Shown: one piece after another, positions 1-64,000 of the stretch
How the letters are laid out: each line of letters begins with the position of its first letter
Position numbering within the stretch: position 1 is the stretch's first letter
Source: Rosa chinensis
Taxonomy: Eukaryota > Streptophyta > Magnoliopsida > Rosales > Rosaceae
Length of the DNA stretch: 64,000 nt
Assembly (NCBI RefSeq): GCF_002994745.2
Contig: NC_037094.1
Location: forward strand, 10,601,001-10,665,000
Direction of reading: 5' to 3'
Position numbers and translations under genes: made by a program
The notes under the pieces: model-generated
The model's database searches: none
What the model saw: only the letters and a program-made list of their open reading frames with translations
Told to the model about the DNA's origin: nothing

Positions 1-167
1 TACTACTTTATACAATTGAGAACATCTAGTATCTTCCGAGTAATGGCCCGACCGCGGCGGATCCCCATCGTATGCTCTTCAATACTAGTGTGTTCTTCAA
101 GTGTATAAGGTAGTTGTCCTAGTATCGTCGTTGTGAGTCATCTAATTCTCTCTTAATCTCAGGTACT

Positions 168-975
168 ATGCCTCCTAGACGCCGGACTCGTGAGGAGACC
201 CCTCCCATTCCAGGAGATGAGTATACTCCTGGAGGAATAGCGGAAGCGTTGGGACGTATTGTGCAGCAGTTGACTGCAGCGCTTCCAGGCTCCAGAACTG
301 ACTTTACCATGGAGCGAGCGAAGAGGCATGGAGCTTATAGCTTCTCTCATGCTCCTGAGGCTATGGATGCCCAGAATTGGTTGAATAAAATGGAGAGAGT
401 CTTCACTCAAATCCATTGCCCAGAGGATCGAAAAGTGAGTTTAGCGGTGGATTTTCTGGATGGTGTGGCTTATGATTGGTGGTCTTATATGAGCAGGGAT
501 TTAGAGATCGATGGCCCAATCACTTGGGAACAGTTCAAAGAGCACTTTAGTGAGAGATATTTTGGCACAGCCATTCGGGATAGGATGAAATATGAGTTCA
601 TGCATCTACAGAAAGGGGACATGACCGTAACAGAGTTTGAGCAGCGGTTCACCCAGCTAGCCCAGTTTGTGCCTGATATGGTTACCACTGAGAGGGAGCG
701 GATTTATAGGTTTGTGGATGCTTTGGGGGGTAAGTATTCTGAGCAGCTGACAGGAGTGCCATTTAGTGATTATACTGAGGTCGTTAATGCTGCTTTACGA
801 CTTGAGACTATGTATATGTCTGGTACCCGACCTCGGGATTCGGGTGGCCCCAGTCAGGGCCCCCCAAGAAGGCTGCTTATACTTCTGGGTCAGGATCTTC
901 AGCAGGCAGCGGACAGAGCAGTGGGTCTGGTGCTGGATCTCGTTATAGACGCGGGGGGGGGGGGGGGGGGGGGGG
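168..975 (+). pseudogene. gypsy gag, N-terminal part (capsid-like)
   Basis: The open frame starts at an ATG at 168 and encodes a retrotransposon gag capsid region. Recognisable blocks are a WLNKMERVF-type segment near residue 65, YDWW near residue 103 and a FEQRFTQLAQ-type segment near residue 157. These are typical of plant gypsy gag, which packages the RNA in virus-like particles. The frame runs into a 23-base G run (953-975) and then stops at 978-980. The downstream half of gag, including its zinc knuckle, is in another frame, so gag is not intact as read here. A length error in the G run could explain the shift. Confidence 0.85.
953..975. repeat. 23-base G homopolymer inside gag
   Basis: A run of 23 consecutive G residues joins the two gag reading frames. 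The upstream frame has codons starting at positions divisible by 3 and the downstream frame at 3n+1, so a tract one base shorter or two bases longer would put them in register. Long pure G runs are error-prone in sequencing and assembly, so the length should not be trusted. Confidence 0.95.
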
Positions 976-3696
976 CGTGACAGGAGATTTCCTCAGGGTC
1001 AGTTTAGTGGACGCCCGTTTGGGCAGAGCAGAGTTGGTTTGGGTGGTCAGCACAGGGCTCCAACTAGGCAGCCAGCCCCGTTTGGGCAATATCAGTCAGT
1101 CGGATGCTTTGAGTGTGGACAGCAGGGCCACTTTAGGAGGGATTGTCCTCTATTGACTCAGAGAGCTGCATTTACTCCTTATCAGACCGGGGGTCAGTCT
1201 TCTGCCGGTACGTCTACTAGTGGTACAGTGGCTTCTACTGGCGGTACCCATCATAGTTCAGCAGCTCGTGGCAGCCCGCAGCGGGGTAGGGGTCAGAGAG
1301 GACGTCCTACCACTCAGGCTCGGTTGCATGCCATGACACAGCAGGAGGGCCACGACTCACCAGATGTTATCATTGGTACGTTGTCTGTTTTTGGTCAGCC
1401 TGCTTATACTTTAATTGATCCTGGTGCTTCGCATTCTTTTATGTCGAGTAGATTTGCATGTTTTGCGAATGTGCCATCATCACTCCTTATTGGTGAATGG
1501 AATGTATTATTACCTGCTGGAGCATCACTTAAGATAGAATGGGTTTTTAGAGGTTGTGATGTTTTGATTGAGGGTGTTAATTTGGAGGTTGATTTAATTC
1601 CATTAGACCTTGTTGAATTTGATGTGATTTTGGGGATGGAGTTCTTGGCGACTCATCGGGCCAATATTGATTGCTTTCGTAAGATTGTGGTCTTTCAAAG
1701 TCCAGGGAAGCCAATGATTACCTTTCAGGGAGAACGTAATGTTCTAGCTTCCTGTATGATTTCCGCTTTGACCGCTGAGAAGCTGTTGAAAAAGGGAAGT
1801 CAGGCTTATTTGGCACATGTGGTGGACACTAACAGGGAAGAGTTGAGTATTAGAGAGATACCAGTGGTTAGGAAATTTCCGGATGTATTTCCTGATGAAT
1901 TACCTGGTTTACCTCCTGCTAGGGAGATAGATTTCACTATTGATTTACTCCCTGGCACCACACCCATATCTTTGGCACCATACAGAATGGGCCCAGCTGA
2001 ATTAAGAGAGTTGAAGATTCAGTTGCAAGAACTAGTGGATAAGGGGTTCATCCAATCTAGTGTGTCTCCTTGGGGTGCCCCAGTTTTATTTGTTAAGAAG
2101 AAGGATGGCTCTTTACGGTTGTGCATTGATTATCGAAAGTTGAATAGGGTTACTGTGAAGAATAAATACCCTTTGCCTCGTATTGACGACCTCTTTGACC
2201 AGTTGAGGGGAGCCAAGGTCTTTTCCAAGATCGATTTGAGGTCTGGTTACCATCAGTTGAGGATAAGAGAGTCTGATGTACCCAAGACTGCATTTCGATC
2301 ACGTTATGGGCACTATGAATTCAGAGTGATGCCGTTTGGATTGACTAATGCCCCTGCAGCTTTTATGGACCTCATGAATAGAGTGTTCCGTCCGTACCTT
2401 GATCGATTTGTGATTGTGTTCATTGATGATATCTTGGTGTATTCAAAGGACAATAGTCAACATGCCAAACATCTAAGGATTGTATTGCGGACTTTGAGGG
2501 AGGCCCAGTTATTTGCAAAGTTTAATAAATGTGAGTTTTGGCTGAATAGTATTGGATTCTTGGGTCATGTAGTATCTGCAGAAGGAATTAGTGTCGACCC
2601 TCAGAAGGTAGTGGCGGTGCTAAATTGGGAAAGACCTACCACAGTGACAGAGATACGTAGTTTCTTGGGATTGGCAGGTTATTACCGGCGATTTGTGCAA
2701 GATTTCTCAAAGATTGCAACTCCTCTTACTAGGTTGACTAGAAAGGGTGTGAAGTTTGTTTGGTTAGAAGAGTGTGAGCAAAGTTTTCAAGAACTCAAGA
2801 GGCGTTTAACTAGTGCTCCGGTCCTAGTTTTGCCAGATGATAGTGGGGAGTATGTGGTATACAGTGACGCCTCGAGGCAAGGCTTGGGTTGTGTTCTAAT
2901 GCAACATGGAAATGTGATTGCCTACGCCTCTAGACAATTGAAGCCACATGAGTTGAATTACCCGACACATGACCTTGAATTAGCTGCGGTAGTACTTGCA
3001 CTTAAACTTTGGATGCATTATTTATATGGAGCTCGGTGTCAAATCTTTACGGATCATAAGAGTCTTCAATATTTGCTCACACAAAAAGAGATTAATTTGA
3101 GGCAAAGAAGATGGTTGGAGTTGATTAAGGATTATGATTGCACGATTGAGTATCATCCAGGAAGGGCCAATGTGGTAGCTGACGCTCTTAGTAGGAAGAC
3201 ATATCCTTCCCTGTTGCCCTCCCCTTCCTTGTCACATATGAGAACAGTCCGGGTTCCCCTTCTTTATGAATTGCGAGCTACAGGAGTTAGTTTGGAAGGG
3301 ACTGATGAATTTGCAGCCTTAATAGCCAGCTTCCATGTGAGGCCAATTCTTATTGACAAAGTACGAGAGGCACAGCTGCATGATGAAGCTCTACAAGAAG
3401 TAAGAGAGGTAGTAGAGAATGGAGCTAGAGAAGATTTCATTGTTAGAGGGGATGGAGCTTTGATGTTTGGGAATAGAATTTGTGTACCCAAACAGGATGA
3501 TCTTAAACAGGAGATACTAGAGGAGGCTCATAGTTCTCCTTATGCCATGCATCCTGGTGGAACCAAAATGTATCGGACTCTTAAAGAATACTACTGGTGG
3601 TCCAACATGAAGAGGGAAATTGCAGATTTTGTACGAAGATGTCTGGTGTGTCAACAAGTGAAGACAGAAAGACAAAAGCCCTCAGGTTTATTATAG
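976..3696 (+). pseudogene. gypsy gag C-terminus, protease, RT, RNase H and integrase N-terminus
   Basis: This open frame encodes a gag zinc knuckle, [14 protein letters not shown] (CX2CX4HX4C, about 1105-1146), then a pepsin-like protease with DPGASHSF near 1419. Reverse transcriptase follows with FIDDILVYS (YVDD-box equivalent) near 2421-2447, then RNase H with YSDAS near 2860 and an integrase HHCC zinc region ending in CLVCQ near 3643-3657. The protease reads D-P-G where the family has D-S-G or D-T-G, a change next to the catalytic Asp. The frame ends at TAG 3694-3696, where relatives carry glutamine, consistent with a single C-to-T change. The same frame continues directly beyond it. Confidence 0.93.
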
Positions 3697-4226
3697 CCAT
3701 TGTCGATACCAGAGTGGAAGTGGGAACACATTACTATGGACTTTGTATCAGGACTACCACGTAGTCGGAATGGTCATGATAGCATTTGGGTAATTGTGGA
3801 CCGACTTACTAAGTCCGCACATTTCCTACCTGTCAGCAAGACTTATAAAATGGGTAAATATGCAAAGCTGTACATGAATGAGATAGTGAGACTTCATGGC
3901 ACACCCGTTTCTATTACTTCTGATCGTGATCCTCGCTTCACTTCAAAGTTTTGGAGTGAGCTGATGGAGGCTTTGGGCACTCAGCCTCAGTTTAGTACTG
4001 CATTTCATCCGCAAACAGATGGACAGACGGAAAGGACCATTCAAACACTGGAAGACATGTTGAGAGCTTGTGTTTTACAATTCAAGGGGAATTGGGATAA
4101 TCATGTTGCATTGATAGAGTTTGCTTATAATAACAGTTATCACTCCAGCATTGGTATGGCTCCTTATGAAGCCCTTTATGGCAAACAGTGTCGTACCCCT
4201 CTATGTTGGAATGAAGTAGGAGAGAG
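3697..4226 (+). pseudogene. gypsy integrase catalytic core, interrupted
   Basis: The DDE integrase core continues in the same frame as the upstream pol after the TAG stop. The first Asp is in ITMDFVSGLP (about 3730), the second in TSDRDPRF (about 3920), and the FHPQTDGQTERT block (about 4003) carries the glutamate. Coding ends at a target duplication GAGAG (4222-4226), where a palindromic element interrupts a codon. Removing the palindrome and one GAGAG copy would join codon bases 4225-4226 to 7772 in frame, so the insertion itself caused no deletion. Confidence 0.92.
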
Positions 4227-6006
4227 TGATTACACGCATTTATATACGTGTAATTATATCTAAAACACTAGAATTAAGCTAATCCTCAAGTCAATTTTTA
4301 TGTAATTAATCCATTTTTATTTATTGTATAGGAAATAAGCGGAATTGCGGAAACGTGAGAAATTGGCGCGAAATTGGAGTAATTTGGAGATTTCGGCAAA
4401 ATGACAAAATAATAGAACATCGGTCAACCACAGTCAACACGAGTAACGAAGGCGAATCCGATTATTTCAAAATTATGTCATTCGGGTGTGGTTTATGATT
4501 GGAAGAAGAAAATAATAATAATATAAATTAGCAATGAAAGAAATGGAGCAGCTTAATTAATTAAGCATTGCTTAATTGCATAATTAAGCTTCCGTTTTCT
4601 TTTATTCACGCAGGATGCAGCTCCACCCTTTCTTAATTAAACTAATGTTTAATTAAATGAAAGGAGCACCACATCACGTGCACAGCATATCCACTCTCAT
4701 ACCTTTTCATTCACCACCACATGATCTTCATAACCGAACAAAACCCTTATCTCTTCTATATATATATATTCATCTCAGCCTCTTCTCCAGACAGACCCTT
4801 ATTTTTCTACAGCGCCGCACCACCGAGAAAAAATAGAGGCAGCCCTTTGGGGCTGCTCTCTCTCCCTCCTTCCCTTCCATTTTTCTTATTTTGTTTAGTT
4901 TTCTTTTGGGTATTTAGAGGATTCTCACTCAAGCTTCAAAGAATTATCATCAAGAGTATCACACCTTAATTTAGGTAGTTGGGTGAAGAAATTGCTTGAT
5001 TCATACTAGCTCATAGCTAGAAGTGACCAAGCTAATTCTCCCATCTCTTCCTTATTATCTATTTCATAATTTTTATATACTTTTGTTGATGAATTCTTGT
5101 ATGGGTTGTGAGTAATTCAATTTTGGGAGTTAGGGTTGTGAAGCTCTAACTCATATTGTATAAATATTGATGCTTTAATTTTAATAAATGCAATTTTCAT
5201 TGTGTATGCTTTAAATCCGAATTTATTGGTCCTTAGAAGCATGTTTCTAGGCTTTGTCACCCTTTGAAATTATGTTGTGGGCAATTGTGATGAATAGATT
5301 GATAAATTGACAACTTATTGGTCTTGTGGCATCTAGGATTTAAGTGTGGTAACCATTAGCTAGCTTAATTGTAGCTAAGCTTGCTTGGGTCTCTATTATC
5401 TTGCACTCTAGGCCTCTAATTTTAGATATTGCGGCCTTAACCGGCGTAATGCCTAAGTTAGAGAGTTGATTGTGGCCCTAACCGGCATAGTCAATACACT
5501 GAAAGGATAATTGGTTTAGTAGCCTTAACCGGTACTAGATACGGGACTTAACACATATAGGAAATGCATGCATTTATGAAATTGACATCGATATTTGTAA
5601 GAGAGTTAGTGTGAATCACCCGACACTCCCATATTCCCATTAATTTGAAAATCCAAATTTAATTTTCTAGCTCGTTAATTAGTTGTTTAGTTTACTTTTC
5701 GGTTGCATTTAGTTTAGTTAATCCACAATTCAAAACTTCATACAATTTCGACTCATTTGTTTATATCCACCACTAGGCTCTTAGTTTTGATTAGGCTTTG
5801 GTGAAAACCAAAGCCGAGCATTGCTAAGGCTTGGTGCCTTAGATTAGTATTTTTATTTATTTTCTTTGTTTGGTAAGTGTCTTTATTTCCGATTACCCAA
5901 GGATTGTGGGTTAGCCACTAATCCCCGTGGTACGATAAACTTTGGGCATAATATTTCCCTATCTTGACAATGATACGTACGCTTGCGTAAATGTGTATCC
6001 AAGTCA
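4227..6006 (+). repeat. Complete LTR, plus orientation (left half of palindrome)
   Basis: This 1,780-bp unit starts TG and ends CA next to a primer-binding site, as a 5' LTR does. The AT-rich first 530 bp (U3-like) leads to a TATA run, then a U5-like region rich in short hairpins and ACCGG-type repeats at about 5440-5535. Bases 5960-6006, the last 47 bp of U5, exist only in this half, because the inverted half starts inside U5. I see no open reading frame of interest. Confidence 0.85.
4757..4769 (+). promoter_or_regulatory. TATA box of the left LTR
   Basis: A run of alternating TA residues (CTATATATATATA) lies about 530 bp from the LTR start, followed by a pyrimidine-rich stretch. This is where a retroelement LTR promoter is expected. 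The inverted arm carries the same box near 7224-7236 on the minus strand, so both would fire toward the palindrome centre. Confidence 0.6.
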
Positions 6007-6007
6007 A

Positions 6008-6025
6008 TGGCGCCGTTGCCGGGGA
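6008..6025 (+). promoter_or_regulatory. Primer-binding site, tRNA-Asp type, at the palindrome loop
   Basis: TGGCGCCGTTGCCGGGGA is an exact 18-nt complement of the 3' end of plant tRNA-Asp(GUC) including CCA, as I recall that tRNA. It starts one base after the LTR's terminal CA. Athila/Tat-type gypsy elements commonly use this primer. The inverted arm begins within its last four bases, which is where plus-strand strong-stop DNA ends after copying 18 nt of the tRNA. Confidence 0.85.
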
Positions 6026-7766
6026 AATATTATGCCCAAAGTTTATCGTACCACGGGGATTAGTGGCTAACCCACAATCCTTGGGTAATCGGAAATAAAG
6101 ACACTTACCAAACAAAGAAAAGAAAAAGAAAATAAATAAAAATACTAATCTAAGGCACCAAGCCTTAGCAATGCTCGGCTTTGGTTTTCACCAAAGCCTA
6201 ATCAAAACTAAGAGCCTAGTGGTGGATATAAACAAATGAGTCGAAATTGTATGAAGTTTTGAATTGTGGATTAACTAAACTAAATGCAACCGAAAAGTAA
6301 ACTAAACAACTAATTAACGAACTAGAAAATTAAATTTGGATTTTCAAATTAATGGGAATATGGGAGTGTCGGGTGATTCACACTAACTCTCTTACAAATA
6401 TCGATGTCAATTTCATAAATGCATGCATTTCCTATATGTGTTAAGTCCCGTATCTAGTACCGGTTAAGGCTACTAAACCAATTATCCTTTCAGTGTATTG
6501 ACTATGCCGGTTAGGGCCACAATCAACTCTCTAACTTAGGCATTACGCCGGTTAAGGCCGCAATATCTAAAATTAGAGGCCTAGAGTGCAAGATAATAGA
6601 GACCCAAGCAAGCTTAGCTACAATTAAGCTAGCTAATGGTTACCACACTTAAATCCTAGATGCCACAAGACCAATAAGTTGTCAATTTATCAATCTATTC
6701 ATCACAATTGCCCACAACATAATTTCAAAGGGTGACAAAGCCTAGAAACATGCTTCTAAGGACCAATAAATTCGGATTTAAAGCATACACAATGAAAATT
6801 GCATTTATTAAAATTAAAGCATCAATATTTATACAATATGAGTTAGAGCTTCACAACCCTAACTCCCAAAATTGAATTACTCACAACCCATACAAGAATT
6901 CATCAACAAAAGTATATAAAAATTATGAAATAGATAATAAGGAAGAGAGGGGAGAATTAGCTTGGTCACTTCTAGCTATGAGCTAGTATGAATCAAGCAA
7001 TTTCTTCACCCAACTACCTAAATTAAGGTGTGATACTCTTGATGATAATTCTTTGAAGCTTGAGTGAGAATCCTCTAAATACCCAAAAGAAAACTAAACA
7101 AAATAAGAAAAACGGAAGGGAAGGAGGGAGAGAGAGCAGCCCCAAAGGGCTGCCTCTATTTTTTTCTCGGTGGTGCGGCGCTGTAGAAAAATAAGGGTCT
7201 GTCTGGAGAAGAGGCTGAGATGAATATATATATATAGAAGAGATAAGGGTTTTGTTCGGTTATGAAGATCATGTGGTGGTGAATGAAAAGGTATGAGAGT
7301 GGATATGCTGTGCACGTGATGTGGTGCTCCTTTCATTTAATTAAACATTAGTTTAATTAAGAAAGGGTGGAGCTGCATCCTGCGTGAATAAAAGAAAACG
7401 GAAGCTTAATTATGCAATTAAGCAATGCTTAATTAATTAAGCTGCTCCATTTCTTTCATTGCTAATTAATATTATTATTATTTTCTTCTTCCAATCATAA
7501 ACCACACCCGAATGACATAATTTTGAAATAATCGGATTCGCCTTCGTTACTCGTGTTGACTGTGGTTGACCGATGTTCTATTATTTTGTCATTTTGCCGA
7601 AATCTCCAAATTACTCCAATTTCGCGCCAATTTCTCACGTTTCCGCAATTCCGCTTATTTCCTATACAATAAATAAAAATGGATTAATTACATAAAAATT
7701 GACTTGAGGATTAGCTTAATTCTAGTGTTTTAGATATAATTACACGTATATAAATGCGTGTAATCA
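6022..7766 (-). repeat. Inverted, 3'-truncated copy of the same LTR (right half)
   Basis: On the minus strand this copy starts at the LTR's TG end (7766) and runs to GGGAAAT at 6022-6028, lacking the last 47 bp of U5. It carries an extra 11-12 bp in a T/C-rich stretch near 6115-6130 compared with the left arm. Substitutions are visible near 4518/7468, 5042/6950 and 4880/7113. A transcript crossing both arms would fold into a hairpin of about 1.7 kb. Confidence 0.88.
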
Positions 7767-8321
7767 GAGAGGAAGCTCATTGGTCCAGAATTGGTACGAG
7801 TTACGACTGAAAAGGTCAACCTGATCAAGGAGAAACTAAGAACGGCTCAAAGTAGACAGAAAAGTTATGCTGATAACAGAAGAAAGGATTTGGAGTTTCA
7901 AGTGGGTGACTGGGTATTCTTGAAGCTGTCTCCTTGGAAGGGCATTATAAGATTTGGGAAACGAGGGAAACTTAGCCCTCGATATATCGGACCATATGAG
8001 ATCACGGAGCGGATTGGTGCAGTTGCTTATCGTTTAGCACTACCTCCGAGACTATCTAGAGTACATGATGTCTTTCATGTCTCTATGCTTCGCAAGTATA
8101 TTGCAGATCCCTCTCATGTTCTCCAAGAACAACCTATCCGATTGAGAGAAAATTTGACATATGAAGAACAACCGGTTCAAATACTTGATAGGAGGGAGCA
8201 GATACTCAGAAACAAAACAATACCCTTGGTCAAGGTGCTTTGGAGCAATCACATGGTGGAGGAAGCTACTTGGGAACCCGAGGAGCAAATGAGGAAGCAG
8301 TATCCTCACCTTTTTGGCTAG
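7767..8321 (+). pseudogene. gypsy integrase C-terminus and chromodomain
   Basis: After the target duplication the integrase resumes in frame at 7773 and ends at TAG 8319-8321. It includes the GPY/F-type segment GPYEITERIG (about 7990), the SRVHDVFHVSMLRKY block (about 8055-8100) and a chromodomain-like end with LVKVLWSNH and EATWEPEEQM (about 8225-8295). Chromodomains target chromoviruses to heterochromatin. This segment has no start codon of its own in the family; it is the severed tail of pol. Confidence 0.9.
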
Positions 8322-8366
8322 CAGGTATGTAATTTCGAGGTCGAAATTCTTTTAAGGGGGGGAGAT

Positions 8367-10962
8367 TGTTACGTCCCGAACCAAGAATTTGGAATTTACT
8401 TTCGTGTCGGACGGTAATTGTTAAATATTTTCAATTTTGAACCTTTTTGGGTGTTTTAGTGGCCCTAAAAGTTGACTTTTTATTCGGGTCAAAATTTGAG
8501 AAAATGTTCTTCACGAAAGTTGTAGGGGACGTTAAACCGAGCGCGTGCATATGTGGTTCGTAAAAATCGGACTTCGTATACGAGAGTTATGGCCGAAATT
8601 GTAAAGTTACTGTTCATGATAACTTTTTGATATAAAAAGGAAATTTACCCGGGTAGGTTTCCATTTCCAGAAACCCACCCAGCCCTTTCTCTCTCCTCTC
8701 CCCCGATCCCTCTTTCTCCGGTTCGACCCATTTTCTTCCCCCTCCGATTTCCGGCGATTCCGGCCACCACAGGGCGTGCCACCGGTCACCAGAGGAGCGC
8801 CTCCTCCCTCCGAGCACCCCAGCAACCTTGGTTTTCCACGATTTGGCCGGAAAACCACGGATCGAATCAAAACCTCCTCCGGCTGCAGTTTGATACTTTT
8901 GCCGATTCCCGGCGATTCCGGCCCCCTCCGGTCCCCATCTTTCTGTCGAAGGTTTGGTTTTTACCACTGATCATTTCCCCTATGGCCTTGTATCATAATT
9001 TGAAGTGTAGAGGCCGGATTGAATTAGGGTTCTTGAATTTTCTGGGTTTGTGTTCTTGGATCGATTTCGACTGTTTGTAGTTGTTATTTGTAAATGTTGT
9101 AGTTATGAAGTTGAATCAGTGTGTTGAGTAGGTGTTGTACCTGAAATTTGGTGGCCGGAGGTGGAGGTTGGCACCGGCACGTGAAACCCACGCACCGCCA
9201 CTGTAGGTGGCGCGTGAGTTGGCGTTTTGGCCGGAAATTTCGACTTGTTGTTACTGTAATTAATCGATTTTACGTCTAGTTTATTAATCGTAGCTTGGAA
9301 ATGGATTTGGAGGTGAATTGGATATGAATATTGGTGTTTGTTCAAAGAATGGTGAAATTGTTAATCGAATTACGAGGAATCCATCCATCGGATTTCCTCG
9401 GTTTGGCCTTTGAGCCATACATTAAAGGAATAATATTATTGAAGAAGATTGGGAGGAATTGGACAATAAAGTGAATATTAGGGTTGATTTTAATTAATCC
9501 AATTTAATCTTCCAACCCGAAATTTAAGTTACGAACGTTCTATTGTACAGGACGTGAGGAGGATTCCCTCGAGGAGGGTTTGGAGCGACTGCAAGCTTAG
9601 CCGTACTTTGTGAGTGGACGTTTGTTTTAAATAAGTGATGCATGCATATATTTATTAAAGCTTATTCCATTTAGTTAACATGTTATTTTCCGAGCATATA
9701 AAGTTGATTGCAAATTATCTCATGGATTTGCTTTTAAATAATGATTCTCATGAATAATTATGATTTTGACCGGTTGTGAGCTTCGGTTATTAAGTTGTTA
9801 TGCTCGGATTCGAATTTATAATTGATGTTGATTTTCGACGAATTGATTTTCGATGTGTTTTATGAAAGATTTTCGAAATGGGATTTCGATGGAATAAATT
9901 CTTGTTCATTTATTCGATTTTTGGCATTGGGAATGCCTCATTGACAATCTACTTATTTCTTTAGCGTGTGGGACACGCTGTTAATTTATGCGACTCTTTG
10001 AGTATTTCCGGGTACGGTTGGGAATCGTACCCGTGTTGTCTTTATACGTGGGACATGGGGAAGCTTTATTGATTTATCGGTTTTTAACCACCATACCCAG
10101 GGTCGTTATATATATATTATATTACTGGCTAGCCTATTAGTACTCCTCCCTACTTACTATGTGTTCGTAGGTGAGTAGAGGAGAGCATGGGATGCTCAAG
10201 AGTGTGGGACACTCCGACCCGAGCCAATAAGGCTCCCTTCTTTCGTATGGTGAACGTCTTTCCCCATCTTTTATTATGATTTGACTAGCGGGGCTAGTCC
10301 GGTTTATTTTATCCAGCGGGGATGGAATGTTTTGCACGAGTTGTGAATTTAAAGAAATACGTTTTATAAACGTTGCATGCATCGAGACTTTATATTATAA
10401 ATTGTGGGAAAGTATAAACTTATATTCATTTATACTTATTTATTTTGTCCACTCACTCTAACGTTTTTATGTACTTTCCCCCTGGGCCCTTTGTTTTCAA
10501 TTGCCCAGATCACAGTGTTGCTGACCGGCATAGGAGCGGAGGCTAGTACCACCTTTGTCATCCATTCTCAGTAGGTTATTGATTAACCTACTCATTGTAT
10601 ATTATTCCGAGTCTGTTCTTTAGATTGCTCTGAATACTTGTTGAGAGTGGATTTATACATATGTTTAATTATGTGTGTAAGAGAGTGGTTTATTTGGGAG
10701 GTTGTTGAACATTTGAGTTGCCGGGTTGTATTTGTTTAAGATGTTTTGGTTGTGAAGGTTGATGTTTTTATTTGGAATATTTTGGATTGTTGCTAGGAAG
10801 CAGGGTGGCTTCAAGCATAGAACTTAAATTATATTGAGGAGTGTTTTCAGCAGGTTTAGGGTTGCCCATTTTTAGGGGAGGTTCTGTCGAATTTTCTCGA
10901 AAAGTGGGTCCCGCAGGTCCACCTAGGACTTTAGGAGGGTAATTCCGGGGTGGGTCCTGACA
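8367..10962 (+). repeat. 3' LTR of the gypsy element (2.6 kb)
   Basis: The LTR starts TGTTACGTCC immediately after the purine tract AAGGGGGGGAGAT and ends CCTGACA at 10962. A TATA box (TATAAAAAGG, 8631-8640) lies about 265 bp in, followed by a C-rich stretch and GC-rich Pro/Arg-like sequence around 8660-8960. Short open frames in it (for example 8614-8967 minus) are not convincing genes. The 3' flank resumes copia sequence at 10963. Confidence 0.88.
8631..8640 (+). promoter_or_regulatory. TATA box of the gypsy LTR
   Basis: TATAAAAAGG is placed about 265 bp inside the LTR, ahead of a pyrimidine-rich leader. It is a plausible core promoter for the element's genomic RNA. Confidence 0.5.
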
Positions 10963-13900
10963 CTTTGTGACTACGATGGCTGGGCCATCAGTATTAATTC
11001 AAGGACATGGAATAGCCCAAGTTTCCCTTGCCAAATGGCACCTTGATGTCACAAAAATTCTCTACGCTCCTAGGGCAAATCGCACCTATGAATAGCCAAC
11101 GGATTCCATGAGAAAATGCATGTAGAGAACGGAAATGAGTTCATTTGCAATACATCTAATAATTTCGAATAAATACTCATCTTAGAGAAGTTTATATGTC
11201 TCTCTAGTGGACTCTATGTCACTATCTGAGCTATTAAATCTAATAAAGTTATGAGAGAAGATCTCTTGGATTTAGACACATATTGGCTTTGTAACGACAA
11301 GATAGGTCATCATAGTCATGATATGATGATCTGTTTACAAAAGACTTCACATGGATATCGTTCTCTCGAGCGAAACGAAGCATGAATCAAAAGTTGATTC
11401 CTGGACTAAGTGTGACCGTTGCCGTTGCCTCTGGTGCCGCTGCAGTCCACCACCAGCCTAGGATTGGCACAGTCCTTATCCATGACGCCATGGATGGTGC
11501 CCATCATGGTGATGGCGCCCTAGGTGATGCTGCAATCACCAACTTTGCTTCAAATAGCGTTTCAGACGCTCAGGTCCAACCAAAATCCTCATTGGTTGCT
11601 TCTAAGGCCCCTCGCTAGTTTTACAAAGCCTGTTTCTTAGGAAATTAGGACTGAAATAGTCCTATGCAAAGGATATGAAAATACTCATTTTGTTCTTACA
11701 TAGAGTCCGTGGGGATTTTGTGGATAGATTCAACCAACTTGCGGACGTTTAAATATTTCATGATGTTGGTTGACATGTAAACACGCTAATCACATGTTAT
11801 GCCATTGTTCACTTGTAAATGCTGCTTATGCTACACTCTTAGCACATATCATATGACAACGGGATCACTCCCTGGATCATCCTATTCGGTCAATTAAATT
11901 TGACAATGCTAGAGAGTTTACATCGAAGATTTAAATGGATATTGCAATGGGACTGATGTTGGACATCATATTCTCATGAACACATCCAAATGGTCTCACG
12001 GAAATGACTACGATGGTAGTCAGGACATTGGTAATGCGCACCACTCTCCTTATATCAGCTTGGGGGATGCAATATCGCATGCAGCTATGCTAATTCGTCT
12101 ACGACCTACCGCCACTCAATGTATCTCTGCATTACAGCTAGTGACTGGGTACAAGTATTTCGTACTTACGCACATTTGAGTGAACCATTTATGTGCCAAT
12201 TGCGATGCCAAAGCTCACTATGATGGGTCCTTACAGACGAATGGGCAACTACGTTGGATTTGAGACTCCAACAATCGTCTGCCGCTTAATGCTCTTGTAA
12301 AGTGATCTCCTCATCACTAGATTTGCGGGTTGTCACTTTGATGAGACAGTTTTCCCGCTGTTAAGGGGAGATAAGAACAAGGATATTCAGCAGGAAAGAC
12401 AGGAATTATCGTGGCCTGTCCCCACTATGTCTCATCTCGATCCTTGTTAAAGTGACAAGATCACACATATCTGCTCCAAACATGCCTGTAAGGATAGACG
12501 TCCCTGCGAGAAGACGTAGCGCCACCCTACATGGAGGTAGGTATGACGCCAACGTAAAGAAAGTGACACTTCGGCGTTACAGGCCATGGCCCTAGCTAGG
12601 ATGCGTGGGAGGCCCGTGGGTTCGAAGGATACTTTGGTACAACCCAATCCTTGGATCATCGACACTCAAAATCGGTCTCATGAGTATCTTCCAGATTATG
12701 GTTATCGTTGAGGGACGCCTCAACGTCAGAACCTATTCCTGAGAATATAGAGTTCTATGAAAATTACACTAGTGTACATGAAACGTGGGATAGAAACTCC
12801 ATCATAATTGACGATGTAGTTGCGCATGAGTTTATTGAGTCCGATGATATCGAACCACGCTCTGTTGATGAATGAATACCAATGTAGAGAAATTTGGCCT
12901 AAATGGAAAGATGCGATCCATGTTAAGATGGATTCTCTAATGAAAATGAAGGTTTTCGAGCCAGTGATGCCAACACCTCCTACACATAAAACCTATTGAC
13001 TAATTGGTCTTCGTTAGAAAGCGTGATGAGAAAAAGATATGGCAATCTCGCCTTATGGCGTAAGACTTCTTATAAAAATGCCCTGGAATCGACTATGATG
13101 AGACATATTCTCTCGTAATGAAAGTCACTACACTCCACTACCCTGTCAGTTTGGTAGTTTCTGAATAACTGATCATGTAGCTTACAAATGTGGTCACTAC
13201 GTATCTCTATGGGGATCTAGATACATAATATACATGATGGTTCATGTTGAACTTCATTTACCCAAGTCAAGTGGCTCTAGACCACGGAGCGCGTTTATAA
13301 TAAGATTTAAACGCTCACTAAAGTAACTACTTGATTAGGAAGGGATATGCCCACGCGTTTCCATAACAAGTTTCGGATTCCATCGAGGTTCATGCTGGAC
13401 ATGATCTTCATTGGAAGCCCTTAAAGAGTTAAGGGAAACCGCTAAACACTTGAAATCCGATTTTGAGAGGACACAATTATGTCATGGTTTGGAACTTGAG
13501 CATCGTGTTGATAGATGCTTAGACATTTTGACAAGGTTAAGCCTTCAAGCACCCCCATGATCGTCGGTAGTCTTGATCTTGAAAATTATCCTATTCATCT
13601 AAAGGATGATGACGAAGATGTGCTAGAGGCAAAAGTGTCATACTTAAGTACAATAGGCTCATTATTGTACTTAGCTCAATGCACAAGACCGGACATCTCA
13701 TTTTCCATGAACTTGTTAGTTAAGGTATAGCTTTGCGCCAACGTGACGTCATTAGATTGGTGTAAAAGATATCTTTCGATACTTGAGATGCATGATTGAT
13801 ATGAGCTTGTTCTATCCCTACAGAGAGATGATAGATTCAGACCCATCACACACCAGGAACGCCGCCAACACTGGCCTGCGTCCACTATCCCTATCCCAAA

Positions 13901-14340
13901 ACAACATGTGTTTTGGAAGGTTTTGCTGACATTTGGTATCTCTCTGACCCACACAAAGGTCATTCCCAAACTGGTTAAGTGTTCACCATGGGTAAAGACT
14001 GTGATATCTTAGAGGTCTACAGAAATAGACCCTAGTCGCTATATCTTAGAACCATGCAGAGATTATTGCTCTTCACGAAATAGTTCATGAATGTTTATGG
14101 ATTGGATCCATAATTACACATGTTCGAACAATTGTGGTTTGAAGTCTATCACAGATGAGCCTACAAGCATTTAGGATAAGTGAGCTCGTTTTGAACAAAT
14201 GAAACAAGGCTACATCAAAAACGACAACACCAAGGATAATCAGTGACAATAGACTGTCCTCAAGATCAAAGTGAACTAGGTTCGATATGAGGACAATGTG
14301 GCAGACTTGCTCACTAAGTCATTGCCTAAATTCCACTCTC
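10963..14340 (+). pseudogene. Copia 1 pol remnant (protease to RNase H)
   Basis: Fragments of copia pol appear in shifting frames. A protease-side segment lies at 10963-11160, integrase-region sequence at about 11160-12900, and reverse transcriptase at about 12890-13740 (an ARPD-type block, CTRPDISFSMN, near 13680). An RNase H region runs to about 14330. Unlike copia 2, this copy keeps the stretch between protease and RT (about 11180-13000). Stops and frameshifts are frequent throughout, so nothing here could make protein. Confidence 0.8.
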
Positions 14341-14583
14341 AAGAAACATGTTGGTAGCATCGTTTGCGGAAGTTATCAAAACTCCCATGACCGTTGTCAT
14401 CATGGGGAGATGCATACATCAAGGGGAGATGTGTACATGTATGGTCTCGAAACGTGAAGGGTGTGTTGTGCTATTTTTCCCCTTCGATCGAGGTTATTTT
14501 TGTCCCACCGGGTTTTTGTTACTCGATAAGTTTTTTAATGAGGCAACGAGAGGAGCACCACGTTTGGGCGACACAAGGGGGAG

Positions 14584-14807
14584 TGTTCAAGTAAATCCAG
14601 AATATGTGTCTGGCCCAAACTCTAGTTTACTTGACCTAGTTGTAATAGGGGTAGGAATTAGAGATATTCAAAGATATCCGATTAATTGGACGGTTAACTT
14701 TCCTTGTACAACTCTAATTCTATGTCTTGTAATGCTATATATAAAGAGGCCCCTATTATCAATGAAAGTACGACTCAATTCTCTCCCAATTCAGTTTTCC
14801 TTAAACA
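14584..14807 (+). repeat. 3' LTR of copia 1 (224 bp)
   Basis: The LTR begins TGTTCAAG right after a GGGGGAG polypurine tract and ends TTAAACA. It carries a TATA-like CTATATATAAAGAGG near 14739-14753. It resembles the 204-bp LTRs of copia 2 but differs at many sites and has extra bases. Confidence 0.85.
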
Positions 14808-14830
14808 ATTGTAACTTTTTTAATTTAAAA

Positions 14831-14875
14831 AATAAAAGCCAATTGACATATGCGGAACACATGTGAAGGAGTTAG
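14831..14875 (+). mobile_element. Helitron 3' terminus (degenerate)
   Basis: An imperfect hairpin CATATGCGGAACACATG is followed by eight bases and TTAG before a T. The same terminus appears in better condition at 50656-50699, where it ends CTAG|T. Helitron 3' ends carry a short hairpin just upstream of CTRR. Copia 1 sits immediately 5' of it, so the rest of this Helitron is displaced or lost. Confidence 0.5.
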
Positions 14876-14999
14876 TAATTAATTATTAAACAAAAATGAT
14901 TATAAACTTATATTTTGAAATGTAAAAATTAATTAATTGAAAATATTTTGCCGAACATTTGAACTAGCTATTAGATGAAATTATCTAAATATACACACA

Positions 15000-15203
15000 T
15001 GTTCAAGTAAAACCCTAATTTGTGTTTGGCCCAAACTCTAGGTTACTTGACCTAGTGGTAATAGGGTTTAATTAGAAGAATCTAGAGATTATATTTCTTT
15101 GTATGATTCAGACTTTATGTATTGTAATCCTCTATATAAAGAGGCTCCTATTATCAATGAGAATACACAGCGATTTTCTCTCAGTTTCTGATTCCCTAAA
15201 ACA
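15000..15203 (+). repeat. 5' LTR of copia 2 (204 bp)
   Basis: The LTR starts TGTTCAAGTAAAACCC and ends CCCTAAAACA. It contains CTATATAAAGAGGC near 15131-15144 as a core promoter. It differs from the 3' LTR at about ten positions by eye, so the insertion is not recent. Confidence 0.9.
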
Positions 15204-15221
15204 CGTTATCAGCATGAAGCC
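15204..15221 (+). promoter_or_regulatory. Primer-binding-site region of copia 2
   Basis: CGTTATCAGCATGAAGCC abuts the 5' LTR. TTATCAGCACGA-like sequence at this place is usual for one class of plant copia elements. The match here has drifted (CATGA for CACGA). Confidence 0.6.
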
Positions 15222-15289
15222 CTAACCCTAGCCTTAAAAACCCTAAAGGCCGAAAAAATACTTCACCGGATTAGCCTCGTCGGTGCTAC

Positions 15290-15620
15290 CACCTTCCCCG
15301 CAGCGTCCTCGCGGCATCCCCGCAGCATCCCCGCAGCATCCTCTCCGCCTCAAGGCATCTCCGCAGCATCCTCGCGCCCTCGAGACTCCTCGCGACCTCG
15401 CGACATCCCTGCAGCGTCCTCGAGGCCTCGTGACATCTCCGCAGCATCCTCGCAACCTCGCGACATCCCCACAACGTCCTCGCAGCCTCGCGACATCTCT
15501 GCAGCATCCTCGCGCCCTAGCGACTCCTCGCGACCTCGTGACATCCCCACAGAGTCTTCACGGCCTCGCGACATCCCCGCATCATCCTCGCGGCCTCGTG
15601 GCATCCTCGCTGCGATCCCG
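15290..15620 (+). repeat. GC-rich tandem repeat in the copia 2 leader (about 30-bp period)
   Basis: Roughly eleven imperfect copies of a 30-bp unit containing GACATCCCCGCAGCATCCTC repeat between the primer-binding site and gag. The unit length is a multiple of three, so several frames on both strands stay open and read as 10-residue repeats. I regard those open frames as by-products of the repeat, not genes. Confidence 0.85.
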
Positions 15621-16060
15621 CAGTGACCCAACAGTTTCCTTGCACAGTCCAGCCACCAACTTTGGCCACCAGATTCTGGTAACTTTTCAAGATAAACTTT
15701 TCTAAAAGTTCCCATTTTTGAAGCTTTTCATTCTTTTTCTTCTTTTAACGGAGACTTGCAACCTCCCTTCCTCTACCCCTCTTTCTTCTTCATAGGGCAG
15801 ACCAAAAGCTGAACTGTGGGGGTTCGTGCTCACTCTAAGTTTGGAGCTTGTAGAGTCCTCCAAACTTAAAGTTTGTTGAGAAGAAAAAACAATCGACCAC
15901 ATACGTCATTGTTTCGATCTAGTCTAAAACCCCTCTTGGAATCGGATTTTCTTGGAAGCAACTACGCTCAGAAAATCCCTAATTTCTTGGAAGCGACTAT
16001 GCTCAGAAATTTAATAGTTTTTCGTGGTAGCCTTTTCGCTCCGAAACTAACCCTATTTTC

Positions 16061-17184
16061 TTGTTGTTTTTCAGGAAGAGTAACCTGAACAAGTTGAGCT
16101 TCGCTCCATTAGAGACAATAGGCGCAGGATACCACAAGTGGGTTCGTAATGTACGACAGCATCTTAAGGCTGATGGGATCCTGAGTACGATCCAAGAGCC
16201 AAGTCAGGACGTGCTTACTCCTCAACAAGTTGCTGCTTTTGAAGAAAATAGAGCTATGAGAGAGGCTAATGAAGCAAAAACCATCATTCTCATGACAAGG
16301 CACATGAATGACGCACTCCAAAATGAGTACCTCAATGAGGAAGACCCAAGAAAACTATGGGTAGAACTCGAGCAGCGTTTTGGCAACTTCCGTGATTCCC
16401 TGCTCTAGACTTAGAAGTGAGATGGCATAGCCTCTGCTTCTGTGATTTCAAGTCTGTACTTGACTACAATTCAGAAGCACTTCGTATCAAGTCTTTGATG
16501 GAATTCTGTGGACAGAAAATCACTGATACGATGTTGATCGAGAAGACTCTCTCCACCTTCCCCATCTCTGCATTGATGGTAGCTAAAAACTATCAGATTG
16601 ATGTCAATGCTAGACGCATAACAAGATTTCATGAGCTAATTGGTGCAATGAATGTAGCTGAAAAGCACGACAACATACTTGTGAAGAACTATAACTCTAG
16701 ACCCGTGGGAGCTAAGTTAATTCCGGAGTCTAATTATAGTCGCGCCTCCAAGGGAGGACGCAAGGAGCGAAACCCTAAGAATAAGGATATTTCTGGACGT
16801 TTTGGTCCATATTCTCGCCCCAAAGAGGAAGGAAACCGCCAAGATAGGCGTACAGGGAACTGTAGAGGAAAACGTGTGAAGAGAGAGAGAGGCCAAGCCT
16901 CCGGTTATGGTGGTGACGCCACCAAAGGCAATAACCGTCCTCAAAGTGCTCCTAAAGCGCCTCGATCAAGGGAACTTGACCATAATGATGCTTGTCTCAG
17001 GTGTGGACTACCAGAACATTGGGCAAGGGCGTGTAAAGCATCCCAGAATGTTGCAAACGCATACAAGATGTATTGTGAAGCAAGGGAGGTAAATTACATG
17101 GAACAAGAAGATCAAGATGACGATCTCGATCTAAGGGTGGAAGACAACAAGGATCAAGACCCAGAAACTGGCGATTTTGATTAA
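16061..17184 (+). pseudogene. Copia 2 gag, frameshifted
   Basis: The first half (to about 16400) reads NLNKLSFAPLE and later DALQNEYLNEEDPRKLW, the copia gag (UBN2-like) domain. The second half continues in another frame from about 16410 and ends at 17182-17184 TAA. A zinc knuckle CLRCGLPEHWARAC (CX2CX4HX4C) lies near 17000-17040, followed by an acidic tail. The usual start codon before SNLNKL is lost (AAGAG in its place). The frame change near 16390-16410 separates the halves. Confidence 0.88.
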
Positions 17185-17543
17185 GTCTTTTTATTTTCCA
17201 AGAAATGCAGGCAATTGCCATATTATTTTTGTAGTAGATACCAATGGTATTAGTCTTTCTTCAAAGTAGGCGTACTCAATGTAAGTGTGATGTATTGGAA
17301 GGTTTTGAGATAAGTGGTACTTAAGCGGGCTTTGCTCCACCAATATCTCTCTACTCACCTGGTCACATTTGCATTGGAATTACCGAAAGAAGTTAGAAGA
17401 CAACCATTGTTTTGCATTAGCTCGTTTATTGGATTAGATTTTCCTCGGTCAAAGAAACAATGATGTAATTCCGTTTGGCTTATTAATAAAAGTTGAGTTC
17501 TTTTCTTTATGACTCCTTTTAATTATGAGCTTTTCTTTTAGGA

Positions 17544-17864
17544 ATGGATGAACTACAATGTCTCATTGATAGTGCGACTACGCACACCATTCTACGACAT
17601 AGACAATTATTCTTGGAGATGTTGCCTACATATTCCTCTGTGACTACGATGGTTGGGCCATCAGGTTTAGTTCAAGGACATGGAATGGCCCAATTCCTAT
17701 TGCCAAATGGCAGTTTGATCAAAGTCACAGAAGCTCTCTACGCTCCTAAGGCAAATCAAACCTTATTGAGCTTTAAAGATATAAGAGCCAACGGATTCCA
17801 TGTGGAAACACATACTAAGAACGGAAAAGAGTTCATTTGCATTACCTCTAATGATTACGCATGA
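17544..17864 (+). pseudogene. Copia 2 protease region
   Basis: LIDSATTHTIL near 17563 stands where copia proteases have D-S-G/A-x-x-H, and LLSFKDIRANGFHVET near 17765-17812 is the typical downstream block. The frame stops at TGA 17862-17864. The following integrase GAG pre-domain is cut short after about 17885, where unrelated sequence begins. Confidence 0.82.
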
Positions 17865-17944
17865 AAGTTCATCTTAGAGAAGCTTATTGATTTGATGATT
17901 AAATGCAACTTACGAGCAATAAGGGCACAGTCATCAAAGAAGTG

Positions 17945-19090
17945 GGAAATATTTGAACCCGAAATTATCGTACCACGGGGATTGAAAAGCTAACTTCAAT
18001 CCTTGGTTATGCTGATTACTAAGTCACCAAAAATTTAACAAACAAAACCTAGAAAAATAGCACCAAGCTATTTACATGCCTGGCTCTGAACAACCAAGCC
18101 TAAAATTGGTCAAGAGAACCATAAGTGAATGCGGAAAACTCACAACCAAATGGTATGGACAATGAAAGTGGTTTGTGAAATTTGATTTTTGATTTTGAAA
18201 AATAAAATTGACAATTGAAAATTAAAATTGTAACTAAGAATAAAGATAATAGAAACTTATCAAGAATTGGAAATTAGGTCACTAGGGTATCCTCCTAGCC
18301 AAACTTAATGCACAAATATATTCTGACAATGGTCGTTCAATTCATAGTGGCATCAAGAACCGTACCCAAGGCTTTTCAAGGCTTATGGGTCAATAGATTT
18401 CTTAAAGGGTATTCCTACTCCGGATCAAGGGTCGTAGAAACTCAATTGGGACAATCTAGAACCTTGTTAGGGTCTCTAGTTGCACCAAAAGGCGAAGAGT
18501 CCTAGAATCAAGGTTCCCAAGCTAGCCAATATGGCAATCGAAATTAGTATTGTAACTAACCATGTTCTAAACAAGTATCCTAGCCATAAATTAGAGAAGT
18601 GATTAGGTCCCCTAATTTTTCTAGACATGCTCATCTACACATTCAAGAGTTAATCAAGCTCCTAAGCATGCATCTAAGCCAAATATTATAGAATAGAACA
18701 TGTGCCAAACAGGAAATTGAAAACCATTAAATCAAAACATATTTATTACATTAAATCCATGCTAGGGCTCAAACCCTAGTTTTCTAAATAAACTACTCAC
18801 TACCCATCAACTAATCAACAACAATATTCATCAAATTAAAGAGAGAAAGGTGAAGAGAAGTGAGAAGTAACAAGAACAAGTCACAAATTGCTATGGAGCA
18901 ATTATGACAAGCCTTGATTTATGGCTTCTCACTTTTATCCAAACTCAAATCTTGATGCTCCTTGACAAATTGATGAAGCTTTGTTGGTGTGGGTGTGAGA
19001 AAAGAAAAATAAAATGGAAGAGGAAGAGATTGGGAGAGTTGGCAAAGTTGTGCCAATACCGCCCAACACCAAACCAATTGGTCACAAACG
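17945..19090 (-). mobile_element. Fragment of an LTR related to the palindrome's LTR, inside copia 2
   Basis: From GGGAAATATT (17943 on) through ATCGTACCACGGGGATT the sequence follows the start of the palindrome's right arm (6022-6060). It then shows parallel features: a CACCAAGC hairpin, a CCGGATC/ACCGG region, and a block near 18950-18985 like 7033-7065. Identity is low. It occupies the place of the copia integrase, and about 1.8 kb present in copia 1 is missing here. I could not find a clean target duplication. It looks like the U5/R side of a diverged minus-orientation LTR. Confidence 0.55.
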
Positions 19091-19100
19091 GGTATTAGTT

Positions 19101-20615
19101 AGAAAGCGTAATAAGTGAAACAAGATTGTAAGGTACAAAGCTCGCCTTGTGGCGCAAGGCTTCTCACAACGCCCTGGAATCGACTACGAGGAGACCTATT
19201 CTCCCGTAATGGAGGTTATAACGTTCCGCTACCTTATCAGTTTGGTAGTTTCTAAAAAACTGAACATGCAGCTTATGGATGTAGTTACTACGTATCTATA
19301 TACTGATCTAGATATAGAGATATACATGAAGGTCCCATATGGACTTCAGATAAGCAAATCAAGTAGCTCTAAACCACGGAGCGCGTTTGCAATTAGATTG
19401 GAACGCTCACTATATTGATTGAAACAATCCGGACGGATGTGGTATAACCGTCTAAGTGACTACTTGATGGAAATGGATATGTCAACATGTGTTTTCATAA
19501 AAAGGACAAGTTTCGGATTTGCAATAGTAGCGGTTTATGTCGATGACCTGAATATAATTGGCACCCTTAAAGAGTTAAGGGAAACCGCTGAACACTTTAA
19601 ATCCGAGTTTGAGATGAAAGAACTTGAGAAAACACGGTTTTGCCTAGGTTTAGAACTTGAGCACCGTAGAGATGGTATCCTGATTCATCAATCAGCTTAC
19701 ACCCAAAAGATGCTTAGGCGTTTCAACACTGACAAGATTAAGCCTTCAAGCACCCCAATGGTCGTCCATAGTCTTGATCCAAAGAAGGATCCATTTTGTC
19801 CAAAAGATGACGACGAAGAAGTGCTAGAGGCAGAAGTGCCCTACCTAAGTGCAATAGGCGCATTATTGTATTTAGCACAATGCACAAGACTGGACATCTC
19901 ATTCGCTGTGAACTTGCTAGCTAGATATAACTCTGCGCCAACACGACGCCATTGGACTGGTGTTAAAGATATCTTTCGATACCTAAGTGGGACTATCGAT
20001 ATGGGCTTATTCTATCCCTACAGAGAGAAGATGGATTCGGACCCATCAAGTGCCAGGGATGCCACACGTGGTGAATTGCATTCCTTCTCTCCATCCCAAA
20101 ACGATATAAGTGTTTTGGAAGGTTTTGTTGATGCTGGGTACCTCTCTGACCCACATAAAAGTCGCTCCTAAAATGGTTATGTTTTCACCATGGGAAAGAC
20201 CGTGATATCTTGGAGGTTTACAAAGCAGACCTTAGTCACTACCTCTTTGAATCATGCAGAGATCATTGCTCTTCACGAAGCAGTTCGTGAATGTATATGG
20301 CTTTGTTCCATAGTTACGCATGTTCGAAGCAATTGTGGTATGAAGTCTACCACAGATGAGCCAACGAGCATTTACGAGGATAATGTTGCTTGCATTGAAC
20401 AAATGAAGCAATGCTACCTCAAAGGCGACAACACCAAACATATATCGCCCAAATTCTTTTACAATCAGCAACAACAGAAGCTCCTCAAGATCAAAGTAAA
20501 CCAGGTTCGATCTGAGGACAATGTGGTAGACTTGTTTATTAAGTCATTGCCCAAATCTACGTTCGAGAAACATGTGGCAAGAATTGGCTTGCGGAAATTA
20601 TCTGAACTCCCATGA
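19101..20615 (+). pseudogene. Copia 2 reverse transcriptase and RNase H
   Basis: RT starts in the KARLVAQGF region (19135-19160). It continues through DYEETYSPV, is cut by TGA at 19416-19418 where relatives have glycine, and goes on with YVDDLNIIG near 19537 (YVDD catalytic box). RNase H includes ISWRFTKQTLVTTS and YEDNVACI. A TAA at 20169-20171 (glutamine in relatives) splits RT-connection from RNase H. The frame ends at TGA 20613-20615. Frames are otherwise continuous, so decay is moderate. Confidence 0.88.
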
Positions 20616-20804
20616 TCGTAGTCATCAGGGGGAGCAGACATCAGGGGGAGATGTCTACATGTTCACCTTGAAACGTGAAGGGTGTGTTGTGCACTTTTTC
20701 CCTTTCGACCGAGGTTATTTTTGTCCCACTGGGTTTTTGATACTCGGCAAGGTTTTTAATGAGGCAACGAGAGAAGCACCGCGTTTGGTCAACACAAGGG
20801 GGAG

Positions 20805-21008
20805 TGTTCAAGTAAAACCCTAATTTGTGTTTGACCCATACTCTAGGTTACTTGGCCTAGTGGTAAAAGGGTTTAATTAGAAGAATCTAGAGATTATCTT
20901 TCCTTGTATGATTTAGACTCTATGTATTGTAATCCTCTATATAAAGAGGCCCCTATTATCAATGAGAATACACATCGATTTTCTCTCAATTTCTGATTCC
21001 CTAAAACA
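20805..21008 (+). repeat. 3' LTR of copia 2 (204 bp)
   Basis: It follows the polypurine tract ACAAGGGGGAG (20794-20804), starts TGTTCAAG and ends CCCTAAAACA. It is followed by the target-duplication copy ACACA (21009-21013). Confidence 0.9.
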
Positions 21009-21013
21009 ACACA

Positions 21014-21692
21014 TATATTTTTGCGCTATTATACACATTTCGTATTCTACTAACTATGTCTCGTACGTATGTGCTATATGTATATGTAAATGGGAACTCT
21101 CTTTATTGTGGACCTTGGAATATGGACTCAGTAATTAGAGAGAAAAAAATAACAATAAAGACTTTAATCAACAATTGATTCACTTGTGTATATATCTCAA
21201 GTCATAAAAGCATTCTGCCCAGAGTTTGTAAATCCACAAATATGGTTTGGTCTGGCCATATAAATTAAAGAAAGAAAGAAAAAAAAAATTTGTTGCCAAC
21301 GCGCTTTAGAAATTGTCATTAATGTGAAATAATTAATATCAAACAAATATTGTATTTAATTACATACCTCAAATTTCGTAGACCCCACCAAAAACAATTT
21401 AGGAATTTTTGTGGAAAATTTTGTGAGCATAAATTGAAGGGCGTCATCAAATATTCCAAAATTAAAAAATGTTGTATTAGTTGGATCTATAGAGCATATT
21501 TTGAGCGAACGATCACAGTTAAAAATATTTGGTTCACATCCATCTTCACTTCGACAGGCATATTGCCAGCAATCTGTCTCTCGTTGGACAGCAAAAAAAT
21601 ACCAAAGAGCTTCAAGTACCTATAAAATCAACCAAGAAGTAGAACATTAATAATTGACTGAAGATTAATAATCAAAATGCAATCTTCTATTA
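21014..21692. other. Gene-free AT-rich interval
   Basis: The sequence is AT-rich with poly-A and short A/T runs. The 91-residue open frame at 21350-21625 shows no domain I recognise and has no promoter features. I see nothing functional here. Confidence 0.6.
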
Positions 21693-21715
21693 GCAATTAA
21701 TATAAAAGCGAAACT

Positions 21716-22689
21716 TTTTTTGAGTTGAAAATGTCACACTTTTATAAAGTACTTGCCCATAGGTCATCAGAAGAAGCCATTACATAGAGCACACTGCACT
21801 AGTACACCCCTTACACAAGCGTACTACTCAGCACACCCCTAACACACCCACTTTTTAGTATTAAGCTCAAACAAAGAAAATTAGAGCTGTGAAGAAAAGT
21901 AAAAAAGATAACTGAGCCCCAATCATTCTTCGCATTCTTCCCCGCTCAAACCAAGAAAAATACAGACCCACCCTCTTTTTGAACAAAAAGGGAAAGGCTC
22001 ACTACTAAATTAAAAAATAAAAACATAGGCCAACAATGAACCTAGAGCCCAACATAAATTGACCATATCCAAGGCCCAATTTCCGCAAACCCTAGAGGAG
22101 AAGACAGCCCCTGTGTGGCCGCCGCACCTCCATGTGGGCCCAAAACGTAGCACTGTCGCTACCGCCACCCTCTGGGAAACCCCCACCATCGCCATGGAAG
22201 CTATCGCTCCCATGGAAACCACTGCTGGCGTCGAAGAAATCATCGCCGCACTAGACAGACTGCACAATCGGATCCGAATTTGAGCACAGGATCGTCGACA
22301 AGCAAGACCGATCCACTATTAACACCATCAGAGCTATGTAATCCCGGGCAAATCAACCTGGATAATCAACGCGACGACCACCACAGGTCCAATCACCGCC
22401 GAATTCCGCAGGCCAAACACCGCTATCCATTTGCCCCACATCACTAACACTCCGATCCAATCTCAGATCGACACCACCATCACCATACCCAACGATGGCG
22501 ATGAGCAAAATTAGGCAGAAGCACAGGAGCAAGGAGCCCCGACAAGAAATCCCGCCGGCAGCACCAAGAAGTAAACTAGAGAAAGGTGGAAAGACACCCT
22601 TCGCAGTCAAAAGCACAAGACCGCCACCACCCGAAAATAGTCGCCGTTGAGAAACCTCCCTTGCGGGAGTCAGAGAAGAGAGCATCGGT
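21716..22689 (-). mobile_element. Retroposon (non-LTR, LINE- or SINE-like), 974 bp, minus strand
   Basis: The insert has a T run at its left edge (a poly-A tail on the minus strand). It is flanked by a 23-bp direct repeat (21693-21715 and 22690-22712) that differs at one base. A target duplication of this length plus a tail is the signature of target-primed reverse transcription. The minus-strand 5' half is GC-rich with short open frames (22353-22685, 22010-22267) that show no recognisable domain. It lacks an RT, so it is a non-autonomous or 5'-truncated element, or a retroposed transcript. Confidence 0.78.
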
Positions 22690-22712
22690 CAATTAATATA
22701 AAAGTGAAACTT

Positions 22713-23466
22713 ACATAACTAGCAAGGATGTATAGAAAGAAGTTAAACAAACTTTTAATCCATATCCTTGACTTTTTCAATGTAATTCTTTTAATTATCA
22801 ATTTATACCAAGTAATAATAACAGAAGGTCTTCTTCTTCCTCCAAAGTCAAGGTCAAGGTCCTTTTCAATAAACTTATACTATAACATTAAAAATATACT
22901 CCAGGGTCAAGGTCTTTTCGAATGTTTAATCATTAACACTTCACATTCACAAAAAAAAAAAAAAAACTTTGTCGAACTGCCATTCTGGCAATACTCTCTC
23001 AAGATAGGATGAGATTGTCTTCTTGACGGCGGGTCGGCAACACGACAAATTTGGTTGCTGAAGAACTGAAGATGGATTTTCTACTTACTCTCGCTGGCCT
23101 CGTTGGCGTGCATGGTCTTCAACCAGGAGGACTTGTACTCCTTCTTCTTATCTCAGCGGCACTTTGTGGTGGTGCTGATGATGGTAGGATTGGAGCGGTG
23201 ACTCACTTCGTGGGTGGATACTGACGGGATGCGTAGCTGGATCTCATGTCAATTTTGGCTGGGGTCGAGATATGAGGTTGGGTCTGGAAAGAGGCGGTGG
23301 CAGAAGCGGGCTGGGAGTTGACGGGCTGCTGAAATCGCAGGTTTGCAAACACAATATTTTCTTATACATCATGCTATTTATAACATTACGTACACAACTT
23401 CCTGGATGATACATATGAGACACAATCCATCCAGTGGGATTTCCCATTCATTTCATACATCTATAC
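22713..23466. other. Interval downstream of SOBIR1, no gene assigned
   Basis: The stretch holds a poly-A run (22951-22967) and a GC-richer patch at about 23025-23340. On the minus strand that patch reads a short lysine-rich open segment near 23080-23160, which could be a decayed gene fragment. I do not recognise it. The 3' UTR of SOBIR1 should lie at its right end. Confidence 0.5.
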
Positions 23467-25380
23467 TTAATGCTTGATTTGATCCAACATGCACCTAACA
23501 TCCTTACTACTAGGTCTCTCTTTCGGGTTATCCACTGTGCAAAAGCATGCTATCTTTAGAACCAAGAGCATTTGGTCCTCAAATCCATTTCCCATCAATT
23601 TTGAGTCGATAGCCTGCTTAGGATCCTCCGACGTCAGCACATTCTTCATCCACTTGACCAGACTCATCTCATCGGTAGTCTGGAAAAATACATCAGACGG
23701 TAGCTTTCCCATGATCAGTACCCCGAGCAACACCCCGAAGCTGTAAATATCACACTTCTCTGTGAACTTGAATGTCTGATGATACTCTGGTGCAATGAAA
23801 CCAACCGTTCCTGCCACATTTGAAGACGTCATATGCGTGTGGTAGTCAGGCATTGCTTTCGCAAGCCCAAAATCTGCAATTCGAGCTTCCATATCGTCAT
23901 CAAGCAGGACGTTTGCCGGCTTCAGATCCCTGTGAATGATGTGAGGTGTATGGTGGACATGGAGATATTCAAGCCCTGAAGCGATTCCTATTGCAATTCT
24001 GTGCCTTGTTAACCAATCCAATTCCCTTCTCCCTTCAGAAACCTCATTCAACATGTCATGTAAGCTCCCATTTTTCATGTACTCATACACCAGCAGATGA
24101 CAGTCCGACCGGGACACATGTGCCAACAGAGGAAGCAGATTTCGGTGTCGAATTTGTCCCACGGTATTGATCTCCGCCCGAATTTGACGCATCTTCTTAT
24201 TCATCTGCTTGCTGTCTTCGTCCGTCAGCTCTGCCGCTTCCTTAGGAGGTTGATTAATCTTCTTAATAGCGATTATCTTCCCGTTGCTTCCTGGCAACTC
24301 AACTTTGTAAACCTGTCCACATCCTCCCCTTCCGATGAGCTCCAACGAAGCATCCCAATCTTCTTTCTCCAGAAAAGCCAAGTCTTCTTTTCTCTTAATC
24401 AGGGAACTGAAAATGGCCGGACCAGAGTCCTTGCCTCCACCTCCTCTAACCACAGCCAAGAGTAGCTTGAACAGCAGAGAGAAGATGAACCCGGATATGC
24501 TCCCGGCCAGCGCTCCGGCGAAGAACCCGAGCAGCCAGCCTCCGACTTTCTTCTTCTTGCTCTTCTTCTTCTTCGGTAGTGGAGATGGACCTGGAGCATG
24601 AGCATTAGAACCTGAGGGTGCTTGAGCGGTTGAATTACTATTTTTGGTTTTTGCTGCGTTGGTGGGGTTTGATGTTTCAGCAAAAATGAAACGCCTTGGA
24701 ACCTCGGAAGAAGCTGAAACCTCGACCCTTTTCAACTTAGGTGCGTAGCCTTCCAGGAACTCATTTCCCGAGAAGTGGAAGAACCTGAGATTGCGAAAAG
24801 AACGAACCGAAGCTGGGATCTTCCCGGAGAAGAGATTGTCGGCAATGGAGAGATTTTCCAAGTTCAGAAAATGCTTCAAGAAGCTCAAGTTGCCGGAGAA
24901 CTTGTTGGAGGAGAGGTCGAGTATTCGAAGCCTGATTAGAGAAGAGAGCTGAGAAGGAACCTCACCCGAAAACTGGTTGTTTCCGAGGTTGAGGATCTCC
25001 AGCTTCTTGCAGTCAACTATTTCAGGCGGGACTCGGTTAATGAGGTTGTTGTCAAAAAGAGAGAGCTCTTTAAGCTCTGAGAGCTGTCCGATTGCCAGAG
25101 ACAGAGAGCCGGAGAGGAGTTGGGACTTGAAGACGAGTCTAGTGATTTTGAGGACGTAGGTGTTGTTGGAGAGTCTTCTCTCGCAGAAGACGCCGGGGGT
25201 GTTGCATGGGTTGGTGGGTTTGGCTCTGTCTGGTGTGTGGAAGCCGAGGTGGGTTTGGACAGTGATGAGGGCTTGAAGGTCTGAAGGGTCGAGGTTGAGC
25301 CTACCGCCGTGGATGAGGAAGAGGAGGGAGAGGAAGGTGAGGAGGTGGAGGAGCTGCGGTTTGCCTGGAAAAGGGTCCAT
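23467..25380 (-). CDS. SOBIR1: LRR receptor-like kinase SOBIR1 (637 aa)
   Basis: This is the common co-receptor of LRR receptor-like proteins in plant immunity, at the plasma membrane. It has a signal peptide (about 1-26), a short LRR ectodomain with the family's GVFCERR motif (63-69) and about four LRRs (100-205). A lysine-rich linker follows (about 269-278). The transmembrane helix has glycines every four residues (281, 285, 289, 293, 297), the GxxxG series known in SOBIR1. The kinase domain shows GRGGCGQV (350-357), catalytic Lys373 in AIKK, HRDLKPAN (Asp485), DFG (503-505) and APEYHQ. All catalytic residues are present and the frame is intact in one exon, as in Arabidopsis. Length (Arabidopsis 641 aa) and motif order leave little doubt. 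The ATG at 25378-25380 starts the signal peptide. Confidence 0.96.
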   Translation of the reverse strand: MDPFPGKPQLLHLLTFLSLLFLIHGGRLNLDPSDLQALITVQTHLGFHTPDRAKPTNPCNTPGVFCERRLSNNTYVLKITRLVFKSQLLSGSLSLAIGQLSELKELSLFDNNLINRVPPEIVDCKKLEILNLGNNQFSGEVPSQLSSLIRLRILDLSSNKFSGNLSFLKHFLNLENLSIADNLFSGKIPASVRSFRNLRFFHFSGNEFLEGYAPKLKRVEVSASSEVPRRFIFAETSNPTNAAKTKNSNSTAQAPSGSNAHAPGPSPLPKKKKSKKKKVGGWLLGFFAGALAGSISGFIFSLLFKLLLAVVRGGGGKDSGPAIFSSLIKRKEDLAFLEKEDWDASLELIGRGGCGQVYKVELPGSNGKIIAIKKINQPPKEAAELTDEDSKQMNKKMRQIRAEINTVGQIRHRNLLPLLAHVSRSDCHLLVYEYMKNGSLHDMLNEVSEGRRELDWLTRHRIAIGIASGLEYLHVHHTPHIIHRDLKPANVLLDDDMEARIADFGLAKAMPDYHTHMTSSNVAGTVGFIAPEYHQTFKFTEKCDIYSFGVLLGVLIMGKLPSDVFFQTTDEMSLVKWMKNVLTSEDPKQAIDSKLMGNGFEDQMLLVLKIACFCTVDNPKERPSSKDVRCMLDQIKH

Positions 25381-25460
25381 TTTTCGGCCGGCTGGCTTTA
25401 AATTGTGGACTAGGGGTAGACTAGTTCATGCTTACTCAGCTTAGGTTTGTTTTGGGGTTT

Positions 25461-25470
25461 GTTTTATATA
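25461..25470 (-). promoter_or_regulatory. TATA box upstream of SOBIR1
   Basis: On the minus strand CTATATAAAAC lies about 80 bp upstream of the start codon. That spacing implies a short 5' UTR of roughly 50 bases. Confidence 0.6.
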
Positions 25471-27905
25471 GGAGGAGGATGTGGAAAATAATGAAGAGCG
25501 AGTGGAGCCCATTCAGAAAATTGAATCGATTATTCAAAGTTTGATTTTCTTTATATATTATCCAATCATTACATTTCTGAAATCTATGTAATTTTGTAAA
25601 AGAACCTTAATAGAAAATTGCAATTTTGCAAAATTGAAAAGGCAGTGAGACAATTGTACACTACGATCTTGTAGAGAATGAGATAACAATCCATTATTTG
25701 ATGAGTAATATATTTAAATTTGAAATGTTTAGGGATGTGCGTAAAATTATAGTTGCAAAATTTATAATTATTTATTACTGAAACATACGACTTTGATACT
25801 ATATGTGAAAATAAAAATTGTCATACTTGATGCATCATGCATATAGAGAACTAGAAGTAAAATGATAAATTAGTGGAATGTTAATTTACATGTATAGTTA
25901 ACATATTACCTTTCAGAGTTGTTCATCTAATTGACAATTTTAAGGGATTGTGTCATATGTATTGAATCTAAATGTTGAAATTACAATAACTTACTCTCCC
26001 TTTTGAGTAAGTCGTTGATCAAGCGACGATGATGGTTTCCTTTTCTCTGGAAGTGACAGGTCATTGGTGAAGGCTTCTCTGCTTCATCGTTGGGTTACTA
26101 CTTTTGTTTTACACAGTTCATTTGTGGGGCTTTCATTAGGAAGCCGTGTTTGGTTTTACCCTACTTTTGTTTGTGTAATTGGTCTCTTTTCATTGGGGAC
26201 ATTGGGGTGAATGTTACTAGTTAGAGTTTATTTCCATAATGTGGTTGTCTTCTTGTAACGATGTTCAATGAAAGTGTTCAAGTTTCTCCTTCTAAAAAAA
26301 AAAATTTGTGAATTCATCTTCAGCCGTTAAATGTACTTGTCCCTGACAATCTCTCAAAAACCGTTGAGCACACCTGCATTATCCTCTTAAAATAAGAAAT
26401 GTTGGGTGTTTACAATATACGACCTGCTGAAGAATACTACAGATGATTATGAAAGTCATTATTACACAACTAATTATTTAACTTGATTGATGGGTTGAAT
26501 GATTTAAAATTCTAATAATAAAAAACCCTAGTCCATTGTATTGGAACCCATTCCACACGCAAAGCAGAGAGCGCCAAATGTGTCAAAGAGAATTTTCAGA
26601 CTTCAGTGGCCTTGTTCGTTGGTGTATTAGTTGACTGGGAAGCTTCCGCTTATACTCCAAGTCATTGCCTCACATCTCCGTCGGTCAAGTCAACACAAAG
26701 CAAATGCCAAGTCTTGCAGACTCTTCTGGCCGTTGGATCATATTTTACATTAATAATCTGATATTGAACTGAAGCAGAAATTAATATTCCCACCCGCTCA
26801 TTTTCTTGCTAGGGCCAACCAGCTTCCCACAGAGTCCACTAGTCTCTGTCTTCCTGACTTGCCCCGAATTTCCAATTTGCATTTCTATTAGTCAATACTG
26901 CTGTTCTTGTTCTTGATGCTGTATAATTACAATAAAGATGTTGGTTAGTTATAATTATCCTCTTATATTATCGTATCTATCTGCAGGCTGGAAGTCGGGA
27001 AAATGAAGAAGAAATAAGGGTTCAGGCCGGGTAACTATATATAAAACTCGTTCCATACTGAGAATCGAGCTTCATATATAGTTATCTTGACTTCCAAGTC
27101 TTCTAGCTGTAAAGGGTTCAAAGACTCGATCGTAATGAAGCTCGATCCGCCAGAATGTAGTAGTGATCGATCATAAAATATCACTGTACGTTCTAGGTTG
27201 AGCCGCCGAGTTAGCTGTGTACTTGATGGGTTAGAGATGGAGATTTTCGCACCTCTCAGTTTGCTTTCCATCGTTGCTGTCTTACTCAAATTCGGAACAG
27301 TTTCTTAATAGATAGTATACATAAACATTTCTATTTCAAAAGAAAACTGGTTAGTAACTTAATCAATACTTTGTTGATTGAATGGTAAACATAGCTATCT
27401 GATGATGAAAGAGATCCACACATATTTCTCTATAGCTAGAATTTATATCTAAAGAGAGTGGAAGTAAAGATATTTTGTCCGAGCAACTATTCAATTTTTT
27501 TTTTTTTTTGGGGTCTGAGAGCAACTATTCCAGTAAAGAGTTCTGGCCACAACAAAAAGTAGAGTACATAATCTAATGTGAAGTAGGTGGAGAGATCAGA
27601 GGAGTAATTTTAGTACTGAAGAAGCCTTTCAAGCACTATTATTTCAACTATTCTTATAGCAACCCAAACAGCCTAGACAGTCTAAACTCAACAGCCACAA
27701 CTGTGCTCAAGAGTCCTAGCCAGTTCACAAGTAATTGACACAAACAAGTTTATTGTTAATACTTAATACATATAACAAACAACAGATGGTTTGGCTCTTA
27801 GGGAAGTAGCACCACTGCACAACCTGGGGAGTCTCCCAACATAAGTAGTAGCATAAAAGGTCCAAGATGGTTTGTCACAATGAAACAGCGGATGACAACT
27901 ACACA
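25471..27905. other. SOBIR1 upstream region and spacer, no gene assigned
   Basis: The interval is AT-rich. Bases 25990-26306 end in ...GTTTCTCCTTCT followed by an 11-A run and resemble the 3' end of a retroposon, but I found no flanking duplication. An 84-residue minus frame at 27035-27289 shows no known domain. A short poly-T insertion is annotated separately at 27481-27530. Confidence 0.45.
27481..27530 (-). repeat. Micro-retroposition scar: poly-T between 12-bp direct repeats
   Basis: GAGCAACTATTC occurs at 27481-27492 and again at 27519-27530. Between them lies AA, a T run, then GGGGTCTGA. A target duplication around a tail with almost no body is what an extremely 5'-truncated non-LTR insertion leaves. 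Confidence 0.6.
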
Positions 27906-30900
27906 TCAATCGGTGCAGCAGCGGAACATGAAGAACTTCTCCATCTCACGACCACACTCGGTACACACCACTCTGTCTGGAATGTCCGGACCGAATCCAG
28001 GAATGATCAAACGAGTACAATGAATTGGTTGGTGGCGCTGTTTGAGCTGATTTCTGAGTTCAGGCACAAAGCCTAAATCAGCAGCCGCACTTTTCCATTT
28101 CTCAAAGTCATCAAGGGTGCTGCTAGTCAGGTGTCCATTAGCTCTAACAGTCTCAGCTGAGCCCCTCCACACCATAACCCAACCTTGGTCACTTCCATCA
28201 TAGCTAAGTAGAGTCATGACCTCTCTCAGTATAGGATCATTGTCTACAGTCATGTGGTGCTTAGCCTTTGAGCACCTCATGCTGTCAAGTCGAGACCAAA
28301 AGAACCAGGTGGATGTATAATCAGACCAGGTGCGACTGAGATTCTCAGCATCAATGGTTCTGTTGAGTTTCCGGAGTTTCTCTTTGGTGGCCGTGCTTCT
28401 TCCTGCATAAACCAATTCCAAGGGAATATCTGCACGTATTGCCACATCTTTTGCTCTCAGTGTGAATCTCTTAATCCACTCGATGTCATCACTTCCAAAC
28501 AAGCATATGTATTTCCCTGCGTCTATCTGATAAAGCATGCAGCACCATATATGTAGTTAGTTGTAGTTACATCAGCATTTTGGCTCAACGTATAGATACA
28601 TCTAGCCATTCAACAGATACATCATTTTTTTATTACATGGTACTCTCATAGTTTTACATCACAACATATACTTTATAATAAAATAACATTACCCTACGGC
28701 CTACACACACACACACACAAGTATGGACCAAGTAAGTTTTGCCGTCAGGGACTGGAATACTATGTTGTTAAATGTTAATCAGAACAATGTTAAGTTGCTG
28801 AATCGACAGTTTAATAAACATAATAGCCTGAGTATCTAACAATTTTGTAATTAGCGGAATACTGCATACCCATTTTAATATTTCTGGATCAATGGCATCA
28901 ACGACGAGCTCGAGTCTCCAACTTTCTGCATTCCAAAGTGCTGTCTCTCTCTCATCAGAGAATGGGAAAGCCACATTGCCCCAAATCCACAGCATGTGGT
29001 AGGCATTTTCGGAGGACACCCTTCCTTGTGGATCCAATGACACTATGATCATCTTCTTATCAAAATGCCAGTAGTCTCTGATGAACTTGATCACTGGGGG
29101 TTCAATAATCAAAGGGTCGTGCACAGCATACCACGGCATCCTTGACTTCAAATCTTCGAATCTATCTCGTTTTGCTTCATCCCAAACAGCCGCGTCCACG
29201 ATGGGGAGCCAAACAAATTCATACTCAACTTCTGCCCTATGTTGCTGATCGTTGTGGATGTGTTCAAGAATCAAAATCTCTTCATAACTCAGACTAAGAT
29301 CAGTTATTAGTAGTAACACATGCTTTCTCCTCAGTACTTCAAGACTGAACTGTTTATGTCAAGGAAAAGATATATATGAATCAATTTTATGGTTCATCAT
29401 ATTAGAAGTATGAAGTCAGGCTTTTCACAAAAGCAAAAGAGAAAAGAAATGCGAAGCCAAGGGAATGCAGAGCGCAAAAGATATGTACATAAGCTGAGAA
29501 CTATACCCTCACTTTGCTTCTCCCAATTACTAGAGGTTGAATATCATCCTTGTGGGAAATTAGTGCCCGTAAGTTCTTCATGTTGTCGAGGTGGAGGCTT
29601 CGGAAAAGGTGTATCAGATTCTTGTAATCTTCATCATATCTCCTCTCCACTGAATTCAATATGGTGAATTTTGTTCAGTACCTTTGTTAAGTTTAAGGCG
29701 AAATTTGAAAGCAAAAGCGAGAGATCATGAACTTCTAGCTAACTTCTAAGTTAAACTTCTTAACCACAACTATCACCTCCCTAAATGTTATGCAAACGTG
29801 GTACATGTAAAGGCTAGCTCACCAATATATCGACGGCAGTTCTCAAGTTCAGTGGTGAGATGCTCATGTATATTGTTCAACTTATGGGCCAGACTTGATA
29901 GTTCCCATACCTCTGTGGTTGATGCGGCATACCTATAAATTTGAGCACAGCATAATTTCTATCAGATTAGACACACTTTGAAATCATGATCGAATTGGAA
30001 GCATCATGCTTCATAGTTTGATCCAATCATGCCTACTTACTCATATCTGCCGCCTGTTAGAATAGCAATATTTGAGGCACAAGCCAGTATGGCTCGAATG
30101 GCCCAATAGGCAGCAGCAGGAATATGTGCCGTGGCAATTGACAGTGGTGGTGTGTCTTCAGAAATGTACTGAGACTGCAGCTTGACCATATCGCTATAGT
30201 CTACAATGAGCTTCGTAACTTTGGTGATTGCCTTGATGAGGTTGTCAATGGCCTCGAGCTGAGGTTTTATCGAGGCTGCATGCTCTATTATGTCTGACAG
30301 TTGCTTCAGGATGGCCACAGGCTTGGCTAGTGGGTCTGTAGTACAAAGCTGAGACACAAGCCAGAATTCTCCATAGTACACAGCAAAGGCGGCCAGGGTT
30401 AGCACCACTTTTGCTTCCCATGAATAGTTCGAAAGGGACCTCAGTAACTCCATTGTACTTGTATGCACATCAGCACCAGCTAAGCTTTGGCAACTTATCT
30501 GCTTGTACCAGATACAGCTTAGTTACTGAGTTTTATGTTGCATAAACAATTTAGCACAGAATAGAAGATTTGGATTGACTAATATTGTTAGATGAAACTA
30601 TGGTTTCTGGGTGTGTTTCAAAAGGGAACAACTAACTGATAGTTTATTAACCAATGAATATATCAGTAAAAGAAAACAACATTGAACTTCTTATATACAC
30701 ATCCACTTCACCTTAAAATTAGAGTTGAGTGAGTACATGTTCTGTTTGTTTACTTCAGCTTGTACTTATTTAGACATTTGAAATGATCTTTTTGCTTTTT
30801 AACTACTACAAAAACAATACAGGAGTCCAAGATTAGATCTAATGAGAAGTATGCTAATGTTTCTGAGAAGAAAAGAAGTTGCTTTTATAATGGAAGTGGT

Positions 30901-31464
30901 CTAAATAAACAGAATTATAGATGGTTCTTTGAGCAAAAGCTATCAACTTTAGAAAAAAATTGCTATTGTAAGAGAATAGAAAAAAGATTAATAGAATCTG
31001 CATTCAATTCTAGTCTTAGTCAAGATAACCTCGATATATATCTTTTGTATCAGATAAGACAATCCTTGGAGCAAGACATCATAACTCAGTGAATAGGTCC
31101 TATCCTCCTGTGAATCTACATGGGTGCCCTGCATCAAAAGCAAAGACTTTGTGATCAGAATAAACAATAATTAGTACATTGATTACTGCATTTCAAACTA
31201 GGCTTAAATATTAGGACGGTAAGATCAAATAGGACAAGAGAATACAAGTAGAATGCCGCCATCAGTGCCAGCTGTAGACCGATGAAATATTTCATCAATG
31301 ACATGGAGAATTGGCTTCACATCGACAATGTTGGAGCGCCCAGGAGTATGAGTCTCCCGAATTTGCCTCACCAATGCAGTATCATCAGATTGCATGGATC
31401 CTCTTCTGTCCCTCCTAATCACATTTTGCATCGTAGGAGCTCGCCTCAGTGGGTTGCTAGCCAT
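27906..31464 (-). CDS. Sieve element occlusion protein (SEO), SEOB-like, seven exons, 709 aa
   Basis: SEO proteins are the phloem P-proteins (forisome family) that plug sieve plates after wounding. Exons on the minus strand: 31464-31246, 31128-31030, 30498-30041, 29932-29823, 29649-29507, 29349-28870, 28526-27906. All borders are GT-AG, and the phases join to 2,130 bp with no internal stop. Exons 1-4 form the SEO N-terminal domain (KVVLTLAAFAVYYGEFWL, about residue 120-137; YAASTTEVWELSSLAHKLN near 260). Exon 6 holds the thioredoxin-like middle (EYEFVWLPIVD). Exon 7 is the C-terminal domain ending in CTECGREMEKFFMFRCC (691-707), the conserved cysteine motif. The exon 1 donor (CTT|GTATTC) is the least certain junction. 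Family is certain; A versus B subgroup is less so. Confidence 0.93.
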
Positions 31465-31538
31465 ATCTGGGAATTTCAAATGGCTTAGAAAAGTGGGAAA
31501 TTTGGTTGGAGTGGTTTTACAGCTCCACACAATGTATG

Positions 31539-31548
31539 CCTTATATAG
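31539..31548 (-). promoter_or_regulatory. TATA box upstream of the SEO gene
   Basis: CTATATAAGG on the minus strand lies about 75-85 bp upstream of the ATG at 31464-31462, a normal distance for a short leader. Confidence 0.6.
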
Positions 31549-32904
31549 TGAGAGGGAGATGGAATAAAAGTTATAAAGCCTTATGAACAAGTACCTTGCT
31601 TGCAAGGTGAGCCTAATTAAAGTTAAAGCGAGGCACATACTAGATAGGGACATAAGGTTTCATTAATTTGATAGTATTTAGGCATTTCTCTGTCTTGGAT
31701 TCGAGGTTATCAGTAAAAAAAAGTAGAGTCTGCAATTAGGAAAAAGGCCTAAAACAGATTAATCAATCTAATAGTAATGATAGTTACCCGCTAGTGCACC
31801 AATCCGGGAATCTTTCTCTTTCTTCACAAGGGAAAGATGAAGAAGCTCTCAAGTCTCAACGAAACTTCAGTCCCCATGCTTGTTGAACTGCTATTTTCAC
31901 CTGTCCGAAATATCGTTGAATCAAGTTTTCTCTTGTAGTTAGACATTTTATCGAACACATTGTTAATAACTCTTAAGAAACGAACATAAGAACTAACTTT
32001 TGGTAAATTGATTCGGAGCAAATTGTCTTCAGACAAATTAGACTAAGGCCATTGATTCATCACAAGCAACAACATAAACATGAAGTTAATTATGAAAATC
32101 AAACTTTTGCCAAGCACCTAAATGGGCAAAGCCCTAGCTAGTATTATTCTTTAATCTTTATTGTTCACCTTCTTTTCTTTTTTCTCCTTTTTCTTTTCTC
32201 TTTTGGAAATTATGTTAAGTAAGCAACGTACATACGTAGATAAACTGCCCCAAGTGTCTTTAATCTTTCCTGCAGACTTTCCAACGTCGTGAATCACATG
32301 AACTGTCGAACCCCTTCGTCAATAATAAACTGTGAATCTCAATCGCAACCCTATAGGCTATATGTGTTGCCGTGAAGAAAGGAATTATGTGAAGAGACAA
32401 GTTTGAACCAAATGGAAGAAGAAAGGGACACAGACATAGTTCATTAGCATTATATAATGGAGATGTTATGATACTATAACAGTACTAGGTAGTACTAGGA
32501 CAAATTCTGACTTTTTAGGTAAACAATGCTTGGTTCTTGTCCATGTGGTGTGGGGGAGCAAAATGTCTGAGAGAAAAGGGAGCTTGCTTTGCCGAGAATT
32601 TCTCCAGTTTCCCATTAGTCCATTACATGTGCTATCTTTACTTCATCCCTGCATTTAAAACCAGGCTCGCTTCTCTCTTTGATCACCATACAAGGAGAGA
32701 AGCTGTTTTGTTCGACAAAATGTAGTGTAGCAATTACCGATAACTAATTAACTACAGCTCCACAACAGTCTTTTTTTTTTTTTTTTTTCAATACTACATG
32801 TCCCAAATACTCACATATTGAATAACAAAAAATAAAAATAAACCAGAACTACCTCTCATGGCGGCTGAGCACCTTCTTCAATAGGGCTGGCATGCCATAA
32901 GTTA
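31549..32904. other. Spacer upstream of the SEO gene, no gene assigned
   Basis: The short open frames here (31824-32036 minus, 32537-32725 plus) show no domain. A 21-base T run sits at about 32771-32790. Promoter elements of the SEO gene are expected toward its left end. Confidence 0.45.
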
Positions 32905-32913
32905 TTTAAAATT

Positions 32914-34214
32914 GGGAAATTCGTCCAAACAGTGCCTGAACTTTTCCAGACTATTAATTTTCATACCTATACTTTGAAAAATATCATACTAGTACCTGAA
33001 GTTTTGGCCCCGACCCAATTTCCATACCTGGCAACAGTAAAAACGTTAACTCTGTTAACTTTTAAAGGGCTTTTTCGTCATTTTACTATTCATCCTCCTA
33101 TCTTATCCGAAACCATCCTCTTCTCCTCCTCCACCGAAACCGTCTCCATCTTCTTCTTTCTTTTCTCCCTTATCCTTCCTTCTGGTCTGCAGCGATGGAT
33201 GGTTTCCAGGGAGGCAAGGTCGGGCGAGCGTGGATGCTGTCAGGCGGGGAGGCGTACGCGGGGCTGCGGAGGCCTGGGGTGCAGCGCTGGACAAGGCTGA
33301 GGCCCGTGTGGGCTGGCGGGGATTGGGGATGAGTGGGCTGCTACGTCGTCGCCGATCTGGGTGCTGCGACGGTGGGGAGCTGACGAATTCGATCTGGGTG
33401 CTGCGACGGTGGAGAGCGCCGGCGAGCAATGGCCTTCTCGGGTCGTGCGAGGCTAGGCGAGGTGGGCAGCCGGCCGTGCGCAGTTAGGCGAGAGTTGGGC
33501 CATGCGTACAGGTGCAGCAGCGCCGTTGCAGGTGAGGAGGCGGGGTGTGCAAGGCGCGGGCTGCCGGACGCGAGTCTACTGCAGGCAGGGAGGGTGGCAG
33601 GCCAGTCTGGGGAAGCCGAGGTGAGGGCAGGCTACCTTGACTTGTGTAGTTGCTCAATTTTGCATTTGGTTGGTAGAAATTGCAGAATTTATGGTGTTTT
33701 AAGTGGATTTGGCTTGGTGGGTGTGTTAGGATAGCTGAAAGTTGTTTGATTTTGTGTAATTTTGCAAAAAGTTTGAAGCTTTGTGATGCATAATGTATGT
33801 TTGGGAGGAATGTATATGAATGAGCTAATCGGTCTGAGTTGAAAGGAAGAGAAATTGGCTTTAGTGCATTGTTAATTTGTTATGGTGAGCTAATCAAGTA
33901 ATCAGTATATGGGAAATGTAAGGGAATGCTGAAATTTTTTTTGGATTTTGTGTGCAAAGACTGAAGCTTTGAGATGCTTTCGGTGGAGGAGAAGAAGAGG
34001 ATGGAGATGAGGATGGTTTCAGATAGATAGAAGGATGAATAGTAAAATGACGAAAAAACCCTTTAAAAGTTAACAGAGTTAACGTTTTTACTGTTGTCAG
34101 GTATGGAAATTGGGTCGGGGCTAAAACTTCAGGTACCAGTATGATATTTTTCAAAGTATAGGTATGAAAATTAATAGTCTGGAAAAGTTCAGGCACTGTT
34201 TGGACGAATTTCCC
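32914..34214. mobile_element. Mutator-like element (MULE), non-autonomous, 1,301 bp
   Basis: Long terminal inverted repeats of about 230 bp begin GGGAAATTCGTCCAAACAGTG on the left and end with its complement on the right. They extend inward to the CCTCCACCGAAA block (about 33140 and 33980). A perfect 9-bp target duplication TTTAAAATT flanks it (32905-32913, 34215-34223), the size diagnostic of Mutator-type transposition. The interior (33190-33630) is strikingly GC-rich against AT-rich flanks, with open frames but no transposase, so it may be a captured gene fragment (Pack-MULE). I do not recognise the source. Its right end is 245-320 bp upstream of the PIMT start. Confidence 0.92.
33180..33640 (+). 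other. GC-rich interior of the MULE, possible captured sequence
   Basis: GC content rises abruptly inside the element and open frames run on both strands (33230-33487 and 33429-33734 plus, 33103-33429 minus). The translated products are Arg/Gly/Ala-rich with no motif I know. The CTGCGACGGTGG words repeat at about 33362 and 33401. High GC alone can keep frames open, so coding is not shown. Confidence 0.4.
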
Positions 34215-34531
34215 TTTAAAATTTTACAGAATAACTATAACTATAATATCACGTGACACAACCGCCTCACTTAGACATTCCCCTCTGGTCATGGTATGAC
34301 TGTGTAGACCACCCTCAACTGTGACATGAGTCGGTGATGGAAAAGAAGTGGTATAGGGCCAAGTCAAGCCAAGTGTAAAGATTAGGGAATGAAAGAAAAA
34401 AGGAAAAAAGAAAAGAAAAAAAAGAAGAAGAATAGAATGAGGTAGAGGAGGAGAGAATCGTGGCAAATGTACAATCTATTATCGCCATCACCGAGAGCTA
34501 TCGCTATAGCCCGCATAGCATACGGTTGCGT

Positions 34532-36369
34532 ATGTCTACGCCCTCTACAACAACCCACCTCTTAACCTTCGCCCCTACTCGCTCTTTCTCTCACCTTCAC
34601 CGTCTCCGCCGCACAGTCTCACTCCTCCGACCACCCACTCTCTCCTCCTGTCCTAATTTCCTCACGGGTAACTCTCACTTCTGCGGAATGGCGGTAATTG
34701 CTTCTCTCTTTTCCTCTCTCAGCTTAATGGTAATTTTGTAAAGATCGAAACTTTTTCGTGGTAATTTCGTAAAGATTAATTCTTTTTCATGTTGATTGGT
34801 CAATCGAAGCGTAGTTTTGTGTAGTGATGATGGAATTTCGTTGGTTGTTGATCATGTTAGGATGTAATTAGTGAGTTATGCTCCTAAATATTTGGGGATT
34901 TGCCATTGCTTTAATTCCTGTATATTAAAACTAGAAAGATGGTGTTTTTAACTTTGTTAAAGGAGGTTTCCTTGTTAGAAATTAGCATGGTTGTGACTAT
35001 TAATGGGTAGAATTCTTATGTTGATTCTGCTTGGTTGACTGGATCATTCATTTTGGTTAGTTTTCCCTTGCAAGAACTGGGCTTTACTGTGCTCTGAATT
35101 AGTTTTACTGTGAAGTTCGAGAAATAAAAATAAGAGGACACTTTCATAGATTTAATTGATACTTGATAGACACATTACAAGTAATTTTTGCTTATGTTCT
35201 GTAATGTATAGTGGCTCTTGTCCGGGCGTGGAATTCGTGATAGCAAGGCAATGGTGGAGGGTTTGCAAGGTTATGGAGTGATTAGTTCCAAGAAGGTTGC
35301 TGAAGTGATGGGGACTATTGATAGGGCTTTGTTTGTGCCTGATGGGAGCCCAGCTTATGTTGACTCCCCCATGTCGATTGGTTATAATGCCACCATTTCT
35401 GCACCACATATGCATGCCACATGCCTGCAATTGTTGGAAAAGAATTTGCAGCCTGGTATGCATGCTTTGGATGTTGGATCAGGTGCTTATCTTTTGCATT
35501 TCTATTCCTCTTTGTCTTCACGCCTTCTTAGTAATCAAATTTGCAATACTGTGGGATTCTTCAACATGATTATGTTGCACTAGCTGCAGATAACAGAGAA
35601 GCTGAAATTTCATTTACTTATTGTTTGTCAGGGACGGGATATTTGACGGCATGTTTTGCATTGATGGTTGGGCCAAAAGGTCGAGCAGTGGGTATAGAAC
35701 ACATTCCGGAGTTGGTCTCTTCCTCAATTGAGAATATTCAAAAAACTGCAGTAGCACCATTACTGAAAGAAGGTTCCCTCTCAGTGCATGTCGGTGGTAC
35801 GTTTTTATTGAACTCAGACTTGGTCTTTTGAAATTCAAACCAATAAGATGAAAACAGTTTGTTCCTTTGATTTAATGAGAAGACTGTGTGCATTATTCTT
35901 AGCTTGGCAGTTTAAACCAAATTGGTAATGAAAACTTGCTTATTGAAAGTTGCCATCTACAACAGTAATGCTTGTATTACACACACTTGAGCGCTGTACA
36001 TTGGTTCCCACAGTCTGGTTCCTTTAACCTTGCTTCTACCTGCAATACAGGTCCATTGAAAAAGTAAAATAAAAATCAGTGCTAACTATCTATTTTCCTT
36101 GATTAATCATTGTTGCAGATGGAAGGCTAGGTTGGCCTGAATTTGCACCTTATGATGCTATTCATGTTGGGGCAGCTGCTCCCGAAATACCGCAACCACT
36201 TATTGACCAATTGAAGCCTGGAGGAAGAATGGTGATTCCTGTGGGAAATCTATACCAGGATTTAAAGGTTGTGGACAAGAACATGGATGGTTCTTTAAGT
36301 ATCAGGACTGAAACTTCAGTTCGTTATGTTCCACTTACAAGTCGAGAAGCTCAGCTGCGAGGCTATTGA
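34532..36369 (+). CDS. PIMT: Protein-L-isoaspartate O-methyltransferase (PIMT), four exons
   Basis: The enzyme repairs isomerised aspartyl residues by SAM-dependent methylation, which matters in ageing seeds. Exons: 34532-34693, 35212-35482, 35632-35796, 36119-36369, giving 282 aa; phases and GT-AG borders agree. The signature block [16 protein letters not shown] sits near residues 108-123. SAM motif [13 protein letters not shown], begins at residue 141 and is split by intron 2. The post-II block [14 protein letters not shown] and the C-terminal [13 protein letters not shown] are present. The N-terminal exon is Ser/Thr/Arg-rich with few acids and may be an organelle transit peptide, as in longer plant isoforms. 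An in-frame ATG at 34460 would add 24 residues; I prefer 34532, but either is possible. Confidence 0.93.
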
Positions 36370-36507
36370 GGCTGCTGATATGTTTCAGTTGGAAATCATG
36401 TCCCTGGTCTATGAGATTGTCTGGGTCTGCTTCTACCTTCACTAGGACTCCTGGTTCTGTATAGATGTTACTCTTGCTTTCCCTTCACAGTAATGGTTTG
36501 TTGAATA

Positions 36508-36581
36508 TAGTTTGCTTTTGTCGCTGTAAATTATTCTTGTTGGTTAGTTTGCTTTTGTCGCTGTAAATTATTCTTGTTGGT
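36508..36581. repeat. Perfect 37-bp tandem duplication in the PIMT 3' region
   Basis: A 37-bp unit beginning TAGTTTGCTTTTGTCGCTG is present twice back to back (36508-36544, 36545-36581) without a mismatch, about 140 bp after the PIMT stop. It is probably in the 3' UTR. Identity suggests a recent duplication. Confidence 0.9.
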
Positions 36582-37083
36582 TAATAAACAAGGTTTAGCT
36601 CCGGTTATACCGCTTTGAACTCATGAAATCTTCTGTTTAGGGTTTAGGCAAACAATCTCAGTTGAATACCTTGAGTTTAAACAACCAGATTCAACTCTGG
36701 TAGAATTTCTTTCTCGCTGTTATATTCTTATTTTGGGTGATGAAGGTGGATTTACTTGCATGACACAATATCCTGCAACATTGCTTCTTCATCCTAAAAG
36801 GGAGAGTTAATATCTTAATCCAGCCTTTAGACCAATTTATAACATGCAAATGAAACTATTCCATTATAATGACATTCAAATGCGGCACTTCAAACCAAAT
36901 AGCAATAACAGTGATGCCCCAAAATTCAATGGAGTCAAAAAGTACAAATTATACATGATTTCAACATAAACAACCCTAATTGCAGAAATCATAAGAGAGA
37001 AACTCGCTTGAAGTTGACCGACACAAAATCTCATCTAAAGAAAAGCAACCAAAACCAGAACTTAGATTTCATCTCAGTTAAAA
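36582..37083. other. Spacer between convergent PIMT and CP31-like genes
   Basis: The AT-rich stretch should contain the 3' UTR of both convergent genes. An AATAAA-like signal (TTAATAAACAAGG) occurs at about 36580-36592 for PIMT. I see no further gene. Confidence 0.5.
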
Positions 37084-39271
37084 TCAAAAGCGCCTTTGTC
37101 TTTCCTCGGCAACATTTACTCTGATCGCCCTGCCGTCCAAACTCTGCAGCACAGGGGGCACTCAAGTTAGATGATTTGAAATTGTATATCACAACGAGAA
37201 AAAGAGAAAATCTGACTATCATTATTCATCAACCAACTGTTCCCAAGTTCATTAAGCAATACTAGACAATCATATCAAATGTATATTGACCATCTGTTCC
37301 CAAGATTTGGCCCATAAGTATGATGCACCACGTTTTCCTAGCATCTTGAATATTTAAGTAAAAAAAAATTTAAACATCTGATACCTCTCCATCCAGAGCA
37401 CCAATGGCATCATTCATATCAGATTCACTGGCCATTGTTACAAAGCCAAAACCACGTGATCGTCCAGTTTCTCTGTCAAAGACTACACGCGCGTCTACCA
37501 CGCTACCGTGTTTACTGAAAAGCTGCTCAAGTTCACCATTATCCACATTCCATGGCAGGTTACCAACATAGATTCTGTATGAAGACTGATAAGAGCGTGG
37601 TGGGCGCTCTGCACGTGTTCCTCTTGGAGCAGCCTTATTGACAGTCAAGAGTCTTCCATTCAAATCCTATCCAAAAAAAAAAAAACTTAGAAAGAGCACA
37701 ATCACTGAAACATGACGAAATATGCTATACGCGCACATTTATACTATAGACTGTATAGAGCAATGAACATGAATCATAATCTCAGCCATCAGCTCATATG
37801 TTCCTAGAAGCATATTAGCTTTGGATATTGTGAGCATGCACAATTGAAATCTACCTTTATGCTTTACTTCATTAGGCAGCGTGGTCATACCGACCACCTC
37901 CATTGATACAAACAAGATGCACATATCAAAGAAAAGAAAAAGGTTCTCACCGTCACACAGGCTAACAGTACTGCTAAAAAATCAACCCAAAGCAAAAATG
38001 CCCAATAGAAAGATGACACAAAAGTACCAAAACAAGGTATGGATTTGGCTATAGCCAATGCTACTGACATTGTCAACTTCATATGGCTTGAGTTTATGAA
38101 TTTGATCAAAAGCACAAGCTCAACTATTTCCACTCCGAACAGATTTTCTCAATTACATTTGGCTTTGTAGTGCCAACCTTTTCTCGTTAACATTACCCTC
38201 AAAAAATGAATTTGTAATGGGGTTTCCCAAAATTTTAGATTGATAATGAGCCTTCTAGTATGGTAGAGTACCGTCTACTTTACCAGACATATCCTACCAA
38301 AACTTCTTTACCAACTCTAAGGGATACTCGAGGTTACAACAATCAGTACAGCTATATATGATTATAGAACCAGTCGTTAGTGAATAGTGACTACATTCAA
38401 ATCTTTGAGTCAAACCACAAACAAAATAGAACCCCAAAACCATATTCAATTACATATGCTCTGCAGCTCAGCTATCATTTATCGGTTTGTATGCAATTCA
38501 ATTCTAATTTTCGCTCTTACAAAAGAACTCGGCTTTTCTCTAAATACATTGAGTTCCATATTGTATGCATGCCACAAATACACAGCAATCAAAATCACCA
38601 AAACAGAACCGCAAACAACCACTCAAAGAAGCAAAATTTATAAACAACTTACGTAGCGACTGAACTGTTCCACAGCCCTGTCAGCTTCTTCCACAGTGCT
38701 CATAGTCACAAACCCGAATCCACGGCTCTGGTCAGTGTCCCTGTTGTAAATAACCTACACAAACAACAAAAACCCACAAATAAAAAAACCACCCACAAAT
38801 CAAAACCCAAAAAACACAACCTTTACAACAAAACCTCACCTCAGCAATCTCGACAACTCCGGCCTTCTCAAACAGCTGAGCCAATCTCTCACTGTCAACA
38901 TCAAAGGGCAAATTCCCAACAAAAATCTTGGCCTCCTCGGGCGGCTCAACAGGGGCCACCTCTTCTTCCCTCTCCTCAAACACCCCCTCCTCGCCGCTCT
39001 CCTCCGCAGCTCCATCAATGGCAACCGGGCTGTCCTCCTCCTGCTGGGCCCAATCCGAGGTCTGGGCCACGTATGAGACTATGGAAGAGAACTGGGTCTT
39101 GCTCCTGAGAGGTGAAAAGGAGTGGGAGAGGTGGAGCTTGGTGGTGGGTCTGGTTGGGATTGGGAGAAATGCGTTGGGGGTTTTGGCGGTGAAGAGGTGA
39201 GGGAGAGAGAGACCGCATGAGTCTGCTGTTATTGATAAGGTCTTGAATAGATGGGAGGTAGCCGAAGTCAT
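37084..39271 (-). CDS. Chloroplast RNA-binding protein, CP31 type, two RRMs, four exons, 291 aa
   Basis: Chloroplast ribonucleoproteins of this type bind and stabilise plastid transcripts and help C-to-U editing. Exons: 39271-38840, 38754-38653, 37666-37385, 37143-37084, summing to 876 bp with consistent phases. The N-terminus (1-65) is rich in Ser/Thr and basic residues, fitting a plastid transit peptide. An acidic stretch (about 75-112) is the hallmark of this family. RRM1 begins at AKIFVGNLP (114) with RNP1 RGFGFVTM (155-162). RRM2 begins at RIYVGNLP (209) with RNP1 RGFGFVTM (249-256). It ends AEERQRRF. It matches Arabidopsis CP31A/B in order and wording; which of the two is not decided. 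Confidence 0.93.
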
Positions 39272-39765
39272 TTTCAGAGGAAGAGGAAGAAGAAGAAGGG
39301 TTTTAGAGAAAGAGGTGAGGATAAGGGTAGAGTGTGGAGGTTGGCCTAATCTGAGGGAAGGGGTTTTATTTGGAAACAGAGAAGGAGATTCACAAAACTA
39401 GAAAACAAAAAGATTTAATATTTGAGATTACATTTGGGCTTTGAGATATTTTTGGAAATCCTGTCAAGGATATCTGGCCCAAATGTGAATCATGTTTTTG
39501 CTCTTGGACATTTTCATAAATTTTACTGATATGTAATTTTTGGGGTAAAGCTGCAGAATTACTTTTGATCCTGTGTCCTGGATTGCTGGTTATATTTCAG
39601 TTTTCATCTAGTGTGCTATCACTTATCCATTAAGTTTTTCGAGCAAAGTACTTCGAATTGGACTTCATGAACTCTATTTTGAGCTGTCATCGAGTTAAGT
39701 AGAATAAATAAATAACTTATTGAAGTGGAACAAATCTTCAAAAGAAAATACAATAAACGCCATTG
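39272..39765. other. CP31-like gene promoter region
   Basis: This is the region upstream of the CP31-like start. I find no clear TATA box, which is common for nuclear genes of plastid proteins. A GA-rich stretch lies just upstream of the ATG (39276-39320). No other feature is supported. Confidence 0.4.
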
Positions 39766-39999
39766 GTCTAATGTTTTAAATATCGGTATTTTCATATCTA
39801 TCGGTACTTTGAAAAAGGGAGATATCGGATATATCGGGGATATATCGAGGATACAGTGTACGAAAATATCGTTTTTGAAAAAAATCAATTTATTAGAAAT
39901 TATTTAGAACTACATATAAATACATATGAATGTAAACTTCATCTACATCCAAAAAGAGACTCTAGGCGGTTGAAAAGCCGCTCTCTGGTCTACAAAAAT

Positions 40000-42690
40000 T
40001 CAATAATCAGACCAAGACATATGACCCATATAGTGCGAATTGTAGTGATGAACAAGATAGTTATAGATCTCTTTAGAGCTGCCGACTGTTTCCCCTATAA
40101 GGGGATAATAAGGATGAACCCAACTAGATGACTGATCATATACTTCTCCATATTGATTATATCCATAAGCATCATAACCAAATTGATCGTTGCCTTCATG
40201 AGATTCATTTGAGATCACACTGCGCTCTGTGCCTAAACTGATAGAGTCAAAACTTAAGGCAATTGAAGAAACATCAGATGGGGTACTTTGATCATCAGTT
40301 GCACCTCTAGTCCTCCTCCCATATCGGGTCTTCTCTTAAGCACCATGACCAGCTGTTCTCACTCCGTGGTCTTCATCTTAGGTGGCATGATCAAAATTAC
40401 CTTCACAGGTAAATTGGAATCCTCCATCCACAGAAAATTGTCCATATTCATGTCTTTCACCTCCACTACCTGTTCCGCTTCCACCCTCCCCAACATCATC
40501 AGAACTATCTGGAGTTGCTGTACCACCCCACGCATCATCACTATTTGAATTATCTTCTGGGTTTTTAACAACTTCTTCAGATAAGACTATCTCTACGTTA
40601 ATTCCAACATTAGTTGCAGTTTCTACAACTTGTGGAAGAGGTCTTCCAGCTTCATCATCGAGGTGTGCAAGCATAATCCAATCATGAAGTGGATCAATGC
40701 CATTATCAAGCGGCTCGCATGCAACATGAAGTAGATCTATATAGTTGTTTTCATTGACCACATTATTCTTTGCTTGTTTATCTCGCAGCCGCAGCTTCAT
40801 GTTGTAGTAACAGTATACAAGCTTTTCCAACTTCTGATATGCCAAACGGTTCCTTTGCTTGGTATGAATAATAGCAAATGTACTCCAATTTATCTCACAT
40901 GCAGAAGAAGAAGCCGTTTGTGCCAAAATACGCATTGCAATTTTCTGTATGTTTGGTGCAGAATACCCAAATTGTGTCCACCAATCAGCTGTAAAGCTAC
41001 TACAATGAGTTACTACTATAATAGATCAACATTTTCTATTAAAGAAATTATATGTGTGTGTTTTAATATATACATATACAGATATACCACAAACCTGTTT
41101 TTCTGGTTTATCTTGTTTTTCTTGCTATGGTTGACCCAAATGATTCATTTGCATCGCTAAAGCATACAATCTGCATTAACCATTTGAAAGACAGTCATTT
41201 CTAATCCCAAATATTTTTAAGGTTGTCATCAATAAGAAGTTACCTCATCCACAAATGTATTTGCAATTTCTCCATTTATGTTAAATAGTTCGACAACTGT
41301 TGCCAGAGAGTTTGTGAAACGTGGGCTATAACCAACATCATGTCGATAATGAAAATTTGGGTTTAAGAAATGTGCTACAAACAAGAAACCAAAAAGTTAT
41401 ATAATATAGATCTAACTAAGTAATTATCAAGATACAACCGTATTTCGAGATAGAGAAATAATACCTGCTGCATGCAATGGTTGACTTAATGTGTTATCCC
41501 ATCGATCATTGATGATTTTAAGCACCCATTTCTTTCCTCTCATCTGTGATATTTGTTGTTTCACTCTTTCAAACATATCATATAATATGGGCATGGTTGG
41601 CTGAATTTCTATGTCAACAATTCGAAGAATCTCATACAATGGCTTATAAATTTTATGGACTGCTTCCATGCCATCCCAAAATGTCCCATCGAGGACTCTT
41701 TTTGCTATCATTTTGCCATCTCTGGTCCTGCTCGCTGCATTTTCATTCCATGCGCTACTTGTAAACAATTTTCTCAAATCAGATTTCTTCTTCAAAATGT
41801 TGTCGATGGCAATGTGATTTGTCGCAAATCGAGTTTTACCCGGTCGAATCAAATCTCCCTTCGTGATGCTCCTCATTTCAGCCAGTACCCAACCATGATT
41901 GTAGATGTAGTTAGTTACACTTTGAGCCCATTTGACGACAGTGGAAACAGTCTCTTGCTTCCTGATATCTTCAAATATCAAATCGATGCAGTTGGCAGCA
42001 CACGGGATCCGGAACAGCGGATATTTTTTCTGTAGTTCCCTTCCGGCCTTTTTAAATGCTGATGCATTGTCAGTGACAATCTGGACAACATTTTCTGGTT
42101 CAACATCTTGGATAATCTCATCTAACAATAGTTCTATGTACTGAGCATTTTTTTTCATATGTGAAGCATCTACAGACTTCAAAAACACAGTTGAACCTTT
42201 TGAATACACCATGAAATTTAGAATAGACATTTTGGTTGGGCCGGTCCATCCATCACACATGATAGTGCATCCATATATTTTCCAGGTTTCTCTGTGAGTA
42301 TCCACATAATTTTTCATTTCTGTGTACTCATTCTCTAAGTAACGAGTCTGAATTTCATAGGAGGTAGGAAGCTTTACACCAGGACCTAAACAAGAAAATG
42401 ATTTATTTTATAGGAATGTTCATTATATAAATTCTACTTAACATAATTGTCCATGAAGAAATATGTAAACACAATATAATTTACCTAGATTTCCAGCTAT
42501 AGTCAACATGTTTTGGAAATGTGGAGAATCAGCTTTGTTAAAAGGGACAGCATCATATATGTGGTATTTGGACACCATTGTTGCCAATAGTTCTCTACCA
42601 TCTTTTAGTAATGATTTAATTGTGCCTTGTTTTGATCGACTATCTTTTGATGACATTGCTACTGGAATCTCAGGAAATGAGTACCGATAG
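40000..42690 (-). pseudogene. hAT transposase (DUF659 and hAT-C dimerisation domains), stops present
   Basis: The N-terminal block at about 42690-42485 reads YDAVPFNKADSPHFQNML. The DUF659/catalytic part lies at about 42386-41464, with GCTIMCDGWTG, QIVTDNASAFKKAGRELQ and PCAANCIDLIF. The C-terminal part from about 40990 contains the dimerisation motif SSSACEINWS with the conserved E and W. A poly-Gly/Ser/Asp tail follows. Two in-frame stops (near 40377 and 40335) cut the tail, after which the frame runs on to 40000. I see no BED zinc finger at the N-terminus. It could be a decayed autonomous copy or a gene with a shortened C-terminus. Confidence 0.82.
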
Positions 42691-42721
42691 GTTTTTGATC
42701 GATCAACTTGTATATATTATA

Positions 42722-42723
<2 letters not shown>

Positions 42724-42753
<30 letters not shown>
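42724..42753. repeat. (TA)n microsatellite
   Basis: About 15 TA units lie inside the hAT element, followed by ATT/ATA trinucleotide runs at about 42822-42840 and 42957-42980. Confidence 0.9.
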
Positions 42754-42759
<6 letters not shown>

Positions 42760-43538
42760 GTTTGATTTTTTTTAGAAGTACTATAACGTAGTCTATATAT
42801 ATAATCATTATTTTATTTATTTATTATTATTATTATTTTTTTGTCGGTGAGTTGTGACCTGTTGGTAAATTATAATTCCAAAATTGTAAAGGTCATGGGT
42901 TCGATTCTCATTGAAATATGTAAGGGTGGGGTGGGCTAAGGGGTTCTTTTTTAAAAATAATAATAATAATAATAATAATCATGATTTTTTATTTTTATAA
43001 CGTAGAGAATTACTGAGTTTTTTTTTTTACCTCAAATTTTACAGATATTTCTTCACTTTATCGAGATATATCGCAAATATCTAATATATCGGGGATATTT
43101 GAAGATGTCGGAGAAATTTCGCAGAAACGGTGACAGATAAGATATTTACTCCCATAAATATATCGGTCCGTCGAAAAAAGGAGATATCGGGGGATATATC
43201 GGAGATATCGCAGAGATTTTGAACTACCCTAATTTTATTTTATTTTTTACTTTTGGGAGATCTCCTTCCTTCCTCATTCATATGCTCCATTTATTTGTAT
43301 TGAAATTTCCTTGTAAATGCTTTTAGAAATTACATGGTCTGCTGCATCAAGAACAACACTTGGGTTGTCCCATGGAATAGAAGATAGAAATATTAAACTT
43401 ATGTCTACAGAGATATAGGACACTCAAAACTGTACATTAAAAGCATAACACTATGGACAGATCAAGGAACATTCCTTCCTTGCTTCAACTGAATTTCATG
43501 GAAAAAACCTCCCACTCTCGAGTTGATGTACAGAAATC

Positions 43539-46500
43539 TCAGTACATGAACTCAATCTCTTTTACTTTGCAGTCGCCTTGAAGTTTTAGTACCAACAAAC
43601 CATTATTAGCATTGTAGACTATAAACTCCTCTTTCTTGTTCACCAGACAAGACTTTGGTTTTTTGTTTGAGTAGGCTCCAAATCGACCACATCCTCTGAC
43701 TCGAACCTTCACAACACAGTCGAACAGATCATTGTTGCTGACATCTAGAGATTCAAGTGCTCCTCCTGAATTGTACATATCAAGCAACCCCATTGGGGCA
43801 AATAGAAGGTTGTCACCAAAAACCTGTTACATTGAGAAGGATTGAGAAGTATTGAGAGTTGAGTAACCTAATAGAGAAAAGGGACACTCACCATAATAGG
43901 AGATATGGTGAAAACTTCACATTCTAGCACATCCAAGGATACTTCAAAGTGGTCTTTCTTTGGCATTACAGAAAGAGTACCTGCATTAAGCAAGATGTTT
44001 AGTGTGGAATTTGTTAAGAGGAAAGTTTCATAATCAAAATGATGGTATAGGGTGACCTGAATGGTATGCATATACTGCACATTCTCCTCTCCAACTTTCA
44101 TTTGCAACATCTTCAAGCATATTAATATCTATGGGGCTGACGAGGCCTATAAGAGGCGGTGCAGATTCAGAGGAAGGCACATATTGAGCACCTGCAATTG
44201 GTGGCCACTTTCCTGCTCTTTGGCAATTGAAAACACCAATAACTCCTGATACCTTGTTTAGATTCCAAATCTTCAGCAGACTGCAATAAATGAACCAAAG
44301 TCAGAAATATTAGTTAGTATTGTTGAAAAAAATTCTTCTAGCAGTTAGGTGAGCAAGTATATTACCTTTTTCCATCGACCACAGGGTCACTGAATAAGCA
44401 GTCCCTAGTAGGCCGGCCAGCGAATCTAGCTCTTAGAATAGAGCCATCAGGCAGTACAAGCTTTTTGAGGACATTGAAATTATGGCTGCCAGGCTTGTCA
44501 CTGTACATGTTCAAGGACAGGTGAGGTATGATTTGTTTAGTTAGAAGCGAGGTATAATTTGTTTAGTTAGAAGTCAGGACCCCAATTGCTTAAATCGTCA
44601 TGAAATAGGCTAACAATCTATAGCAAGCTAACATGTTGATACTGACCTTACATATACTGGACATCCACCCAATGCTCTGGCTGCAGCATGGAACTCCCGG
44701 GTGTAGTGGTCGCTCTGAAATAAAATAAAGACACTAAGAAATAAGGAAGATCGAGCTACTCATATTAAGAGTATAGAAAAATGAATCTACGGGTGTTGAA
44801 GTGAGTTGGATAAGTAAATTCAAGATATGATGCTAAATAATAGAATTGATTGGATTACAAAGAGCATGTCCCAATCTGGTACAACAATCTCTCCCATAAG
44901 AAGACTGTTAAAAGCTACTGCAGCAACATGTAGGGTCTGAAATGTTTTCTCTAGTGGCATGAAGTCCTCTGACACTCTTGAAGCTGCACTCTTCTTTGAG
45001 CTGATCAAAACAACATATATAACTCATCAATTAAACTCTGATCTCCAATTGTTGGCTAATGGAAAAAATCTAGCTAAGTTTAACCTGTAAATGTAGTCAT
45101 TGCTTAGACTCATGGAACAAATAAGGTTATCGCTGCCAAAGTTTCTCATGACAGATTCCTCGAGGGCTTCTTGGAAATGCCTCATCAATGCAACGCGGCC
45201 TCCATAACCAGAAGCAAGGAGTTCCACTTCATTGTGTATATCCACCTTCACTCCGTCTATATTGCAACTTGCAAGGTAGCTATGTAGATCATCGTAAAAT
45301 CTATAAATCATCGTAAAATCTATAAATCATCGAAGGGTCAATCATTCCGATCCCATGTTTCTCCATTGGATCGAGGGTTCCACATATGACGTTACTCTTG
45401 TTACCAGGAGACTGAACTATGGATTTGATTTGGGGATTGTATTTCCTCAGTGCTTCAGATCTTGGAAGTAGCCCTCCCCATGAACCAAGTAAAGCGTGCC
45501 ATGCATATACTAACCTGCACTAGCAATACTTGTAATGTATAACCAACTAATACAGGAAATAAAATGTTAGATCAAGGAATTTACGTACTTCAGTCCATGT
45601 TCCTCTTTGATGGTTTTCACAAACTCGCGGAGGTTAGGAAATTATGACTTTCCCGAGGGGTAGCCCTTGAACCTATCATTTTCTTCTAAGCTTGCCAACC
45701 TGGCCACAAACCTATGCATTTGAGGCAAATGAGATGATCAATTGATGCAGAGAAGGCAATCAGGATCATCAAACAGGTAAATCATGAATTATAACACGAA
45801 AAGTCTTACTTCGCTGTATTTGGTAGTTCAGTTTCATTTTCAATTACTTTAGTCTGCCATCCTTCATCGATGTACACATTTCGGGGGGCACCCTCCTTCG
45901 GAAAGACTACAACAGAAAAGTAGATATTTAGACTAATCATAGTCTAAGAGAGGAAATTTCACTTGACAGAATTAATGCAAACCTTTTGAGTCCAAGCTCG
46001 ATTCCTTCCGGATCAACGTCATTATAAAATGCATCCCATGTGTTCCATCCAAACCAGTCTACATGTGCTGGTATCTGCTATTATTTAAAGAACAATAAGT
46101 TTATTAGCAAGCTATTCAGCTTGCATGGTTATTCATGAAATTGATAATATATATCTGGCCCAATGTAATTACCTTCTTGTCTTCTAAATGATTGAATGTA
46201 CCTTTGTGCTTGGCAAGAATCCTTCGTTAAGAAAGTAGTCAAAAATATAATGAATCATCAACCATCCCTATATATGTTACATTAATGCTGAAGTGATCTG
46301 AGAATTTACAAAACATACTTAATAGAGTCCCTAATGAGCTTATATGGGTCATCTCCTGAATTCACAAATACTGCTTCAGTTACTCGTGAGGTTTGAACTT
46401 CACGGTCCCCTGAGTCAATAAAAACCCTTCAAATTCGAATACGATCAAAAATCACAGCCAAAATGCTAAATGCCTAAACCACATGACCTATGCCAACAAA

Positions 46501-47221
46501 GTTTACACAAAATCAAAGTAAAACCGGACCGCTTTCAACGCAAAACTCAAGCTCATTAACAGTGTTGCCTTGCAAAGTAGCCCTGAATGCTCCATCCAAG
46601 ACTGGCAATAGCAGAATGTAGAAAGTGCTTTTGTTCTCAGCACTTGTTGGCTCCTCTTGTCGGGAATACTACTACTACTCGACGTTTGCGTTGCTTCCAA
46701 GAGAAGCATTTGAGTCTCTGCCGGAACATCACATCCAGAATCCCCAAAACTCGGTATCATCCACCAGATTTTGAATCTGAACAGGCACATAAACTTGTAT
46801 CCCCTGCAACAAAATATTTTCTATGTAGAAAAGTTCATTGAAATAGACACAATACATTGCTGATGATCGAACGGAGCAGAATACAAGTACGACTCAGTAC
46901 ACCTCACGAAAAATACAATCGTACTACAAAAAGTAAAACCCTATCAACCTTGAAGACATGGAGAAACAAAGTAGCACATGAATCACTCTCTTAAAACCGA
47001 AAATGGAAGTGTTAACCAGCTAGACCACACTATACATACTCAAGAAGTCCGAGAGGGAAAACATGGCGAGAGCTACGGTCTTCAGAGGTGGCTCCGATGA
47101 AAGCTGATTTATCAGTGGCCGGAGTGACGGTGATGTTGGCCGGGACACGTGTCAGAAGGGCATTGTCACGGACCATGAAGCAACCATCTCTGCTGCTTGG
47201 CTCGGTAGAGGTCATAGACAT
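43539..47221 (-). pseudogene. Raffinose-synthase/SIP2-like galactosyltransferase, inactivated
   Basis: The family (glycoside hydrolase 36, alkaline alpha-galactosidase/raffinose synthase) handles galactosyl sugars. Homology runs from MSMTSTEPSSRDGCFMVRDN (47221) to KVKEIEFMY and a stop at 43539-43541 over about 12 exons. Blocks include [25 protein letters not shown] (about 46030-46065), VYIDEGWQ (IDDGWQ usual) near 45875, YAWHALLGSWGG, GVKVDIHNE near 45235 (catalytic Asp region), MGEIVVPDWDML and NSGGALESL. Lesions: a frameshift in exon 2 (about 46620-46660), an in-frame TAA at 45642-45644, and a 19-bp tandem duplication (45289-45326) that shifts the frame. Three independent breaks make a pseudogene more likely than assembly error. 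The closest subgroup from memory is SIP2/RFS2. Confidence 0.85.
45289..45326. repeat. 19-bp tandem duplication inside the SIP2-like pseudogene
   Basis: TCATCGTAAAATCTATAAA is present twice in tandem (45289-45307, 45308-45326). Nineteen is not a multiple of three, and on the coding strand the duplicate makes an immediate stop (TAG), so it disrupts the exon that encodes YRFYDDLHSYLAS. Confidence 0.93.
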
Positions 47222-47587
47222 CTTTGCTTTACTTTGGTGGTTCACAAACTTTGATCATATATAGGTCCCGATTCTTTAGCTGGTTTTATACATGAGGGCA
47301 CATTAGAGCACCGCTGAACCGCACCGAACGTAGACCATCAATTTTGAAGAATGAAAAATCAATCTAGATTGCTCATCAAGTTCAAACGTACCAGAAGTTA
47401 TTTATTGTGTTGAGTTTTTTTTTTTTTTTTTTGAATGAATTATGTTGATCTTCTGGTGTTATATATCTTCTAGGTGGCAACCGTATATAACGTGCTGCGT
47501 GTCCCTCTAACTTAGCTAGTGTTGTAGGAGTTTTGTAATGAAAAAACTTCTTCTTTTTTTTCTAAAATGTTTTTATGTACCTGCTGT
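47222..47587. other. Upstream region of the SIP2-like pseudogene
   Basis: A TATA-like CCTATATATG on the minus strand (about 47256-47265) lies roughly 35 bp upstream of the first ATG, rather close. A 20-base T run is at 47416-47433. An 8-bp target duplication of the neighbouring hAT element ends the interval (47580-47587). Confidence 0.45.
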
Positions 47588-48902
47588 TAGGGCTAGGCAT
47601 TTTAGCCCAAAAGTCAGTTCGGGTTATTTATTTATTTATTTGTCAAAATGAATCGGGCCGGGCCTTTCATTTCAAAAACAAAAAAGAGAGACTTCCGTAC
47701 GGCACCCTCACCACGTGGCAGTGTGGCAAACCAATCAGTGCCCAAGCAGGGGGTATTTTAGGTATTTCACATTAAAAACCAAAGGCAATTTTGGGAAAGA
47801 GGGGAAAAAAAATTTCTTCTGATTGGAGGGCCGCACCACGTCACCGCCACGTGGTGCGGGTGCCCCTACGCAAGAATTTATCAAAACAAAAAAGTCTCGT
47901 ATTACTTAAAATAGACAAGTGTTCCTATCTTATTGGCCATATGATAAGGCTAAAAACCCTTATCATAGGGTCGACCACACTGAATCCTTTTCTTCAACTC
48001 CAAATTGCCAAACCCAGTATGATTATCATTCTACACGATCAGCCCTAAATTTCAGCCGCCTCTATCTTTTTCTTTCTCCTCCGCCAAATCAGACTTTTGC
48101 CCATTCGCTTTGATTCTCAACTCTAAGATAACAACATGATCGTGGTATAGGCTCAGCATGGAGGAGACTAGGTGGTGCCTTCATTATCCATCGATTTGTG
48201 CTAATTGCTAAGGACTTCAACTATCCATCGATTTGTGCTACCACTTCCCTCCATCGATTTTGCACCCATTGCTGAGATATGAAGCTCAAAGAATATGGGT
48301 CCAAACTAGAAGCTCACAGCTCTTCAATTCAGTGCTGTAATTCTGGTGGATATTATTGGGTTTTGATTTGAAATCTTGGTGTAGTTTGAGGGGAAAAAAA
48401 AAAAAAAAGGTTTTTGGTCGGGGGGTTTGTCAAATTTTGCATGACTTTGCTATCATGACCTGTAAGTTTCACATAACCGGGTTTAAGAGGATAAATCTGC
48501 CGGTCATGATCAAGATTACCCGCAAAGGAGTAAAGATTGGGATTTGGATCTTCACATTGAACTGTTGTTGTAAAGTCCTTGAAAATTTTGTTTTGTTACT
48601 TTGTGAAGTAATCTGATTAAAGTAAATTTATGTTCTTGGTGTATTGTGAAGGATTCTAATTTTGTTAACATTTTGATTCATATTGCAATACTGTAAATTC
48701 ATGTACTTGGTGTTCTTGGTTAAAGAATTTGGATTTTGTATTTGAATTGCAGAAAACAGGTATTTGGCCCTGGAAGCCCGGCCCGAAATGAAACGGGCCG
48801 ATCCTTGTTGGTGGCAAAACCGGCTTTGGGCCCAAATCATCAGAAATGGGCCTGTCCCAGCCCAGCAAAATATTAGTTGGACCCGGCCCGTGCCTAGCCC
48901 TA
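47588..48902. mobile_element. Non-autonomous hAT element, 1,315 bp
   Basis: Terminal inverted repeats TAGGGCTAGGCA (47588-47599) and TGCCTAGCCCTA (48891-48902) are 12 bp and perfect. They are flanked by an 8-bp target duplication, CCTGCTGT at 47580-47587 and CCTGCGGT at 48903-48910, with one mismatch. Eight bp is the hAT size. GGGCCGG-type words recur near both ends. Open frames inside show no transposase, so it would need one supplied in trans. Confidence 0.85.
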
Positions 48903-48910
48903 CCTGCGGT

Positions 48911-49251
48911 GTTAGTGACTCAGCTCCTATTAGGTGATGTTTTAAAAATCTCTCTGGGTGGGCTCTGCCTAGGTGCTAGGAGGTGGCCAACCGCCTTGAT
49001 TAGTTTAGTTAGCGCCTAGGTCAGTCGGGTTTAAAAACTAATTAAACATTTTTTGAGGGTAAATTAATACTTAAAAATGACATTTTATTTGTAAGTATAA
49101 GTACTTAATATATTACTTACCTTTTCTTTTATGTTTTCAGTCAATCATACTACAAAGTGTAATTGTTGGTTTTAATTGCACTTGTTTATATGTTGTATAA
49201 TAAAATTAAAATGAAAGCACCTAGTTGCTAGGTCCCCCGAACACCAACCCA
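48911..49251. other. Gene-free interval, moderately repetitive
   Basis: It contains a TGCCTAGGTGCTAGGAGGTGG stretch and a GCGCCTAGGTCAGTCGGG motif (about 48966-49030) that look repetitive, but no element borders are visible. No gene is supported. Confidence 0.4.
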
Positions 49252-49278
49252 CCCCCCCCCCCCCCCCCCCCCCCCCCC
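49252..49278. repeat. 27-base C homopolymer
   Basis: A pure run of 27 C residues. Like the G run in gypsy gag, it is a place where sequence length is unreliable. Confidence 0.95.
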
Positions 49279-49659
49279 GGCCTAGTGATTTTTAGAGCAT
49301 TGCTACTAGGTGATCTTAACCCTTTATATTTGTAGTCAATCTTTTTTCTTTTAATCAAGGAAAAATGTCTCTTTACCAAAATTGCAACTACTTTAACTTC
49401 ATTTACCCCAACATCTTATAACATTGCCCGCTTACCCAACAAATTAAATACTTTTGACCTTAGTAATTAAGTTTTTTTATTATTTTTTGGACAGTTTTGC
49501 ACTCTCTCCTTTTGTCACATAGAGAGAGAGAGAGAGTGGAAGAGAGAAAAGTTATCGGAGACTTCGACGGACTTCGAACTCCGGTCACCGGTTGCCGGGC
49601 TTCTCTAGAGGTCTCCAAAGAGGTCGTCGGGGATCTCATACGTCACCGAAGACTTTTAT

Positions 49660-49945
49660 TACCCCTAATAAAAACCAATAAACTTTATTGGAGGGCAATA
49701 AAAGTTTATTAGGTTTTATTGGGGGACAATAAAGTTTATTGGGAAAAAAGTGAATAATCTCCCTAAAATTAGATAAATAAAACTTTGTTGAGGAATGAGA
49801 TAAAGAGATTACATCAAGTCAAAACTTTTTATTGGAGGATAATAAAAGTTTATTCAATTAAGGGGTAATAAAACTTTATTGCCCTCCAATAAAATTTTTA
49901 CTGACCTCCAATAAACTTTTTATTGAGGGTCAATAAAAAAAAAAG
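49660..49945. repeat. Cluster of CAATAAAGTTTATTG-like palindromic words
   Basis: Many variants of AATAAAGTTTATT, AATAAAACTTTATT and GAGGGCAATAAAA, in both orientations, fill about 290 bp. Because the words are self-complementary, the region can fold extensively. The source is not recognised, and the interval has no gene. Confidence 0.7.
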
Positions 49946-50655
49946 AAGATAGGAATCACAACAGTCTCAACATCCAATTAAGCATATAAACTCATCTAAG
50001 AAGCTGCTAAAGGGCATGCTATAGTGAAAACGGTTGACAATTCCATCATGATTTGAGGATGAAGTCAACAATCACTAGTTACTCAAGTAATTAACTGCCA
50101 ACACTAGCATACAGTCAAATCAAAGATGAATTAGATGCAATCTCAAGCGACTCAAAATAAACAAAAGTTTTGTACATGCGTATGAGAGTTCTGCATTAAT
50201 AAATCTCATCACTTTATTGTTTTCAAGTCAAAAAGTTAACCAACTATGAAGACCATAACTAATATAGTAGTCACTATTTTCATATATTGATCTGCATGCA
50301 AGCATTCAAGACATTACGAGTCATCATAATCCAATTCACATCTCACTATTACAAGTTCAGCATACTTGAACAGTATGAAAACACCTAAAACAAAAAGGTA
50401 AATTTCATTATACACCCAATTTATCTTAGAGATCTTATATAATTAAGCCAATTCTTGAGTGAATGGTTAAATTTTTTAAGTACCATATATGCCCTCACAT
50501 AATATAAATATTAATAAATAAATTATTTCTATATCAGACTATATGGATAAGACAGTCAATAGAGTATATCATATTTGAAAAAATTGCAATACCTCCTATA
50601 AAAAAAGGAAAAATTTCCTCAAAATTTGCTGCAACATTAATGAAAAAAATAAAAA
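49946..50655. other. Gene-free AT-rich interval
   Basis: No open frame or element border is supported. It probably includes internal sequence of the Helitron whose 3' end is at 50699. Confidence 0.4.
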
Positions 50656-50699
50656 ATAAAAGCCAATTGACATGTGCGGAGCACATGTTAAAGGGCTAG
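50656..50699 (+). mobile_element. Helitron 3' terminus
   Basis: A hairpin CATGTG-CGGAG-CACATG (50671-50687) is followed by eight bases and CTAG at 50696-50699, then T. This is the standard Helitron 3' structure. Close relatives of the same 44 bases occur at 14831-14875. I could not find its 5' end. Confidence 0.6.
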
Positions 50700-51113
50700 T
50701 ATTAGATTAAACCCACTCATAAGTTTCTTTGAATCATTCACATATTTGTAATACCCAAATGATAGGAAGATACCTAAATTATAGGCATCTGAATCATGCA
50801 CATATTTGTAATACCCATACGATAGGTATGCATATCCAAAATAATATGATGATACCAAAATTATAGGTATCTAAATCATTCACATATCTATAATACATAT
50901 GCATATGTATGCATATTTGAATCATTGTAGAGCTGTTTGGTTAATTACTTCTCAAGAGGTATTTGATGTTTATGTTTTATTTTTTAAGGTTTAGGCTGAT
51001 GAACATTTATATATGGGTTTCAACATAGATGACAATTTTAAATGCGTCGAGAAAGAGAGATACTTAAAAAGAATATAAGAATTGATGTAACACACTTTGA
51101 TGATATGCACATA

Positions 51114-51376
51114 TCTATACTATTATTAAGAGAAGAGAGTTTGTCAGTTAAAACTGAAAAATTTTACTAAAATATCTCTCAAATATTAACAAACATTTAA
51201 GCTGAAATATTTGAGAAAGACAAAATGGTCGCTTCACAAATAAAAGAAAAACAAAACATATTTAACAAAAAAAAATCAAAAATAAGAAACAAAATATGTG
51301 CAAAAATTTTCTCAACATTCTGTGGAATAACTTCCCACATAATTATCCACACCCATAGGGTGTGTTTGGAGTCTAG
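51114..51376 (+). mobile_element. Small non-autonomous Helitron (263 bp)
   Basis: It begins TCTATACTATTATTAAGAG after an A (51113), a 5' end common in plant Helitrons. It ends with a hairpin CACACCC-ATA-GGGTGTG (about 51348-51364), eight bases and CTAG (51373-51376) before a T (51377). Insertion between A and T, a TC start and a CTRR end with hairpin all agree. No coding sequence. Confidence 0.68.
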
Positions 51377-51562
51377 TATTTACTAAAAGAAGAAAAAATA
51401 AATATATAGCTCACTTCAGAAAGAAAGAAATAAAGGGCAATTAACCAATTTAAATAAGGATTAAATTGATTTTATTAATTTCAAGGATTTCAAATTTGTG
51501 TTTATAACTGACATCATAATTCAAATTCAAAAATCCTAAATTTAAGGAAGATTTTATTTTAG

Positions 51563-53629
51563 GGTTAATTACATATAAGTGCATATTTGAATGTTTTCTT
51601 AGCCACAAGGCCACCAACTAGTTTTTTTTCCCTCATAAGGCCACTAGATTAAAAATGGTGTTATATTTTGGATATTAAAAACCAACATATTTACATAAAT
51701 GCCACTAGAGTACAAAGTCAACAATTACTCTCTCTCTCTCTCCCCTCTCCGGCGAGGTCTCCGGTCAACTCCGCCAGGTCTCCGGTTGACCTCCGGCCAA
51801 CTTTCGACGGGTCTCCGGCGACCACAAAAGCTACTGTCACTATCACTAAAAGCTACTGTAGCTAGCAATAAAAGTTACTCTGATGAGATTTCCGGCAACC
51901 TCCGGCGAGATAACAAAAGATACTATCACCAACAACAAAAGCTACTACTTACTAAAAAAGCCTATGCTTCTAAAAACCAAAAGCTACTATCCCCACCAAC
52001 AAAAGTTACTCTCATAAACACCAAAAGCTACTGTGACCAACAATAAACGCTACTCTCACCAACGGCAAAAGCTTCTCTCACCAACACCAAAAGCTACTCA
52101 AACTAACAACAAAAGTTACTATCACCAACACCAGCGAGCTACTCTCACTAACACTATAGAGCTACTCCAGTATAAAAAAACTACTCTCACCATCAACAAA
52201 AGCTACTCTCACCAACGTAAAAAACTACTATCACCACTGCAAAAAACTATCTTCACCACCAACAAAAGCAACTCTTACAAACGTCATAAACTATTATCAC
52301 CACCTCAAAAAGCTACAATCATCACCACCAAAAGTTACTCTTACCAACAACAAAAGATACTCATCAACATACTCTTCTGACCAAAAACATAAAGCTACTT
52401 TCACAAAAATCAAAAGCTACTCTCACCAACTCCAAAAACTACTCTCACTGACATTGAAAACTAACATTGAAAATCGCTTCATTTGCTCTCTTTTTGAAAT
52501 GATGCAAGACAACACTCTTGATTGGATATCAAAATTCAATGATGTCAAATGCAAAAATCGTCGGATTAGACAAGTAATTACTCGCACATTACACAGCCAA
52601 TTCATATGAGGAATAACATTCATCATTAACAAAAACAGAAAAGATATCAAAACAAACCAATTCTAAAGATATCAAGGACACCGCCGGAGTCTTATTAGAG
52701 GCAATTGAGATGATGAAACGAAGGTGGTGGTGGGAAGGGATTTGAATCCGATTTGATTTCATCCAAATGTGGTAATATAAAAATGAAGAAAACTGTTCCG
52801 ATTTCATTGAGGTTGAAGAATCAAGGACGTCAACGACGCCGTACGAAGAAGCAAAGCTTCTCATTGGGCGGTCATCCCGATCGGAGAGCTCTCTAACCAT
52901 AAACGACTGATTCAAACTGAAGCTCAGATATGCAATCTCAGATCCCAGCGATGGGAACGAGGTTGAAGCTGCCAGAAGAGGTTGGACTTACCTTCGAAGG
53001 CAGAGACGATGTCGTTGTTGTCGATATGTGGGAGAAGCAATGGAATCCATCGACGACGACAGTGATCTGTGGGAGACCGGAGTCGGCAGAGGGAGACAAC
53101 AACGAAGTTGAAAGGATCTGGGAGATCCAGTTGATTCTGTGACATCGGTGGGTGATTTGTGCATGGTGACCATGGCTGGTCCGACTGGTGGGCTTGGACC
53201 GATGTCCGGCTTCCTTTGAACTCATTGGTGGTGGTGGTGCATTGAAAGGATGGTCAGAGCTCGATTACAGTTAAGGAACAACGACACTGCAGCCTTGGAT
53301 TGCGTGTGGTGGCCGGAGCCTTAATCTGCGATGGGTGGCTGGGCTTTGGTCAGCTTTGTGTTGTGGTTCAATTGATGGTGACGGTGATGAGATGGTGGCC
53401 GGAATTGATGATGTATGGTGATTGCAGAGGGAAGAGGGGAAGAAGAGAGATCGGGGGGAGAGAGAGAGGAGAGAGTGAATTTTTGTTTGTTTTGGCGAGA
53501 GAGGAACACGAATGGTAAAATCGTCAAGGTGAAAATAGTTTGAAGATAGAAGTGGCCTTATGTGTGCAAAAAAACTTTTGTGGCCTTATGACTAATTTAA
53601 GTTTCAAAATGACACTTGTGTGTAATTTT
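51563..53629. mobile_element. Putative Mutator-like element with imperfect inverted ends (about 2.07 kb)
   Basis: The left end (TTAATTACATATAAGTGCATA, then CACAAGGCCACC about 40 bp in) is mirrored imperfectly on the right (TAATTTTC edge; CACTTGTGTGTAATT and TTGTGGCCTTATGA). I could not find a clear 9-bp target duplication. The interior includes a CT microsatellite (about 51729-51745), a CAAAAGCTACT repeat field and a GC-richer part (52915-53500) with short open frames. It could have captured host sequence. Confidence 0.55.
51826..52440 (+). repeat. CAAAAGCTACTCTCACCAA repeat field
   Basis: The word AAAAGCTACT (and AAAAGTTACT, AAAAACTACT) followed by pyrimidines and CACCAACA recurs roughly every 24-30 bp over about 600 bp with drifting copies. 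Open frames here (51699-52046, 52033-52380) are repeat-driven and rich in Lys, Ser, Tyr and Asn. I do not treat them as genes. Confidence 0.8.
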
Positions 53630-54818
53630 CTATATTAAGTATGGAGTGTGTATTAAGTAATTAAGGGTGTGTATTTAAAACTTCTCTTATCGTAGTTAAA
53701 ACTTTTTTTTCTTTTTCTTTCCCCCTTCGAGTATGAGGTAAACCATGAAACTTTGGTACCCAATATTCAAATTTTTTAATTTGAAAAGCATTGGTGACGA
53801 CTCTATGGTCGGTAATCTTTTTGAATTTGAGAAGCATTGGCGATGAATTTTCTTCACAAACACTTACCCGACGACCTTCTCGTTGGGAGAGGTTATTCCC
53901 TTGGTTTAATTTTTGGAATTTGGAAAGCATCGGAGACTAATGATTTCTGCAGACATTTCCTGAGATTTTGGACTTCACTTTGGAGCTTTACATTGTAGTC
54001 CATACTATTTGTCCTCTTGTTTGAGTGCGTCTTCCACAAAGGCACAAAGCGATTGGGGTCTATGAAGTGCCCCTCTTATCTAGAATTCTGGATTAAGGTT
54101 TTGATATATCAAAATCATTGCCACTTTTATGGATGAATCATGTATTATCTATCTAGTCATGTCTCCTAATTATTTAATTGTAGTGTCCCTAATCCTGATT
54201 GATTAAGATTTGATATATAATATCATGAATCATAAATCGTAATGGTGGGGGACTGAGGGGCTAATTGATTAAAATACAAAATAATAATTTTTTCGAGTTC
54301 TCTTAAAAAGAAAAATTATTAATTTCGCTATATACCTACAAGGTACAAAAACAAAATTGCAGTCATGAGTCGAGCTAAAGAACAAAATGCTGGCTCAGTC
54401 AAGGATAGCGGCCGAAGTATGCAAATGATGCAAAATTGCACATAATGGTAGAACAATCATAAATGGGCAGAAGTCAGAACTATATGTGATTACGTGACGG
54501 TTGTCTTTAATGCATGTTTTGGGGAATATGTGGTATGGAATTATGGATCTTCAATCTGATATGCACGATCTACTTATTGTCTGATATGACTGGAAAGTAG
54601 TTGTCGTACATCTTTATCTTTCATCTATAATAAGAGAAACAGTTTTTTTTTTTTTTCTGAGAAATAATAAGAGAAACAGTTGGACGTCGAATTTATATAC
54701 CCGAACAGGTTTGATTTGTCAGACTGAAAATCAAGCAATTATTTCACCCCAAATGAGCCTTTTCTTCATATTTAGTATAAGAAGCTTTTGCTTGCTTGCT
54801 CTTGATTGAGATCTAGTA
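53630..54818. other. Upstream region of the first ProT gene
   Basis: AT-rich, with no gene supported. It includes the micro-retroposition scar at 54627-54680. The promoter of the following gene should lie in the last few hundred bases; a weak TATTTAGTATAAG at about 54769-54782 is the best TATA candidate. Confidence 0.4.
54627..54680 (-). repeat. Micro-retroposition scar: poly-T between 17-bp direct repeats
   Basis: ATAATAAGAGAAACAGT is present at 54627-54643 and 54664-54680. Between them are 13 T and CTGAGAA only. Target duplication plus a tail, with almost no element body, is the mark of an extremely truncated non-LTR insertion. It ends TCTGA-like, as does the one at 27481-27530. Confidence 0.65.
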
Positions 54819-56942
54819 ATGGAAGGACTAGAAGGTAACACAAACAACTATGAAGCTGGTTTGAGCATTGAACAAGCTCGAACAAAGTGTGATCAAGATC
54901 ATGAATATACACTCCCCTCAGCTCACGCTATTGGTCATGGTATGCAAATTGAACCCAAATTTCTATTCAAAATCATAAGTTAGTCCAATGTCTACTGCTG
55001 TATAATTATTCTTCATGGCTAAGATTCAAAGCTTAATCTAACTAATCCCCTAACTCAGCTGGTTTTCTTCTGAAACAAGTAAGAAAATTATAGATTTGAT
55101 GAAAACTTGTTACAGATTCATGGCAGCAGGTTGGGTTGATGATGGTGACTGGCTTCAATTGCGGGTACATATTGAGCTTTTCAAATCTGATGCTTGTGCC
55201 TTTGGGTTGGACATGGGGTATCATCTGCCTCGTTGTTGTTGGCTTTTATACCGCCTATGCTAACTGGCTTTTGGCTGCTTTTCACTTCATCAATGGCCAA
55301 AGATTCATCAGATACAGAGATATTATGGGCTATTTATATGGTGTGTACTCTTCGCAGAGTACCAGCAAATGCTTATATTAAGAGTGGATACAGATAACTA
55401 CAAATTATTTATATATATGAGCTGATTTTTGCTCTTTTTCTTTGTTTTAAAAGGCAGAGAAATGTATTACATAACATGGGTTTTACAGTTCTCGACCCTA
55501 CTTCTTGGAAATATGGGTTTCATTCTTCTAGGGGGTAGAGCACTCAAGGTATTGCTAATTCTAAGTTTCTAAGTCACTCACAGTATGAAGTCTGTATCTG
55601 TACGTACTGGAAATAAGGTGAAGTTTTCTCATGTGTTTTCTCTGAAAATCAACAGGAGATTAACTCAGAACTCAGTGATTCTCCACTGAGGCTCCAATAC
55701 TTTATTGTCATCACCGGAGTGACCTACTTCATATTCGCCTTTTTCATTCCAACAATGTCTAAAATGAGATTTTGGCTTGGACCCTCTACCATTGTCACTT
55801 TTGCTTACATTGTCATACTCTTGGTGGTACTAGTTAAAGATGGTATGTCGTATGCACAGTTTTTCCTTTGCATTTTTTCATTTAATCTTTCTGAGTAATA
55901 TTTTCAATGATAATGTTCTTCTAAAGGGAAAACAAAGACGACAGAGCGAAATTATGAAATCCATGGAAACAAAGCTGAGAGAGTGTTCAATGTCTTCAAT
56001 GCAGTTTCAGCTATTATTGTCTGCAACACCGCAGGCTTGCTACTAGAAATACAGGTTGTACCTCTAGAAACAGATTCTTTGAATGACAAACAATACATGA
56101 AACTAATGGCCAAAAGAATATGTTAATTTTTCGGTATGTGCAGTCAACCCTGCAGAAGCCAGCAGTAACAAATATGAGGAAAGCTTTATATCTGCAGTAT
56201 AGTGCAGGGCTCTTATTTTACTATGGAGTCAGCATAGTAGGATACTGGGCATATGGCGCAACCGTATCTGAATACCTTCCTGAAGAGCTAAGTGGTCCTA
56301 AATCGGTTAAGGTCCTCATAAACGCTGCCGTGTTTCTACAATCCATAGTCTCACAACATGTAAGAATGATCCATCTTCTTGTTTGTCAAACACTTCACTG
56401 CAAAAGACTCGTTTTTCTACTGAACTACTTCAATTTTTACCATCAACAGATGTTTGTTGCACCAATTCATGAGGCCCTTGATACCAAGTTCCTTAAACTT
56501 GATGAGAGCATGCACTGGAAATATAACTTCAAGCGGAGGTTCTACCTCCGAGCCCTTCTCTTCATGGGAAATACATTTGTGACAGCAGCTATTCCTTTCA
56601 TGGGGGACTTTGTGAACTTATTTGGATCGTTTACACTCGTTCCTCTAACTTTTGTTTTTCCAAGCATGATTTTCATTAAGGTGATTTGGCTAACGTATAC
56701 ACTATAAAGCATTCCTGACATAATTATACTGAGGAGTAATTAAAGATTATAAAGCTAATTGCTCTACTGTTTTGGCCTTTCCTTTTTCACAGGTGAAGGG
56801 AAAGACAGCTAGACTGGAGAAAAATTTGTGGCATTGGTTCAACATTGTTATTTTTTCTCTGCTTGCGATTATAACTACGATTTCTGCAGTTCGTTCGATT
56901 GTCAACAATGTTAAGGAATACAATTTCTTTGCAGATACATGA
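54819..56942 (+). CDS. Proline transporter (ProT, AAAP family), eight exons, 450 aa
   Basis: ProT proteins are plasma-membrane symporters for proline, glycine betaine and GABA. Exons: 54819-54939, 55116-55340, 55454-55548, 55656-55842, 55927-56054, 56144-56359, 56450-56680, 56793-56942, with all phases joining and one stop. The protein opens with a short hydrophilic N-terminus, then DSWQQVGLMMVTGFNCGY as the first membrane segment. ProT-typical blocks include NWLLAAFHFINGQRFIRYRD, MGFILLGGRALKEINSE, NTAGLLLEIQSTLQKP, YWAYG and FMGDFVNLFGS. It ends FADT and has about ten to eleven hydrophobic segments. Length matches the family (about 430-450). It has a tandem paralogue 0.7 kb downstream with identical exon lengths in five or more exons. 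Confidence 0.94.
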
Positions 56943-57654
56943 AGACATGTAATTAATTATAAATATTATTTTCAAAGTATAATGTACAAAAAGAAAGAAA
57001 TTGATTACTTGGTCCAGAAGTTAAGCTCTGACTATTAGCCCTCTATGTATCCTAGAGCTTAATTTTATTTCATGTTTGGTGATTTTCTCTCTTGAATTTC
57101 TCAAGTTCTATGTATTGGTAATTCCTACTTACTACTTAGCAAGATCCTCAGACCGGTGGATTCGATCTCATCTTCGGTAATTGTAAAAGGGAAGAACATA
57201 CTGCTTAAAACTGTTTAAATATGGTTTTCCTAATTCCCAAAATAGACGAACTAAGATTATGAAATGATTTGGACCATAAACAGTCAATGGTTGTAATCCG
57301 AAACTGTTCAACTAAATATAGACCTTCAAGTATTGATGATTTCAAACATACTGTTTTCAAACCACAGATTAATTATAAAAAAAAACATTATAATTTATGA
57401 TCTTCCTGAATCAAGGTGTAGAAATCTGCTGATAAAGACTTTGCAGTGGAGCAATGACATAGTCACTCCTAATTAATTAACTGCAAAATTAGTGTGCGAA
57501 GAAAAAGGGTCTTTTGTAGTCAATAATGAATGATTAACCAATTGTTTCGACACTGTCTGATACAAGTTCTATATTAGACATTAAGAATACAGATATAAGA
57601 AGCTTGCATTTATGTGCTTGCTTTTGTGATCTCTGTTTCTTTATTGGTGCTGCA
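56943..57654. other. Spacer between the tandem ProT genes
   Basis: 712 bp, AT-rich, holding the 3' region of the first gene and the promoter of the second. No open frame or element is supported. Confidence 0.5.
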
Positions 57655-60480
57655 ATGGAGGAAACAGAGGGAACCCCAAGTAAGCACAAAGCTTTGAGCA
57701 ACGAATATGCCCGCCAATCTGCTCATATCATAGGCAATGGTATGTTTAAATCATAAGCTTTCTATACTTAGAATGCAAGTTTACCTTCCAAAATTTCCTG
57801 AAGTTATTATACAATACCCTGCATTGTGTTCTACCAAGTCAATCCTCATTTGGGTCTTGTTTGATAACTTGATACACATGCATTCTTGACCTATTTCCTC
57901 GCAGATAATGGTTTTCAGGTAATGATCGATTTTTTAGCATTGTACCATATCCTTGTTTGCAAGAGGCCATAGGTCATGTCTAGCTCTTCACGTGCAAGTT
58001 AGGTTGTGCTTGCACGTGAGGGAGAGAGGAAAGTGTTGGCCTTTTTCGGCCATTGAGAAACGGTGCTAGCTTGATACATACTCTAGCTAATTTCTTGACG
58101 ACTGATCAATTGTCTTGTTTCTTCTCTACATTTCTAGGGCATCCTTTAATCATTTTCCAACGTGAGATACTTGAATCTTAAATTCTGAAGTGAATGATAA
58201 CTTGCTACAGATTCATGGCACCAAGTTGGGTTGATGCTGACAACAAGCTTCAATTGTGGTTACATATTGAGCTTTTCAAATCTTCAATTGAAGCCTTTGG
58301 GTTGGGCATGGGGTATCACATGCCTGCTGATTTTTGGGCTCTATACTTTATATGCCAACTGGCTTATTGCTGCTTTTCACGTCATCAATGGCCAAAGGTT
58401 CATTAGATACAGAGATCTCATGGGCTATACATGTGGTGCGTCCCTATTTTTATGACATGCCACTGGTTATATACAATCATAATCATGTGTTACCTCCCTT
58501 GTCATCAATTTATTTTAACACATGGTACATCTTATCGATCAAGTCATGAAACACTGTAATTAGCTGAAAATAAAAAAATAAATACAAGTTATTAAAATAT
58601 TATATTTTATCTCTCTCTCTCTCTCTCTCTCTTACAGGGAGAAAAATGTATTACATCACATTTTTCCTCCAATACTTGGTCATTCTTCTTACAAACATGG
58701 GTTTCATTCTCCTGGGGGGAAAAGCGCTCAAGGTATTTTATCAATTCTAAAACTTCAGTATATGTCTTGCATATTTTCTTAGGTGTTGTTTGGTTTGCGG
58801 AGAAATAATCCAAGTGGCTGGAAAATGTAATCCCAAGGAGCCTGAGTTTGCTCAAAAGGGTGAATTCTTTACTAAAGTACTTACCAAACATGAGCAAGGA
58901 AAAACCAGTCCATTTCCGATCACCTAATCGAAACGGAACCTTAGTTTACAAATGAAATGCCATACTTTGTGTGTATCATTAGTAGAGGTGCAGACCTATG
59001 CGTACAAGTGAGTCGACTCACCTCAACAAGTGATATGCCATATGCCATACAATGTGGTCGAAAATGTGACATGCATTAATTTATGTTTGTGCAATGAGAA
59101 GCTGGCTGAAGTTTCTTCGACATTTTTCTCTGCAAACTTGCAGGCGATAAATGCAGAGTTCAGCGACTCTCCCTGGAGGCTCCAATACTTCATCATTCTC
59201 ACCGGAGTAGCCTTCTTCATTTTTGCATTTTGCGTTCCTACAATGTCTGATATGGGAATTTGGCTCATCCCCTCTACAATTGTCACCTTTGTTTATGTAA
59301 TCATACTCTTGGTGGTACTAATTGGCGATGGTATGCACCATATGATATACACATGTAGTTGAACCAATGCTCGTCTATGCATTGTTCCATTTACAATGCT
59401 CAGGATTCATGCAATCATTCAACTCTTCTGCAGGGAAAGCTAACACAAACCGTGATTATCATGTCAGCGGAAGCAAAGAAGACAGGGTGTTCAAAGCCCT
59501 TAATGCAATTTCAGCAATTGTTGTCTGCAGTAGTTCAGGCTTAGTACCAGAAATACAGGTTCGTGCCATCTAGAAACAGATTCTAGCAATGACTAAGATT
59601 GGCAATGATTCAAATTCTGTATCATCTTTCTGGTATATGCAGTCAACTCTTCGGAAGCCTGTAGTGGCAAATATGAGGAAGGCTCTGTACATGCAGTTTA
59701 CTGTGGGGCTCCTGTTTTACTATGGAGTTACCATAGCAGGATACTGGGCATTTGGCTCAAAAGTATCTGAATACCTCCCGAATCAGCTAAGTGGTCCTAG
59801 ATGGATCAAGATCTTCATAAACGCTGCCGTTTTTGTACAATCCATAGTCTCCCAACATGTAAGTAATACTAATGATGATTGAACCATGAAATACTGTACA
59901 ATACTTCTCAGTATCACAATCTTCACTTGCTTGCTCCTTTGATTCTTCATCCATATTACTGCAGAATTTATTTTTCAACTTAACTTCCATCTTTTATTTT
60001 TCCTAATCTCAACAGACATTTGTTATACCAATTCATGAGGCCCTTGATACCAAGTTCCTCCACCTTGATAAGAGCATTAACTCGGCAGAAAATCTCAAGA
60101 GGAGATTTTGCATTCGAGCCCTGCTCTTCGCTGGAAATACACTTGTGACAGCAGCTATTCCTTTCATGGGGGACTTTGTAAACTTGTTTGGAGCATTAGC
60201 ACTCATTCCTCTAACACTCGTGTTCCCAAGCTTGATTTTCATTAATGTAATTTTCCATACTTAATGCACCATAATCAGGAAGGTAAAGATTACTGAATCT
60301 ATTGCTAATTTGGGCTTTCTTTTCTTATAGGTCAAGGGAAAGACAGCTAGACCACATCAGAACTTATGGCATTGGTTCAACATTATTACGTTTTCTCTCA
60401 TTGCGTTGGCTGCCACAATTTCTGCAGTAAGATTGATAGTCTACAATGTTGAGAAATATAGTTTATTTTCAAATTCATGA
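57655..60480 (+). CDS. Proline transporter paralogue (ProT), eight exons, 437 aa
   Basis: Exons: 57655-57739, 58211-58435, 58638-58732, 59144-59330, 59434-59558, 59643-59858, 60016-60246, 60331-60480. Exon 1 is shorter than in the neighbour, and exons 2, 3, 4, 6, 7 and 8 have the same lengths (225, 95, 187, 216, 231, 150). Phases join without a stop. Family blocks persist: TTSFNCGYILSFSNLQLKPLG, ANWLIAAFHVINGQRF and FMGDFVNLFGALALIP. The loop reads VCSSSGLVPEIQ where the first gene has VCNTAGLLLEIQ. The paralogues arose by tandem duplication and look functional. Introns differ: intron 3 is 411 bp against 107 bp in the first gene. Confidence 0.93.
58611..58632. repeat. (CT)n microsatellite at an intron 2 acceptor
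   Basis: About eleven CT units run directly into the CTTACAG acceptor at 58631-58637 of the second ProT gene, serving as its polypyrimidine tract. Confidence 0.9.
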
Positions 60481-60702
60481 ACCATCAATATGTAATGACA
60501 GTCGAGTTTACAGATTTTACCTGCCAAAAGGAATATATATACTTTCTGCAACATAGTACACAGCATAAGTAGAGTGATCGCTGCAAGTTCATTATTCCAA
60601 GAAGAAAAAGAGGGGGGCGGGTAAAAGTGCGTGTGTGTGTACACACACTTTCTGCTATACTTTATTCTGTTTTGTTCTTTATCCCTGAAGGGATGATCTT
60701 CC

Positions 60703-60875
60703 AGTCAAGAATCACAAGATTGAGACTTAATTGTCTGATGTATATTCATCTCACACTTTGATGTTTATATAGGATTACAAAAGAAAGCATTCAGTTCACT
60801 ACAGCTCATCTATCACTATACCTAACACTACAGCTCATCTAGCACTTAATTGTAAAAAGTTGATGACTCACGACA
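60703..60875 (-). repeat. 3' LTR of copia 3 (173 bp)
   Basis: On the minus strand it starts TGTCG at 60875, next to the polypurine tract, and ends TTGACT at 60703. The left target-duplication copy CTTCC is at 60698-60702. Confidence 0.92.
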
Positions 60876-60882
60876 CTCCCCC

Positions 60883-62661
60883 TCAAGTTGGCGCATACAC
60901 ATCGACCATGCCCAACTTGCTTAGTGAGTCATAGAACGCCTTTCGGGAAATTCCTTTGGTAAGTATATCTGCGAGTTGCTCTTCAGTAGGAACAAAAGGG
61001 AAGCTAACAAGTTTGGCATCGAGCTTCTCTTTTATAAAGTGACGATCAACCTCCACATGCTTAGTACGATCATGCTGTACTGGATTTTGTGATATATCAA
61101 TGGCTGCCCGGTTGTCACAATACAACTGCATAGTACTTCTGAGTTTGAAACCTAAATCATGTAACAAATTTCTCAGCCACAACAATTCACACACACCATG
61201 AGCCATACCTCTATACTCAGCCTCAGCACTAGATCGTGCCACAACTTTCTGTTTCTTACTCTTCCATGTAACTAAATTGCCTCCCACAAAGGTAAAGTAA
61301 CCCGATGTTGACCTCCTATCTGTGATATTTCCAGCCCAATCTGCATCTGTGAAGCCACAAACCTCAAGAATGTTGTTGTGTTTGGAAAACATTACTCCTC
61401 TCCCTGGAGCTGACTTCAAGTACCTTAAAATTCTCACAACAGCATCCATGTGACTTTCACTTGGGTTATGCATGAACTGACTTACCACACTCACTGCATA
61501 CGCAACATTTGGTCTAGTATGAGCCAAATAAATCAAGCGCCCAACCAACCTCTGATAGCGAGCTCGATCAGTAGATACCTGATCTGGGTACTCTGCTAAA
61601 CAATGGTTTTGCTCAATAGGTGTGTCAATAGGTTTGCAATCCAACATACCTGTCTCTGTTAGCAGGTCAAGGATGTACTTCCTCTGGCACAAGTAGATTC
61701 CTTCTCTCCCCCTGGCTACTTCAATCCCTAAGAAGTACTTTAGTTCACCCAAGTCCTTCATCTCAAACTCAGAGGCTAGCTGTCTTTGTAGTATATCCAT
61801 CTCCATAGTATCATTGCCAGTGATTACCATATCATCAACATAAATGATTAGAGCTGTTACCTTCCCTTGTTGATGCTTGAGAAACAAGGTATGGTCTGAG
61901 TGACTCTGTCTGTAACCAAACTTCCGCATGAACTGTGTAAACCTCCCAAACCAAGCGCGAGGTGACTGTTTGAGACCATATAGAGATTTTCTCAATTTGC
62001 ATATAAAATCACCAGGAGAAGCAGTTACATACCCAGGTGGAAGACTCATGTATACCTCCTCAGCTAATTCTCCATAAAGAAATGCATTCTTGACATCAAA
62101 TTGTCGAAGTGGCCAGTTTAAATTAGCAGCACACGAAAGCAGAACCCGAATAGTGTTCATTTTGGCAACAGGAGCAAAAGTCTCATCGTAGTCTATCCCA
62201 TACGTCTGAGTAAACCCTTTTGCTACAAGGCGTGCTTTATACCGATTTACTGATCCATCTGCATTATGTTTCACGGTGAACACCCAACGACAACCTACAG
62301 CCTTCTTTCCTTGTGGAGGAGGCACGAGCTGCCAAGTATCGTTCTTCTGTAATGCTTCCATCTCTTCTTCCATTGCCTTCCTCCACTTCGGATCCTCCAA
62401 TGCATCCTGTACTCTGTTAGGTACTGATACAGCAGATATTTGATTCACAAATGATGCATATGACTTAGACAATCTCCTAGTAGATATGTAATTAGCTACT
62501 GGGTACTTTGATTTTGCATGAACAGTGGGTTCATATCTTTTGGGTGGTTGACCTCGAGTAGACCTATTTGGCAACACATACTGTCCAACATTAGACTCAC
62601 TACTATTAGTTGACACAGGCAGGAGATATTTCGGCGAGTCTAGTTGACATTCCCTATCCAT
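60883..62661 (-). CDS. Copia 3 RT and RNase H open frame (592 aa, partial pol)
   Basis: One uninterrupted frame contains the RT start (KNDTWQLVPPPQGKK, near residue 105), DETFAPVAKMNTIRVLLSC, the catalytic LIIYVDDMVITG near residue 274 and SLYGLKQSPRAW. RNase H follows with CGFTDADWAGN and SSAEAEYRG near 480, then ADILTKGIS and a C-terminal SKLGMVDVYAPT. Integrase, protease and gag are missing. The ATG at 62661 lies in the rearranged spacer and is not the family's start, so the first roughly 15 residues are not pol. I cannot say whether it is translated. Confidence 0.85.
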   Translation of the reverse strand: MDRECQLDSPKYLLPVSTNSSESNVGQYVLPNRSTRGQPPKRYEPTVHAKSKYPVANYISTRRLSKSYASFVNQISAVSVPNRVQDALEDPKWRKAMEEEMEALQKNDTWQLVPPPQGKKAVGCRWVFTVKHNADGSVNRYKARLVAKGFTQTYGIDYDETFAPVAKMNTIRVLLSCAANLNWPLRQFDVKNAFLYGELAEEVYMSLPPGYVTASPGDFICKLRKSLYGLKQSPRAWFGRFTQFMRKFGYRQSHSDHTLFLKHQQGKVTALIIYVDDMVITGNDTMEMDILQRQLASEFEMKDLGELKYFLGIEVARGREGIYLCQRKYILDLLTETGMLDCKPIDTPIEQNHCLAEYPDQVSTDRARYQRLVGRLIYLAHTRPNVAYAVSVVSQFMHNPSESHMDAVVRILRYLKSAPGRGVMFSKHNNILEVCGFTDADWAGNITDRRSTSGYFTFVGGNLVTWKSKKQKVVARSSAEAEYRGMAHGVCELLWLRNLLHDLGFKLRSTMQLYCDNRAAIDISQNPVQHDRTKHVEVDRHFIKEKLDAKLVSFPFVPTEEQLADILTKGISRKAFYDSLSKLGMVDVYAPT

Positions 62662-62918
62662 CGAATCCAGAAGTCATAGAAGCAGAAGCTCCAAGCATCC
62701 AGGCACCAGTTTCAATCACTGAAAATGAATCTGAAGACACAACTGTCCCCTCAGTCGTTGCTCCTACCCCTGACCCACAGCTCCCTGGTATTGAAGATCA
62801 CTCATCTGAGGTATGTTCACCTACTGATACTAATAGTAGTGAGTCTAATGTTGGACAGTATGTGTTGCCAAATAGGTCTACTCGAGGTCAACCACCCAAA
62901 AGATATGAACCCACTGTT
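62521..62918. repeat. 90-bp perfect inverted repeat around a 218-bp spacer in copia 3
   Basis: Bases 62521-62610 and 62829-62918 are exact reverse complements covering the same pol linker (NVGQYVLPNRSTRGQ). The spacer and right arm read as pol linker on the plus strand, opposite to the element. So a roughly 300-bp piece of linker is inverted inside copia 3 and fills the place of the deleted gag-integrase region. Confidence 0.92.
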
Positions 62919-63189
62919 CTGGCGTTGAAGAAGGGTGATGGCTGAGTTGACCGAGTGAAGGGTTCGATCTGGAACCTCCCTGAGTGAGCGACGCTGATGT
63001 GGACCGGCTGAGGTGGACCGAACGACGCGGCGGAGCGACGCTGCTGTGGTTGAGCGAGGATCGTGGGCGATCTGGAAACCGACCGGTCTGGGTTGAACGG
63101 TGCAGGTTGACGGCACACGTCGATTCTGAAGAAGCCGGACTGGATTGAAAGAGCAGGCAGTCTGAATTGAAGGCTGCCGGTCTTGGTTG

Positions 63190-63345
63190 ATGTATAATTG
63201 ACGAAGATCGGTCTCGGAGGAGACGAAGATCGGTCTTGGAAGAGATGAAGACGAAGATCAGTCTTGGAAGAGACGAAGATCGGTCTTGAAGAGATGAAGA
63301 CGAAGATCAGTCTTGGAAGAGACGAAGATCGGTCTTGATCTAAAC
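63190..63345 (-). repeat. Tandem repeat in the copia 3 leader
   Basis: GACGAAGATCGGTCTTGGAAGAGA and variants repeat about five or six times with a 25-28-bp unit (63199-63340). They lie between the primer-binding site and the rearranged internal region. Copia 2 also has a tandem repeat in its leader. Confidence 0.8.
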
Positions 63346-63380
63346 AAAGAATTAAGGAGACAAAATCCTTTCGGATCTCT

Positions 63381-63392
63381 GCTCTGATACCA
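63381..63392 (-). promoter_or_regulatory. Primer-binding site of copia 3 (initiator tRNA-Met)
   Basis: TGGTATCAGAGC on the minus strand is the standard plant iMet primer-binding site, directly next to the LTR. Confidence 0.9.
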
Positions 63393-63565
63393 AGTCAAGA
63401 ATCACAAGATTGAGACTTAATTGTCTGATGTATATTCATCTCACACTTTGATGTTTATATAGGATTACAAAAGAAAGCATTCAGTTCACTACAGCTCATC
63501 TATCACTATACCTAACACTACAGCTCATCTAGCACTTAATTGTAAAAAGTTGATGACTCACGACA
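63393..63565 (-). repeat. 5' LTR of copia 3 (173 bp)
   Basis: Identical by eye to the other LTR over all 173 bases. On the plus strand it ends CGACA, followed by target duplication CTTCC (63566-63570). Confidence 0.92.
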
Positions 63566-63570
63566 CTTCC

Positions 63571-64000
63571 ATCCAAAATTAAACAGTGTAAAGAAGCCAA
63601 AGACAATCTAAAACAAGTGATGAGAATATGATGCCTTGCTGAAATGAAGCTCAACGATTACTGAGGCAAACAAAACGTAGCAGGATTCTGTTTTAACAGT
63701 GAGGATTTCAAGGCCACTGTCGGTATGTGGCAGCATTCGTGCCAATTACTGGTTAACTGTCTTCAATATATTATAATTGGCTTACGAATGCACAATTATC
63801 TCTGGCCATGCACTAACCCGGTTGTAAGTAATCCATAACAACCTAACACTTGCACTGAGAGCAAAAATGTGCATTAGATCAGTTACATGATAGCAGCATG
63901 CAGGAGTACTACCATAAAAGTGACATTTAAATTTGGTTCTTCAATTGAGTTGAATGGCCTTTGCTAATTTCAACCCAGCTAAAGCCAGGAAGCTTAATTC
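63571..64000. other. Gene-free end of the window
   Basis: No open frame, element border or promoter is supported in the last 430 bases. Confidence 0.5.

Follow-up and report, generated by a model that had tools for sequence, protein, structure and literature searches.

Structure of the insert and its target site

The window analysed here is a stretch of 64,000 nucleotides of the Rosa chinensis genome (C7:10601001-10665000), and genome searches covered the 53 contigs of the assembly (515 Mb). At positions 4227-7766 it contains an insert composed of a long terminal repeat (LTR), an 18-nt copy of the tRNA-Asp primer site, and the same LTR in inverted orientation, the whole lying between GAGAG duplications, as established by reading of the letters and by alignment. 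The left LTR (4227..6006, plus strand; 1,780 bp) is complete (U3-R-U5, TG...CA), beginning with TGATTACACG and ending with CCAAGTCA. A single extra A at 6007 stands between the LTR end and an exact 18-nt tRNA-Asp primer-binding site (6008..6025, plus strand), the sole such site in the window at ≤3 mismatches. The inverted LTR (6022..7766, minus strand) terminates at a U3 terminus and is the reverse complement of 4227-5959, save for the arm differences described below; it is without the last 47 bp of U5, which are present only once in the insert. These findings bear out the palindrome claimed in a preliminary description of this DNA: an LTR, an exact tRNA-Asp primer site, and the LTR inverted minus 47 bp, flanked by GAGAG.

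At the junction, the motif GGGA (6022..6025, plus strand) is common to the end of the primer site and the inverted arm, and alignment together with fold prediction points to TCCC in U5 (5956..5959, plus strand) as the putative priming site. The undoubled centre between these motifs (5960..6021, plus strand; 62 nt) consists of the last 47 bp of U5, the A, and 14 nt of the primer site, and it includes an imperfect inverted repeat (5964..6007). This repeat, at the U5 end and adjoining the primer site, is nearly unchanged in many of the fetched relatives and may help in presenting the primer site or favour strand pairing. By eye, a TATA-like run was recognized in U3 (4757..4770, plus strand), which would place the start of R at roughly 4.79-4.8 kb, and an AATAAA (5183..5188, plus strand) is a possible polyadenylation signal near the end of R. 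The list of open reading frames for the window includes none of at least 150 aa wholly within the insert. Elsewhere in the window, a 66-bp fragment (17944-18009, minus strand) is ~80% like the U5 region, and the primer site is absent from it at ≤3 mismatches.

The insert interrupts a Ty3/gypsy pol gene. To its left lie the protease, reverse transcriptase, RNase H, and integrase domains (1039..4226, plus strand), as determined from the open reading frames and domain matches, with the integrase core (rve) scoring 28.8 bits, under the curated cut-off of 32.6; to its right, the frame contains the integrase C-terminal SH3-like domain and a weak chromo match (7772..8321, plus strand). When joined, the two flanks (120+120 nt) are open in frame, reading ...NEVGERKLIGPELVR..., and a genome search located the unbroken empty site in 27 other copies of the host pol, with 2-3 mismatches each (the reversed control query gave 0 matches in the genome). 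From the letters alone, the overlap between the flanks could be 1, 3, or 5 bases; the 5-base overlap is preferred because it fits both the reading frame and the 27 empty copies. The GAGAG duplication noted in the preliminary description (4222..4226 and 7767..7771) is present, each copy adjoining a U3 end of the insert. A 5-bp target duplication beside TG...CA ends is the mark of an integrase product, in keeping with the earlier claim that two U3 ends were integrated with no internal genes.

Arm divergence, mosaic LTR, and genomic relatives

Across an alignment of 1,745 columns the two arms share 99.1% identity; they are distinguished by substitutions at four positions (4525, 4879, 5043, and 5671), by one base gained or lost within an A run (4827), and by an indel of 11 bp at 5859. 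When relatives are aligned against the right arm, position 4525 is T in 15 of 17 rows, position 4879 is A in 48 of 56, and position 5043 is C in 44 of 52 (the left-arm A occurring in three); position 5671 is ambiguous, with T in 29 and C in 12 of 41, and all of these counts are of rows that take in overlapping loci, such that the copies are not independent. The 11-bp short form of the left arm occurs in none of the aligned relative rows shown, and other indels do occur there. Since the relatives mostly carry the other arm's letter, most of the changes look private to one arm, suggesting that the arms were probably identical at birth, in which case the window locus by itself does not demand two molecules. 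Aligning the arms for dating, as had been proposed, gave a divergence of K = 0.0023, corresponding to about 90-165 thousand years at substitution rates of 1.3e-8 and 7e-9 per site per year; this age could be too young if gene conversion acted between the arms.

The window LTR is itself a mosaic, with a U3 like that of two relatives (L068 and L069) and an R-U5 like that of two others (L025 and L029, ~95%), the breakpoint falling at about 4871-4900. L068 is 100% identical to the window LTR in the 60-bp bins from 181 to 600, and L069 is 98.6% identical across 560 bp. The seam thus separates two LTR subfamilies roughly 100-140 nt beyond the TATA-like run, inside the probable R, close to the region in which a seam could result from a first strand transfer that passed from one RNA to another. 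Because it is common to both arms, the mosaic predates their joining.

The LTRs of the wider family are numerous, with 1,795 first-look candidates for the query 4227-5700, of which the best 40 were scored. Among these 40, no LTR exceeded about 96% over more than half of the query, and the parent element with normal LTRs that the preliminary description had sought was not found; the closest U3 copies were L068 (C1:56.80 Mb, a solo LTR) and L069 (C4:4.20 Mb, matching over the first 560 bp), and the closest R-U5 copies were about 95-96% identical. Four relatives (L026-L029, C2:87461267-87468533) form tandem LTR units at a spacing of 1,897 bp.

The palindrome junction occurs once at ≤3 mismatches in the 515 Mb, indicating one event rather than the foldback family that the proposed search for the same junction might have revealed, and a scan of viral contigs for the junction gave 0 matches. 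TCAA followed by the exact primer site is present in 112 copies, and only three of these 112 have A, C, or G as the next base: the window, L077, and C2:36420752. This small number also limits the foldback junctions that the other five TCCC sites of the strand would predict. Neither of the last two places was retained as a foldback, L077 being a one-base variant of the normal leader and C2:36420752 (L078, C2:36418400-36423400) having ~40 nt of direct U3 right after the primer site, then internal sequence. A foldback at the alternative predicted site, TCCCC at 5922, had 0 genome matches at ≤3 mismatches.

A second locus and primer sites extended into tRNA-Asp

A second insert, at C4:13609578-13613538 (L080, L082-L087), also consists of a U3-ended pair of inverted LTRs; here the duplication is TCGAT, and a copy of tRNA-Asp occupies the middle. 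Its outer ends are TGATTACACG at 13609578 and an inverted U3 end at 13613538, with TCGAT flanking each; the flank overlap by letters is 1 or 5. The central copy comprises all 75 nt of tRNA-Asp, including CCA, with one mismatch near its end. The two LTRs, measuring 1,898 and 1,968 bp as taken from the end positions, share 71% identity across 250 columns of U5 and 79% across about 200 nt at the U3 ends, and elsewhere in the genome the right U5 has LTR matches of 95-99%. Because the C4 LTRs differ by >20% in the compared parts, the joining of two molecules is indicated in the Rosa chinensis genome; to judge from these sequences, two different cDNAs were probably joined at this locus.

At ≤2 mismatches, a primer site continuing into further tRNA-Asp sequence was found at eight places in the genome, and the letters were inspected at all eight, at some of them for only the 180 nt from the primer site onward. 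Three of the eight lead from the tRNA copy into an inverted LTR: C4:13611473, C5:18921958 (L088), and C4:6236418 (L089), the last two being candidate cases in which the left LTR is known from 4 bases before the primer site. The C4 junction contains a short tRNA patchwork, and C5:18921958 has part of its U5 end missing; polymerase slippage or end joining could be responsible for both. At C2:18397197 (L074), an LTR end extended by tRNA sequence is opposed to a leader, primer site, and LTR in inverted orientation. Neither a left U3 end nor a convincing duplication was found at C2:18393000-18402000, and the locus is not included among the proven integrated cases.

The remaining four places (L073, L075, L079, and L081) continue in direct orientation or into other sequence. 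L073 (C6:3.02 Mb) and L075 (C1:62.42 Mb) have ~55 and ~75 nt, respectively, of tRNA-Asp copy after the primer site, then other sequence, with the U3 of a second, direct LTR downstream, as if plus-strand synthesis had read into the tRNA and then been transferred elsewhere. At L081 (C6:37375197, minus strand), a ~64-nt tRNA copy with mismatches leads into another U5 end with its primer site, both in direct orientation.

Origin of the inverted pair and comparison with known systems

In reverse transcription, plus-strand strong-stop DNA begins at the U3 terminus and stops where the 18-nt primer copy is complete. The left half of the insert has these same limits: it starts at the U3 terminus, runs through U3-R-U5, and closes with precisely the primer copy, whose final 4 bases also belong to the inverted arm. 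The right arm ends at the U3 terminus, as expected if synthesis had proceeded to the 5′ end of such a strand. The plus-strand strong-stop step is among those listed in PMC12789967. The proposal that the insert derives from this intermediate is accordingly in good agreement with the join falling at the end of the 18-nt primer copy. Whatever the route, plus-strand strong-stop DNA was almost certainly joined before integration, taking the three routes considered below (priming on a sister strand, snap-back, and end joining) together.

The pairing of GGGGA with TCCC that had been suggested holds for GGGA (6022-6025) on TCCC (5956-5959); the additional pair, G6021-T5960, is a wobble only. TCCC occurs seven times in the strand, and the site used is the one at 5956, a longer 6-nt match at 5922 having been left unused. 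A DNA fold prediction for the whole 1,799-nt strand places the 3′ base on T5956 with a probability of 0.45, compared with 0.025 at the longer match and ≤0.025 for every other base. Other folds weaken this prediction: that of 5900-6025 alone gave 0.32 for the 5956 pairing, with a lowest-energy form that lacks it, that of 5930-6025 was no better than that of shuffled sequences (76 of 200 as good, z -0.24), and 33 of 300 shuffled centres reached the observed pairing. The fold of 5700-6025 had z -2.65 with the strand end paired. In the homodimer predicted to be lowest in energy for 5956-6025, both 3′ GGGA ends are paired with TCCC of the opposite strand (-28.5 versus 2 × -9.8 kcal/mol). The dimer was also lower in the longer contexts 5930-6025 (-29.3 versus -20.4) and 5900-6025 (-44.3 versus -35.4), where neither the dimer nor the monomer lowest-energy form pairs GGGA with TCCC.

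The reading favoured here, with a probability of roughly 0.6, is that each of two sister plus-strand strong-stop cDNAs was extended from its 3′ end on the U5 of the other, and that the resulting duplex was integrated. The strong-stop strand, comprising U3-R-U5 and the 18-nt primer copy, would be freed before the second strand transfer, and its 3′ GGGA would pair with TCCC 5956-5959 of a sister strand, aided by the inverted repeat at the U5 end. Polymerase would then copy back to the U3 terminus, leaving two blunt U3 ends and a mismatched 62-nt centre; integrase would insert the duplex into the gypsy pol gene by its two U3 ends, and one version of the centre would become fixed through repair or replication. 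The structure, the duplication, the empty site, the single occurrence of the junction, and the ends and centre of the C4 locus are observed, whereas the intermediate, the priming, the enzyme, and the order of these steps are what we infer. The likeness of the window arms counts against such priming in trans, in that the locus itself does not require two molecules, and one parent strand would be the simpler source if the U3/R-U5 mosaic (breakpoint ~4871-4900) arose in the same cycle.

The snap-back of a single strand proposed in the preliminary description, in which the 3′ end folds on its own U5 and extends to the U3 end, accounts for the junction and the identity of the arms; it is also consistent with arm differences that are mostly private, with a mosaic common to both arms, and with the predicted cis fold that sets the 3′ end on T5956 (probability as given above). 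Because a self-folded strand is a hairpin with one open U3 end, snap-back alone does not predict a two-ended duplex, whereas priming on a sister strand gives two ends. A further step, whether opening of the hairpin, its replication, or its pairing with a second hairpin, would be required before the product had a second U3 end and could leave a 5-bp duplication. The same family also includes joins between different LTRs, and this route appears unlikely on balance. More doubtful still is host end joining, in which two short double-stranded LTR cDNAs would be ligated at their primer ends in the nucleus, by a microhomology-mediated or classical route, and then integrated. The 4-nt microhomology at the window junction speaks for it. 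So do the tRNA-extended junctions (C4:13611473, C5:18921958, and C4:6236418), which by eye have little microhomology, trimmed U5 or templated-looking filler, and which, given the tRNA patchwork at C4, look more like end joining than priming. However, the minus strand of the reverse-transcription intermediate is known to extend beyond U3. For a blunt U3 end to form, synthesis must therefore reach the 5′ end of the plus strand, a step that is part of priming and is missing from ligation.

Later rearrangement of an ordinary insertion, with its middle lost and one LTR inverted or gene-converted, is highly improbable. Palindromes and nested LTRs do rearrange in general, but here the inverted arm would need to begin where the primer site finishes and to stop precisely at the target duplication, placing U3 in the position that U5 occupies in an ordinary element, and the same outer geometry is repeated at the C4 locus. 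Arms so nearly identical could raise the suspicion of a fold-back artefact of the assembly or the reads, or of a family of foldback DNA transposons, but the likelihood of this is close to negligible: an artefact would repeat the flanking DNA, whereas the flanks differ and bear a duplication; the arms have their own differences, the junction is single, and the arms of the C4 locus differ from each other.

Taken more broadly, the odds lean slightly towards tail-to-tail dimers of plus-strand strong-stop DNA being a recurrent, overlooked kind of LTR insertion, in which two reverse-transcription intermediates per particle join at their primer ends, sometimes after the whole tRNA has been copied, and are inserted via two U3 ends. 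If so, such loci would preserve in the chromosomes a trace of a reverse-transcription step that has otherwise been observed only in particles and extracts; the integrase of a plant element would be able to use two U3 ends, plus-strand synthesis would be able to traverse the entire primer tRNA, and strands of two subfamilies would meet before integration. With a U3 promoter facing inward at each end, such inserts would give long LTR hairpin transcripts that could silence the family in trans, and the inverted pair might plausibly supply double-stranded RNA directed at the family from which it came. A literature search at the level of titles and abstract openings, with subscription journals mostly outside its coverage, found no report of such an insertion, and we know of none.

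Foldback and DIRS-type elements have inverted terminal sequences and form families, and DIRS elements use a tyrosine recombinase and leave no target duplication. The insert shares their inverted ends and differs in its unique junction and in arms that are LTRs of a family with direct-repeat LTRs. It is not a multi-copy inverted structure of the kind expected of a foldback DNA transposon, its junction occurring once (≤3 mismatches, 515 Mb), and assignment to DIRS disagrees with the presence of a duplication and of no open frame of at least 150 aa wholly in the insert. TRIM and LARD elements are non-autonomous, with direct LTRs, a primer site, and a polypurine tract. Part of this definition appears in PMC10886601. 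Like them, the insert has no coding region and would be mobilised in trans; unlike them, it is single-copy and has only a primer site between LTRs that are inverted, which excludes it from that class. A solo LTR likewise is a gene-less LTR between 5-bp duplications (e.g., L068, with ATGGT on each side), but the alignment shows two LTRs here rather than one, inverted and with a primer site, and the insert is not a product of LTR-LTR recombination.

Among Ty3/gypsy elements, the Athila/Calypso/Diaspora group has an 18-nt tRNA-Asp primer site just past a long TG...CA LTR, as does the insert, and a tRNA-Asp primer site is given for Diaspora and Calypso in PMC1142308. As described there, these elements have direct LTRs and a coding region, of which the insert has neither, and their primer site begins 5 bp past the LTR end, compared with one intervening base here (PMC1142308). 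Because the insert has no coding region, its Athila-type character is judged from the primer site and the long LTR. Self-priming of minus-strand strong-stop DNA in HIV-1 was reportedly described by Guo et al. in 1997. In PMC4668388, which treats this HIV-1 self-priming, the 3′ end of a strong-stop cDNA anneals to a site inside strong-stop DNA, and its extension yields aberrant products, as suggested for the insert; the HIV-1 reaction involves the minus strand at the R hairpin, whereas the insert involves the plus strand at the primer-site end, with a product that was integrated.
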